Source of the DNA: Larus michahellis
Lineage: Eukaryota; Chordata; Aves; Charadriiformes; Laridae
Direction of reading: 5' to 3'
Assembly (NCBI RefSeq): GCF_964199755.1
Contig: NC_133929.1
Location: 1,426,001 to 1,490,000 of the forward strand
Length of the DNA: 64,000 bases
Positions 1 to 64,000 of this stretch are shown here, one piece after another (the stretch's first letter is position 1; each line of letters begins with the position of its first letter). The notes under the pieces were generated by a model. That model had not been told where the DNA came from. It was given only the letters and a program-made list of their open reading frames with translations, and made no database searches. Position numbers and translations under genes: made by a program.

Positions 1-921
1 ACTATCTACATCTAGCAATAACTCAGAAATAGCTGTACTAGTAGCATTGTTAAACTTATCCTTGGCAGCAAGAGAGTCCTTGTTATCACAAATCCTTGGC
101 AGCAAAAGAGTCCTTGTTAGCTAGAGCGCATGCGGACTCCCTGTTCTTGCTGGTACTGTGCTTTGATCTTCTTCCACAACAGGCCAAGATTCTCAAGCAG
201 CTGGATAAGGTGTCTGTGAGTCCATCACAGGCTTATGTCATCCAAATGTTTTTCTTGCCAGCACCTGAGGCTGAATAACACTTGGTGTGATATATGTGTT
301 TTCCAGCACCCAGGTGCGAGTCCCTTGAGTGTATTTACAATCTTCCTTGCCGATCTTCTGTTGCTTTCCCATATTCCACCCCCTTGCTCAAGAGACCGCT
401 TCTGCTGGGGTTCATTTAGTCTCACAGGGTATAACAGAGTAATTTACCAAGGCATGCAAAAACATATACACATATAGGAAAAAAACAAAAACATATCTCT
501 ATGGTACTGCTTTGAATCTGGTGTCCTATTTCTCTTTTTCTGACGCTTTCTCGTAGCGCGTATGGCATACTTTTGTGCTAACGTGGCACATTTCCCATCT
601 AATTGTTCCTGTTTGGTTTTTCTTTCCCCCTCTTTATTTTTCCTTTTCTCTTTTTTTTCTTTTTCTTTTCTTTTTCTTTTTTCTTTTTTTCTTTTTTCTT
701 TTTTTTTTCCCATCACTTACGACTGACATAAAAGTCTGCCTTTGCAACAAGAGCTCAGTTTCTCATTTTTCCTTAAGTTTCTCATTTTCCTACAGAAAAT
801 TTTTTCCCTTCTTGTTATCTTCTTCTGCGAAGGTCAGGTTCTCATGGATACACACATAGTTTTTAGAGCAACATATTCTACAACTCGTACAAGGGTACGA
901 TGCAAAGCGGCATCTACAACT
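1..921 (-). mobile_element. ERV-beta1, partial tandem copy of the env region (copy A)
   Basis: Bases 1-796 match 7714-8509 with no difference that I can see, and resemble 60389-61210. They are retroviral env-region sequence read on the minus strand. After 796 the sequence switches (a short T-rich filler) to the env 3' part (about 810-921, like 59968-60083), which then runs into the ERVL-1 insertion at 922. The order shows a partial tandem duplication of about 1.2 kb inside an older minus-strand ERV. The window starts inside the element, so its 3' LTR is not visible. An assembly duplication is an alternative to a biological one. Confidence 0.75.
444..716 (-). pseudogene. Lys/Glu/Arg-rich ORF of ERV-beta (copy A)
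   Basis: A 90-codon frame whose first half is almost only Lys, Glu and Arg, because the minus strand here is a homopurine tract. It then runs through a basic region to a short hydrophobic end and a stop. The same frame is repeated unchanged at 8157-8429 and, longer, at 60729-61127. A possible reading is the basic leader of an Env precursor. A low-complexity purine tract that merely lacks stops is the alternative. A GTAAGT lies just before the first ATG, so the tract could also be intronic. Confidence 0.4.
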
Positions 922-1272
922 TGTCGTGGTTTAGCCTCAGATGGCAACAAAAAAACCACGTGCCGCTCGCACGTGCCTTCCTAATACAGGAAGGATCGTA
1001 AGAAAAGGCAAGACTCTTGGGTTGAGACAAAGGCAGTTTAACAGAACAGCAAAGGGAACAGGCAAACAACAACAACACGGATAGGGGAATATACAAACGC
1101 GATTACGGAACCGCCGCTCCCCGCCGCTCGCCGACCGGCCGGACCCGGGACGCCCCAGCCCGCTTTTAAGCAGCAACTTCCTGCCCCCTCCCCCGGCAGC
1201 TCAGGGTGGGCGTGGCTCACATGGCATGGAATACCAGGAAAAGTTAACCCTATCCCCACCGGAACCAGGACA
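922..1272 (-). repeat. ERVL-1 3' LTR
   Basis: In its own sense the LTR begins TGTCCTGGTTCCGG and ends AAACCACGACA. It matches 7004-7403 except for about two substitutions and missing tandem units. Copies of the same family are solo at 48756-49114 and 52838-53190, and a diverged one is at 15519-15875. The purine-rich priming tract of the provirus lies at 1273-1290 (minus-strand AATAAGGGGTGGATAA). Confidence 0.93.
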
Positions 1273-1725
1273 TTATCCACCCCTTATTCCATACCATCTA
1301 TGCCATGCCCAGCAGGTTCCAATGAATTGCCACCACTTTCCCCTGTTATATATATATATATACACACATATAATGCCCTTAGTTTATGGGTCATCCCTCC
1401 AAAGTGTCCATTGAGTTCTTTTAATCCACGGCTTTGGGCTCCATTTGTTAGAACAGTCTCTCAGGGCAGGTGAGATGCTGGGTGGTGCTGGTCTGTTGCA
1501 TGCTGTATTTTTTCGGAGCTTGTGACTGGTGCACCTGGTGTGGCTCATGCACGCAGTCTGTGGGCTGAAGATGTAGATCTTGAGGAAACTGCTGGGCGCC
1601 AGCTGCTGAGATCAGTTCTTATCCCATCATCCCTGTGCCTTACTTGTAGTACAACTGATAGCAATTATAGCAATGAGGACATACAGTGACAGTGTTACTT
1701 ATCAATTAACAGCACACAATCTGAT
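1273..1725 (-). other. ERVL-1 3' untranslated region
   Basis: This lies between the end of the integrase frame and the 3' LTR. It has no long frame. It holds a TA microsatellite at about 1347-1363. The homologous tail in ERVL-2 is 13945-15518, where the CR1 has gone into the TA repeat. No env remains, as is usual for ERVL elements. Confidence 0.75.
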
Positions 1726-4700
1726 TCATTGGCTATTCTCGCCCAAAATCAGATCCCCATGAGGTACACATCGGACTTCCCCATCCTGCCGCATCACCCA
1801 CCAAGTGCACCCAGGTCCTTGGGCAAAAGCAATCCCACGGATGGGTTTGCCTTTGCCTGAGGCAGGACTAACCCAGACTGTCTTCCCTAGCATATTCTTC
1901 ATATGCACTACGGGGACTTTATCCCCTTCTACAGTACGTGGAAGTTTTGATTGGGCAGGGCCAGCCCGATTGTTAGATCCCCTGGTGTTAACTAGCCAGG
2001 TAGCTTTTGCTAAATGTGTATCCCAGTGTTTTAAAGTCCCACCACCCATTGCTCTCAGTGTAGTTTTTAACAGTCCATTGTATCGTTCTATCTTCCCAGA
2101 GGCTGGTGCGTGATAGGGGATGTGACACACCCACTCGATACCATGCTCTTTGGCCCAGGTGTCTATGAGGCTGTTTCGGAAATGAGTCCCATTGTCCGAC
2201 TCAATTCTCTCTGGGGTACCATGTCACCACAGGACTTGCTTTTCAAGGCCCAGGATAGTGTTCCGGGCAGTGGCATGGGGCACAGGGTATGTTTCCAGCC
2301 ATCCAGCGGTTGCTTCCACCATTGTGAGCACATAGCGCTTGCCTTGACGGGTTTGTGGCAGTGTGATATAATCAATCTGCCAGGCCTCCCCAGATTTGTA
2401 TTTCAGCCATCGCCCTCCATACCAAAGAGGCTTCAAACGCTTGGCTTGTTTGATCGCAGCGCATGTCTCACATTCATGGATGACCTGTGCAATAGTGTCC
2501 ATGGTCAAGTCCACCCCTCGGTCACGAGCCCATCTATATGTCGCATCTCTCCCTTGATGGCCTGAGGAGTCATGGGCCCACCGAGCTATGAATAGTTCAC
2601 CCTTACGTTGCCAGTCCAGATCCACCTGAGCCACTTCAATCCTAGCGGCCCGATCCACCTGCTGGTTGTTCTGATGTTCCTCCGTGGCCCGATTCTTCGG
2701 TACGTGGGCATCTACATGGCGTACTTTCACAACCAGATTCTCTATCCGGGCAGCAATATCTTGCCATAGGTCAGCAGCCCAGATGGGTTTGCCTCTGCGC
2801 TGCCAGCTGCCCTGCTTCCACTGCTGTAACCACCCCCACAGAGCATTTGCCACCATCCATGAGTCAGCGTAGAGATAAAGTACTGGCCATTTTTCTCGCT
2901 CAGCAATGTCCAAAGCCAGCTGAATAGCCTTCACCTCTGCAAACTGGCTCGATTCACCCTGTCCCTCACTGGCTTCTGCAACCCGTCATGTAGGACTCCA
3001 CACAGCAGCCTTCCACTTTCGATGCTTTCCCACAATACGGCAGGACCCATCAGTGAACAGGGCATATTTCTTCTCATTTTCTGGCAGTTTATTATATGGT
3101 GGGGCCTCTTCTGCACGCGTCACCTCCTCCTCTGGTGACATTCCGAAATCCTTGCCTTCTGGCCAGTCCATGATCACTTCCAGAATTCCTGGGCGACTGG
3201 GGTTTCCCATTCGAGTTCGCTGCGTGATCAGTGCAATCCACTTACTCCATGTAGCATCGGTTGCATGATGTGTGGTGGGGACCCTTTCTTTGAACATCCA
3301 GCCCAGCACCGGCAGTCGAGGTGCTAAGAGGAGCTGTGCTTCTGTACCAACTACTTCCGAAGCAGCTCGAACCCCTTCATATGCTGCCAATATCTCTTTT
3401 TCTGTTGGAGTGTAGCGGGCTTCAGATCCTCTGTATCCACGACTCCCAAACCCTAGGGGTCGACCTCGAGTCTCCCCTGGTGCTTTCTGCCAGAGGCTCC
3501 AGGTAGGGCCGTTCTCCCCGGCTGCGGTATAGAGCACATTTTTAACATCTTGTCCTGCCCGGACTGGCCCCAGGGCCACTGCATGGACTATTTCCTGTTT
3601 GATTTGTTCAAAAGCTTGTCGTTGCTCAGGACCCCATTTAAAATCATTCTTCTTCCGGGTTACTTGATACAGAGGGCTTACAATTTGACTGTAATCTGGG
3701 ATATGCATTCTCCAAAAACCCACAATACCTAAGAAAGCCTGTGTTTCCTTTTTACTAGTTGGTGGAGACACAGCTGCTATTTTGTTGATCACATCCATTG
3801 GGATCTGACGGCGTCCATCTTGCCATTTTATTCCTAAAAACTGGATCTCCTGCGCAGGTCCCTTAACCTTACTTCGCTTTATAGCAAAACCAGCGTTCAG
3901 AAGGATTTGGACTATTTTACTCCCTTTCTCAAAAACTTCTTCTGCTGTGTTTCCCCATACAATGATGTCATCAATGTACTGCAGATGTTCTGGAGCTTCA
4001 CCCTGTTCCAGTGCAGTCTGGATCAGTCCATGGCAAATGGTGGGGCTGTGTTTCCACCCCTGGGGCAGTCGATTCCAGGTGTATTGGACGCCCCTCCAAG
4101 TGAAAGCAAACTGTGGCCTGCACTCTGCTGCCAAAGGGATTGAGAAGAATGCATTCGCTATATCAATCGTGGCATACCACTTGGCTGCCTTGGACTCCAG
4201 TTCGTACTGGAGTTCTAGCATGTCCGGCACGGCAGCACTCAGCGGTGGCGTGACTTCATTCAGACCACGATAGTCTACAGTTAGCCTCCACTCTCCATTA
4301 GATTTTCGCACCGGCCATATGGGACTGTTAAAGGGTGAGCGAGTCTTGCTGATCACTCCTTGAACCTCTAGTTGACGAATCAGCTCATGGATGGGAATCA
4401 GAGAGTCTCGGTTAGTGCGATACTGCCGCCGATGCACCGTTGTGGTAGCAATCGGCACCTGTTGTTCTTTGACCCTCAACAACCCCACAACAGAAGAATC
4501 CTCCGAGAGACCAGGCAAGGCAGACAACTGTTTAACTTCCTCTGTCTCCAAAGCAGCTATGCCAAAGGCCCAGCGGTACCCTTTTGGGTCCTTAAAATGC
4601 CCTCTCCTGAGGTAATCTATACCAAGGATGCATGGAGCCTCTGGGCCAGTCACAATGGGATGCTTTTGCCACTCATTCCCAGTTAGGCTCACTTCTGCCT

Positions 4701-4911
4701 CCAGTACAGTCAACTCTTGGGATCCCCCTGTCACCCCAGAAATACAAATGGGTTCTGCCCCTCTATAGCTTGATGGTATTAAAGTACACTGCGCACCCGT
4801 GTCCACTAGAGCCTTATACTCCTGTGGGTCTGATGTGCCAGGCCATCGAATCCACACCGTCCAATAAACCCGGTTGTCCCTTTCCTCCACCTGGCCGGAG
4901 GCAGGGCCCCC
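1726..4911 (-). pseudogene. pol: ERVL-1 pro-pol (protease, RT, RNase H, integrase)
   Basis: This frame follows gag in the same reading frame after a TAG (4914-4912). Visible domains in order: aspartic protease with LVDTGAQC (about 4800), reverse transcriptase with YIDD (3978-3967), RNase H with FTDGS (about 3050), integrase zinc region (H..H..CETC, about 2560-2450), then the D,D..E core (WQID, ESDNGTHF, GKIERYNG). It ends at TGA 1728-1726. Two internal TGA codons (2988-2986 and 2226-2224) break it. At the second, ERVL-2 still has CGA, which points to CpG decay. Otherwise the frame is open over about 1060 codons. YIDD instead of YVDD/YMDD and the overall motif style fit ERVL. The enzyme would copy genomic RNA and integrate it, but the stops should prevent a full product. 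Confidence 0.9.
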
Positions 4912-5967
4912 CTAATACTCGTCATAGTATCCATTACTCACTTCTTGCATAAATGACTTGGAAGTTCCTTCAAGAGGATCAGAAGCAAGATCAGGCCTTC
5001 TGCTCTGTCTGGGGAACGGCCCACTGGAAACTGGGGCGGCACTTTTCCTGGAGGGATCCCCTTTTGTGGTTGTCCTTCCTTGCAACTCCTGTACCCGTGT
5101 CCGCAGGATCGAAGTAGGTTGTCCATCCCACTTCCTCATGTCCTCTCCGTGGTCCCGCAGGTAGAACCACAGGGTGCCTCGTGGTGTGTACCCTCTGTAC
5201 TCTCTCTCTTGAGTGGGGAAATGCCTGCTTCTAATAGCTGAGATGCTGGCCCGTGCAGGTGGGGAGTAGAACATATTCTCTTCAAGTTGCTGGACCTTCC
5301 GCGACAGTTTCTCCACAGCTGAGACAAGGGGGGAAGAGAGACTTTCTTCATATCGCCGGAGCCGGCCAGCTACCTCATCCACCGTTGGTCCCTCTTCACC
5401 TTTCCATTCCATTACTGCCAGGGAGTTGGCATATGACGATGGTGCGCTCCGTACAAACTTCCGCCACATGGGCCTTGTGCATCGCACCTCATCAGGGTCT
5501 GTGGGTAAGTCGGCATTGTCCAAGTCATAATAAATCATCTCCCGCACGGCTAATTCTCTCAGGTACTGGATACCTCTTTCCATGGTAGTCCACTTGCTTG
5601 GCTGACATACAACATCCTCACTGAAGGGGTACCTCTCCCTCACGCCTAACAGGAGTCGTTTCCAGAGGCTGAGGGCTTGGGTCTTTTTCCCAATCGCCTT
5701 GTCAATGCCGCCTTCCCTAGACAGGGATCCCAGCTGCCTGGCCTCCCTACCCTCTAATTCCAGGCTACTGGCCCCATTATCCCAGCACCGGAGCAGCCAG
5801 GTGACAATGTGCTCGCCTGAGAGTTGGCTGAAATCTTTTCGCATATCCCGCAGCTCACTCAAGGATAGGGATCGAGTAATTATCTCTGGTTCTGCCTCTT
5901 CCTCCTGCTCTCGTGATGGCCCTGGTTCATCATCATCTCTTACTAAGCGAACTGATTTCTTTGTGTA
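4912..5967 (-). CDS. gag: ERVL-1 gag-like frame
   Basis: A continuous frame of about 351 codons between two in-frame TAG codons (5970-5968 before, 4914-4912 after). It starts with an acidic stretch, has an alpha-helical middle, a coiled-coil-like segment (about 5380-5290, VEKLSRKVQQLEENMF) and a basic, Ser/Pro-rich C-terminus. No Cys-His zinc knuckle is seen, which is common in ERVL Gag. There is no clear initiator ATG at its head. It may be the C-terminal part of a longer Gag that begins at 6861. It should act as the structural protein of the particle. Assignment rests on position before protease and on general composition. Confidence 0.75.
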   Translation of the reverse strand, partial: YTKKSVRLVRDDDEPGPSREQEEEAEPEIITRSLSLSELRDMRKDFSQLSGEHIVTWLLRCWDNGASSLELEGREARQLGSLSREGGIDKAIGKKTQALSLWKRLLLGVRERYPFSEDVVCQPSKWTTMERGIQYLRELAVREMIYYDLDNADLPTDPDEVRCTRPMWRKFVRSAPSSYANSLAVMEWKGEEGPTVDEVAGRLRRYEESLSSPLVSAVEKLSRKVQQLEENMFYSPPARASISAIRSRHFPTQEREYRGYTPRGTLWFYLRDHGEDMRKWDGQPTSILRTRVQELQGRTTTKGDPSRKSAAPVSSGPFPRQSRRPDLASDPLEGTSKSFMQEVSNGYYDEY

Positions 5968-6861
5968 CTACTTCTGTATGGGGGCAACTGATACCGGCAC
6001 GGGTTGGTTCCCTGGTTCAGTGGCAGTGGCTACCACGGGGGTTGCAGTAACCGCAGTGTCTGCCACAGGGGTTGCAGTAGCCGCAGTGTCTGCCGCAGGG
6101 GTTGCAGTAGCCGCAGGGGCCGCCGCAGGGGTTGCAGTAGCCGCAGGGGCCGCCGCAGGGGCTGCAGCAGCCGCAGGGGCCGCCGGTCTGGTTTCCATCT
6201 CTTCCCCTTGAGGGTGCTGCATAATTCTGAGCAGTGCCTGGTAGATACTGGCCAGGGCCCAGCACAGCGCGGTGAGTTGTGCCTCTCTAGAATAGCCACA
6301 GCATTTTCCCTTCAAATATTCTACCACTTTATCAGGGTCCTGTAATTGTTCAGGGGTGAAGTCCCAGACCATTGGAGGTGAGTAGTTCTCTAGGTACCTG
6401 CCCATGCTCTCCCACATGCCATGCCACCCCTGACTATCCAGCCTCGGAGCAGATCTCCGGGTGGTAGTCTTAAATAGTCGCTTAACCCTAAACAAGACCT
6501 GGAACGTATTCAGGAGACATAGCACTAGGAACACACTAGTTTGAGTATCCCAAGGATATTCAAGATTCTCAAAAGCTGTCATACCTGACCCGAAGGAGAA
6601 AAGGGAGGCAAAAGGGCTGGGGAAACTATTAACAAATTCTGAGAGACGGTGTCCAATGTACGGACAGGACAACAAAACCACATAAACACCCCAAAATAGC
6701 CGTCTGAACAGTGATGTTATCATATCATAAACAGATATCGCACAGGACAGCAGAATGATAATCCTCATCCCTCTTCCAGACATGGTAAACAGCATCGCAG
6801 GGAGTACATAAGCCATATAGGAATTTATGTAACACAGCCATGAGAACAAACCAAGCAACAT
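5968..6861 (-). CDS. ERVL-1 ORF ahead of gag with membrane segments and Ala/Pro repeats
   Basis: 297 codons from an ATG at 6861-6859, about 117 nt after the primer site, to a TAG at 5970-5968. Residues about 1-70 hold two or three hydrophobic stretches (for example RIIILLSCAISVYD), and another lies near 108-125 (TSVFLVLCLLNTFQVLF). A basic stretch (RVKRLFKTTTRR) follows. Residues about 160-220 are helical, with KGKCCGYS. The last 70 are Ala/Pro/Thr-rich, coded by 30-bp repeats. It is in the same frame as gag, so it may be the Gag N-terminus with one stop, or a separate protein. A membrane-anchored Gag would fit assembly at an internal membrane; that is inference. I do not recognise a named family. 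Confidence 0.7.
   Translation of the reverse strand: MLLGLFSWLCYINSYMAYVLPAMLFTMSGRGMRIIILLSCAISVYDMITSLFRRLFWGVYVVLLSCPYIGHRLSEFVNSFPSPFASLFSFGSGMTAFENLEYPWDTQTSVFLVLCLLNTFQVLFRVKRLFKTTTRRSAPRLDSQGWHGMWESMGRYLENYSPPMVWDFTPEQLQDPDKVVEYLKGKCCGYSREAQLTALCWALASIYQALLRIMQHPQGEEMETRPAAPAAAAAPAAAPAATATPAAAPAATATPAADTAATATPVADTAVTATPVVATATEPGNQPVPVSVAPIQK
6038..6187 (-). repeat. 30-bp tandem repeat inside the ERVL-1 membrane ORF
   Basis: About five units of a 30-bp sequence related to GGGGTTGCAGTAGCCGCAG (plus strand) followed by a variable GTGTCTGCC/GGGCCGCC half. Each unit adds ten residues of Ala/Thr/Pro. The length is a multiple of three, so copy number can change without shifting the frame. 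Confidence 0.85.
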
Positions 6862-6875
6862 GATGACCAGTGACT

Positions 6876-6883
6876 ACTTACCT
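6876..6883 (-). promoter_or_regulatory. Splice donor in the ERVL-1 leader
   Basis: Minus strand AG|GTAAGT, a perfect donor consensus, lies between the primer site and the ATG of the membrane ORF. ERVL elements usually lack env, so the purpose of a spliced RNA here is not clear. It could skip the membrane ORF. Confidence 0.55.
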
Positions 6884-6977
6884 AATAAAATAAATGCATA
6901 CAAGAAAAAAAAAAAAAAAAACCAAAACCGTTTTTTCCACGTTCTAGTTGGATTCTGTCGTTATCTCAACCCTTCAA

Positions 6978-6995
6978 GCCCCACGTTGGGCGCCA
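6978..6995 (-). promoter_or_regulatory. ERVL-1 primer-binding site, tRNA-Lys1,2 type
   Basis: Minus strand TGGCGCCCAACGTGGGGC is the well-known 18-nt complement to the tRNA-Lys(CUU) 3' end. It lies 8 nt after the 5' LTR end, a longer spacer than the usual 0-3 nt. Confidence 0.88.
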
Positions 6996-7003
6996 AAAAG
7001 GAC

Positions 7004-7403
7004 TGTCGTGGTTTAGCCTCAGATGGCAACAAAAAAACCACGTGCCGCTCGCACGTGCCTTCCTAATACAGGAAGGACCGTAAGAAAAGGCAAGACTCTT
7101 GGGTTGGGACAAAGGCAGTTTAACAGAACAGCAAAGGGAACAGGCAAACAACAACAACAACAACAACACGGATAGGGGAATATACAAACGCGATTACGGA
7201 ACCGGATAGGGGAATATACAAACGCGATTACGGAACCGCCGCTCCCCGCCGCTCGCCGACCGGCCGGACCCGGACCCGGGACGCCCCAGCCCGCTTTTAA
7301 GCAGCAACTTCCTGCCCCCTCCCCCGGCAGCTCAGGGTGGGCGTGGCTCACATGGCATGGAATACCAGGAAAAGTTAACCCTATCCCCACCGGAACCAGG
7401 ACA
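7004..7403 (-). repeat. ERVL-1 5' LTR with internal duplications
   Basis: Same family as 922-1272 but 49 bp longer. Extra sequence comprises a 34-bp tandem duplication (7170-7203 and 7204-7237), extra CAA units at about 7148-7168 and a 6-bp repeat near 7263-7274. Outside these, I see about two substitutions from the 3' LTR. Copies of one integration should start identical, so the repeats changed afterwards or one LTR was converted. Confidence 0.92.
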
Positions 7404-7530
7404 CAACTGATCGCATAATGCTTATTAAACATGGCAAACAGCATACTAAACATAACAGACAAATTCCTTCCACACAGGCAATAATTTGCTTCAACCAACC
7501 CCACCCCCAAGTCCATCCAGCAAAGAGATT

Positions 7531-7818
7531 TCACCCAGTGGTTTCCACAAGTTGCTGGTTCGGTCGGTGCAGTTCCTGCAGCTGGGCATGGATGGATTTG
7601 GAGTGGTCACTTAGATTCATACAATACAGTCCTTTAAAATCTTGACAACCATGTCTGTGAGCTGAAAGTAAAAAATCAGTAGCAGCTCTGTTTTGCAGCG
7701 TCGCATATCGAATACTATCTACATCTAGCAATAACTCAGAAATAGCTGTACTAGTAGCATTGTTAAACTTATCCTTGGCAGCAAGAGAGTCCTTGTTATC
7801 ACAAATCCTTGGCAGCAA
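7531..7818 (-). pseudogene. env: ERV-beta1 env transmembrane (TM) subunit fragment
   Basis: A 95-codon frame with the heptad region followed by LQNRAATDFLL, typical of the retroviral immunosuppressive-domain region, and then a C-X6-YC disulfide loop motif. In alpha/gamma-type TM the motif is CX6CC, so the first of the paired cysteines is replaced by Tyr. The frame stops at 7531, before any membrane anchor, so it is truncated or shifted. The same fragment occurs at 60212-60499, and its 5' end is also in copy A before base 1. Confidence 0.85.
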
Positions 7819-8156
7819 AAGAGTCCTTGTTAGCTAGAGCGCATGCGGACTCCCTGTTCTTGCTGGTACTGTGCTTTGATCTTCTTCCACAACAGGCCAA
7901 GATTCTCAAGCAGCTGGATAAGGTGTCTGTGAGTCCATCACAGGCTTATGTCATCCAAATGTTTTTCTTGCCAGCACCTGAGGCTGAATAACACTTGGTG
8001 TGATATATGTGTTTTCCAGCACCCAGGTGCGAGTCCCTTGAGTGTATTTACAATCTTCCTTGCCGATCTTCTGTTGCTTTCCCATATTCCACCCCCTTGC
8101 TCAAGAGACCGCTTCTGCTGGGGTTCATTTAGTCTCACAGGGTATAACAGAGTAAT

Positions 8157-8429
8157 TTACCAAGGCATGCAAAAACATATACACATATAGGAAAAAAACA
8201 AAAACATATCTCTATGGTACTGCTTTGAATCTGGTGTCCTATTTCTCTTTTTCTGACGCTTTCTCGTAGCGCGTATGGCATACTTTTGTGCTAACGTGGC
8301 ACATTTCCCATCTAATTGTTCCTGTTTGGTTTTTCTTTCCCCCTCTTTATTTTTCCTTTTCTCTTTTTTTTCTTTTTCTTTTCTTTTTCTTTTTTCTTTT
8401 TTTCTTTTTTCTTTTTTTTTTCCCATCAC
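8157..8429 (-). pseudogene. Lys/Glu/Arg-rich ORF of ERV-beta1 (copy B)
   Basis: Identical to 444-716. Homopurine minus strand gives a KKEKRKK-type start, then an RKRQKKR-like basic stretch, then a short hydrophobic run and stop. It lies upstream, in viral sense, of the env remnant. The layout (long basic N-terminus, then hydrophobic core) resembles the long Env leader peptides known in some betaretroviruses, but I cannot prove homology. Confidence 0.42.
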
Positions 8430-8514
8430 TTACGACTGACATAAAAGTCTGCCTTTGCAACAAGAGCTCAGTTTCTCATTTTTCCTTAAGTTTCTCATTT
8501 TCCTACAGAGCATC

Positions 8515-8847
8515 CTATAGATTTTGGCTCAACTCCTTTTCCTGATGAACCGTGACCTTATAGGCAAACAACAAACAACCAGCCATACGCCCTGCACGGG
8601 CGAGCCGTTCTCAAGAGCGAAAACGTGTCGGCTCGTGAAAACTCCCCCAATATTTCAGGACTTCCATCGGTTCTACAGCCCATCCTGGTGTACCTACCTG
8701 GGGCGTGCTCGCCTTACGTCTAAACATGGTGTATATACGAACTTCTTCACTTGATGGAGTGTCAGCCCTAGTTACATACGAGAACAGTACCACCCCGGGC
8801 AGAACACCTGCTCCAGTGGAGTCACCTAACGACACTGCACACAACAA
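8515..8847 (-). pseudogene. ORF X of ERV-beta1, broken by one TGA
   Basis: A 111-codon frame with a TGA at 8613-8611. The same frame is unbroken at 61213-61545. Shared residues include ADTPSSEEV and EPMEVLKYWGSFHEP. I do not recognise the product. It lies just upstream, in viral sense, of the Lys-rich ORF and downstream of the gag junction. Confidence 0.5.
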
Positions 8848-9057
8848 AAATCAAACAGTAGCACACATGCTGATCAGCAGGTATAAGCTGGCGCCCACAC
8901 ACACTTACACAGCAGACATACAAAAACATCACTTCTATCTCAGGGAGATGACTGGGGAGGGGAGGGGGCCAGGCGGGCGGTGGCGGGAGCAAAACAGCTC
9001 CGGCTCCGTCCTTCTCTGCTGACATTCTGACAATACACCGCAACACCCCAATTCTGG

Positions 9058-10404
9058 CTATGCACGTATAAGCAGTTGATAAGGAGGAACAGATGCAGTA
9101 CCTGGCGCAAATGGAGAAGGGTTAAGAACGGAGGAGCACGATAACAACTTTCGTCGCTGTTGCTGTAAAATCTCCGCAGTTGGAGCAGATGCAGGCATAG
9201 CTTTAATTGGGGTTAAAGGTGGATATAAATCAGGTTCAGTCTCTGGATTTATTGGACCAGGATCAAAGGGGCTCCCAGGATCATCCTCAGGGCTATTACA
9301 GAATAGGGTAGAGTGAACTTGAGTGCCTCCTTTCCCTTCGGCTTGTTCTGATCTCGGCAAGACCAGGGGGCAATCGTCTGCTTTAAAATTAGGAGGTGCG
9401 GCAGTTGCCCCAGACGGAGCAGAATCGTTATTGCTCGCAGCTTGTCTGATATCCTCCTGTTTCCGTATCATCTCTAGAATTTGCCACCAATCGGTTTGAT
9501 AAGAGATAGATCCCACTTGGTTGCAAGCTTCTATCATATCTATTAAGCCTGGATTCTTTAAGGCTTGTAATATACGCCTACCCATAAGAAGAACTCGCTG
9601 TGTTGGGGTAGAAATAACTTCGGCTAGCTGCTTGATATCGAATGGAGTTAGTATGTGTCCTTTCATAATGTTATTTAATAGTCCTTGTGCATAAGGGGAG
9701 GTTAGTCCATGCTGCATAATCGTTTTCCGCATTTCTCTAACCAGCTCCCACCTTATCGGTTCCCAGGTGTTTGTCCCATTTTGATTAAACAGTACCGGAC
9801 AGGCGATGGCAGTAGTGGCTTCTATATCGCTGTCCTGTAATGCCTGTTTACGTAAATTCTGCCAGTGTTGAGCAGGATTATAAGTTGCAGTGACCGCCGG
9901 ACTTGGTGACGGACTTGGCAAGGAATCGCCCCAACCCGGTAACACAGGAGAACGCGGCGGTATCAACGTCACATCTAGCGGGGGTGCTAATGGCGCAGCC
10001 GGACAGTTTGGGGGATCAGGTTTCCCCCCCTCTGTCTGAGTGGTAATCGGGCTGTCCGGTGCCACAGCTGCAACGGCGGCTGCTGTGGCATTTCGTTCGG
10101 ATTTTACCTGCTGTTAAGTATCTTTAATCAACCTCCAGGTTGTCAAAACCTTTGTGGCAGTCGCATCCCCTTTTGTTTCAGCCTCAAATAAAGTTTCGCC
10201 CGCTTGCTCCCAACTTGATAATTGGAAAGCCGTTGTAGAATCAGCGGCAAGACCCTTGCTTTTTAGCCATGCCAGTAAAAGTTGAAAAGTTCCTTCATCG
10301 TATTGAATATCCCTTCTACTTAAAAACTTTCCTAATATACATACAATTGCCTTTTCCTCTGAGGAAATTTTCAATCCAATCCTCACACATCCCTGGCTGC
10401 TCAC
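9058..10404 (-). pseudogene. gag: ERV-beta1 gag, rearranged
   Basis: Starts about 100 nt after the primer site with a matrix-like domain (10404-10114, stop TAA). It continues in the same frame as a Pro-rich linker and a capsid N-terminal half (WEPIRWELVREMRK, TSPYAQGLLNNIM, LTPFDIKQL). Then it jumps to the capsid end (ILQALKNPGLIDMIEAC), missing about 130 residues compared with ERV-T. It ends in a Pro/Asp-rich region that looks like linker sequence from before the capsid. No zinc knuckles remain. Betaretrovirus-like Gag, not functional. Confidence 0.82.
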
Positions 10405-10506
10405 CTTTTCCTGGTGATTATTCGTCTGGACTGCAGCTCTCCTTCCCGCTGCCTTTTTTCTCGTTCAGCCAGGCTGCTCCACCGGTCGTACGTTCCTATG
10501 ATTTTT

Positions 10507-10524
10507 GTCTCTGTTCGGGCACCA
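10507..10524 (-). promoter_or_regulatory. ERV-beta1 primer-binding site, tRNA-Lys3-like
   Basis: Minus strand TGGTGCCCGAACAGAGAC differs at two positions from the Lys3 site seen intact at 62482-62499. It sits 2 nt after the LTR. Confidence 0.8.
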
Positions 10525-10526
10525 TT

Positions 10527-10773
10527 TGTGGAGCATGGATTCATGGACTCTGGCGGGGTACAGACCAAAGACCTTTATTGCAACAATCTGACAGGCTTTA
10601 TAGCTATACACACTCTCCACGTGCAAGTTGTGTTCTGCTGATAGGTTGAAGGTTGACTGCCACGCGCTTCTCTACTTCTTCCGATTGGTTTCTGCTGTCT
10701 GCCCACGAGGGGCAACAACTTCATTCTCACATCCTGTTTCTTACTGATTCTTACTTGGTTTTCTGTTCTCACA
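10527..10773 (-). repeat. ERV-beta1 5' LTR (247 bp)
   Basis: TG...CA ends, in sense TGTGAGAACAG...ATGCTCCACA. It has a TATAAA-like box (minus strand GCTATAAAGCC, about 10598-10608) and AATAAA (about 10577). It is unrelated by eye to the 370-bp LTR of ERV-beta3, although the env-side block is shared. Confidence 0.82.
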
Positions 10774-11963
10774 AACCCTCTCTCAAGGATGCAGCTTTAT
10801 CTCATCAAGGTCGAACAGACCTATGCTGCTCTCTATTCCCACACCAAAACAATGTTCCCTTGGCTCTTAGTTGTATCCAAGCCCAATTGTGGATGCAATC
10901 TATGACAGCCACAATCATAAGGGAAGGTGAAGAAGGCACCTTGCCCACTGAAATTCGAAAAGTAATATGGGATAACGCAATTGAATTTGAGAAAAAATTT
11001 CAGTCCTGGTGGTATCTGGTTAATTTCACCTATGATCCCATTGAGAGCAAGGCCACAGCTTTTGTCCTAACGATACGCAATGCTTTGGTATACACCATAT
11101 ACCGAATCATTGCGCTGGGGTTGAATCACCAAGGAGCCATACTCTATCCAATAGAGCACAGAGTGTGGGCACAACAAAATGAGAATAAATGGCAAACTGT
11201 TGATGTTGACGCATGCATTTCACGAGACCAACAAGGATTCATTTGTGAGAGTAATACCTTCAAAGTGCAAGACATTTGTCTTGACACCAACCAGAATGTT
11301 TGTCACTTTGAGATACATCCCGATGAAACCCCAGAGACTGTGCTTGTATATATTGGGAAAGGGTGCGTTTCCATGAGGTCTCCCTGTAGTCTTGTATTCG
11401 TAGATGACATAGTGGTGGATATAAGTAATCACTCAAATCTTTGTGTTTGTAACTTTACTAACATTATCGGATGTGACTTCAGTTATTCAGCTCCTGTTAT
11501 GTCTTTTCAATTGCTACAATCTAATTATACGTTGATTGGAGATTTATTGCCTACCCCTATCAGAATGAATCTCTCGCCAGTGAAGAAGCTGCTACAACGC
11601 GATGAATTGAAGCGACTGTTGAAAGAGGCCCAAGAAAATGGACAGAGAACTTTGATTACCGTCCATCATGATGTTGAAGAACTACACCAAGTGCTGGAAA
11701 GAGTCAAGAGAGGCGGAGGACATGAATGGGGAGACACTCTTTTTGGATGGTCGCCGACAGCTACAGGACTTTATAACAAGATGCTCCATCCTCTTGTTGT
11801 TCTACTAATACTCACTGTATTGTGCTTTGCTTTGACAATTGTTTTGTATGTTAGACTTTGGATTATGATGAAAAGTTTAACTCGTTTGATCACTCCACGA
11901 GATGTATTGGCACTTGATATCCCTCACCACAAGAACACATGTGATCTTTCCTATCAGTATTGA
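10774..11963 (+). pseudogene. env: Env-like protein, 5'-truncated, intact to its stop
   Basis: About 396 codons with no stop, read from the junction with the ERV-beta1 LTR to TGA at 11961-11963. It has many Cys and N-glycosylation sites (NFT, NYT), a helical region, and near the end a hydrophobic anchor (11790-11865, VVLLILTVLCFALTIVLYV) followed by a short basic tail. No CX6CC motif is seen, so it is not a standard gamma/alpha TM. It lies directly upstream of LTR-C1 in the same sense, so it probably belongs to that element. The signal peptide and N-terminus were lost to the ERV-beta1 insertion. Family uncertain. Confidence 0.55.
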
Positions 11964-12004
11964 TTATCGTGGAGCTTCAGTGACTGTCGTCACGGGGTGG
12001 ATTA

Positions 12005-13170
12005 TGTGGAATAAATACTAAATTGGCTAAAAATACAAAAGTACAGCATTGTTCACACAATAAGGAAAAGTATAAATCAATAGGCTTCTGAGGTAGAAAA
12101 CAGCCGCAGCTGGCATGAAGAATACAACACCTGTGGTTCCCTGATAAGGATGCTTGTGAAGCTACATGAGGTACGGGGCGGGATGCAATTATTCCGCGGC
12201 TTTACCTTATGATGTATAGCAGATACGGGAATGGGATGGTACCATGAAACAGATAAGCTGCCAATTAGCTGCCCGCTCGATACTCAGAGCCAACATTTTG
12301 TCAAATTTTGATGAGATGCTGTCCTTTGTGCGAACTTTGCTCGTTATAATGTCATTATAATACCAAAACACACCTCCATCCCGAAGGCTACCCGCCTCCA
12401 AGGTGCGACCACTCCTTCTTGAGTCTGCGCCCTGAATTTCTCGTAAACTATACCTTTAATTGTGAAGCGAGAAAATTTTACACCAATCATGATAAAAGCA
12501 TGTATGACTAAAGTCACTCAAACTCCACCTTGAAGATAACAAATAGTATAAAAATAGCCCGAGAGAGGGGGGATACCCAGGGAAGGCACCATCTCAAAGA
12601 ATTCCATCACTGGCTTCCGGGATCAGTCGACGGGCTGAGCCTCTCTTCCCCCTCATAGGGACGCCTTTGGGTAAGACTTTGATTATACCGAGTGCTTTCT
12701 CGGGAAACTTAGAAATTTCTCTAGACAATCTCTTTTCTACACTTATAGCCAGGCTGTATGGTTTATAACTTTGTTGCGCGTTTTGTATATGTAACAATAC
12801 TTTCATTTGCACATGCTTTGCAGACAGTGTATTTATCACCGGCAATCCTAAGAACCTATATACCTGTTGTTCAAATAAACTGCACTGTTTAAGTAGCTAG
12901 TCGTTTTGGTTTCTCACTGAATGCGACCAAAGACTCGAGAGTGGCCGTGCTAGTTCATGAGCATGACTAGACTGAAGGTGCAGTCCACTATTAGTGTATC
13001 CAAATCGTAATAGTTTAATACATATTAAACGCGACTGGACTGATAGTGCTGAATTGGGCATCACTCAGAATTTAAACCTAGCTGCACCTGGCCTCCCACC
13101 CTGGTGAGGAGTGTTAGAATGCAAGGGGGTTTATTTTCTGCCAAAACCACTTTGCCCCTTTCACGCAACA
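12005..13170 (+). repeat. LTR-C1, 1166-bp LTR
   Basis: Starts TGTGGAATAA and ends CACGCAACA. TATAAAAATAGCC at about 12550 and CAAATAAACTGC at about 12866 set the sense as +. Two more copies are at 18315-19474 (reverse) and 30579-31728. Here it follows an env-like frame, as a 3' LTR would. The purine tract before it is weak. Confidence 0.88.
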
Positions 13171-13944
13171 CCATGGACACTATTGCACAGGTTATTCATG
13201 AATGTGAGATGTTCTGCAATCAAGCAAGCCAAGCGGTTAAAGCCGCTTTGGTATGGAGGATGATGGCTGAAATATAAATATGGGGAGGCCTGGCAGATTG
13301 ATTATATCAGACTGCCACAAACCCATCAAGGCAACTGCTATGTGCTCACAATGGTGGAAGCAACCGCTGGATGGCTGGAAACATACCCTGTGCCCCATGC
13401 CACTGCCCGGAACACTATCCTGGGCCTTTAAAAACAAGTCCCGTGGCGACATGGCACCCCAGAGAGAATTGAGTCGGACAACGGGACTCATTTCCAAAGC
13501 AGCCTCATAGACACCTGGGCCAAAGAGCATGGCATTGAGTGGGTGTATCACATCCCCTATCACGCACCAGCCTCTGGGAAGATAGAACGATACAATGGAC
13601 TGTTAAAAACTACACTGAGAGCAATGGGTGGTGGGACTTTAAAACACTGGGATACACATTTAGCAAAAGCTACCTGGCTAGTTAACACCAGGGGATCTAC
13701 CAATCGGGCTGGCCCTGCCCAATCAAAACTTCCACGTACCGTAGAAGATAAAGTACCCCTAGTGCACATGAAGAATATGTCAGGGAAGACAGTCTGGGTT
13801 AGTCCTGCCTCAGGCAAAGGCAAACCCATCCGTGGGATTGCTTTTGCCCAAGGACCTGGGTGCACTTGGTGGGTGATGCGGCAGGATGGGGAGGTCCGAT
13901 GTATACCTCATGGGGATCTGATTTTGGGTGAGAATAGCCAATGA
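13171..13944 (+). pseudogene. pol: ERVL-2 integrase fragment
   Basis: Begins within the zinc-binding region (ATGGACACTATTGC) and runs through WQID, the ESDNGTHF region and GKIERYNG to the same ENSQ stop as ERVL-1. Several frameshifts and stops occur before 13543; from 13543 to 13944 the frame is open. It keeps CGA where ERVL-1 has its TGA at 2226. Confidence 0.85.
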
Positions 13945-14370
13945 ATCAAATGGTATGACATTAATTGCTAAGTAACACTGTCACTGTATGTCCTCATTAC
14001 TATAATTGCTATCATCTGTACTACAGTAAGAATCATTCAAATTAAGGACAGATGGACCTTGATGAAAAAAACAATTAAAGTGCAGCAGTGATCGGATCAG
14101 AACTGACCTCAGCAGCTGGCGCCCAGCAACTTCATTGAGATCTACATGTTCAGCCAATGGACTGTGGGCATGAGCTGCACTGGGTCCACCAGCTACAAGC
14201 TCCAAAAATACAGCATGCACCAGTCCAGCACCACACACCATCTCACCTGCCCTGAGAGACTGTTCTAACAGATGAAGCCCAAAGCCATGGATTAAATGAA
14301 CTCAATGGACATTTTGGAGGGATGGCCCATAGACTAAGGGCATTATATCTGTGTGTGTATATATATATAT
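13945..14370 (+). other. ERVL-2 untranslated tail, first part
   Basis: Matches 1380-1720 of ERVL-1 in reverse. No gene. Ends in a TG/TA microsatellite where the CR1 is inserted; the tail resumes at about 15389. Confidence 0.75.
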
Positions 14371-15388
14371 ATCATAGAATCATAGAATCATAGAGTCATA
14401 GAATTGTTAGGGTTGGAAGGGACCCCAAAGATCATCTAGTTCCAACCCCCCTGCTGTGGGCAGGGACATCTCCCACTAGAGCAGGTTGCTCAGAGCCCCA
14501 TCCAGCCTGGCCTTAAAAACTTCCAGGGATGGGGCTTCCACCATCTCTCTGGGCAACCTGTTCCAGTGTCTCACCACCCTCATGGTGAAGAACTTCTTCC
14601 TAATGTCCAATCTGAATCGACCCATCTCTAGTTTTAATCCATTCCCTCTAAGCCTACCATTACCTGACATCCTGAAAAGTCCCTCCCCAGCTTTCTGGTA
14701 GGCCCCCTTAAGATACTGGTAGGCCACTATAAGGTCTCCTCGGAGCCTTCTGTTCTTCAGACTGAACAACCCCAACTCTCTCAGTCTGTCCTCATAGGAG
14801 AGGTGCTCCAGCCCTTCTCTGGACATGTTCCAGCTCGTCCATATCTTTCTTGTAGTAGGGGCTCCAGAATTGGATGCAGTACTCCAGGTGGGGTCTCACC
14901 AGAGCAGAGTAGAGGGGCAGAATCACCTCCCTCGACCTGCTGGCCACACTTCTCCTGATGCAGCCCAGGATACGATTGGCTTTCTGGGCTGCTAGTGCAC
15001 ACTGACGTCTCATGTTGAGCCTCTCGTCCATTGGCACCCCCAAGTCCTTTTCTTCAGGGCTGCTCTCAAGCCAGTCACTGCCCAGCCTATATCGGTGCTT
15101 GGGATTGCCCCGACCCAGATGGAGGACCTTGCACTTGGTCTTGTTGAACTTCATGAGGTTGGCATGGGCCCACCTCTCCAGCCTGTCAAGTGTGTCAGCC
15201 GCCCCACACAGCTTGGTGTCATTGGCAAACTTGCTGAGGGTGCACTCTGCAACTGTCCATGTCGCTGACGAAGATGTTAAACAAGACCGGTCCCAGTACC
15301 TATCCTTGAGGGACTCCACTTGTCACTGGCCTCCACTTGGACATGGACCCATTGACAGCCACTCTTTGGGTGCGGCCATCAAGCCGCA
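14371..15388 (-). mobile_element. CR1 LINE, 3' fragment
   Basis: Minus-strand CR1. The 3' tail repeat (ATTCTATGA units) is at 14371-14400. The C-terminal RT part is split between 15319-14792 and 14826-14476, with FANDTKL where active CR1 has FADDTKL. Truncated at the 5' end and frameshifted, so inactive. Flanked on both sides by TA/TG microsatellite. Confidence 0.92.
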
Positions 15389-15518
15389 CATATATATGTG
15401 TGTATATGTACATATATATATTTATATATGACAGGGGAAAGTGGTGAAGTGGTGGCAATTCATTGGAACCTGTGTGATCTGGGCATGGCATAGATGGTAT
15501 GGAATAAGGGACAGTTAA

Positions 15519-15875
15519 TGTCCTGGGGCCTGTGGGCATAGGGTTAATTCTCCTCAGGCTCTGGCAGGGACAAAGGTATTCCATCCCATGTGAGCCATGC
15601 CCACTCTGAGCTGTTCAGGGAGGGAGCAGGAAGTCGCGCTTGGAGCGAGCTGGGGCGTCCTCAGTCCGGTTGGTGAGTGTTGGTTCTGTAATCGTGTTTG
15701 TATATTCCTCTATCCGTGTTATTGTTGTTGTTTTCTTGTTACCTTTGCTGTTCTGTTAAATTGCCTTTGTTTCAACTCACGAGTTTTGCCTTTTCTTCAG
15801 ATTCTTCTCCGTATTGGGGAAGCCCGAGAGAGCAGCACGTGGTTTTTTGTTGCCGTCTGAGGCCAAACCACAACA
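15519..15875 (+). repeat. ERVL-2 3' LTR
   Basis: TGTCCTGGGGCC...AAACCACAACA, 357 bp, same family as the ERVL-1 LTR but clearly more diverged. The purine tract GGAATAAGGGACAGTTAA precedes it. Confidence 0.88.
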
Positions 15876-16416
15876 GTATGGAATAGTGGAAAATGTGGAT
15901 TCAGATCAAGGAAGCCATTTTACCTCCAAGGTGCTACAGGGAGTGATGGAAAGTTTAGGGATAACATGGGATTATCACACTCCCTGGCACTCCCCATCAT
16001 CTGGAAAGGTTGAAAGAATGAATCAAACCATTAAGAGTCAACTATCTAAATTAGTTCTTGAGATAAAATTACCATGGATTAAGTGCTTACCAATAGCATT
16101 GTTGAGGATCCGGACCTCCCCTAGAAAGGATACTGGTCTCTCACCTTATGAAATGCTTTTTGGACTACCTTACACTGGAGGTAGGGAAGGTGTGCCCACA
16201 TTTGAAACCAAGGACATGTTCCTTAAGAAATATATACTGGGGCTGTCTTCTTCTCTCTCTTTCCTCAGAACTAAAGGCCTTCTTGCTCAAACTCCACTGT
16301 TGGAATTTGTCGTCCATCCATATAAATCAGGGGACTGGGTACTAGTCAAATCCTGGAAGGAGAGTAAACTCCAATCCGAAGGGGGAAGGAACACTCCAAG
16401 TATTCCTCACTACTGA
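15876..16416 (+). pseudogene. pol: Class I ERV integrase, C-terminal half
   Basis: Starts inside the catalytic core (DSDQGSHFTS, then HSPSSGKVERMNQTIK with the catalytic Glu) and runs into the C-terminal domain (GLSPYEMLFG, GDWVLVKSWKESK). These are gammaretrovirus-type motifs. The upstream half of integrase is not before it but at 21058-22060. The end is frameshifted. Confidence 0.85.
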
Positions 16417-18048
16417 GATGGCAGTAAGGACAGTTGAAAAAGGTTGGACTCATTACACTCAGCTAAAAGGACCAGTTGAACCCCCACCGACAGATCCGGT
16501 AGAACAGTAGACTCTACATTCTACTGACAACCTGCTGCGAGTGACCCTAAAAAAAGACAATAAGCCGTGGGTTGGGGCGGGATGATCCATTTGGGAGCTA
16601 TAAATATGTGTACGCCATGAATTTTGCGATGGTACTAGTCGTAGGTGTGGTGTTGTGCTTCCCACTAGGAAGCTGGAGTGCACACCCAGATTACCCGGTT
16701 AGGCTTATCATAAATATCACTAAAGGAGATACCCCACAGACGGTATGCTTTGATGCCTGTCAAGTACTGAAGTGTGGGGATCTAGAGGCCCAAAGATGGT
16801 TGAGTGGTGAAAACTAATACCCATGCCCAGAAATTTGGAGGGTCGCAGAGGGATATTCCAAGGCTGCACCTTGTGACCGATGGAGTGAAGTGTGGTGGAC
16901 CGCCCAAATTGGAGCGTGGACCGTTGATGACAAGTGGATCAAGTCTTTTTCTTATTACCCTCTCAAGAAGAGAATACATTTTTACAAAGGATCACCTTCC
17001 CCAGAGTGTGGCCTTTTAGAATGTAACCCTCTGTTGATAACGATAACCCAGGCGGATGATATGGCTAACCTAATATATGGAATAGGAGCAGATGTGTCTG
17101 GAAGAGATCCAAGGGGAAGATTTAGAATAGCCGTACTGGAAAATAGCAGTTAAGCAGAAGGGACAATTATGACTACTAAACTCCCAGTAATACAACAGTG
17201 GGAACCACTGAATGATCCAGCTTTGGTAACAGTTACTGAGATTAAAGATTTTAGACAAACATTTGAAATTGAAACAGGGTATGGTGACACGAATGCTTGG
17301 GTAGAATAGGTAAAATATACCGTTAATAGTTTGAACCAAAGCAATTGCTATGCTTGTGCCTCAGGAAGGCCCACAGCACAGATCGTCCCTTTTCCTTTAG
17401 GGTAGATGAAAGATTCCGTAGGGATGTGCGGGATGTGGTGTATGATAGCATTATACCAAGAAAAGACCACCTGGGGAAATGAAACTTGTCATTCACTTTC
17501 TTTACTGTTTCCTGCCTTGGAGTCTAGAGATGTTAAAGTGCCACCAGTATTTTCCACAGCAATTGGTGACCATCCAGCGTGCCTCTCACGGCAGGGTGTG
17601 AAGGCTTCCAAACCTGTGGGGGAATTTACCCTGTGCACTGAAGCTATGAATGTGACCAAGGATGTGAAAGGAAACTACTCAGTGATACGAGTGCCTCAGG
17701 CGGATGTCTGGTGGTATTGTGGAGGGAGAACCTTGCGATCTGTGTTGCTGGCTAACTGGAAAGGTACATGTAGAATAGTACAATTGGCAATACCATTCAC
17801 CCTAGCATTTGAAAAAGGAACAGGATCCCTGAGCTCAGGCAATAGAGTAACAAGAAGTTTAGGTATATCCTTTGATGAATGGATATATATAGATCCCATT
17901 ATAGTCCCTAGAGGAATCCCAGATGAACACAAAGCAAGGAATCAGATAGGAGCAGGATTCGAGTCTGTCTTTTTCTGGTGGATAACTATAAACAAAAATG
18001 TAGACTGGATAAATTGTATTTACTATAACCAGCAGAGGTTTATTGATT

Positions 18049-19937
18049 TGTCCTGGTTTGAGGTAAAACAGAACCAACTTTCTGTTCAGTAATTTTACTT
18101 CTTAGCTAGGCCTCTTCTAACTCTCTGAAATTAACAGCATGTCGTGTCGAAAACGGTTCGTTTTCAGAGTGATAAGACCAATGTTTACAGTTTGTGCCAA
18201 GGAATGGTATGCAGAGAGTCTCTTGCTTATACTTATTGCTATTACAACCAAGGTCAGCTAATTTCGTTATTTGCCCCACTGGAGGGTCAGAAGCTGAAAA
18301 GCGTAGAGGGGTCCTGTTGCGTGAAAGGGGCGAAGCGGTTTTGGCAGAAAATAAACCCCCTTGCGTTCTAACACTCCTCACCAAGGTGGGAGGCTAGGTT
18401 TAAATTCTGAGTGATGCCCAATTCAGCACTATCAGTCCAGTCGCATTTAATATGGATTAAACTGTTACGATTTGGATACACTAATAGTGGACTGCACCTT
18501 CAGTCTAGTTGTGCTCATGAACTAGCACGGCCACTCTCGAGTCTTTGGTCGCGTTCAGTGAGAAACCAAAACGACTAGCTACTTAAACAGTGCAGTTTAT
18601 TTAAACAACAGGTATATAGGTTCTTAGGATTGCCGGTAATAAATACACTGTCTGCAAAGCACGTGCAAATGAAAGTATCGTTACATATACAAAAGGTGCG
18701 ACAAAGTTATAAACGATACAGCCTGGCTATAAATGTAGGAAAGAGAGTCTCTAGAGAGATTTCTAAGTTTCCCGAGGAAGCACTCAGTATAATCGAAGTC
18801 TTACCCAAAGGCGTCCCTATGAGGGGGAAGAAAGGCTCAGCCCATCGACTGGTCCCGGAAGTCAAAGGCAGTCTGTGATGGAGTCCTCCTTGACTAGCTC
18901 ACAATGCTGTCTTCCCTGACATCCCCCCTTTCTTGGGCTATTTTTATACTATTTTTACCTTCAAGGTGGATTTTGAGTGACTTTGGTCATACATACTTTT
19001 ATTATGATTGGTGTAAAATTCTCTCACTTCACAATTAAAGGTATAGTTTATGAAAAACTCAGGGCGCAGACTCAAGAAGGAGTGGTCGCACCTTGGAGGC
19101 GGGTAGCCTTTGGGATGGAGGTGTGTTTTGGTATCATAATGACATTATAACGAGCAAAGTTTGCACAAAGGACAGCATTTCATCAAAATTTGACAAAATG
19201 CTGGCTCAGGGTAGTAAATAGGCAGCTTATCAGTTCCATAGTACCATCTCGTTCCCATATCTGCTGTATATCACAGGGCAGGGCTGTGGAAGGTCACATT
19301 CTGCTCCATCTCCTGTGTTGCTTTGCAAGTAATATTGTACAGGGAATCGCAGATGTTGAATTCTTCGCATGCCAGCTGCAGCTGTATTCTACCTTAGAAG
19401 CCTTTTGATTTTATACCGTTCCTTAAATGTGTGAACAATTCTGTATTTTTGGCCACTTTAGTAATTATTCCACAGATCCCACCTGCAGGGAGGAGCAGAC
19501 AGGACAGGTGAACCAAAATTGACCAACAGGGGTATGCAATCCCATCTGCCCTATGCTCAGTATAAAAGCTGAGGGATCAAAGGGTCAGCTTTTTTTCTTC
19601 AATGGCCGATGTCCGAGGAGGACCCTGCCTGTTCATCTGCCTTTGATCACGATCCATGTGTTTCTGACTCCATCTGTGGAATCCAGTTCCCACCCGTCGC
19701 TGAGTCCAGTCTGGGACTTCCCCAGTGCCTGCCATTGACATCATCCTGGGAGCTTAATATGGTTTTGTATATACTGTATCTATTTTCATTATTTTCCTTT
19801 TTATTTTATTATTAATATTTCATTAAAGTAGTTTAGTTTCTTCTAAACTCATAAATCTCTTTATCTCTCCTCCTCCTCTCCATGTACGAGAGGCTGGGGG
19901 GGAGCACCTGTCGCCGGCCATTGCCAAAACCATGACA
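18049..19937 (+). repeat. LTR-B1, solo LTR split by LTR-C2
   Basis: Begins TGTCCTGGTTTGAGG and ends AACCATGACA. Related copies are at 30259-32017 and 49503-50288 (both reverse). Flanks TGATT (18044-18048) and TAATT (19938-19942) look like a 5-bp target duplication with one change. It lies inside the env gene of the class I ERV. Confidence 0.82.
18315..19474 (-). repeat. LTR-C2, solo LTR inside LTR-B1
   Basis: 1160 bp, reverse of LTR-C1, TGTTGCGTGAAAGG...ATTATTCCACA on the plus strand. Flanks GGTCC (18310-18314) and GATCC (19475-19479) fit a 5-bp duplication with one change. It lies antisense to LTR-B1. Confidence 0.86.
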
Positions 19938-20510
19938 TAATTATACCGGAGATGCATTAAAAGGAGTAGTGGAAGAATTGGATGCAACCAGCCGAATGGC
20001 ATGGGAGAATAGGATCGCCCTGGACATGATCTTAGCGGAGAAGGGATGAATGTGTGCAATGTTAGGGAATCGGTGCTGTACCTTTATCCCAAACAATCCA
20101 GCTCTAGATGGTACTATAACTAAAGCCCTTCAAGGGCTCACCGCTCTAGCTGATGAGTTAGCTGAGAACTCTGGAATAGACACCTCACTGACAGGTTGGC
20201 TGGATTCCTGGTTTGTAAAATGGAAAGGTATGGTGGAATCAATATTGACTTCTCTTATAATAGCAGCAGGAGTCTTAGTGGCTGTAGGAGGCTGTATCAT
20301 TCCCTGTGTGCGAGGATTAGTTCAACAATTAATTGAAACTGCCCTAACAAAATGAATGGAAGTAGACACCCCCCCAATACCCTGGGAAAATGTTTCAACT
20401 AGAGGAAAAGAACAAGAAAGAGGAAGATGAATGTGAATTGATGCTTACAAACTTAGAAGCTTCGTATGGGACTATACCCTGATAAGTAAGTGCAAAAAGC
20501 AATAAACTTA

Positions 20511-21057
20511 GAAAATGAAAGGGGGGGGATTGTAAGAAAAATGTAAGTATTGTTTTTGCAGAAGAACAACTTGGCCAGTCTGCAATGATGCAGCTAGGGA
20601 ATGATTAACAACACAAAGGCTTATCAGGACACATGCAAGAATGCTCATCCCTTAGACAAAGGAGAAACCAGTCTATGCTGGATCTGCGGCTTAACGGGAG
20701 GATGAATGCTTAACTGAGACCAGCTACCTGTGGGCAATACTACCAAAAAAGGGAAGAAATAAACAGGTGAAGTAAGGGGTTTAGGAGGGGTGATGGGGAG
20801 AAGTAAACAGAGGCAGAGCGAACTCAAGTAGTTTTGAGGCAAATCAGATAGGCTGTAAACCCTGAAGTACCTAGTCAATGGGGAAACAGGGGAGGGAATT
20901 TTTGTCTGGGAATAGGGAATAAAAAGAAGTTATTTTGGGAACTCAGGTCTGCCTACCTGCTAGGTCACCTGTTCTTGCAAGAATGTTTAAATAAAATGTG
21001 CTTTGTATCGATCACTGCCTGAGACGTAGTTATTGGATAAGGAGCGTTTCTCACACA
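20511..21057 (+). repeat. Class I ERV purine tract and 3' LTR
   Basis: GAAAATGAAAGGGGGGGGAT (20511-20530) is a textbook polypurine tract. The LTR follows from TGTAAGAAAAATG (20531) to about 21057 (TTTCTCACACA). AATAAAATG at about 20990 is the probable polyadenylation signal. The exact end is uncertain by 2 bp. Confidence 0.78.
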
Positions 21058-22060
21058 AACTATTGAACAGGTATATTCCAGCCATGCAGACCTGAAAGAT
21101 GTCCCCTTACGAAATCCTGATTGGGAACTGTTCACTGATGGGAACAGCTTTGTCATCAAGGGAGAGTAGAAAGCTAGATATGCTGTCGTTACTCTGGAAA
21201 AGGAGATAGAGGCGAAATCGCTGCCAGTGAACGCTTCTGCCCAGAAGGCTGAATTAATTGTGGTAACCCGAGCTTTAGAGATATCAGAAGGAAAGTGGGC
21301 CAATATCTATACCAACTCGAAATATGCCTTTAGAATAATACATGCATGTGGAGCAATTTGGAAGGAGAGAGGATTATTATCATCACAAGGAAACCCTATA
21401 AAATACAGCAAGGAAATTTTGAGATTGCTCGAAGCAGTCAACAAAAAAAGGGAAGTGACAGTGATGCGTTGCAAGGCATACCAATCTGGACATACTGATA
21501 TAATTAAAGGAAATTGGAAGGCTGACGAGACTGCAAAGAAAATTGCTCTATCCACAAACATAGCAGCACTAGTACCTGAAAGGACTTTTAGCATCAGTGT
21601 CCCTGAATATACAGGGAAGGAAGAACTGGCTAAATATCTAAAGTGTATAAAGACCCCCAAAGGATGGTGGAAAACTCCATGTGGACAATGTATAGTTACC
21701 CCTCAAATAATGAGGGAACTCATGAAACAAACTCATGGTACTACTCATACGGGAGCTGAAGCCTTAGTAGAAATGGTGAGAATATATGCAATAGGAATTA
21801 ATATGTTGAAAATTGCCAAAAGTATCACACAAGGATGTGATATTTGTTTGAGAAATAATCCTAAAATTCAGAAAAGACCCTTACCAGGAGAGGTAAAAAT
21901 AGGCTCTATGTCTGGGAATCCCTGGCAGATTGATTTTTCAGAGTTACCAACTGTTGTCCACTTTTCGGACAACACTGGGATAGTTTTAATGTGCCTGATC
22001 TCTTCTGTGGCCAATCTGGGCTCCTTTAAGAAGATTATCTCAGCTTCACCACTGTCATAA
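21058..22060 (+). pseudogene. pol: Class I ERV RNase H and integrase N-terminus, displaced
   Basis: Starts right after the 3' LTR with RNase H (WELFTDGNSF, then a TAG at 21168-21170). From 21227 to 22060 it is open: the RNase H remainder, the integrase zinc domain (H..H..CDICLRNNP) and the first catalytic Asp (WQIDFSELP). It then loses similarity and ends at TAA. The missing rest of integrase is what lies at 15876-16416, so the element's order is permuted or two related copies are adjacent. Confidence 0.82.
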
Positions 22061-22378
22061 AACTTCCTCAGACTAGAGGAGGGATCTTTCCCTTCACTGT
22101 GACAGAAGCTTTACGGTTCTACTCTCTCTTCTATCCATATAAATTGCAGTGCTTGAGGGTTCAAGAAATCCCAGCAATGTTCCAATACTAGTCATGCCTT
22201 TGTGCTCAAATTGTTTTTTGCCTCACCCCCATACATTTTTTTGGTGAGTATGCCTATAACCCCTAATCTCCCCCCAGTCCCACACGCTCTCCAGTGCTAG
22301 ATGTAAAACTGGGAAGAATTTGATGATGATGTGGGAAGAAGTGCACGGGGGGGAAGATGTGCAAAAGAGGTACCTCAG
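22061..22378. other. Spacer between class I fragment and ERV-T
   Basis: No gene or repeat recognised. The last six bases CCTCAG (22373-22378) are the ERV-T target duplication. Confidence 0.6.
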
Positions 22379-22736
22379 TGTAGGAATGTGTCTGAGAGAA
22401 AATGGTCACGTGAGCCAGCCTCCCTACTATGAGAGATTAGATTAAGGGCAAAACAGGTGGTAGAAGATGGAATTAGTACATGGGAAAAACGGGAACTGAG
22501 AAGGTAGAAAACATGTTGTGCTAATGACTAAGCAATTTACTATGTGAATTCTTGTAACCAATCTGATCTCTGAATGAACTGCATGGACAGCGTGTGGACA
22601 GTGTAACGAGCTAATCAGAAATAAGCGAGTCGCGTGTACGGCTACAAAACAGGGTATAAAAGATGATGATCTGTGCTTAATAAACGGCTTCTGTTGATTC
22701 ACGTTGGATCGTCTGGAGTCCAGTTATTTCTCCTCA
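22379..22736 (+). repeat. ERV-T 5' LTR
   Basis: TGTAGGAATGTG...TTTCTCCTCA, 358 bp. It contains AACCAAT (about 22556), GTATAAAAG (about 22654) and TTAATAAACGG (about 22678) as CCAAT, TATA and polyadenylation signals. Confidence 0.95.
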
Positions 22737-22738
22737 GA

Positions 22739-22756
22739 TGGTGACCCCGACGTGAT
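22739..22756 (+). promoter_or_regulatory. ERV-T primer-binding site, tRNA-Trp type
   Basis: TGGTGACCCCGACGTGAT, the 18-nt site used by avian alpharetroviruses with tRNA-Trp, 2 nt after the LTR. Confidence 0.93.
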
Positions 22757-22937
22757 ACCGATCAGCGCTTGGCTTGAGCAGTGGAACGCGAGGGGCGGAA
22801 GACCCAGAAGGAGATCCACCGGCTGGAGGACGGCTCAGCTGGACTGAGACCGGGCGGATTGGGCGGCAATCCGGAATAGAGGAAACAGACGACGTGGCCA
22901 CGGACACCCAGAGAGAGGTGAGCAGCCGGGGCAGGAG

Positions 22938-24935
22938 ATGGGGCAACAAGTAACAAAAGAAGAAGGGGCTATATTAAGACTTCTCCTGCATATCCTCTCT
23001 AAGAGAGGGGTGAAATACGATGAGGGTATGCTCCGAAGGTTGTTAACCTGGTGCAGAGAGAACGGATTTGCACCAGAGCCCCAGGCAGCTTTTAAACCAG
23101 AAATATGGGAGGCTGTTGGGGAAAAACTGTGGGAAGTGATAAGTAACGGAGACAAAGAGGCATCACCGTTAGCGACAACGTGGCGGTTGGTGTATTCGAC
23201 CTTACAAGATATAGAAGCAGAGCGAGCTGCGACGGCCAGGGCTTTTGCAGCATTACAACCCACGGGGGGAGGATCGAACAGACCAGGTCCGAAGGTTTGG
23301 GAAGATCCCCTGCCGATCCCCTCTGCTCCACCTGAGGAAGTTCCAGAGAAAGAAGAACCGATGGAGGAGGACGTTCCCTGGCCACTACCACCACCCTCGG
23401 AAGTGAGACCAACGGCACCTCCACCAGAATGGTACAATCCTAGAACTGGGCTTTACGAAGGTCCACCTAAGTCTCCACGGCAACGTGTTGATGTGCGCCC
23501 CAGACAACCTTTTGATCCATCATTGTACCTGCCGCTTCCACTGTCACCTCCCTCTCCTGCTGAACAAGAACTGCCGCAAGGCGCATGCGTGGAGGCAAAA
23601 ATGCTGCAACAGAAATTGGAACAGCTAGAGAGAGAACGGCAGAATTGATGGAAACTAGAGGAGGAGCAAGCGATACGAAATATGGAGAGGCGACTGAGGG
23701 GTGAAAGCGGGGGGGCTTGGGGTGGCAGTAACGGGAACGTGGGAGGAGAGTTGGGGGGTGCAACCGCGGGCTCAGGGGAGCCGCCGGATCCGCGATTGCA
23801 TTGGAAAGGAATTATTCAAAATGCCTTGATAGAGGGTATAATGTTACCAACAGCATTTCCGGTGATACTGGGGGGAACTACGGGAGGTCGAAAGAATCCC
23901 AGTAGGTGGGAGGGTCTTCCTTGGCCGATCGTAAAGGAAGCGAGAAAATCGGTGTATGACTTTGGCCTTAGTTCTCCCTACACTCAGTCGTTTCTTAACA
24001 ATATTTTCACTACTAATATTATGACTCCTTTTGATAGCCAGACACTGATGTCCCTTATCCTCACACCAATGCAAGAACTAATGTGGAGATCAAGGTGGGA
24101 GGATGGTGTACAACGTGCGGTTGTAGCGAATTTGAGTAGAGCAGAGGGGGATCCCTTACGGTTGGCGACTATGGAGATGTTATCAGGAACAGGTCCTTTC
24201 GCTGATGCTCAGCTACAAGCGCGGCTAGATGTCGCTATCTTACAACAGTCTGCAGAGTTGGCGCGCGAAGCACTGAGGACCTTGCCAGAGGATGGCAAGG
24301 TCACTCCCCCATATATGATGATAAAACAGGGCCCCAGCGAGGGATATATGCAGTTTCTTGATAGACTAAGGAATGCATTAGACCGGGGAGAACTGCCAGT
24401 GGCAGCCAAAGAGGCGGTTTTTCATTCATTGGCCGTAGAGAACGCTAATTCAGCCTGTAAGCGTATTTTGCAAGCTTTGCCTTGACATGCCACCATTACC
24501 GACATGATAGAGGCATGCTCTAGGGTAGGAACACCTGAAGAACAGGCAGGATTCTGGGCCTCCGCTTTTGCTGCGGCTGTCAAGCCCTTGATTAATAATC
24601 GTAATTTGGGACTGAAATGCTTTAAGTGTGGGAAGGTTGGTCATCTGAAGATACAGTGTAGAGCAGGAAAGCAGAGGGGAGAGACAGATATGACGCCTGT
24701 TAGGAGCGGAGGAACGGGAGGATTTACGGGCACATGTAATCGGTGTCAGAAATTTGGACATAGAGCATCTGAATGCCGCTCAAAATTTCGTAAGAATGGC
24801 ATACCATTGGGAAGCGGGCTGATGAGCACGGGGGGCCCGAGCGCGATGACACAAAACAGGCCTCAGGGTCAGGGTGCTTGGGTAGTGCAGCCTCTGCCAC
24901 CACAGGAAGCGCCGGAGTGGACGTGGCAACAATAA
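22938..24935 (+). pseudogene. gag: ERV-T gag (MA, linker, CA, NC)
   Basis: One frame from ATG 22938 to TAA 24935, broken by TGA at 23646-23648 and TGA at 24483-24485. The N-terminus MGQQ has Gly2, as needed for myristoylation. MA runs to about 23200, a Pro-rich linker to about 23640, and CA (LSSPYTQSFLNNIF, MTPFDSQTL) to about 24580. NC has two zinc knuckles, CFKCGKVGHLKIQC (about 24618) and CNRCQKFGHRASEC (about 24738). The first stretch is almost the same as 61894-62139 in ERV-beta3. Confidence 0.92.
24830..24836 (+). promoter_or_regulatory. Candidate gag-pro -1 frameshift site
   Basis: G GGG GGC fits X XXY YYZ in the gag frame. The -1 frame is open from 24794, through this heptamer, to the end of pro, so slippage here would join NC to dUTPase. 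The run of six G is unusual for a slip site. A downstream structure was not tested. Confidence 0.45.
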
Positions 24936-25636
24936 AGGAGGTTACCCTTACAGACTCCCAAGTGCAGTGCATTCCTACTGATATGAAAGGGCCACTGGGG
25001 TATGGACTGAGTGCACTATTATTAGGACGATCTTCCATTACCAGACGGGGTTTGTTTGTGTTACCTGGGGTAATAGATGCTGATTATACGGGTCCAATTA
25101 AAATGATGGTATGGACACCCACTCCACCTGTGCATATCCCAGCGGGTACTCGCATTGGACAACTAGTGCCATTTAAGGCTGCCGTTCCGACAGCTGGAAA
25201 TCAGATAAGGGGGAATAAAGGTTTTGGCTCAACAGGTAATGCAGATATATATTTAGCCCTTGAAATCAGTAAAACAAAGCCCTTGAGGCGAGTTGCCCTA
25301 AGAGCACCAGGGGGTCAAAAATGTGTGCTTGATATGCTTGTAGACACCGGCGCTGATGTGACTGTTATCAGTCAAGGGTGTTGGCCACCCTCTTGGCCCC
25401 TAGAACACCCAGCTATATCCATAATGGGGGTCAGAGGAACTCAGACGACAAAAATAAGCAAAGAGGTGATTCAATGCCAAATGCCTGATGGTGGAATTTG
25501 CTCAATTCGACCGTATGTGACAGTAGCACCAGTGTGCCTGCTCGGCCGGGATGCTTTAAGTCAACTGGGCACTCATTTAACGACTGGGGGGACGGATTTT
25601 CCGGGGCGGCCATTGGGGAAGGGTGACCTATTTTGA
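24836..25636 (+). CDS. pro: ERV-T pro: dUTPase followed by aspartic protease
   Basis: The pro frame is -1 relative to gag. dUTPase motifs come first: SAGVDVA (about 24910), GVIDADYTG (about 25069), IPAGTRIGQLV (about 25137), and the C-terminal RGNKGFGSTG (about 25210). A retroviral protease with LVDTGADVTVIS (DTG at 25343-25351) and LLGRDAL near its end follows. No internal stops are seen, so this frame is intact. dUTPase hydrolyses dUTP; protease cleaves the Gag and Pol precursors. dUTPase in pro is the known betaretrovirus arrangement. The frame ends at TGA 25634-25636, overlapping pol by only about 10 nt. Confidence 0.9.
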   Translation, partial: PERDDTKQASGSGCLGSAASATTGSAGVDVATIKEVTLTDSQVQCIPTDMKGPLGYGLSALLLGRSSITRRGLFVLPGVIDADYTGPIKMMVWTPTPPVHIPAGTRIGQLVPFKAAVPTAGNQIRGNKGFGSTGNADIYLALEISKTKPLRRVALRAPGGQKCVLDMLVDTGADVTVISQGCWPPSWPLEHPAISIMGVRGTQTTKISKEVIQCQMPDGGICSIRPYVTVAPVCLLGRDALSQLGTHLTTGGTDFPGRPLGKGDLF

Positions 25637-28245
25637 AATTGAAGTGGAAAATGAATGACCCGGTGTGGGTGGACCAATGGCCGCTCAATTGGGAAAAAAT
25701 TGCCCACATTAACCAATTAGTACAGGAACAGTTAGAGAAGGGGCATATAGAACCAACAACCAGCCCCTGGAATACACCTATTTTTACTATCCCAAAAAAG
25801 AGTGGCAAATGGCGGTTACTGCACGATTTACGAAAAATCAATGAGGCTATGGAGGACATGGGTGCTTTACAGACAGGTTTGCCATCCCTTATCATGATCC
25901 CTAAAGGGTGGGAGATTCTGATAATAGATCTGAAGGACTGCTTTTTTACAATATCCTTGCACCCCGATGACTATCTGAAATTTGCTTTTTCCGTGCCAAC
26001 AACAAATAAGAACGGGCCTATGTGCAGGTATCATTGGGTAGTGTTGCCACAAGGAATGAAAAATTCACCCGCCTTGTGCCAGATGTACGTAGCATGGGCT
26101 TTGGCACCAGTGCGGAAGAAACACCCTGAGTGGATAATTTATCATTATATGGATGACGTCTTGATAGCTGGACAACAATTAGAGTGTGACAAGGCTATTG
26201 AGGAGCTGCAGCAGGTACTAGGGAAAGCAGGGTTACAAATTGCACCAGAAAAAGTTCAAAAAGAACCACCCTGGAAATATTTAGGATGGGAAATATCTAA
26301 AACTACAGTTAGGCCACAGAAGTTAGAGATTAGAACACACATTTCGACGCTGAATGATGTTCAAAAACTCTTAGGAGATCTAAACTGGGTTCATACATTG
26401 TGTGGCCTTACGAATGAAGACTTAGCACCTCTCATGCGCTTGTTGCGAGGAGGCGGTGGCGTTGATGCCCCTAGACAGTTATCTTTGGACGCGCAGAAGG
26501 CGATGCAGATGGTCAGTGATAAGGTCATCAACGCCTACGCGCATCGATGGGACCCTGATCATTCGATAGGTTTATTAATTATAAATCATGACGAACATCC
26601 TTTCGCTTTAGTAATGCAATGGATACAGGAAAGGGACCCGCTACGAATTCTGGAGTGGATTTTTTTATCTCTCCAACCAAAGCGTACGGTTATCCTGAGG
26701 ATAGAGGCGATGGCGCAACTTGTGATTAAGGGGCGTCAGAGGATCGTTGAGATATCCGGTCAGGAACCTGAATATGTGGTAATTCCTTTAGTAGCTGAAT
26801 ACTTGCAGTGGGCCTTACGACACTCTATGGCGTTACAGATTGCACTTTTGAACTATGCTGGGACAGTTAAGGTACATTTGCCTCCACACAAGTTTTTTAG
26901 TGTGCTACAAGTAGGACACATTGAGGAAATTCCCGCTTTGTCTCAACGACCTGTCCGAGGGCTGACAATCTTTACAGATGCCGGGGGGAAGACACAGAAA
27001 GCAGCAATAACATGGTACATGGACAATAAATGGCATGATATTGTGATCACGGACTGTAAAGGGTCCACACAAAAGCTAGAATTACATGCTGTACTAGAAG
27101 TGTTTCGCAGGTGGACAAAAGGAGGTATTAATATCGTATGTGACTCCTTATATGTGGTTGGAATCGTTCAACGAATGGAGCGTGCTTTGCTGAAGGAGGT
27201 CAGAGATGAGCAGCTGTTCACCCTGCTCCATGAATTGTTGCTCCTACTCAATGAACGGCACGATCCTTATTTCATCACCCATATTCGCAGCCATTCGAGG
27301 CTCCCAGAAGGTTTAGCTGAGGGCAATAGACGAGCTGATAAACTTGTGGCTCCTGCATGGGCCACACCACCTCCAGATAAGTTTGTACAGGCACGGGCAT
27401 CTCATACATTCTTCCATCAATCTGCACGAATGCTGCACAGACAATTCGGGATCTCGGAGTCTGATGCCCGAGGTATAGTGCAAACGTGTGCTGATTGTCA
27501 ACCATTTATACCTAACTTCAAGCCAGGCGTCAGTCCCCAAGGGCATGGACCTTTGGAGTTCTGGCAGACTGATGTAACCCATGTGAGAGAATTTGGAAAA
27601 ATGAAATTTATACACCTGAGTGTAGACTGTTATTCAACTGCAATTTGGGCAACTGCGCAGACTGGTGAATCCAGTAAACATGTACAAAAGCATTTGCGAT
27701 CTGCGTTTGCGGCCTTAGGTGTACCGCGTGTGATAAAGACTGATAATGGCCCAGGGTACGTAGCCCGTTCAACAGAGGTATTTCTACAGCTGTGGGGCAT
27801 TACACATGTGACTGGCACACCACATTCTCCGATGGCTCAAGCCATAGTGGAACGCATGAACCAGTCTTTAAAAAATTTGCTTCAAAAACAAAAAGGGGGA
27901 GAGCAAGGGCTGAGTCCTGTAGATTGACTGAACAAGGCCGTTTACATCCTGAACTTCCTACGCCTCCCTCAACACTGCCTTGTACCTCCAATCGTGCGGC
28001 ATGGCGCAGGCCTGCAGAGAGACCTGGGAGATTTTTGGCAGGAAAATGGCATGGTAGCAGTTAAAAACAGTGTGACGGGGAAGTGGGAAGGACCGTGTAG
28101 ATTATTAACCTGGGGTCGAGGATATGCCTGTGTCGTTACAGATGCCGGAACCAGATGGGTACCAGCCAAGTGGATAAAGCCCTGGTTTGAGCAGACGGAT
28201 TCGAATGAGTTACCCCACAATACCAACAACGACGATGAGGGCTGA
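25627..28245 (+). pseudogene. pol: ERV-T pol (RT, RNase H, integrase)
   Basis: In -1 frame from pro. RT includes LLHDLRKIN, LPQGMKNSP and YMDD (26146-26157). RNase H starts at FTDAGG (about 26971), with the other acidic residues in LELHAV, CDSLYVV and EGNRRADKL. Integrase has the H..H..CADC zinc motif (about 27410-27500), D in WQTDVTH, D in KTDNGPGY and E in AIVERMN. A TGA at 27925-27927 breaks the frame; the C-terminal domain (GPCRLLTWGRGYACV, AKWIKPW) then continues to TGA 28243-28245. No clear slippery heptamer lies in the short pro overlap, and a TGA at 25624-25626 blocks the pol frame just upstream. Confidence 0.92.
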
Positions 28246-28339
28246 AGAAGTGCAGTGCCCTAGGTGTGGAACTGTGACCCATAGATCCTTGTGCCTTGTG
28301 AGGATTGTCGAGGCCGGTGGTGGTTTGAAAGACCACGTG

Positions 28340-28660
28340 CTGCGGCCCGGTGTGCTGTGTGTTTTAATAAGGAATTAGGTAAAGTGATGGGGTATGCTGT
28401 GTGTTTTTAATCTGGTGTGCTGTGTATTTTAATTCTGGTGTGCTGTGTGTTTTAATAAGGAATTAGGTAAAGTGACAGGGTGTGCTGTGTGTTTTAAATT
28501 TTAATTCCGGTGTGCTGTGTGTTTTAATAAGGAGTTAAGTAAGGTGACAGGGTGTGCTGTGTATTTTAATTCCGGTGTGCTGTGTGTTTTATATCCGGTG
28601 TGCTGTGTATTTTAATTCTAGTATTTTAATTCTGGTGTGCTGTGTGTTTTAATAAGGAAC
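28340..28660 (+). repeat. Minisatellite in the lost env region
   Basis: About ten irregular copies of GGTGTGCTGTGTGTTTTAAT (about 22 bp), some extended by AAGGAATTAGGTAAAGTGAC to about 43 bp. It lies just after pol, where env SU should begin. Confidence 0.85.
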
Positions 28661-28989
28661 TAAGTAAGGTGACGGGTTTAATTCATTTAGCTATTGCAAT
28701 AGAGTACATAGAGTCAGGTTCACCTCAACACGAGCTGGCTAAGCAACAGGAGATTAGGGAAGTCTACCATTCACAAGGATTGGTCAAGGTGTGGCATACA
28801 GTGCTGTTACACAGTGCTACTGCCAGAGGTTTGGTCGGTTCCGGAGGACTAGTGGGAACAGGTAGTACGTCACTGTAGCAACAGGTTCGGTCATCTACAG
28901 CGCAGAAAGAAGGGCAAGGGTACTGATATTTGACGATGCCACTGGGAATTAGTGTCGGGCTTATCCTTGTGATTGGAAGTTGCAGCTGA

Positions 28990-29512
28990 GCACAAAATTG
29001 AGAACCGTTGGTATTTCGGCTTCTTTTAATACAGCAGGATTCAATTCAGTTTACCCAACATTTAACACGACCCTAGTGAACTTTTGTGGAGACACCACAG
29101 GGGTGATGATTGATTTTTGCTGTTGGCTCAGGGTCATGGGTGTGAAGATTTTGAAGGTATGTGTTGTATGAACCTTTCCAACCACTCATCATCCATTCAT
29201 AAGCAGTTATGGGAGCTGAAGGATAACATGTCCAAATTAAAAGCGGTTAAAAATGGTTTCGATGATTGGTTAAGCTCATGGGGTATAACGGGATGGTTAT
29301 CAGACTTACTAAAACGAGGGTTCATGCTATTGTTGGTTATATTATTATTGATTATGGTAGCCTCATGTGTTCTCCGCAAAGTGACTGACATGATAGAAAA
29401 TGCCATGCATAAGGTCTGGCTGGCTCAAGAAGAAAAAGGGGGTATTGTAGGAATGTGTCTGAGAGAAAATGGTCACGTGAGCCAGCCTCCCTACTATAAG
29501 AGATTAGATTAA
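28990..29512 (+). pseudogene. env: ERV-T env TM remnant
   Basis: From 29117 an open frame gives GCEDFEGMCC (CX6CC intact) and NLSNHS. After a helical region comes a membrane anchor (FMLLLVILLLIMVASCVL, about 29322-29375). The frame runs into the 3' LTR to TAA 29510-29512. Upstream of 29117 the heptad region is broken by frameshifts. No SU is recognised. Confidence 0.85.
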
Positions 29513-29803
29513 GAGCAAAACAGGTGGTAGAAGATGGAATTAGTACATGGGAAAAATGGGAACTGAGAAGGTAGAAAACATGTTGTGCTAATGACTAAGC
29601 AATTTACTATGTGAATTCTTGTAACCAATCTGATCTGTGAATGAACTGCATGGACAGCACGTGGACAGTGTAACTAGCTAATCAGAAATAAGCGAGTCGC
29701 GTGTACGGCTACAACACAGGGTATAAAAGATGATGATCTGTGCTTAATAAACGGCTTCTGTTGATTCACATTGGATCATCTGGAGTCCAGTTATTTCTCC
29801 TCA
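29446..29803 (+). repeat. ERV-T 3' LTR
   Basis: 358 bp, same ends as the 5' LTR, about ten differences. The preceding polypurine tract is AGAAGAAAAAGGGGGTA (29429-29445). Confidence 0.95.
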
Positions 29804-30090
29804 CCTCAGGACAACGATTATTATTAAGGCGAGCAACACTAAACAAAAACTCAGACTAAGGCAGCTTTGTCTGCTTTTTTTACCTCCATCACAATGACAT
29901 CATTTCATTATGAACCTTGATTGTTACTTTCCACGGTTTTAAATGATCAGTCACAAAAGTGTAGAAACTTGGGGTTGGAAGGCCTGTTGTTTAAATTAGG
30001 ATTGCTTATTTTGCAACCAAAACATTTCACAAATCTAGGAAATCTTTTTGGTGCTTGGTAGTATTCTTCTACATGCTTATGAGACAAAAA
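29804..30090. other. Spacer between ERV-T and CR1
   Basis: Starts with the target duplication CCTCAG. No gene or repeat recognised. Confidence 0.6.
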
Positions 30091-30258
30091 AATAGAATCA
30101 TAGAATCGCCTGGGTTGGAAGGGACCTTTCATATCATCTAGAATAACCATCAACCTAACACTGACAAAAAACAACACTAAACCATATCGCTAAGTGGTAC
30201 ATCTACCCATCTTTTAAATACCTCCAGGGATGACGATTCCGCCACTTCACTGGGCAGC

Positions 30259-32017
30259 TCTCATGGTTTGGGGCGGGTTGGCCAATGACAAGATGATAGA
30301 TGCTCTCCCCTACCTCTCGCTCCAAGGAGAGGAAGAGAGATAGAGAGATTTATGAGTTTAGAAAAAAATAAACTACTGTAAAGAAATACTAATAATAAAA
30401 TAAAAAAAATAAATAGATACAATATCTACAAATATATATTAAACCATATCAAGCTCCCAGGGAGATGTCACTGTCAGGCACTGGGGAAGTTCCAGAATGG
30501 ACTCAGCGACAGATGGGAAGTGGATTCTGGATCTAACTTCACAAACGCACGGAGCAGGATCAAAAGCAGATGAATTGATGTGGAATAATTACTAAATTGG
30601 CTAAAAATACAAAAGTACAGCATTGTTCACACATTAAGGAAAAGTATAAAATCAAGAGGCTTCTGAGGTAGAAAACAGCCGCAGCTGGCATGAAGGACAC
30701 AACATCTGTGGTTCCCTGCTACATGAGGTACGGAGCGGGATGCAATTATTCCGTGGCTTTACCTTATGATGTATAGTGGATACGGGAATGGGATGGTACC
30801 ATGAAACAGATAAGCTGCCAATTAGCTGCCCGCTTGATGCTCAGAGCCAACTTTTTGTCAAATTTTGATGAAATGCTGTCCTTTGTGCAAACTTTGCTCA
30901 TTATAATGTCATTATAATACCAAAACACACCTCCATCCCAAAGGCTACCCGCCTCCAAGGTGCGACCACTCCTTCTTGAGTCCGCGCCCTGAAATTTTCG
31001 TAAACTATACCTTTGATTGTGAAGCGAGAGAAATTTACACCAATCATGATAAAAGTATGTATGACTAAAGTCACTCAAACTCCACCTTGAAGATAACAAA
31101 TAGTATAAAAATAGCCCGAGAGAGGGGGGATACCCAGGGAAGGCACCATCTCAAAGAATTCCATCACTGGCTTCCGGGATCAGTCGATGGGCTGAGCCTC
31201 TCTTCCCCCTCATAGGGACGCCTTTGGGTAAGACTTAGACTATACCGAGTGCTTCCTCGGGAAACTTAGAAATCTCTCTAGACAATCTCTTTCCTACATT
31301 TATAGCCAGGCTGTATAGTTTATAACTTTGTCGCGCGTTTTGTATATGTAACAATACTTTCATTTGCACATGCTTTGCAGACAGTGTATTTATCACCGGC
31401 AATCCTAAGAACCTATATACCTGTTGTTCAAATAAACTGCACTTTTTTAAGTAGCTAGTCGTTTTGGTTTCTCACTGAACGCGACCAAAGACTCGAGAGT
31501 GGCCGTGCTAGTTCATGAGCACAACTAGACTGAAGGTGCAGTCCACTATTAGTGTATCCAAATCGTAACAGTTTAATCCATATTAAATGCGATTGGACTG
31601 ATAGTGGTGAACTCGGCATCACTCAGAATTTAAACCTAGCTGCACCTGGCCTCCCACCTTGGTGAGGAGTGTTAGAACACAAGGGGGTTTATTTTCTGCC
31701 AAAACCACTTTGCCCCTTTCACGCAACAATTGACATGGTCCTCATTGGACATCAGTCATTGAAAAAAGAGAGCCATTGAACAAGAGTCAACCTGGCCCCT
31801 TTGATCCCTCAGCTTTTACACTGAACATGGCAGATGGGATGGAATACCTTATTGGTCAGTTTGGGTCACCTGACCCGTCCACTCCTCCCCACAGGTGCAA
31901 CCTCTCCATGGGGTAAACAACGAAGTCAGCTGACCCTGGTTGCCACAGCAACAAGTATAAGCAAGAGCCTCTCTAAGTGAACAGAAGCTTGCCTCTGCTC
32001 CACCCCAAACCAGGACA
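30259..32017 (-). repeat. LTR-B2, solo LTR inside CR1, split by LTR-C3
   Basis: The plus-strand ends are TCTCATGGTTTGG (decayed TGTCGTGG) and CCCAAACCAGGACA. The 5-bp target duplication GCAGC is perfect. Length without LTR-C3 and its duplicated target is about 600 bp. Confidence 0.86.
30579..31728 (+). repeat. LTR-C3, solo LTR inside LTR-B2
   Basis: 1150 bp, TGTGGAATAATT...CACGCAACA, with a perfect 5-bp duplication ATTGA (30574-30578, 31729-31733). Antisense to LTR-B2, as LTR-C2 is to LTR-B1. Confidence 0.92.
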
Positions 32018-32097
32018 GCAGCCTGTTCCAATACTTGATAACCCTTTCAGTGTAAACATTTTTCCTAATATCTAATCTAAACCTCCCTGGCGCAACT

Positions 32098-33084
32098 TAG
32101 AATCATAGAATCGCCTAGGTTGGAAGGGACCTTTCAGATCATCTAGTCCAACCATCAACCTAACTCTGACAAAAACCATCACTAAACCATATCTCTAAGC
32201 ACTATGTCTACCTGTCTTTTAAATACCTCCAGGGATGGTGCCTCAACCACTTCCCTGGGCAGCCTGTTCCAATGCTTAATAACTCTTTCAGTGTAAAAGT
32301 TTTTCCTAATATCCAGTCTAAACTTCTCCTGGCACAAACTGAGGCCGTTTCCTCTTGTCCTATTGCCTGTTACTTGGGAGAAGAGACCGATACCCACCTC
32401 ACTACAACCTCCTTTCAGGGAGTTGTAGAGAGCGAGAAGGTCTCCCCTCAGCCTCCTTTTCTCCAGGCTAAACAACCCCAGCTCCCTCAGCCGCTCCACA
32501 TGACACTTGTTCTCCAGACCCCTCACCAGCTTTGTTGCCCTTCTCTGGACATGCTCCAGCACCTCAATGTCTTTCTTGTGGTGAGGGGCCCAAAACTGGA
32601 CACAGTACTCGAGGTGGGGCCTCACCAGTGCCCAGTACAGGAGGACGATCACTTCCCTAGTCCTGCTCACCACACTATTCCTGATACAGGCCAGGATGCT
32701 GTTGGCCTTCTTGAACACCTGGGCACACTGCTGGCTCATATTTAGCCAGCTGTCGACCAACGCCCCCAGGTCCTTTTCTGCCAGGCAGCTCTCCAGAGAC
32801 TCTTCCCCAAGCTTGTAGCACTGTATGGGGTTGTTGTGACCCAAGTGCAGGACCCAGCACTTGGCTTTGTTGAACCTCATGCCATTGGCCTCGGCCCATC
32901 GATTCAGCCTGTCCAGATTCCTCTGCAAAGACTTTCTACCCTTAAGCAGATCAACACTCCTGCCCAACTTGGTGTCGTCTGCAAACTTACTGAGGGTGCA
33001 CTCGATCCCCTCATCCAGATCATTGATAAAGATATTAAAGAGAACAAGCCCCAATATTGAGCCCTGGGGAACACCACTTGTGAC
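32098..33084 (-). mobile_element. CR1 LINE fragment with long RT frame
   Basis: The tail at 32098-32125 is followed by a 290-codon open frame (33054-32182) holding the RT active-site motif FADDTKL, the thumb and the C-terminal domain. 5'-truncated, so not a full element. The subfamily resembles 51808-52614. Confidence 0.93.
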
Positions 33085-33381
33085 CCTGAGATGACCCTAT
33101 CTTTATTTCTGGGGAAGACTTCAAAATACAGGCTAGAAATGGACAATTTGAGTTGCTTTACATCAAATTTAAGTTGGAAGGTGAATTTGAAACTGGCCAC
33201 ATGGTAGATCTGGTGGATATTTTGCCACCTCCAGCACCCATTATCCCTCCATGCCATTTTATAGGGTAAAAAAACTTGCTTAGGGAAGATTAGCTTCTAG
33301 ATGGATGTGTCTGAGGGATCACCTCAGGGGCAGATCTGCACGCAGAAACCACTTTTTGCAATGGCTGGAAGGGAGCTATGA
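33085..33381. other. Unassigned spacer
   Basis: No gene or known repeat seen between the CR1 and ERVL-3. Confidence 0.5.
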
Positions 33382-33552
33382 CCTAGTGTCCTGGTTTGAG
33401 CTTGGGAAAACTGCACTTTTAGAAGACTATAGTGTCTAAATTCGTGAAAATATTTACTTTATAGCCAGCTAGGCGATGTGGGATTCAAGGTCTCAGTGCT
33501 TTCAAGTCTTGCCAGGTGCAGGGATGAGGAGGAGTGAGGCCTGGGCACTTTG

Positions 33553-34800
33553 TGCAATATGCGCTGTTCACTGATGGATCTTGTCTTATTGTAGGAAACC
33601 AGCGAAGGTGGAAAGCTGCTGTATGGAGTCCTACTCGATGAGTTGCAGAAGCGGCTGAGGGAGTGGGTGAGTCGAGTCAGTTTGCAGAAGTGAAAGCCAT
33701 CCAATTGGCTTCAGATATTGCTGAGCAAGATAAATGGCCAGTGCTTTATCTTTATACCAACTCGTGGATGGCGGCACATGCTTTGTGGGAGTGGTTAAAG
33801 CAATGGAAGAAGAGCAACTGCCAGCGCAGAGGTAAACCCATCTGGGCTGCTGACTTGTGGCAAGATATTGCTGACCAATTAGAAAAGCTGTCTGCGAAGG
33901 TACGTCATGTAGATGTCCATATACCCAAGAGTCAGGCCACTGAGGAACAACAAAACAACCAGCAGGTGGATCAGGCTGATAAGGCTAAAGTGTCCCAAGT
34001 AGACTTGGACTGGCAACATAAGAGTGAATTGTTTTTAGCTCAGTGGGCCCAATGACACTTCAGGTCATCAAGGAAGAGATGCAACATATAGATGGGCTCG
34101 TGACTGAGGGGTGTATTTGACTATGGACAGCATTTCACAGGTCATCCATGAATGTGAAACATGCTGAAATTAAGCAAGCAAAATGATCAAAATCTTTGTG
34201 GTACAGAGAACGGTGGCTGAAATATAAGTATGGGGAGGTCTTGGCAAATTGACTATATTTCCCTTCCACAAACCTGCCAGGGAAAACGCTATGTGCTTAC
34301 AATGGTGGAAGCTGGAAACATATGCTGTGTCTAATGCCACTGCCCGTAACACTATTTTAGGCCTTGAAATACAAGTTTTGTGGTGACGTGGTACTCCAGA
34401 GAGAACTGAGTCAGACAATGGGACTCATTTCCGAATGGGACTCATTTCCGAAATAATCTTACAGATGCCTGGGCTAAAGAGCATGGTATCGAGTGGATAT
34501 ATCACATCCCCTATCACACACCAGCCACTGGGAAAGTTGAACAATGCAATGGACTACTGAAGACTACAGTGAAAGCGATGAGTGTTAGAACATTTAAAAA
34601 GTGGGATGAGCATTTAGCAAAAGCCACCTGGTTAGTCAACACCAGGGGAACTGTCATCCGAGCTGGTCCCGCTCAGTCAGAGCTTTTACCTACTGTAGAA
34701 GGGGATAAGGGCCTTGTGGTGCATGTAAAGAATATGTTGGGGAAAACAGTCTGGGTTGCCCTGGCCTCAGGTAAAGGCAGACCCACTCATGGGGTTGCTT
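33553..34800 (+). pseudogene. pol: ERVL-3 RNase H and integrase
   Basis: Begins at RNase H (GCTGTTCACTGATGG), open at 33663-34055. The integrase zinc region and core (GGACTCATTTCCG, repeated twice at 34419-34449) are full of shifts, and the last part is open at 34569-34800. A TGA lies beside the position of the ERVL-1 TGA at 2988. Confidence 0.85.
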
Positions 34801-34802
34801 TT

Positions 34803-34949
34803 AGAATCATAGAATCATAGAATCATTTAGGTTGGAAAAGACCCTTGGGATCATCGAGTCCAACCATCATCTCCACACTACAAAATTCTCCCTTACACCA
34901 TATCCCTTAACGCTACATCTAAACGAGTCTTAAACACATCCAGGGAAGG
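34803..34949 (-). mobile_element. CR1 tail fragment in ERVL-3
   Basis: 147 bp: three ATTCTATGA-type units and the CR1 3' end (GGTTGGAAAAGACC). Splits the integrase end of ERVL-3. Confidence 0.88.
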
Positions 34950-35472
34950 ATGCTGAAGGACCAGGGCATACCTAGTGGGTGATGCAGGAGAATGGAGAGG
35001 TTTGATGTGTACCTTTAGGAGATCTGATTCTGGGTGAGAATCCTTAATTTAAAATGTATGGTGTTAATTGTTACATAATATTAACAGTGTTCAATAAGTG
35101 TTTTTCAGGATAACATAGTGTAACGAAACCAGAGTCAGCTTTGTCAAATGGCGTTCATCGACAGGGAACATGCTAGCCATGAGCACAACACATTATATTG
35201 CTGCACCCAACTTCAACCGTCTGTCATCCGTATTGAGGCCTGGTCCTGATCTGACAACCGAGTGAATGCCACATCATTTGTTCCTACCCTAAAAGACTAT
35301 TATGATAGATGGAACTCACAGTTTTGGACTAGAGAAATTCAATGGACCTTTTAAAGGAATAGTTCATAGCTTTAGAGGATTATATTTGTATGCGTGCGTG
35401 TATATATATATAAGAAGACAAATATAATAGTAACTTGAGTGTGACATATATGGTATGAAATAAGGGGTGGAA

Positions 35473-36111
35473 TGTCCTGGGCTGAGCGACACAGGACTAA
35501 TTTATCTTCTAATGCTAGGGAAAATTCCACTCTTGGAAGACTCTAGTGTCTGAATTCGGGAAAATATTTACTTTATAGCCAGCTAGGCTATGTGGGATTC
35601 AAGGTCTCAGTGTTTTCAAGCCTTGCCAGGTGCAGGGATAAGGAGGAGCAAGGCCTGGGCACTTGACCCAGGCTGGCCAACAGGATTATTTCATACCATG
35701 AACATTACATTCGATATAAATTAGAAAGTTTGCTGCGTAGTTCTCTCACCCTTGATGGCAGCGGTCCAGAGACCTTCTTGCCCTGATGCTGGACCCCTGA
35801 GGCCTTCCCTTCCTCACGAAGCTGTAGCGCTTGCAGTGTCCAATATTTGCTGTCCACTGCTGGGAGTGCACAACTTCCTACTGATATAATTGTCTGAGTA
35901 TAATTCTTGTATATTTTATATTAGTATCGGGAACAATACTGGTTCTTTAGTATTATTGTTAATTATTTAGTCTTATCCTATGAAGTCTATTTATATTTCA
36001 ACCCTCATGTTTCCTTGTTTTCCCCGGTTCCCCTTCCTGGGTGGGGAGGGGTCATCGGGTGAACAATTGTCTAAACAACAATAAATCGTTGTGGGTTCTC
36101 AAACCATAACA
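35473..36111 (+). repeat. ERVL-3 3' LTR (639 bp)
   Basis: TGTCCTGGGCTGAG...CAAACCATAACA, preceded by the purine tract AAATAAGGGGTGGAA (35458-35472). Its first part aligns with the LTR stub at 33387-33552. Confidence 0.88.
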
Positions 36112-36116
36112 CCTAG

Positions 36117-36640
36117 CATAGTGCTTCTCCTGAGCAGCTCCTCTAGCACTTCAGGAGCTGCTGAGCGCCCCTGTGCAGGATGCTTTGAGAATACAACAGC
36201 TTGGAAGGGGCTCTTCAGATCTTTCCTCCTTCACCTCCTTCCTGGCCTATGAGTGACTCAGCGCCCCAAACCTTAACTTTTTGTTATCATCTTCCTCCTT
36301 TTAATCTCCTTCATTTTCAACACCTCCCATCTCTACCATCTTCTTTTATATCTGTTCTGCCTCATAGATCTGTTCCTTGTTTTACTTCTTTCTTCCCTCC
36401 TCTTCCATCCCCTTTCACCTTTTTATTCTTGCTCTTTCCTCTTCTGTTTTCTTTCTTTTTCCTCCTCTTCCCCTACACGTTGTTGTTAGAAAGGATTCTT
36501 GCACCCCCTGCTGCTCTTGCATTTTGTGTGGTAGGAGAGGAGATTTTCTTTCTTTCTTTTCCCCTGGTAGCTCATTATTCAGAGACACAGAATGTGAGAG
36601 ACACGGATATCTCAGGTCATCCGCAGCAAACCAGTGAAAG
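36117..36640. other. Upstream flank of the ZNF462 exon 1 region
   Basis: Pyrimidine-rich unique sequence (many CTTCCT and TTTTCCTC runs) without repeats. Probably proximal promoter, by position only. Confidence 0.4.
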
Positions 36641-37985
36641 AAGGGGAGGGTGGGGGGGAATCAGGGAAAAGATGGCGATCCTCCATTGCCTGCTAAGGAG
36701 CACGAGACTTACAAAGCAACTTCCACAGCAATAACAAGAAGAGCTAGGCAGAGAGGAGGAGATGGCAGTGGCGTCGGGACGCTCCTGTAAGTTCTTACAA
36801 GTAAAACCCATCTCTGGTTTAGCATGAGAGGGATTCTCTCATTCCTGTGTGCGTGTGTGTGTGTACTGTTTTTTCCACCATGTTTCTGTGAAATCCCTTC
36901 ATTTGGCCAGGGGAGGAAAGAGGAAGAAAGGAAAAAAAAAAAAAGCAAACAAAAAAAAAGCGGCGTGTTTTGTTTAAGGGAGAGGTCTCGCATGAAGGAG
37001 GAGGTGCTGGTAGTGGGAGGAGGAAAGCGGTTAATTAATTTTTGTTGTTACATTAAAGGGGATATGGAAAGATAAGTGAGATACGAACAGAGAGGAGGGG
37101 GTGGGTGCGCGCGCGCGCGCTGTGTCTGGATGGTGCTCTGTGTGTGAACTTGGATCAGAGACGGGAGAGTCACAGAGGAGAGAAAAAAGCTCCGTGCTGG
37201 CACGACTCAGGCAATCGGGTGACCTTCTTTCTGTTTTTGTTCCCGTCCTCCCCCTTCTCTTCCCCTCTTACAAAGCTGGTCCCTCACACAGATATTTATG
37301 CTCCCCCCCCCCCCCAGTCTTCTGACATTGGGATGTGAGGGCTTCTGGCTCCGTCTTGTGCGTGTGTGTGGGGGGCAGTAGTTTCTTTGAAGGACATTGT
37401 TTGGAGGAGGACGACAGCGTTCAGCTGGAGAGCAGAACCCATTACACACGCTTTTGCTCCCTTTTCGAGAAAGAGAAGGGAAGGGAAGAAAGGAAGAAGC
37501 CCACTTCTTGTTCGGTCCCTCGATGTCTCTATCTCTAAGTCAGACAAGGAAGGAGTTTTCTCCCGTGCCTTTCTCCATCACCCGGAGCAGCTTTCTGTCT
37601 CCGTTTTTCAATTTCTTTATCTCCCTGTCCTCCATTTGCAAGCTGTTTGCTTTGGGTTTCAGTTTAGACTTCACAACACAAAGCTTCTCTCCTATACACG
37701 CATGCAGTCTACGGTCTTATGTCTTTTGGAGTAAACCCACCCCCCTCCTCCTTTCTTAACACTGATTTCTCCCCCCCCCCCGGCGCCGCCGCCGCCGAAG
37801 GCGGGGTGATAGTGGTGCTGGGGCTTTGCATTCGTTTTCTAATGTTTGGAAACAGAAAGACCTTCAAGTTTGAGTGCTTTCTACTGCTGCTTTTGTGTCA
37901 CTCTGTGTGTGTGTGTGTGTCATGAAGCTACTTGCATGTGTGAAAGGAAGTAACTAATTTGGCAGAGAGCTGTGATCTGAGTCAG
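36640..37985 (+). promoter_or_regulatory. ZNF462: Probable ZNF462 promoter and non-coding exon 1
   Basis: This is the only stretch upstream of the coding exon with CpG-rich patches (CGCGCGCGCGC at about 37108, GGCGCCGCCGCCGCCG at about 37782) and no TATA box. AAGATGGCG at about 36667 matches the YY1 core often found just after TATA-less start sites. Many G-rich and C-rich runs, GT repeats and no conserved long frame fit 5'-untranslated sequence. It ends with CAG|GTAAGCC at 37985/37986, the best donor here. Another donor is at 36787. The start site is not determined. ZNF462 genes are known to begin with a non-coding exon. Confidence 0.6.
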
Positions 37986-37991
37986 GTAAGC
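37983..37991 (+). promoter_or_regulatory. ZNF462: Candidate splice donor of exon 1
   Basis: CAG|GTAAGC with the intron starting at 37986. It pairs well with the acceptor at 63515. An alternative is CCT|GTAAGT at 36787. Confidence 0.5.
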
Positions 37992-40900
37992 CATGTCATG
38001 TTCTCTAGCTCCACCAGAAAATGGAGGAGAGCAAGCGGGCTTCCAGTAGACAAAGCTGGGGTGGGAAGTGCTCCTAACGTTATGGATCTCTCAATTTTTA
38101 AATTTTTTTTCCCTAAGCTTTGCTTGCAACTCCACCTGGGGGTGGAGTGGAAACCCCCCCCCCCCCCCGGATTTCTTCAGTTTTTCAATGTACAAGACTG
38201 CGATGGGTATTCTTTCTGATTTCATGCTCTCAGGAAATGAGAACTGGAGGAAATTGCCTGGATTGTCCTTCACATAGAGGAATAATTTATATTTTGTTGG
38301 TTTTAACTCTTATGCTTTCATGTCGAGGTCACTTTTCTATATGTTTCTCTTTGGTTAAAGTTAATAGGATTTAAGGGTTTGATCAGTTAGCGTGTGTGTA
38401 TAATACATATAACATTTGGAGGCAAGTGCTTGTAGCCTCAGGCTGCTCAGGTTCTTCCAGAGAAACTTGTGAAATCTCATTCTTTCTATGTGCTGATGAT
38501 GGCCTGAGTTTTGGCATTTTACCTTCTGATGCTCAAAAAGCATTCTTTTTTCTGGATGTACAGAATTTGGAACATTTTCCTTCACTCACTAGGTTGCACA
38601 TTTATAATACTGGAAAGCTTTCAGGAAGCTTCTCAGTACCATAAAATGCATAATTTCTTGCAGCGGGGAGTGGAATGGCAACTTTCATGGTGCTCTTTTT
38701 TTGGCATCTTACAATATGCTTTTTTGAAAAACAACAAGGATGTTGCTGTAAGCTTTTATGTCATGGCAGTTGAACAGGAAGAGATTTTTTTGGTGTATTT
38801 TTTTTGTTTGTTTTCATTTGTGTTTTTTTGTTTTTAAACCTACCTTTTCATCTGGGATACTTCAGGGTGGTCTCACATGTGGCCTTACTTTTTTCCCACC
38901 AACGTCAATTTGCGCATCGGTTGCATAGTAGATACAGTTCCTCAAAATTTCAAATTAAATGCATCTTAAAGTGCAACTCCATGGGGAAAGTATCAGATGG
39001 AATACTCAGAAGAGTTAGAGAGGAAATGTGAAATATAGATGTATGTATGGTAGAAATGATAGGATGAGACACCAGCGAATGAATACAAGTTCACATGTTT
39101 CCATGCATGCACCGAGAATAGAAAGGTGGTAGTGGTTAGTGATGAACTTTGGAATTCCAGCTGCTGCAAGGTTAAAATTAATGCTCATTTTATTTAGTTT
39201 AGCAAGAAATTGTTCTGTATATAACATACTTTGAAAATATATTGCATTATCAGTTATGTATTTCTTAAGTTCTGGTTGCAGATGTGTCACCCAAATTACT
39301 GAAATACTATAGTTATCTCCGTATCTTTGAAATAAAGTCCTTTGTAAGGTGGGCCGTGAAACATACAATTTCATCTATATATTTAATGTTACACTGTGAC
39401 TGAGTGAAGAGGGGAAAAATTAACTTTTTTCCTGATGCGGTGGTGATGGATGTGATCTGCCAATCTTAGTATGGGCCTAAATCAGCACCCATTGAAGGAA
39501 ATTAAAAGTTCCTCACTGAACTGTGTTGGTTTGGGTCAGATTCTAAATGCCCATCCTCTCTATTATATATAGAGTATTCTTAGATATTTATCTTTATTTT
39601 GTATTGTGAATTGCCTCATATTTTGAGAGATCAACTCAGTGCTAATGCTATAATGTGATGTATAGATGCACTGCACTTGAACATGAAATGTGCTATCCAA
39701 GAGCAAATGAGATTTTAAGAATATGATCTTTATGGGAGGGCCTATATATTCCTTGCACCTGGTGACAGACACCTTAGAAAACCAAAGGTCATCACAACAG
39801 AGATAATGTTTGAATTGTGGTGAATGTGGTTTCATTTCCATGAAGGTATTCTTCATTGTCCTCTAAAGAGATTTCAGTCTCAGTTTCATAATTTCTGCTA
39901 ATGATGTTGCTTGCTGTAATAATACCTGGACTGAAATTGAAGTTTACCTTGCTGTCAGAAGACTAGCTGAGAGACTTTTTTTTTTTATTTTTTAAATTTT
40001 ACAAACCAGTGAGCTAAAGGAACTTTGGAAAGATTGTATTGAAAAATGCTACTCACTGTTAGCTCATGAATTTTGCAATCGGACATTAATTTTTTGGTTC
40101 AAACCAATGGTTTGTAATAGCTTTTGATTTGTGGGCATTCAGAAACTTTCCATGGCGCTAGCCCTTTTAGAAACTTTGTATTCATAATTTATCCTATAGT
40201 ATATGAACTTGAATTTCTTGATTACCTTTTTTAGGCCCGTTACAAATAGGCCACAGATCACCACTTAAAAACAGTACTTTAAACAACTGATTTCCTTATA
40301 TGTTACCATTAGACTTGTAATTAATTGAGAGATGTCGGATTTAAAAGGTTGCACTTAGCATTTATTTCTTCCATCAATTTGAAATTATATTTTCATATGT
40401 GGGGGAAAGTAAAAAATGTTGTGTATGGGTGATTAGAATATGAAGAATGCAAGTACGTAATTGGATGATGGATGGAAAGTAGAGCTACTGTTAGCAGAAG
40501 TGTTGGGGGTTGTTTGGGTTTTTTTTTAATTATTATTATACTTCACTAAAGATAGAACTAAATTTAATAGTGTTTTGGCCTTTGCTTAAAGGAAGATTGA
40601 TGGTTGGAAGCCACGAGTGGATTGATAGAAGCCATAAGAGAACTAGCTAAGAAACATTGGATGGGAATTGTAACATCTGTCGGATGTCCAAACATATATG
40701 TACAGTACATTTGGCTGTAAGGAATGGACAAGTTGAATTTTTGGGCTTACAAAGGAAATTGGAAGCACTACAATTTTATTATAGTACAGCTACAGTGTGA
40801 GGAAGGTTACTTAAAAAAACCTGCAGATATTTCTTAAAGTTTGGAACTCCCAGGAACAAGTATAAATACTCTATTCCTCTGATGGTTTTTGGTTTACAAA

Positions 40901-41440
40901 TAAAACCTGTAGGATTACAATATTATTTGAGATTGTTCTAATTTGCAGTAACACATTCTTTGCGTGTTCTGGCAGATAACTTCTCAAATAAGCAAAACAC
41001 TGCTTTGTACTATGAAACTGTAGGGGAAAATCTGTGAAATTGGTGAATAGCTATGTAATATTCATTAGCTAGATTTGTGCTATTATAAAACCATCACTAA
41101 CCAAAAGTACAGACAAAAATTATGGATGTACAATTTAAGAAAAAATGCAACCCACTGAAATATTGTAAAGAATCATTTGAAATATTGTAGAGGAAGGAGA
41201 TCATCTTTTGACAGATCAGGAACAGTCTACAAAGAACATTAAATTGTAAAATGTTTTTTTTGTGTCAGCTATTTTGTTGTTCTAGATGTTGTTTTGTACT
41301 TACAGTGCATCATAGTAGGAAGTCGTATAAGCATTTTAATGGAAGATTCTCTCTGTTGAACTGAAATAGTCCATTTTGTAAACTTGTTCCAGATAAAATC
41401 TATTCTGCTAGTGACAGAACTGAATGGTTTGCTTAACACT
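37992..41440. other. Unique AT-rich intron sequence
   Basis: No gene and no repeat family recognised. Contains a C16 run at about 38153-38168 and several short T runs. Confidence 0.6.
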
Positions 41441-42062
41441 TTGTTGTGGGTTAGCCTTGGCTAAGGGCCAAGCACCCACCCAGCTGTTTACTCACTCCCC
41501 CTCCTCAGTGGAACAGGAACAGAGGGAGAATAGGATGATAAGGCTTGTGGGTCAAGATAAAGACAAGGAGATTGCTTACCAGTTACTGTCATGGGCAAAA
41601 CAGAATCCACTTGGGGAAAATTAATTTAAGTTATTGCCAATTAAAATAGATTTGGGCAGTGAGAAACAAAGAGACATACATTAAAACAACACCTTTCCTC
41701 CCCCCCTTTCTCATACTTAGTTTCACTCTTTCACTCCAGACTCCTCTACTACCCACAAGGAGTGCAAGGGGGAGTATAGTCAGAACATAACATTTCCGCT
41801 CTGCTGTTCCTTCCCTTTGGCACTTCTCTCCTGCTCTGGTGTGGGCTCTCCCACAGGCTGCAGCCCTTCAGAAAAAATAAATAAATCTGTTCTAGTGAGG
41901 TTTCTCTACAGGCTACAATTTCTTCACAAAGCATCCATCTGTTCTGGCATGGATACTCTACAGGCTGCAGTGAATATCTGCTGTAGTGCCATGGAGATGA
42001 CTCCTCCTCCTTCTTACACAGGTGCTACAAATTCTTTAATCAAGGAGGTAGAGAAGGTGGTG
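41441..42062 (-). repeat. Old LTR remnant, ERVL type
   Basis: Begins TGTTGTGGGTTAGCCTTGGC with ACTCACTCCCCCTCCTC and AAACAGAATCC further on, like the reverse of avian ERVL LTR ends. The remainder is too decayed to give the other end; 42062 is approximate. Confidence 0.45.
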
Positions 42063-43897
42063 TGATGCTGCTGGCAGATGCAGTTAACATTATAAATGGT
42101 TTAATGTCAGCATAGTACTCTTCCAAGCTTGTTGACTGTTAAAAATAAAATGTTCCAGAAGACCTAGGAGAACAGGAAAAGAGATAAAACAGCATGGCTT
42201 GTATGCCAATACTGAAAGAAGAAAAGGGGGAGGAAGTGTGGTGATTATCATAAGTTGAGCTATCTTGTTAGTTGTAGTGAAAAGGCTTTAATAGAAGTTT
42301 CTGAATGAGGGGATTTGATTTATAAAAATAATTCAGTCTTCATTTATGTCCTGAGCTTTGCAAGTATCATCCTGCCTGTTAAGCTTGTGTCTGAGAAGCT
42401 GAATACATGAGTAAATAAAGAGTCAACTGAGATTATTTTGGATTTTGCACTTTTGTTTCTTTAACTTCAGAAGCAGTAGTAAAGACTCCAATTCTGCTAC
42501 TTGTGTCTTTAGCTTTATGAAGCTATCCCAGATGTCGCAGTACAAACTCAACTCTGAAGGGGTTTGAAAAAGGGGTTTTGAGATGGAAAAAGGAGAATCT
42601 TTGTTTCCAGTTTAATCTATTTAAAACACTCAGGCTTATATGTGATTTTAATTTTTTTCCTGGTTATCTTTAGCAAGAATGCTTTATTGTTTGTACAGTA
42701 GCTTGTTCAACTTGAGATGGTAGTGTCTAATTATTGCAGTATCCTTTAAAATATTCTTGCCTGATCACTTATTCTTTAAGTAATGTTTTGAGAAAAAAAA
42801 AAAAAAAATTCTTCCCACCATGGGAGGCTGTGTTTTCTCTGTGGTCATTTTTGAGATGTGATGGTTAACTGAACATCAGTCCCGGATACAGCAATAAAAG
42901 CCATGGCTTCTCTTTCCCTTTGATCTAGAAACCTCTTCATTTTTGAGTAGCCTTCCTGATGTAATCATGGACAGTTGGTTTCTAGAAGAAATATGTTAAG
43001 TGATTGACTGGGGCTAAAAGTTTATTCTGTGAAGAGGAGGGAAAGGTCTATCAAGAAAGGCAAGAAGTTTGGTTTAGCATTAGTGGAAATAGAAAATAGG
43101 CCAAAGTCTTCAGCAAAAAGACGACTAGGATAAGGCATGCCATAATTACATGTAGTGGAAACTTGCCGTTGATAAAATGATTGCATGGGATAGAGAGGCA
43201 GGAGAATGATTTTACAGGAGAAAACAAAGCAGATATTGCAAAGAATGATCAAGACAGACAGAATTAAATGTGCTCCTGTTAATATGAAATAGAAGATTTT
43301 GTACTGAAAGATAATGAAAATGGAATCTGGTGTTGTTTCCATGGCCTTTTGGACAATAGGGGCTTCATTGCACTGGTTCCATGAGCAAAGTCTTTATTGA
43401 TGATAACAGTTCTTGGGGTTAGAGTAGTTTTGCTTTGGGATGATTCTTCTTTTGGGAAGAAAGCATCATAGGGTAGTAGTGCTTGCTGGGAAGTAGATGG
43501 GTCATACTGCTGGAACACAATAAATCAGTTGCCATAATTAAAAATGTGTTTTTTGGCCTCCTGTGATAAGTAACAACAATATTTCTCCTGCAGATTGTTC
43601 TCTGATTGTTGTCAAAAGAAAGAGGAGGATGGGGGAAGGAGATAGTGAAAATATATATTACAGCAGCAAGTACATGTTTTTTTCTGTAGCTTATTTATTA
43701 AATAAATGAAAATGCTAAGGGAAGGCTGTACATGTTTGTAGATTCAGGTCAAGAGTGAGTGCTGTTTGACATGCAGGGTGGTGTATTTACCTTTTAATTA
43801 CTTGAAAGATGGTTGGTCTGCTGAAGATACTAATTTAATGTCAATCTGGAAAAGGAATCATTAATAACAGGCTCACTGCAGTCTGGATGACACCCTC
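42063..43897. other. Unique intron sequence
   Basis: No gene or repeat recognised, apart from an A15-class run at about 42794. Confidence 0.55.
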
Positions 43898-44626
43898 ACA
43901 GAATCACAGAATAGTAGGGGTTGGAAGGGACCTTCAGAGATCATCTAGTCCAACCCCCCTGCCCAGAGCAGGTTCACCTAGAGCAGGTTGGACAGGAATG
44001 CATACAGGCAGGTTTTGAATATCTCTTGAGAAGGAGACTCCACCACCTCTCTGGGGAGCCTGTTCCAGTGCTCTGGCACCCTCAAAGAAGTTTTCCCTTA
44101 TGTTCAGATGGAATTTCCTGTGTTCCAGTTTGTGCCCATTGCCTCTTGTCCTGTTGCCAGGCACCACTGAGAAGAGTCTGGCCCCATACTCTTGACACCC
44201 GCCCTTTAGATATTTATAAGCATTGATGAGATCCCCTCTCAGTCTTGTCTTCTCCAGGCTAAACAGACCCAGGGCTCTCAGCCTTTCCTCATAAGAGAGG
44301 TGCTCCAGTCCCTTGATCATCTTGGTAGCCCTCCGCTGTACCTTCTCCAGTAGTTCCCTGTCCCTCTTGAACTGGGGGGCCCAGAACTGGACACAGTACT
44401 CCAGGTGCGGCCTCACCAGGGCAGAGTAGAGGGGCAGGATGACCTCCCTCGACCTGCTGGCCAAGCTCTTTTTAATGCACCCCAGGAGACCATTGGCCTT
44501 CTTGGCCACAAGGGCACATTGCTGCCTCATGGTCATCCTGTTGTCCACCAGGATTCCCAGGTCCCTTTCTGCAGAGCTGCTTTCCAGCAGGTCAACCCCT
44601 AACCTGTATTGGTGCATGGGGTTATT
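43898..44626 (-). mobile_element. CR1 LINE 3' fragment
   Basis: Tail (ATTCTGTGATTCTGTG type) at 43898-43915, C-terminal RT domain open from 44617 to 43934. Same subfamily as 47267-48046. 5'-truncated. Confidence 0.92.
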
Positions 44627-47266
44627 TCTCTTTCAGTTGTCTGGTGATGAAGCTAAAGAAAAAGAAAGTATTTTTTCTTTTTCTGTCTTTTTCCTTTTGT
44701 TAATTTAATTCCATATTTTCTAACTCAGATTAGGCAGAAGTTCTAGAGTGACTGGTAAAGTTGATTAACTCGCTTGATGGTTGGATAACAGTTTCTTCCT
44801 TCTTTATTTGAACAAAGTGGATGTTCCAGTCCAGGCTAGACTTGCAAGACTGCTTAGAGTGATGATCTTGTGGTCTATGCTGTAAATCAGATATGGATGT
44901 TATCTCTATGACTTGTGTTGGGCGAGTTGCTTCTGTCCAGAACATAGAGTGACCTCTCAATATTTATTTATTTAAACTTAAATTTGAATTCTTCAGGTCC
45001 TTTCAGATTCAGCTGGAATAGTGGACATGTGACTCTTCATAATTGGGTTTTAAGGGTCTCTGATCAACCACTGAAGAGACTGAAAAAGTAGTGGTCACCT
45101 CTGGAAATCTTGCTCTTAATTTGTTGCATTCCTTTACCCCTGTGCTCCCCAGCAGTAAAATAGGCATAATATAGGATTTCAGAGGAATATTGGCAATTAA
45201 AGCTGTGATGCTGGATTCTACTGCTTTGTGTATTGAAATATAAAAGTGTGGGAAAAAAACCAACAAAATCCCCCAACCCTTTAGAGTGTGGCTCTGGTTA
45301 GTGAGAGTGGCAGATCTGGTCCATTGTTTACAGAGTACCTGGAGATCTGTGAATGGAGCAAACTCACTTTTTCACTGTGTCACTTTGGTAATTCTGACTG
45401 ATTATCAGTTCTCAGATATATTGCTGACTATGGTGTGTATGGAAGAGGAGACTAATTGTATACAGTATCTACATAGTTTAGTTGGTAATGCAGTAAAGTT
45501 TAGGAGGGAAATAACCACAGAGTGTCTCATCCTGCTGGGATCTATTTTTGTGTGTGTTGTATGATGAGCAATAGTTGGAAAATAAATGGCAATATAAATA
45601 AATGATAGTTTGTCTTGTTTAGATTCATTAGAAACTCCTATCTCGCATTCTGTTTTTTTCCTTGCTTTTCTACTTTTGGGTGGCTTTGGCTGTAGGGTAT
45701 ATAACTTTAAGTGCTGATGTGCTCTGAAATCCATTCTTCTATTATATCCAGTTAAAGAACTTGACAAGTATAAAAATGTTAACAAATGGCTGATAGAAAA
45801 TTGAGAGTAGCCAGACAGCTCTCAGTCTAGTTAATTATCTCTCAACTGCTGAAGTGTTACTATCCTCTCATGCAGTTGTAAAAGCCATAACTCGCAACAG
45901 TGCAAGAAAGGGTTTGAGTTCTTGGCCAGGAGTGCATCTCAAAAGTTAAATTAATGTAATTTGAAGTCAGTGTGGACCAATTCCTTTTGGTCTATTGACC
46001 TTTTATCTTAGTTCGAGGAGTAGGGAGACAGCATGTTGCCTTTCAGGTCATATAGAGGTTAAGTTTCTTTGCCTATGATCAAGCATAGGGTGTAAAACAG
46101 CATTGTCCAATAGTACAGTGACCTAAGGAGAGTAGGACTTTATCAGACCTTCAGGAAGTAAATGTAATGGAAAGCCATTATGTGAATCTGCATATCTGAT
46201 GTCTCTTGGCTCAGGGATTGTTGGAATTGTGTATTTAACCCTTCAAAAGTGGTAGCTTCCGATGTAAACTATTAGTTTCCTGGGCCTCATTCTGTTAGGT
46301 CAAGAATAAGCTGTGGTTTCTCAAGAGCATGAGGGTTCTGCCATCAGAGTAGTCACTGCTCTCACATAAGACACTTTGGATGCTCTTACTCTAAGGGCAT
46401 AACCTTATTATTCAGTAGAGCTGCTGAAAGTGTGAGACAATATATTTGAGTCTCCCAGCTGCATGAATAAACCTGAATTATTTTTAAATGATCATATTAC
46501 AGAGGTGAAAATGTACTACAATGAATTTTCTGTTTCACACCATCTCTGCAAATTTTCTACATCACTTCCACTCTGGAGGGGGCATACAATATTTTCCATG
46601 TGCTATGCTTCCCAAGGAATCATGTTAAAGCTGCTGATGTTGTAACCGGAAAAAGTTATTCAAGAAAAAGCTTTGAGTCAGAAGTTGCTTGGTGTAGGAT
46701 GTTGGTCAAACATTGGAAGAGGTTGCCCAGAGAGGGCTTTTGCTTTTGGAGATACTGTAGGGTAGTATAGCCATGAGGAACAGATTTTATGATTTTTATT
46801 ATGATTAGATTTTATAAAAATTGGCTTCCTATTTTCTTTGGAAGGCAGTGAAACTGCAACCTCTACAGGACTTTTCTTACGTTGCTGGGATTTTGTTTTG
46901 TGTGCAAGTGCATATGCTTTATTAAATTCTTACAGCCACTGTTAGGATCATAAACAAAGACTTTTTATTAGGTCAGATCTCAGCTATCATTGTATACTCT
47001 TGTTACCATAGTACATTTGACAGATAATAAAGGGGCCTGAAGCTATTATCCTTCAAAAACTTATTTCTGTGAATAGTCCCTGTGATTTAATTTTGAGTTT
47101 TACTGCAATCAGTCATGTGAGTGAACATTCAGAGGATCAGGTTCTTAGCTACATGGATTGTTATATTGAAGTTTTCAGAAGAGGCATTTGGATATAATCT
47201 TATGAGATGTCCTTGGTTTTTAACAACTACCACTTCATGTAAGTGAGGTGCTAGTTTGTGGTTGAG
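44627..47266. other. Unique intron sequence
   Basis: No gene or repeat recognised. Confidence 0.55.
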
Positions 47267-48046
47267 TGAAATTCAGTAAGGGCAAGTGTAGGGTGCTGCA
47301 CCTGGGGAGGAATAACCCCATGCACCAGTACAGGTTGGGGGCTGACCTGCTGGAGAGCAGCTCTGTGGAAAGAGACCTGGGAGTCCTGGTGGACAACAAG
47401 TTGACCATGAGCCAGCAATGTGCCCTTGTGGCCAAGAAGGCCAATGGCATCCTGGGGTGCATCAAGAAGAGTGTGGCCAGCAGGTGGAGGGAGGTCATCC
47501 TGCCCCTCTACTCTGCCCTGGTGAGGCCGCACCTGGAGTACTGTGTCCAGTTCTGGGCTCCCCGGTTCAAGAGGGACAGGGAACTGCTGGAGAGGGTGCA
47601 GCAAAGGGCTACCAAGATGATGAGGGGACTGGAACACCTCTCTTATGAAGAAAGGCTGAGGGACTTGGGTCTCTTCAGTCTGGAAAAAAGACAGCTGAGG
47701 GGGAACCTTATCAATGCTTATAAATACTTAAAGGGTGGGTGTCAGGAGGATGGGGCCAGGACCTTTTCAGTGGTGCCCAGGGACAGGACAAGGGGTAATG
47801 GGCACAAACTTGAGCATAGGAAGTTCCACCTAAACATGAGGAGGCACTTCTTTACTTTGAGGGTGGCAGAGCCCTGCCACAGGCTGCCCAGAGAGGTGGT
47901 GGAGTCTCTGTCTCTGGAGACATTCAAAACCCACCTGGACACCTTCCTGTGTAACCTGCTCTAGGTGACCCTGCTCTGGCGGGGGGGTTGGACTAGATGA
48001 TCTCCAGAGGTCCCTTCCAACCCCTACTATTCTGTGATTCTGTGAG
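47267..48046 (+). mobile_element. CR1 LINE 3' fragment
   Basis: A single 233-codon frame (47266-47964), from [15 protein letters not shown] through the C-terminal domain to the natural stop, then the CR1 3' end with CTATTCTGTGATTCTGTGA. No frameshift, so relatively young, but 5'-truncated. Confidence 0.94.
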
Positions 48047-48750
48047 GGTGTGGTTGTAGTTTATTTGTAAGAGACAATAGGTGCTAATGCATTAGATAAT
48101 TCTTTCATTTTCAAATATGCAGAAATAAGTGTTCAGTCATGGGGAAGTCCCGAGCTTCAGATTAAGTTTCATTGTAGAGCCTTTTAGCTTTAGCATAGAG
48201 ATAGTTTGCTCAAAAGTCATAATCATTTAAGAGCATTGCACTGCACTTGTGAAACAAAGAATAGTATGAAATTCCACAAGTGATACTGCATAGACTTTGT
48301 AATTATGTAACTCCTACGAAACCATATAAACATGTTGCAGTTGCTTCTGCTTTCTTCTTAGCAGGAATGTCCTATTACTTAGAAATTTTTTTTTCTATTT
48401 GATTAAAGCTAAATTAACCATGGCACCAGTTTTTATGAGCCAAATACTGTTACTGGAGTGTCTAAATCTGCAGAGGAAGAGTTCATAAATAAACTTCCCA
48501 GGTGTTCTGTGAACTCTTTTAAGTCTTAAAAATCCAGTGATTGCTCTTTTGTCAACTTGGTGGGAGACAGAGGTGGTGAGTGGGGTTGCTTTTCCCCCAA
48601 GTTCAGGGACATCTTCCTATACTTGAAGCTTGTGAAGCGCTAGTATACTAGAACTTACTCTGTGACAGGCATGCCAGAGCTGGACTTCCTAACTGGAACT
48701 CTTGCAATTTATTGCCTATTTGGCAGGATTTTAAAATAATAATATTATAG
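48047..48750. other. Unique intron sequence
   Basis: No gene or repeat recognised. Confidence 0.5.
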
Positions 48751-48755
48751 TTCCC

Positions 48756-49114
48756 TGTCGTGGTTTAGCCTCAGATGGCAACAAAGAACCACGTGCCGCT
48801 CGCACGTGCCTTCCTAACACAGGAAGGATCGTAAGAAAAGGCAAGACTCTTGGGTTGGGACAAAAGCAGTTTAACAGAACAGCAAAGGGAACAGGCAAAC
48901 AACAACAACACGGACAGGGGAATATACAAACGCGATTACGGGACCGCCGCTCCGCCGCTCCCCGCCGCTCGCCGACCGGCCGGACCCGGGACGCCCCAGC
49001 CCGCTTTTAAGCAGCAAGTTCCTGCCCCCTCCCCCGGCAGCTCAGGGTGGGCGTGGCTCACATGGCATGGAATACCAGGAAAAGTTAACCCTATCCCCAC
49101 CGGAACCAGGACAT
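48756..49114 (-). repeat. Solo LTR, ERVL-1 family
   Basis: 359 bp, very like 922-1272, with perfect target duplication TTCCC (48751-48755, 49115-49119). It arose by LTR-LTR recombination of a former provirus. The intact duplication and high similarity suggest a recent event. Confidence 0.94.
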
Positions 49115-49502
49115 TCCCCTTGAATGAATCCTCATTTTAAATGCTATTCTGTGATAGCTCTGCAAAAGTACGATTGTCTTCATATGCTCCTGAGAGCTGA
49201 ATGACTGGATTAAGCAACCCACAGGTGTTTTCTCCCCATAAAAATTTGGTGATGGGAAGAGGGAATGCATATAAACCATGTTTTGTCTACGAAGATGAAG
49301 TAACTTCATCCCTACACTTTCCTACTTCCTCCACTGGTCCCATTCAGGAGATTTTTGGTTGAGGTTTTCTAAGTTTAGCACTTATGCATATGATGTGCTT
49401 ACAGTTGCTTCTGAAACTCACAAAGAAATAGCACTGAAGAGTTGTGTAGAATTCAAACACCATTTCCCAAGGTAGGATTTTTTTTGGTTATATAGCTACA
49501 TC

Positions 49503-50288
49503 TGTCGTGGTTTGGGCTGGGCTGGCCACTAAAATGAATGACACATGCTCTCTCTTACTTCTCTCCCCTTCAGAGAAGGGAGATCATCTCCCTTCAGGGA
49601 GAGGAGGATGAGAGAGAAAGAGACTTAGAAGTTTAAAAGAAAACTAAACTACTTCAATTAAATATTAATAATAAAAAGAAAAGATAATAATATAAAGAAA
49701 TATATACACAATATATACAAAACCAGTATCAAGCTCCCAGGATGACGATCACATCACCAGCAGGCACTGGAAAAGTCCTGGACTGGACTTGGGGATGGAC
49801 AGGAACTGAATTCTGGATCTGGATTCAGGAACGCACGAATTGGGATCAAAGGCAGACAAACAGAGTCCTCCTCGGATGCTGGCCACTGAAGAAAAAGAGA
49901 ACTGACCCTTTATCCCTCAGCTTTTATACTGAGCATGATGCAGATGGGATGGAATACCCTGTTGTTCAGTTTTGGGTCACCTGTCCTGTCTGCTCCTCCC
50001 TGCAGGTGCAACCCCTCTAATGCTTTTCCGTTTCTGACCCTCCAACAGGGTGAATAACGAAGTTAGCTGACTTTGGTTGTTACAGCAATAAGTATAGGCA
50101 GGAGCCTCTCTGCATACCGTTCCTAGTCATAAATTATATAAAGATCAGGTCTTATCTATGCTAGAAGTGGATACTATCTGAAAACTACGCTGTTAATTTC
50201 GGAGAGTTCAGTTAGTTAGAAGAGGCTTAGCTGAAAAGTAAAATTACTGAAAAGTAAAATTGGTTCTGTTTTACCTCAAACCAGGACA
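49503..50288 (-). repeat. LTR-B3, solo LTR
   Basis: Plus-strand TGTCGTGGTTTGGG...CTCAAACCAGGACA, 786 bp, uninterrupted. It shows the layout that LTR-B1 and LTR-B2 had before LTR-C insertion. I could not align a clean target duplication. Confidence 0.87.
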
Positions 50289-50577
50289 AACATGGAGTTA
50301 CCTATTTCAGCATTAGAAAGTATCAAGGGTGCCATCAAGATATATAACTTTTTTTTGAAGTATGGCTGCTCTGTTGGCTCTCTATAATTTTCTTTGCAGG
50401 TTTCATTTTCTAGTAGTTGGTAAGCTTGAGGGTTTTTTTTTTTGTTTGGTGGGTTCGGTTTGGTTTTTGGTTTTGGCTTGGGATTTTTTGTGTATGTGTT
50501 CATTTGTGGTTGTTTGGTTTTTTTTATAGCAGCGTTGGACAATTTTTAGAGGGCACTGGGTTGAACTTTCATCAGAA
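50289..50577. other. T/G-rich spacer
   Basis: Unique sequence with a TTTGGTTTTGG-rich stretch at about 50430-50525. No gene. Confidence 0.5.
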
Positions 50578-51807
50578 GTCATAGAATGGTTAGAGTTGGA
50601 AGGGGATCTTAAAGATCACCTAGTTCCAATCCCCCGCCATGGGCTGGGACACCTCCCACTAGACCAGACTGCTCAAAGCCCCATCCAGCCTGGTCTTGAA
50701 TGCTTCCAGGGAAGGGGCATCCACAACTTCCCTGGGCAACCTGTTCCAGTGCCTCACCACCCTCACAGTAAAGAATTTCTTCCTGATATCTAACCTAAAT
50801 CTACCCTCTTCCAGTTTAAAACCATTACCCCTCGTCCTATCACTACATGCCCTTATAAAAAGTCCTTCTCCAGCTTTCCTGCAGGCCCCCTTTAAGTACT
50901 GGAAGGGGCTATAAGGTCTCCCCGGAGCCTTCTCTTCTCCAGGCTGAACAACCCCAACTCTCTCAGCCTGTCTTCATAGGAAAGGTGCTCCAGCCCTCTG
51001 ATCATCTTTGTGGCCCTCCTCTGGACCTGCTCCAACAGGTCCAGGTCCATGTCCTTCTTGTGTTGAGGACTCCAGAGCTGGACGCAGTACTCCAGGTAGG
51101 TTTTCACCAGAGCGGAGCAGAGGGGCAGAATCACCTCCCTCGACCTGCTGGTCATGCTTCTTTTGATGCAGACCCGGATATGTTTGGCCTTCTGGGCTGT
51201 GAGCATGCATTGCCTGCTCATATCCAGCTTCTCATCCACCAGCACCCCCAAGTCCTTCTCCTCAGGGCTGCTCTCAGTCTAGTCTCTGCCCAACCTGTAT
51301 TTGTGCTTGGGATTGCCCCGTCCCATGTGCAGGACCTTGCACTTGGCCTGGTTGAATTTCATGGGGTTCGCACAGGCCCACCTCTCAAGCCTGTCCAGGT
51401 CCCTCTGGATGGCATCCTTTCCCTCCAGTGTGTCGACTGTGACACACAGCTTGATGTCGTCAGCAAACTTGCTGAGGGTGCACTCAGTCCCACTGTCCAT
51501 GTCACCGACAAAGGTTTTGAACAGGACTGGTCCCAATAACGACCCCTGAGGAATGCCACTCGTCACTGGTTTCCACTTGAACATCGAGCCGTTGACTGCA
51601 ACCCTTTGAGTGTGGCCATCTAGCCAGTTCCTTTTCCACCGAGTGGTTCATCCATCAAATCCGTGTCTCTCCAATTTAGAGACAAGGATGTCGTGTGGGA
51701 CAGTGTCAAATGCTCTGCATAAGTCCAGGTCGATGAATTCTGTTGCTCTCCCCTTATCCACCATTGCTGTATCCTTGTCATAGAAGGTTACCAAATTTGT
51801 CAGGCAG
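50578..51807 (-). mobile_element. CR1 LINE 3' fragment
   Basis: Tail at 50578-50600. Frames 51251-50892 and 51584-51279 encode the RT end, with FADDIKL at the active site. The 5' end reaches the palm domain (about 51807) and abuts an oppositely oriented CR1. A stop separates the two frames. Confidence 0.92.
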
Positions 51808-52614
51808 GGATCTGGACAGGCTGTATCGATGGGTTGAGGCCAATGGTATGAGGTTCAACAAGGCCAAGTGCCGGGTCTTGCACTTGGGTCACAACAACCC
51901 CATGCAGCGCTACAAGCTTCAGGAAAAGTCTCTGGAGAGCTGCCTGGCAGAAAAGGACCTGGGGGCATTGGTTGACTGCCGGCTGACTATGAGCCAGCAG
52001 TGTGCCCAGGTGTTCAAGAAGGCCAACAGCATCCTGGCCTGTATCAGGAACAGTGTGGTGAGCAGGACTAGGGAAGTGATCGTCCTCCTGTACTGGGCAC
52101 TGGTGAGGCCCCACCTCGAGTACTGTGTCCAGTTTTGGGCCCCTCACCACAAGAAAGACATTGAGGTGCTGGAGCATGTCCAGAGAAGGGCAACAAAGCT
52201 GGTGAGGGGTCTGGAGAACAAGTGTCATGTGGAGCGGCTGAGGGAGCTGGGGTTGTTTAGCCTGGAGAAAAGGAGGCTGAGGGGAGACCTTCTCGCTCTC
52301 TACAACTCCCTGAAAGGAGGTTGTAGTGAGGTGGGTATCGGTCTCTTCTCCCAAGTAACAGGCAATAGGACAAGAGGAAATGGCCTCAAGTTGCGCCAGG
52401 GGAAGTTTAGATTACATATTAGGAAAAATTTCTTCACCGAAAGGGTTGGAACAGGCTGCCCAGGAAAGTGGTTGAGGCACCATCCCTGGAGGTATTATAG
52501 AAGACATGTAGATGTAGTGCTGAGGGACGTGGTTTAGTGGTAACTTGCCAGTGCTAGGTTAATGGTTGGACTCGATGATCTTAAAGGTCGCTTCCAATCA
52601 AAATGATTCTATGG
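51808..52614 (+). mobile_element. CR1 LINE 3' fragment
   Basis: Open frame to 52537 (RT end and C-terminal domain) and then the tail with GATTCTATGG at about 52605. Same subfamily as 32098-33084. Head-to-head with the previous CR1. Confidence 0.92.
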
Positions 52615-52620
52615 TTCTCA

Positions 52621-53291
52621 CTGTCGGTCTCTTCTCACAAGTAAAAAAGTATAGGATGAGAGAAACGGCGTCAAGTTGCCCCAGGGGAGGTTTAGATTGG
52701 ATATTAGGAAAAATATCTTCACCAAAAGGTTTGGTTTGGTGCAAAATATCTTCACCAAAAGCATTGGAATGTGCTGCCCAGGGAAGTCATTGAGTCACCA
52801 TCCCTGGAGGTATTTAAAAGACGTGTATATGTGGCACTGTCCTGGTTCCGGTGGGGATAGGGTTAATTTTTCCTGGTATTCCATGCCATGTGAGCCACGC
52901 CCACCCTGAGCTGCCGGGGGAGGGGGCAGGAAGTTGCTGCTTAAAAGCGGGCTGGGGCGTCCAGGGTCCGGCCGGTCGGCGAGCGGCGGGGAGCGGCGGT
53001 TCCGTAATCGCGTTTGTATATTCCCCTATCAGTGTTGTTGTTGTTGTTTGCCTGTTCCCTTTGCTGTTCTGTTAAACTGCCTTTGTCTCAACCCAAGAGT
53101 CTTGCCTTTTCTTACGATCCTTCCTGTATTAGGAAGGCACGTGCGAGCGGCACGTGGTTCTTTGTTGCCATCTGAGGCTAAACCACGACAGGCACTTAAG
53201 GATATGGTTTAGTGGTGGACTTGGTAGCATTAGGTTAACAGTTGGACTCAATGATCTTAAAGGTCTCTTCCAACCTAAATGATTCTATGCT
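52621..53291 (+). mobile_element. Short CR1 3' end split by an ERVL solo LTR
   Basis: CR1 3' sequence at 52621-52837 and 53191-53291, ending AATGATTCTATG. It includes a short internal duplication (AAAATATCTTCACCAAAAG twice, about 52709 and 52743). Confidence 0.88.
52838..53190 (+). repeat. Solo LTR, ERVL-1 family
   Basis: 353 bp, TGTCCTGGTTCCGG...AAACCACGACA, with perfect duplication GGCAC (52833-52837, 53191-53195). Inserted in the CR1 end. Confidence 0.94.
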
Positions 53292-54285
53292 TGTATAATG
53301 TCACCCTTACCTGTCTTCTCTTTAATCCTAACCCATAAACTCTCGGTTAGCTCCTCATCCATCCCCAGGCAGAGCTCAATGCATTCCAGCTGCTCTGTCA
53401 CATAAAGGACAACTCCCCCCCCCCCCCCATCTTCCCATCCTGTCCTTCCTAAAGAGCCTGTTACCTCTCTATTGCAACACTCCAGTCATGGGAACCATCC
53501 CCCCATGTCTCCATAATCCCAAAAAGATCATAGTCCTGAAACTGCACACAGATCTCTAACTCATTGAGTTTATTCCCCATACTGCATGCATTAGTGTACA
53601 GGCGCTTCAGAGAGGCATGTTGACTTCTGAGAAAGGGCTTAGGGAACTTCTCTATAATGGTGTCTTGCAGGCACTTCCTCACTTACATTCAAGTGCTGTA
53701 GGTAAATCCCACTTAAAACCCATTTTGTTAATTTTGTGTTCCGTTCTTGTCACATAACCCCAGGCCCTTTTCCTGTGGACCTTGTCCATCACTTTCTCAC
53801 AGGGCTGCTGCTTACTCTCTCCTTCTCCTGTCATTCTTGGTTTAAAGCCCTCCTTATGAGGTCAGCCTTTTTCTTGACAAAAATAGCTTTACCCTGCTTA
53901 GTGAGGTAGGTCCCATCTCTCCCAAGCAGACATTAATCTGCAAACAGGGTCCCATGAACATAGAACCCAAAACCCTGTTGCCAACACCAGTTCTGCAGGC
54001 AGTTATTGACGTGCATTATCAGCGCCTCCCTCCTCACACCCTTGCCCCTCACCAGCAGGACTGTGGAGAACACCAGGGCCCCTATGTCCTTTACTGTCCC
54101 CAGAGCTCTTGTAGTCACTTCTGATTCTCTCCAGGTTTCCCCTATCAGTATCATTGGTGCTCCCAGGGAAGAACAGAAGTTGGTAGTAGTTAGAGGGCTG
54201 GATGAGCTTTGGCGGTCTCTCCACAATATCCTGTATCCAGATTCCCTGGAAGGCAACAAACCTCTCTAGATGATAGTTCAGATAT
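53292..54285 (-). mobile_element. CR1 LINE 5' region (ORF1 esterase part and ORF2 start)
   Basis: On the minus strand, 54259-53933 resembles the esterase-like domain known for CR1 ORF1 (frames shifted). 53682-53461 resembles the start of the ORF2 endonuclease (LYTNACSMGNKLNELE, IMETWGDGSHDWS). Most CR1 copies are 5'-truncated, so a 5' piece without its 3' end is uncommon. A C14 run lies at about 53415. Confidence 0.72.
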
Positions 54286-55984
54286 TAACATCGTATCTGA
54301 AAATATGCCATCATTCTCAGTTCTATATGCCACGTGGACAAAAAGGAGGGGAGGAAAAAAAAAAGAGGCACGTGTGTTTCAGTTTCTTTTGATATTGTAG
54401 CTCGAACTAATAGTTTCTGTGTTTTTTTTTTCTCCTTTGAGCAATATCTGAATTTTACAGAAAAATGTGCGAATATTAAAGTAGAATTTTTTACAAAATG
54501 CTTCATCCTCATTTCAACGTGGTGCTTGGTAAAAACATGAAATTTAAGACTGTTCAGCTGTACCTAATATTAGCTACTGTAAGATTAACCTCTTCAATGA
54601 ATCTGCGCTGCTTTTGTGGGAGAGATTGTTGTGATATTAAAGCTAGAACTCATTAGAAAGGTTATTTTTTTTTTTTTTATAATCAGTAGCCATTACTGAT
54701 CTCCCAACTCTTTATTTTACTTTGTAGCTGAAGGGTTAGAAATTTTTCCAAAGTTATCCTCGAGGTTGCTGGCTGTTGTCTCGACAGCGTCAGAATATTA
54801 AAGAATGTTAACAGTATACACTAGCGATGGTTGTTGTTTAACTCTTATTTTGCCGGTCTGAAGTGGTTATGTTTATCCTTTAAAAAACCTCAATTTCTTT
54901 TTTTTTTCCTCCCTCCTTCTGATTCTTATTTTGTAAACTAGCTTAAAGTTTCCCTAAAGACACACAGAAAGGTTTTTGTGTTGTTTCTAAAGGGGTCGAA
55001 GTTAAAAGAGGAGAGATTCCCACCACCCCTCTTCTACATAATGGAGCTTTCAGGGAACCTCTTTTAAAAGGCATAGTTACAGCCTTTGTGTTGAAAGGTG
55101 TATCTGCTGCCGGGGTTTGCTGATGCAGATAATCTGGCTGGTGAATAACAAAGGTCATTAGACTTCGGAATCTGGCAGGGGAGTGGTGTCTTCTGTGCGA
55201 AGAAAGACGACTCCCTAGGGACAAGGACAGGACAGTCTGGAGGGGGATCTCCTTTCTGCTTTCCCGTCCTCCTGCTGGGAGGTTACAGTGTTTTCATTAA
55301 GTCTGTAGAAGTGTGTAAGACTGTTGCTGGAATTAATAAAAACATTTATCATTCATGAGTTAAAAGAACTTTTGGACATCTTTGCAAATGATTGTTCAGG
55401 AAGAAAAAGGTGCTGTTTTGACAGCACATGAGAACAGATACTATTTGGGGGGGTAAATCATACAAAAGAGGGAGAGTCCTGTTCTTAGATGATGGTGTTT
55501 TTGTTTTGTTTTGGCTTGGTTTTTTGTATCATCCAAGGTAAAAAAAAAAAAACTTGTATACTGGAGATGAATCTGAGAGATAAGTGAGGCCATATTGTGC
55601 ACAGGCAAGGAGCTATGAGCCTCTGAGTGCAGTTGTCTGAGCTAAAATGGCCGCTCCCAAGGCTCAGAGGAGTAGGGCAGCTTAGTGAGTCTTAAAGCTT
55701 CAGTGGTGCAGGGGCTTATACCTCATGAAAGTGCAGTAAACACATTCAGCAGAGCTGTGGCTTCTTTGGTTGAGATGAGAAGACTAAGCTTGGGGAACAG
55801 ATAGTGAAAAAATGGATGATCTGCTTTTCTGTGAAGCGCTCTAAATGCGAGAGTCATTTGCTCTGTGGGGAAAAAAAAATGTTTTCAGGTCTAATGGAGT
55901 GGGGCTTCACTCACTACTGTAATTTAGTCTCAGGACAGATAGTAACTTCTTCCACAGCGTTTGATCTGGTGCTTGCAAATAAAA
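54286..55984. other. Unique intron sequence, possible conserved element
   Basis: 1.7 kb with no gene and no repeat recognised. 54560-55330 has less low-complexity sequence than its surroundings, but conservation cannot be judged from one sequence. Confidence 0.5.
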
Positions 55985-57878
55985 GCTCGGGTATCTTGGT
56001 ATTCAAAGACCACTTCCTCCAAGCTCAGGATCGGTGCATCCCTAAGAGAAAGAAATTGGCCAAGGGACGCAGGAGACCCGCATGGTTGAGCAGGGAGCTT
56101 CTGAAAAAGCTCAAGTGGAAGAAGGGAGTTTACAGTAAGTGGAAGAAGGGACTGACCACTTGGGAAGATTACAAGAATGCCGCCAGGGAGTGCAGGGATG
56201 AAACAAGGAAAGCCAAGGTCTCCTTGGAATTAAACCTGGCCAGGGATGTCAAGCTCAACAGGAAGGGCTTCTACAAGTATATTGGAGGCAAAAGGAAGAC
56301 CAGAGAAGTTGTGGGCCCACTGTTGAATGAGACAGGAGCCATGGTGATGGAGGATGCGGAGAAGGCGGAGTTACTGAATGCCTTCTTTGCTTCGGTCTTT
56401 ACTGCTCGGCCCAGCCCTCAGGAGTCCCAGACACTGGGGGAAGTAACGGGGAAAGAAGAAGACTTCCCCTGGGTTGAGGAGGATCAAGTGAGGGATCAAT
56501 TAGATCAATTAGATATTCACAAGTCCATGGGCCCCAATGGGATGCACCCGAGAGTGCTGAGGGAGCTGGCGGAAGTCATTGCTGGGCCGCTCTCCATCAT
56601 CTTTGAAAGGTCCTGGGGAACAGGAGAGGTGCCTGAGGACTGGAGGAAAGCCAATGTCACTCCAGTCTTCAAAAAGGGCAAGAAGGAGGACCCGGGGAAC
56701 TACAGGCCGGTCAGCCTCACCTCCATCCCTGGAAAGATGATGGAACAGCTCGTTCTGGGAGGCATCTCAAGGCATGTGGAGGAAAAGCAAGCTATCGGAA
56801 GTAGTCAACATGGATTCACCAAGGGGAAATCATGTCTGGCTAATCTGATAGCCTTCTACGATGGCATGACTGGATGGAGAGATGAGGGGAGGGCGGTGGA
56901 TGTGGTCTACCTTGACTTCAGCAAGGTGTTCGACACGGTCTCCCACAGCATCCTCATAGGGAATCTTAGGAAGAGTGGGCTAGATGAATGGACAGTAAGG
57001 TGGATAGATAACTGGTTGAAAGACAGAGCTCAGAGGGTAGTGATTAGGGGCACAAAGTCTAGTTGGAGGTCAGTGAGGAGTGGTGTTCCCCAGGGGTCAG
57101 TACTGGGTCCAGTCCTGTTCAATATATTCATCAACGACCTGGGTGAGGGGATAGAGTGCACCCTCAGCAAGTTTGCTGATGACACAAAGCTGGGAGGGGT
57201 GGCTGACACACCAGAAGGCTTTGCCACCATACAGAGAGACCTGGACAGGCTGGAGAGTTGGGTGGAGAGAAACCTTATGAAATTCAACAAGGGCAAGTGT
57301 AGGGTGCTGCACCTGGGGAGGAATAACCCCATGCACCAGGACAGGTTGGGGGCTGACCTGCTGGAGAGCAGCTCTGTGGGAAGAGACCTGGGAGTCCTGG
57401 TGGACAACAGGATGACCATGAGCCAGCAATGTGCCCTTGTGGCCAAGAAGGCCAATGGCATCCTGGGGTGCATCAAGAAGAGTGTGGCCAGCAGGTGGAG
57501 GGAGGTCATCCTCCCTCTCTGTTCTGCTTTGGTGAGGCCGCACCTGGAGTACTGTGTCCAGTTCTGGGCTCCCCGGTTCAAGAAGGACAGGGAACTGCTG
57601 GAGAGGGTGCAGCAAAGGGCTACCAAGATGATGAGGGGACTGGAACACCTCTCTTATGAAGAAAGGCTGAGGGATTTGGGTCTCTTCAGTCTGGAAAAAA
57701 GACAGCTGAGGGGGGAACCTTATCAATGCTTATAAATACTGAAAGGGTGGGTGTCAGGAGGATGGGGCCAGGCTCTTTTCAGTGGTGCCCAGGGACAGGA
57801 CAAGAGGTAATGGGCACAAACTTGAGCATAGGAAGTTCCACCTAAACATGAGGAGGCACTTCTTTACTTTGAGGGTGT
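55985..57878 (+). mobile_element. CR1 LINE, long ORF2 fragment
   Basis: The longest CR1 here. From about 55985 the frame reads the linker after the endonuclease, then the whole RT ([41 protein letters not shown] at about 57173) to 57735. An extra G at about 57711 shifts the last part compared with 47267-48046. It lacks the final 180 bp and tail, stopping at about 57878 next to an inverted copy. RT motifs are all present, but the endonuclease is missing. Confidence 0.93.
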
Positions 57879-57885
57879 AAGACAG

Positions 57886-58655
57886 CCCCCCTCAGCTGTC
57901 TTTTTTCCAGACTGAAGAGACCCACATCCCTCAGCCTTTCTTCATAGGAGAGGTGTTCCAGTCCCCTCATCATCTTGGTAGCTCTCTGCTGCACCCTCTC
58001 CAGCAGTTCCCTGTCCTTCTTGAACCGGGGAGCCCAGAACTGGACACAGTACTCCAGTTGTGGCCTCACCAGGGCAGAGTAGAGGGGGAGGATGACCTCC
58101 CTGGACCTGCTTGCCACACTCTTCTTGATGCAGCCCAGGATGCCATTGGCCTTCTTGGCCACGAGGGCACATTGCTGGCTCATGGTCAACTTGTTGTCCA
58201 CCAGGACTCCCAGGTCTCTTCCCACAGAGCTGCTCTCCAGCAGGTCAGCTCCCAACCTGTCCTGGTGCATGGGGTTATTCCTCCCCAGGTGCAGCACCCT
58301 ACACTTGCCCTTGTTGAATTTCATAAGGCTTCTCTCCACCCAACTCTCCAGCCTGTCCAGGTCTCTCTGTATGGCAGCACAGCCTTCTGGTGTGTCAGCC
58401 ACCCCTCCCAGCTTTGTGTCATCAGCAAACTTGCTGAGGGTGCACTCTATCCCCTCATCCAGGTCATTGATGAATGTATTGAAGAGGACTGGGCCCAGTA
58501 CTGACCCCTGGGGAACACCACTCATCACTGACCTCCAACTAGACTCTGTGCCCCTAATCACGACCCTCTGAGCTCTGTCTTTCAACCAGTTATCTATCCA
58601 CCTTACTGTCCATTCATCTAGCCCACTCTTCCTAAGCTTCCTTATGAGGATGCTG
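57886..58655 (-). mobile_element. CR1 LINE fragment, inverted copy
   Basis: The reverse complement of about 56935-57716 with few differences. Open over 247 codons (58585-57842), including FADDTKL. No CR1 tail at its 3' side, so it did not arise by ordinary target-primed insertion on its own. Confidence 0.92.
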
Positions 58656-58659
58656 TGGG

Positions 58660-59003
58660 AGACTATGTTGGCCTCTTCTCCCAGGTGAATAATGACAGGA
58701 CCAGAGGAAATGGTCTGAAGTTGCGGCAGGGGAGGTTTAGATTAGATATTAGGAGGAATTACTTTACCGAAAGAGTGGTCAGGCACTGGAACAGCCTGCC
58801 CGGGGAGGTGGTTGAGTCCCCATCCCTAGAGGTATTTATGAAACGTCTAGATTTGGCACTTCAGGGCATGCTCTGAAGGGCAGAGATTGTAGGTTGTTGG
58901 GGTGTTTTTTTGTTTGTTTGTTTGTTGTGTGTGTGCGTATGGTTGGACTTGATGATTTCAAAGGTCCTTTCTAACCATGAAGATTCCATGATTCTATGAT
59001 TAA
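58660..59003 (+). mobile_element. CR1 3' end
   Basis: Another CR1 subfamily ([15 protein letters not shown]), with the natural stop and tail (CCATGATTCTATGATTAA). It directly follows the inverted copy. A GTTTGTTTG microsatellite is in its 3' part. Confidence 0.9.
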
Positions 59004-59238
59004 TCAATGAAGTAATGAAGTGTTTAGGGAAGATTGCTGTTACTTATGTTTCCATTGTACTTTTGTAGTCTTCCTACTCTTCTTACTGCCCATCTCTTCC
59101 TCAAATTCATATCCCACCAAAGATATGTCCCCAATGACAGACCATAATGGAACTCTGTAAGAGTTATAATAAAGAGTGGAGATGTTCTCAGTGTTTGGTG
59201 GAATTAATTCCAATGCACAGCATTCTATTCTGGATACA
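59004..59238. other. Unique spacer
   Basis: No gene recognised. CATATT at 59239-59244 is the target duplication of the next element. Confidence 0.5.
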
Positions 59239-59244
59239 CATATT

Positions 59245-59614
59245 TGCGACGAGCGAGGGAAACAAGCAGTCGACTCAATATGAGTGATAAAGCAAGCTTC
59301 AGCTTTATTGCAGCTTCATCAGACTTTTATACTCTTACACTTAGATATGCCTATTTGTCTTACAACTATTGGCTGTGCACTAAAGATTACATTATTCATA
59401 CTCCTCCTACATGTGGTTTCTTGGGTCCGGGTTTGTTCCTGTTCTCTCACAGTCTACTTTCTCAAAGTTGTTTATCTGACTTAAGGAAGGTCAGCACGGC
59501 CTTCAGCATCTTTCTTATCAGCGTGACTCGGAATTCTCCATGCAGGCAGGCATAGCTTACTTCTGACAGTCCTGCATGGGGCCGTGCCCGTTCTCATATA
59601 GCCATTCCTCAACA
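59245..59614 (-). repeat. ERV-beta3 3' LTR, with adjacent polypurine tract
   Basis: In sense TGTTGAGGAATGG...CTCGTCGCA. The tract AAGAAAAAGGGGGAAT (minus strand of 59615-59630) precedes it. The 5' LTR copy is at 62502-62871. Confidence 0.95.
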
Positions 59615-60211
59615 ATTCCCCCTTTTTCTTTTTATACTGATTGTACAATCAACACGGTATTGTTAACATGTAGTAGGTTGCGTAAAATACAATGATATGC
59701 AATTTTCACTACAATAATTATCGCTATCAAAATGCCAAGCCAGCGCAATACTTTTTTAATTAAAGCCTCTGTACCTTCAAAGTGTGCTCCTGTCTCTCTC
59801 CCCTTCTCTGACCCAAGACAGCCTCCTTATATCCTGCACTGGATTGAGTGGAGAAGTACAGGCTAGAGTCGCTGCATGCATGGCCAGTGCACGCAGCGAG
59901 TCCCACCAGACTCATGATCCAGCTTTGCTAACAGCAGCTGTCTGATACGTGACTACATTGTTGTAATCCCTTCTTGTTATCTTCTTCTGCGAAGGTCAGG
60001 TTCTCATGGATACACACATAGTTTTTAGAGCAACATATTCTACAACTCGTACAAGGGTACGATGCAAAGCGGCATTTACAGCTGATCATATAATGCTTAT
60101 TAAACACGGCAAACAGCATACTAAACATAACAGACAAATTCCTTCCACACAGGCAATGAGTATAATTTGCCTCAACCAACCCCACCCCCAAGTCCATCCA
60201 GCAAAGAGATT

Positions 60212-60499
60212 TCACCCAGTGGTCTCCACAAGTTGCTGGTTCGGTCGGTGCAGTTCCTGCAGCTGGGCATGGATGGATTTGGAGTGGTCACTTAGATTCA
60301 TACAATACAGTCCTTTAAAATCTTGACAACCATGTCTGTGAGCTGAAAGCAAAAAATCAGTAGCAGCTCTGTTTTGCAGCGTCGCATATCGAATACTATC
60401 TACATCTAGCAATAACTCAGAAATAGCTGTACTAGTAGCATTGTTAAACTTATCCTTGGCAGCAAGAGAGTCCTTGTTATCACAAATCCTTGGCAGCAA
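60212..60499 (-). pseudogene. env: ERV-beta3 env TM fragment
   Basis: Same 95-codon fragment as 7531-7818, with the C-X6-YC loop. The frame stops at 60214-60212; a hydrophobic stretch suited to a membrane anchor follows in another frame at about 60120-60190. Cys-rich frames continue to 59928. Not functional as it stands. Confidence 0.85.
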
Positions 60500-60728
60500 A
60501 AGAGTCCTTGTTAGCTAGAGCGCATGCGGACTCCCTGTTCTTGCTGGTACTGTGCTTTGATCTTCTTCCACAACAGGCCAAGATTCTCAAGCAGCTGGAT
60601 AAGGTGTCTGTGAGTCCATCACAGGCTTATGTCATCCAAATGTTTTGCTTGCCAGCACCCGAGGCTGAATAACAATTGGTGTGATATATGTGTTTTCCAG
60701 CACCCAGGTGCGAGTCCCTTGAGTGTAT

Positions 60729-61127
60729 TTACAATCCTCCTCGCCGATCTTCCGTTGCTTTCCCATATTCCACCCCCTTGCTCAAGAGACCGCTTCTGCT
60801 GGGGTTCATTTTAGTCTCGCAGGGTATAACACAGAGCAATCTACTAAGGCATGCAATAACATAGACACACAGAGGAAAAAACCCAAAAAACATATCTCTA
60901 TGGTACTGCTTTGAATCAGGTGTCCTATTTCTCTTTTTCTGATGCTTTCTCGTAATGTGTATGGCACACTTTTGTGCTAACGTGGCACATTTCCTATCTA
61001 ATTGTTCCTGTTTGGTTTCTTTTTTTTTTCTTTCTTTTTCTTTTTTTTCTCTCTTTTTCATTTTTTCTTTTTTTTCTTTTTTTTCTTTTTTCTTTTTTTT
61101 TCTTTTTTCTTTTTTTTTTCCCATCAC
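60729..61127 (-). pseudogene. Lys-rich ORF of ERV-beta3, longest copy
   Basis: 132 codons: about 45 residues of Lys/Glu/Met/Arg, a basic segment (TRKHQKKRNR), a hydrophobic core (MFFGFFPLCVYVIACLSRLL) and a further 30 residues. The order basic region, hydrophobic core, ectodomain-like start would suit a long Env leader. The homopurine tract (plus-strand pyrimidines 61017-61119) differs in length from the other copies without closing the frame. Confidence 0.45.
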
Positions 61128-61212
61128 TTACGACTGACATAAAAGTCTGCCTTTGCAACAAGAGCTCAGTTTCTCATTTTTCCTTAAGTTTCTCATTTTC
61201 CTACAGAGCATC

Positions 61213-61545
61213 CTATAGACTTTGTCTCAGCTCCTTTTCCCAATCAACCATGATCTTATAGACAAACAACAAACAACCAGCGATACGCCCTGCACGGGCG
61301 AGCCGTTCCCGAGAGTGTAAATGTGTCGGCTCGTGAAAACTCCCCCAATATTTCAGGACTTCCATCGGTTCTACAACCCATGCTGGTGTATCTACCTGGG
61401 GCGCGCTCGCCTTACGTCTAAACACTGTGTATACACAAACTTCTTCACTTGACGGAGTGTCAGCCCTAGTTGCATACGAGAACAGTACCACCCCGGGCAG
61501 AACACCTGCTCGAGGGGAGTCACCTAACAACACTGCACACAACAA
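61213..61545 (-). CDS. ORF X of ERV-beta3, unknown product
   Basis: 110 codons, unbroken, stop TAG at 61215-61213. It aligns without gaps to 8515-8847, with changes at scattered positions and shared blocks such as ADTPSSEEV and EPMEVLKYWGSFHEP. No signal peptide or known motif recognised. It could be the remains of an env or pol part or a small accessory frame. Confidence 0.45.
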   Translation of the reverse strand: MLCAVLLGDSPRAGVLPGVVLFSYATRADTPSSEEVCVYTVFRRKASAPQVDTPAWVVEPMEVLKYWGSFHEPTHLHSRERLARAGRIAGCLLFVYKIMVDWEKELRQSL

Positions 61546-61735
61546 AAATCAAACAGTAGCACACATGCTGATCAGCAGGTATAAGCTGGCGCCCACACAC
61601 ACTTACACAGCAGACATACAAAACCAGCACTTCTATCTCAGGGAGACAACTGGGGAGGGGAGGGGGCGAGGCGGGCAATGGCAGGAGCAAACAGCTCCGG
61701 CTCTGTCCTTCTCTGCTGACATTCTGCCTCCTCCA

Positions 61736-62139
61736 TCGGCCTCAGGTGGAGCAGAGGGGCTCAGCAGGGGATCGTCCCAGACCTTCGGACCTGGCCTGTT
61801 CGATCCCCCTCCCGTGGGTCGTAATGCTGCAAAAGCCCCGGCTGCCGTGGCTCGCTCCGCCTTCATAGCTTGTAAGGTCGATAACACCAACCGCTATGTC
61901 GTCGCTAATGGTGATGCCTCTTTGTCTCCTTTACTTATCACTTCCCACAGTTTTTTCCCAACAGCCTCCCATATTTCTGGTTTAAAAGCTGTCTGGGGCT
62001 CTGGTGCGAATCCATTCTCTCTGCACCAGGTTAACAACCTTCGGAGCATACGCTCATCGTATTTCACCCCTCTCTTAGAGAGGATATGCAGGAGAAGTCT
62101 TAATATAGCCCCTTCTTCTTTTGTTACTTGTTGCCCCAT
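61736..62139 (-). pseudogene. gag: ERV-beta3 gag, N-terminal part only
   Basis: The matrix domain from ATG 62139, nearly the same as ERV-T 22938-23180, has a TAG at 61896-61894 where ERV-T has Trp. The linker then continues in frame to SAPPE at about 61736 and breaks off at the junction with the env-side block. MGQQ is kept, so a myristoylated matrix-only product is conceivable. Confidence 0.88.
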
Positions 62140-62481
62140 CTCCTGCCCAGTTTAATCAGTTTGAGCAACTGTTTCGCTGGTGTTTCAATCCCTCTCTTAG
62201 ACCATAGCTGCGCCTAAAGGGCTTACTCCCCGCTTTTCTAAAAAGCGTTTTAAAATTTTGAAAGCTACCTCTCTATCCATCGCGTATTGTGTAGACCTTC
62301 TTAATTATCCGGTCATTTGCAGCCTTTCCCTTTGGTAGCCTTCACTCGGACGGCGAACCCCTTCTTTATTATCCTGGGTCCAAGCACGGATCAGACACGT
62401 CTTGTCGCTGATCTTCTGCTCCCTGGTCGCTGCTACCAGTGCTTCTCCGAGCTCGCTGTCCGGTGGAGAACAAGGAGTGGG

Positions 62482-62499
62482 GTCCCTGTTCGGGCGCCA
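62482..62499 (-). promoter_or_regulatory. ERV-beta3 primer-binding site, tRNA-Lys3
   Basis: Minus strand TGGCGCCCGAACAGGGAC, a perfect Lys3 site, 2 nt after the LTR. ERV-T, which supplies the gag type, uses tRNA-Trp. Confidence 0.93.
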
Positions 62500-62501
62500 C
62501 T

Positions 62502-62871
62502 TGCGACGAGCGAGGGAAACAAGCAATCGACTCAATATGAGTGATAAAGCAAGCTTCAGCTTTATTGCAGCTTCATCAGACTTTTATACTCTTACACTTA
62601 GATATGCCTATTTGTCTTACAACTATTGGCTGTGCACTAAAGATTACATTATTCATACTCCTCCTACATGCGGTTTCTTGGGTCCGGGTTTGTTCCTGTT
62701 CTCTCACAGTCTACTTTCTCAAAGTTGTTTATCTGACTTAAGGAAGGTCAGCACGGCCTTCAGCATCTTTCTTATCAGCGTGACTCGGAATTCTCCATGC
62801 AGGCAGGCATAGCTTACTTCTGACAGTCCTGCATGGGGCCGTGCCCGTTCTCATATAGCCATTCCTCAACA
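62502..62871 (-). repeat. ERV-beta3 5' LTR
   Basis: 370 bp, about two differences from 59245-59614. It contains the minus-strand AATAAAGCTGAAGC polyadenylation signal at about 62555-62568. Confidence 0.95.
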
Positions 62872-62877
62872 CATATT

Positions 62878-63478
62878 TAGATCTCACTTTGCAATTATGC
62901 TTATGTTTTCCACTGAAGTTAGGAATTATAGGATTTTGAAAAGAAAGACAAGTGTTTCCATTTTAAGGGTTTTTTTAATTGCTGGTAATAAAACTGGCAG
63001 GACTTTCTCAGCTTCCAAGAAGGTTAGAGTCTTATATAAGCAGAAACCACTGACATCTGTTTGTAAGTTTCAGTGCATGAATCTTTGGGAGTAACGTGGT
63101 TGTTCTTCTAGCGTATAGCTGCTAGTATCTGAATGAGACAAACTTCCTAACAACAGCTCTCTCCTGAGTAATGGAAAACCTGCCCATTGAAAAAGTCCAT
63201 TGAAACAGTAGTCATTTGTCAGAAGGTTGACTGTAGCATTGATAACATCAACTTGCAAGTTACCTAGATAGGGCTTTCTTTGAATCAAAAATGCCTTGAT
63301 GCCTCTTAAATGTTGAGTTTTAGGCTGCAGTAATTATGGTATTTCTGGAAATCATTGTCATGTGATAGGAAGCTGCTAATATATTTTTCAGAATTCAGTT
63401 AAAGGCATTTCTGCAAAAAACAAAACAAAAAGCTCACAAACCCAACGAAACAGGGAAAAACAAACCAAACCAAACCCC
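62878..63478. other. Unique intron sequence before the coding exon
   Basis: No gene or repeat recognised. Ends in an AAACAAAACAAAA-rich stretch. Confidence 0.55.
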
Positions 63479-63515
63479 TGCCTCTTTCCTTCTCCTTTCC
63501 TTGTTTTTCTTGCAG
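63479..63515 (+). promoter_or_regulatory. ZNF462: Splice acceptor of the first coding exon
   Basis: A pyrimidine tract (CCTCTTTCCTTCTCC...) followed by TTGCAG at 63510-63515. No AG lies within the tract. Exon starts at 63516. Confidence 0.88.
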
Positions 63516-63547
63516 AATTTTCTAATGCAGAAGATCATTCCTGAACC

Positions 63548-63767
63548 ATGGAGGTGCTGCAGTGTGATGGCTGTGATTTTCGAGCTCCATCCTATGAAGA
63601 CCTAAAAGCTCACATTCAGGATGTTCATACTGCTTTTCTGCAGCCAACAGATGTCTCTGAGGAAAACCCTAGCCATCCAAGGTCTGGCTCCATGAATGCT
63701 AGCAACCAGACTGAGATTGAATTTTCTTCTGTAAAGGATGAATTTACAATTGCAGATGAAATAGCAG
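63548..63767 (+). CDS. ZNF462: ZNF462, first coding exon (N-terminus)
   Basis: ATG at 63548 in a good context (ACCATGG), 32 nt after the acceptor. It codes MEVLQCDGCDFRAPSYEDL and so on, 73 codons plus one base, to AATAGCAG|GTAAAC at 63767/63768. The start matches the known ZNF462 N-terminus. Residues 6-27 form the first C2H2 finger (C-X2-C-X12-H-X4-H). An acidic, Ser-rich stretch follows. ZNF462 is a large nuclear multi-zinc-finger protein tied to chromatin regulation and development. The open frame runs on to TAA at 63782, but that is intron sequence. The remaining exons lie outside the window. Confidence 0.95.
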
Positions 63768-64000
63768 GTAAACCTGAACCTTAAGCCCTTGTCTCACATG
63801 TGACTTATTTCAGTGCCTTTTAATTGGTATGTTTCAGTGTGATTTTTAAAAACTGTTATCTTTATCACTATGAAAGTGAATTATATTTAGTTACAGCCAT
63901 ATTTTTTTCTGTAAATGCAAACATGTTTGGATTTTTCATCTTGCTATTTTTCACATGCTTCTTCATATTGCTTCTTTTCCTTGCTTTACACTGCCATGAG
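63768..64000 (+). other. ZNF462: ZNF462 intron 2, start
   Basis: Begins GTAAAC and continues to the window end as AT-rich unique sequence. Confidence 0.85.

What the first reader, a model, noticed from the sequence alone, without database searches (positions are those of the whole stretch)
5968..6861. Membrane-segment ORF placed ahead of gag in an ERVL provirus
297 codons with three or four hydrophobic segments and an Ala/Pro/Thr repeat tail lie between the primer site and gag. Textbook ERVL elements start with gag and lack env. A membrane-anchored Gag N-terminus or a separate membrane protein would be a distinct assembly strategy, perhaps at an internal membrane. That function is inference.
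Basis: partly seen in the sequence, partly recalled or inferred. Interest (0 to 1): 0.75.

Follow-up and report, generated by a model that had tools for sequence, protein, structure and literature searches.

The report
Bird retrovirus Gag with membrane-spanning start
The reported extra gene is really the front end of the Gag coat protein of a young bird endogenous retrovirus, cut off from the rest by one stop codon; in many birds this front end is a conserved, water-repelling domain that probably anchors Gag in an internal cell membrane, which would be an unusual way for a retrovirus to build its particles.

Summary
The open frame at 5968-6861 (minus strand) is real, but it is not a separate gene ahead of gag. 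It is the N-terminal 297 codons of gag. The same frame continues past one TAG (5968-5970) into the Gag core (5967-4912). A stop at that place was seen in a local four-copy array and one other copy. Searching the genome with the core alone, 108 of 116 scored matches lie in one frame of at least 567 aa (5 of the 108 with a stop inside the core). Gags from ducks, raptors, an ibis and a manakin share the layout: hydrophobic N-terminus, helical domain, linker, core. The hydrophobic region shows purifying selection (dN/dS about 0.33-0.38 between diverged copies, like the core). A glycosylation sequon precedes the last hydrophobic segment in 24 of 27 relatives covering that loop, but in none of the window's subfamily. 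The best reading is a polytopic membrane anchor in place of a matrix domain, with the core cytosolic and assembly probably at the ER. Membrane insertion is suggested, not proven; ER assembly is inference. Six held-library searches showed no report of such a Gag.

The parts
5968..6861 (-). N-terminal part of gag (reported ORF): hydrophobic region residues 1-130, helical domain 131-220, Ala/Pro/Thr repeat about 221-290, TAG at 5968-5970
6472..6861 (-). hydrophobic region, residues 1-130: helices predicted at 2-27, 30-65, 67-79 and 103-135
   Evidence: hydropathy; AlphaFold (mean pLDDT 62.9, pTM 0.31, low)
6023..6202 (-). 30-nt tandem repeat coding the Ala/Pro/Thr linker
4912..5967 (-). Gag core, in the same frame as the reported ORF, ending with TAG at 4912-4914
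   Evidence: core matches
2986..4890 (-). protease, reverse transcriptase and first RNase H part of pol, same frame as gag
2224..2934 (-). RNase H and integrase part of pol, ORF ending at 2224
1726..2199 (-). integrase C-terminal part (by eye); no long env-like frame between it and the 3' LTR
7004..7403 (-). 5' LTR
922..1272 (-). 3' LTR; 2 substitutions in 351 aligned bases and 49 gap columns against the 5' LTR
6978..6995 (-). primer binding site, TGGCGCCCAACGTGGGGC; Lys(1,2) assignment recalled
   Evidence: sequence; its first 17 bases found exactly in 44 of 60 copies

Best explanation
The reported frame is the N-terminal part (a little under half) of the Gag of a bird class III (ERVL-like) endogenous retrovirus. 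In this family Gag begins with a hydrophobic domain of about 130 residues (probably 3-4 membrane passes), where other retroviruses have a matrix domain. A basic stretch with a helical domain, a variable Ala/Pro/Thr linker and the Gag core follow. Shown: the frame is the 5' end of gag; the layout is found in several bird orders; diverged copies show purifying selection. Suggested: the domain inserts co-translationally into membrane. The loop before the last segment would be luminal (N-glycosylation sequon kept in most lineages), and the following stretch and the core cytosolic. Inferred: anchored Gag assembles on the cytosolic face of the ER and buds inward or stays membrane-bound, giving an intracellular cycle without env. 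The 297-aa form in this window is a truncation product, not the functional unit.
For: (1) Same frame on both sides of the single stop. (2) With the core alone as query, 108 of 116 scored matches (of 3392 first-look candidates) have a frame of at least 567 aa, 5 of them with one stop inside the core that the tool reads through (rows counted by hand); 20 of 20 such copies examined have the same N-terminus. With the N-terminal part as query, 109 of 132 scored matches have a frame of at least 569 aa, 4 of them with a stop inside the match (counted by hand). (3) Of 60 gag regions taken from G000, 58 keep the ATG, 59 have the core, starting in the same frame, and 42 are open from the start site for at least 545 codons. 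(4) Named relatives with the hydrophobic start joined to the core: Morphnus, Buteo (first segment missing from the record), Theristicus, Anas, Anser, Manacus. (5) dN/dS in residues 1-130 is 0.38 (696 pairs, dS 0.1-0.3) and 0.33 (326 pairs, dS above 0.3), core 0.33 (dS 0.1-0.3); three chosen between-clade pairs give Fisher p 0.0012, 0.00015, 0.002. (6) N-X-S/T in the third loop: 24 of 27 relatives covering it, and 24 of 25 G000 copies with the long loop. (7) At least 4 K/R in the 25 residues after the last segment in 13 of 19 rows, never more than 3 in the 25 before it.
Against: No dedicated membrane predictor and no wet data. In the window protein only two segments pass the usual threshold of 1.6. 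The AlphaFold model is poor (mean pLDDT 62.9, pTM 0.31) and has no fold match. The sequon is missing in all 36 sequences of the window's own subfamily that were examined and in 1 of 25 others, and in 3 of 27 relatives, so glycosylation is not essential; the 27 include near-duplicates. Six of 19 rows have fewer than 4 K/R after the last segment, and one duck form has 1 K/R and 5 D/E there. The shifted frame +1 also has a lowish pN/pS in this region (0.58, range 0.34-0.70, against 0.37, range 0.29-0.76). Within the window's subfamily (5 sequences) differences by codon position are 36, 20, 20, no third-position excess. The site-based synonymous excess is marginal (p 0.052), as is the hydrophobicity-keeping test (19 of 24, p 0.024). 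Pairs of copies are not independent.
Confidence: 0.72

Rival explanations
1. The membrane part serves as a glycoGag-like accessory: a membrane form of Gag that counters a host factor or helps release, while a shorter core-only Gag (internal start or splicing) builds particles.
For: MLV glycoGag is an N-terminally extended, glycosylated membrane form of Gag, predicted type II (passages of PMC12530543). Many predicted bird proteins start after the hydrophobic region (for example P0025, P0018), and USP4-Gag chimeras join just downstream of it. A splice-donor-like GTAAG lies 20 nt before the ATG in 23 of 60 copies.
Against: The hydrophobic region starts at an ATG in 58 of 60 copies; the donor-like site was absent at that place in 37 of 60 copies. 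Gene-model starts are predictions. Alternative downstream starts were not tested.
Confidence: 0.13
2. The hydrophobic N-terminus is not a membrane anchor but an amphipathic or buried helical oligomerisation domain, comparable to the coiled coil of Fv1.
For: Predicted as long helices (weak model); Fv1, related to ERV-L gag, has an N-terminal coiled coil (passages of PMC3948346).
Against: Mean hydropathy 1.05 over residues 1-80, peaks up to 2.75 in relatives, a sequon kept in most lineages, and a basic flank in most rows.
Confidence: 0.1
3. A separate membrane protein is encoded ahead of gag, as the window reads literally, perhaps with readthrough of the TAG.
For: In the window, three array copies and one copy on C1 a stop stands directly before the core.
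Against: Of 80 G000 gag pieces checked, 77 have no stop there, 2 do (one array copy and the C1 copy, whose frame is also shifted), and in 1 the core start was not found. Full-length Gags of other birds run through.
Confidence: 0.02
4. The hydrophobic domain is a remnant of a captured env or host membrane gene with no present role.
For: No relative outside Gag came up; region 1-120 diverges more between two subfamilies than the core (0.09-0.14 against 0.02-0.06 nt), so it has a history of its own.
Against: Purifying selection between diverged copies and wide bird distribution.
Confidence: 0.03

Closest known systems
MuERV-L (murine ERV-L) Gag and its epsilon particles
   Same: Class III, env-less; its virus-like particles accumulate in the endoplasmic reticulum (passage of PMC5930517).
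   Different: Whether its Gag carries a hydrophobic N-terminus was not tested; no mammalian ERV-L Gag came up among the listed hits. The related Fv1 has a coiled coil there.
TguERVL2_I_Ucy, songbird ERVL (PMC6523648, section 3.4 read)
   Same: Bird ERVL with two long ORFs in one frame, AP-RT-RH-INT domains, 6.4 kb; a curious 'envelope glycoprotein C' match inside the gag ORF was reported.
   Different: The word transmembrane does not occur in the main text. Its sequence was not compared here.
XtERV-S Gag, frog class III (PMC8278194, section 7 and passages)
   Same: ERV-L-related Gag without distinguishable MA, CA and NC.
   Different: Described with polybasic regions at 6-10 and 130-149; no hydrophobic N-terminus is mentioned in the section read. 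Tagged Gag at plasma membrane and nucleus.
MLV glycoGag (passages of PMC12530543)
   Same: Membrane-inserted, N-glycosylated Gag form.
   Different: An alternative CUG-started form with one predicted membrane pass and an extracellular C-terminus; here the core should be cytosolic and the start is an ATG.
IAP Gag (ER-targeted; one passage of PMC3945221, otherwise recalled)
   Same: Gag brought to the ER membrane co-translationally by SRP.
   Different: Class II retrotransposon; signal-peptide type targeting (recalled), not a conserved polytopic domain.

Membership tests
Class III / ERVL-like endogenous retrovirus | pol order protease, RT, RNase H, integrase, in one frame with gag | tested here: met
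   the protease match (E 0.0064) is below Pfam's cut-off
Class III / ERVL-like endogenous retrovirus | RT closest to foamy-type Pol | tested here: met
   Best solved-structure match Pr125Pol 7o0h, 172.8 bits, against 154.9 for the best RT p80 entry; that these are foamy and MLV-type is recalled. No RT tree was built.
Class III / ERVL-like endogenous retrovirus | no env | tested here: met
   No long frame between integrase and 3' LTR in three frames
[quoted passage not shown]
   No significant Pfam match in 1729-2130; frames after integrase are closed
Class III / ERVL-like endogenous retrovirus | Leu-type primer site (recalled for HERV-L and MuERV-L) | tested here: not met
   Site 6978-6995 is Lys(1,2)-type by recall; XtERV-S has a Ser site, so primer type varies within class III
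MLV-type glycoGag | alternative non-AUG upstream start giving an extended Gag | tested here: not met
   ATG start kept in 58 of 60 copies; an in-frame stop lies 4-5 codons upstream in 58 of 60
Integral membrane protein | hydrophobic segments long enough to span a bilayer | tested here: met
   Two segments above 1.6 and two at 1.39 in the window; up to 2.75 in relatives
Integral membrane protein | experimental membrane insertion | not testable with these tools
   needs bench work

The most novel reading that the evidence does not exclude
A bird-wide clade of env-less retroviruses (ducks to songbirds) makes its Gag as a polytopic ER membrane protein: a conserved membrane domain has taken the place of matrix, so that capsid assembly is tied to translation at the ER and the life cycle is intracellular by design.
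Probability: 0.45. Interest if true: 0.78.

Novelty: new variant of a known kind. Interest (0 to 1): 0.62.

Why it matters
Retroviral Gag is usually taken to be a soluble protein that reaches membranes by a lipid tail, basic patch or, rarely, a signal peptide. A conserved multi-pass Gag anchor in abundant, recently active bird elements would be another solution, would give a concrete reason why such elements need no env, and would link the ER particles known for mouse ERV-L to a sequence feature that can be tested. It would also bear on the many bird gene models that begin after this region, a good number of which carry a USP4 name.

Tried and rejected

Not reached: mammalian ERV-L Gags (the tool lists only the best 120 hits of 689 and 375; all with a named organism were birds apart from two records labelled Klebsiella, which I take for contamination); an RT tree; transcripts; downstream starts. 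Literature: all 10 searches used. Papers seen only as passages or single sections: PMC5930517, PMC8278194, PMC3945221, PMC3948346, PMC8310711, PMC6523648, PMC12530543; the rest as search listings.

Full report
What is there. The window holds an endogenous retrovirus on the minus strand. Its LTRs are at 7004-7403 (5') and 922-1272 (3'), 351 aligned bases with 2 substitutions plus 49 gap columns. CAACT flanks both ends (917-921, 7404-7408; read from the flanks printed). The two substitutions suggest a young element. The primer site is at 6978-6995. The reported frame begins 116 bases after it, at 6861, and ends at a TAG at 5968-5970. The Gag core follows at once in the same frame, 5967-4912, and pol follows gag in that frame again after a TAG. 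RT, RNase H and integrase domains are recognised; the protease match is below Pfam's cut-off. The pol ORFs end at 2986 and 2224. No long env-like frame lies between integrase and the 3' LTR. The best solved-structure match of pol is Pr125Pol, a foamy virus protein by recall, so class III is a fair label; no RT tree was made. The closest named Gag core is from the razorbill Alca torda (88%), so the host is probably a shorebird relative; that is inference.

It is gag, not a gene ahead of gag. Searched with the core alone, so without favouring the N-terminal part, 108 of 116 scored matches (3392 first-look candidates) lie in a frame of at least 567 aa, 5 of them with one stop inside the core (counted by hand). 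The eight exceptions are the four array copies, C1:200250195, and three with frames of 425-503 aa. Twenty copies from that core list, picked by hand mostly from those not in the first list, all have the same N-terminal part; 17 of 20 are open from the ATG for at least 620 codons and three are frameshifted. These best core matches all belong to the window's close family (98-100%), so they do not sample distant families. Sixty more gag pieces were picked by hand from matches to the N-terminal part or to P0071 (so biased towards carrying it): 58 of 60 have the ATG, 59 of 60 have the core, starting in frame, and 42 of 60 are open from the start site for at least 545 codons. A stop directly before the core was found in 2 of these 80 pieces, an array copy and the C1 copy; 77 have none and in one the core start was not found. 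With the window and its array mates this makes five places. The array is a local duplication: window 1-796 is identical to 7714-8509, and three copies are 7712 bases apart.

Spread. Gags with the hydrophobic start joined to the core come from Morphnus and Buteo (the Buteo record lacks the first segment), from the ibis Theristicus, from three Anas species and Anser, from the suboscine Manacus and from unnamed sources. Many other bird records (Grus, Limosa, Mycteria, Alca) begin after this region; with no DNA at hand it is open whether that is gene prediction or biology. The layout thus spans Galloanserae and Neoaves. The linker between helical domain and core varies from short to several hundred residues in Anas.

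Selection. On 61 sequences (60 pieces and the window), pairwise Nei-Gojobori dN/dS for residues 1-130 is 0.38 (696 pairs with dS 0.1-0.3) and 0.33 (326 pairs, dS above 0.3). In the dS 0.1-0.3 bin the helical domain gives 0.23, the core 0.33 and the repeat tail 0.76 (0.56 above 0.3). Closer pairs give higher values for residues 1-130: 0.86 (dS below 0.03) and 0.46 (0.03-0.1), as expected if changes after insertion are neutral. In the bin above 0.3 the core value could not be used, because frameshifted copies enter it. Between two subfamilies (5 by 8 chosen sequences) pN/pS has median 0.37 (0.29-0.76) in frame, against 0.58 (0.34-0.70) and 1.58 (1.27-2.22) in the other two frames. Within the more varied subfamily second codon positions are the least variable (274, 113, 310), the mark of a region kept hydrophobic; within the window's subfamily the counts are 36, 20, 20 and show no such pattern. 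A stricter count of shared variants is weaker: synonymous excess p 0.052, staying hydrophobic 19 of 24, p 0.024. Pairs are not independent, so these are indications rather than clean tests.

Membrane evidence. Hydropathy peaks at 34-52 (2.06) and 108-126 (1.74), with weaker ones at 2-20 and 48-66; relatives reach 2.75. Between the third and fourth segment an N-X-S/T sequon stands at about the same place in 24 of 27 relatives that cover the loop: 16 of 16 (eight further rows printed there begin after it or have an unrelated start) and 8 of 11 (three further rows do not cover it). The three without it are two Anas forms and Anser. The 27 include near-duplicates. In G000 24 of 25 copies with the long loop have it; all 36 of the window's own subfamily examined lack it because their loop is 12 codons shorter. 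In 13 of 19 rows at least four K/R occur in the 25 residues after the fourth segment, and never more than three in the 25 before it; one duck form has 1 K/R and 5 D/E after it. Together this favours a luminal third loop and a cytosolic core. The AlphaFold model shows long helices at 2-27, 30-65 and 103-135 but is weak (pLDDT 62.9, pTM 0.31). No fold match was found. No dedicated membrane predictor was available.

Mechanism, shown and inferred. Shown: the N-terminal domain belongs to gag, is found in several bird orders, and diverged copies in one genome show purifying selection. Suggested: it inserts in membrane. Inferred: Gag is made at the ER, is anchored there, and assembles on the cytosolic face. 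Mouse ERV-L particles accumulate in the ER (PMC5930517, passage), and IAP Gag is brought to the ER membrane by SRP (PMC3945221, passage); MLV glycoGag shows that a membrane form of Gag can have another role (PMC12530543, passages). The frog class III Gag is described with basic patches, and no such domain is mentioned (PMC8278194, section 7); Fv1, related to ERV-L gag, has a coiled coil (PMC3948346, passages). So I know of no report that a hydrophobic start is a general feature of class III Gag, but mammalian Gags were not compared here.

Literature. Ten searches were made; six were aimed at this point and their listings showed no report of a membrane-spanning bird ERVL Gag. The library lacks most subscription journals. 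The nearest work (PMC6523648, section 3.4 read) describes TguERVL2 with a curious 'envelope glycoprotein C' match inside the gag ORF. That match may come from the region discussed here, which was not tested.

Verdict. New variant of a known kind; interest 0.62.

Noticed in passing
P0058, P0073, P0089 (Buteo, Accipiter, Tyto): Predicted USP4 isoforms join the USP4 N-terminus, at the same exon end (CLGLQK), to a 490-507 aa ERVL Gag that lacks the hydrophobic region. By bit score the three Gag parts are each other's best relatives among the proteins fetched (84%, 75%, 66% identity), so this may be one old gag insertion kept open in two bird orders: a candidate co-option. No Gag was found in the 5.9 kb beginning with that exon in G000.
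   Followed up: partly
Grus, Limosa, Mycteria protein records: Many ERVL Gags are named 'ubiquitin carboxyl-terminal hydrolase 4', perhaps carried over from the USP4-Gag chimeras.
   Followed up: no
window 1-796 and 7714-8509; G000 C38:1388854-1405168: The provirus with its flank is part of a local tandem and inverted duplication, unit about 7712 bases, on an ERV-rich contig (C38, possibly W; inference).
   Followed up: partly
gag codons 1-120 in G000 copies: This part diverges 0.09-0.14 between two subfamilies while the core diverges 0.02-0.06; synonymous distance from the window differs too in several pairs, so the 5' end may have been exchanged by recombination.
   Followed up: partly
window 4912-4914: gag and pol lie in one frame separated by TAG followed by a G-rich stretch, which looks like stop-codon readthrough as in MLV (recalled).
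   Followed up: no
G000 gag tandem repeat; window 6023-6202: The 30-nt repeat region changes length between copies; intact Gag frames range from about 620 to 716 codons.
   Followed up: partly
L092 (G000 C1:200250195 region): A copy outside the array also has a stop directly before the core, plus a frameshift further upstream; common descent or chance was not tested.
   Followed up: partly
window 10653-11963 (+) and 9058-10065 (-): A 436-aa frame with a hydrophobic stretch near its C-terminus, Env-like by eye with no Pfam match, and a Gag_p24 frame of another retrovirus.
   Followed up: no
P0004, P0166: Bird ERVL Gag pieces sit in records labelled Klebsiella pneumoniae, probably host contamination.
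   Followed up: no
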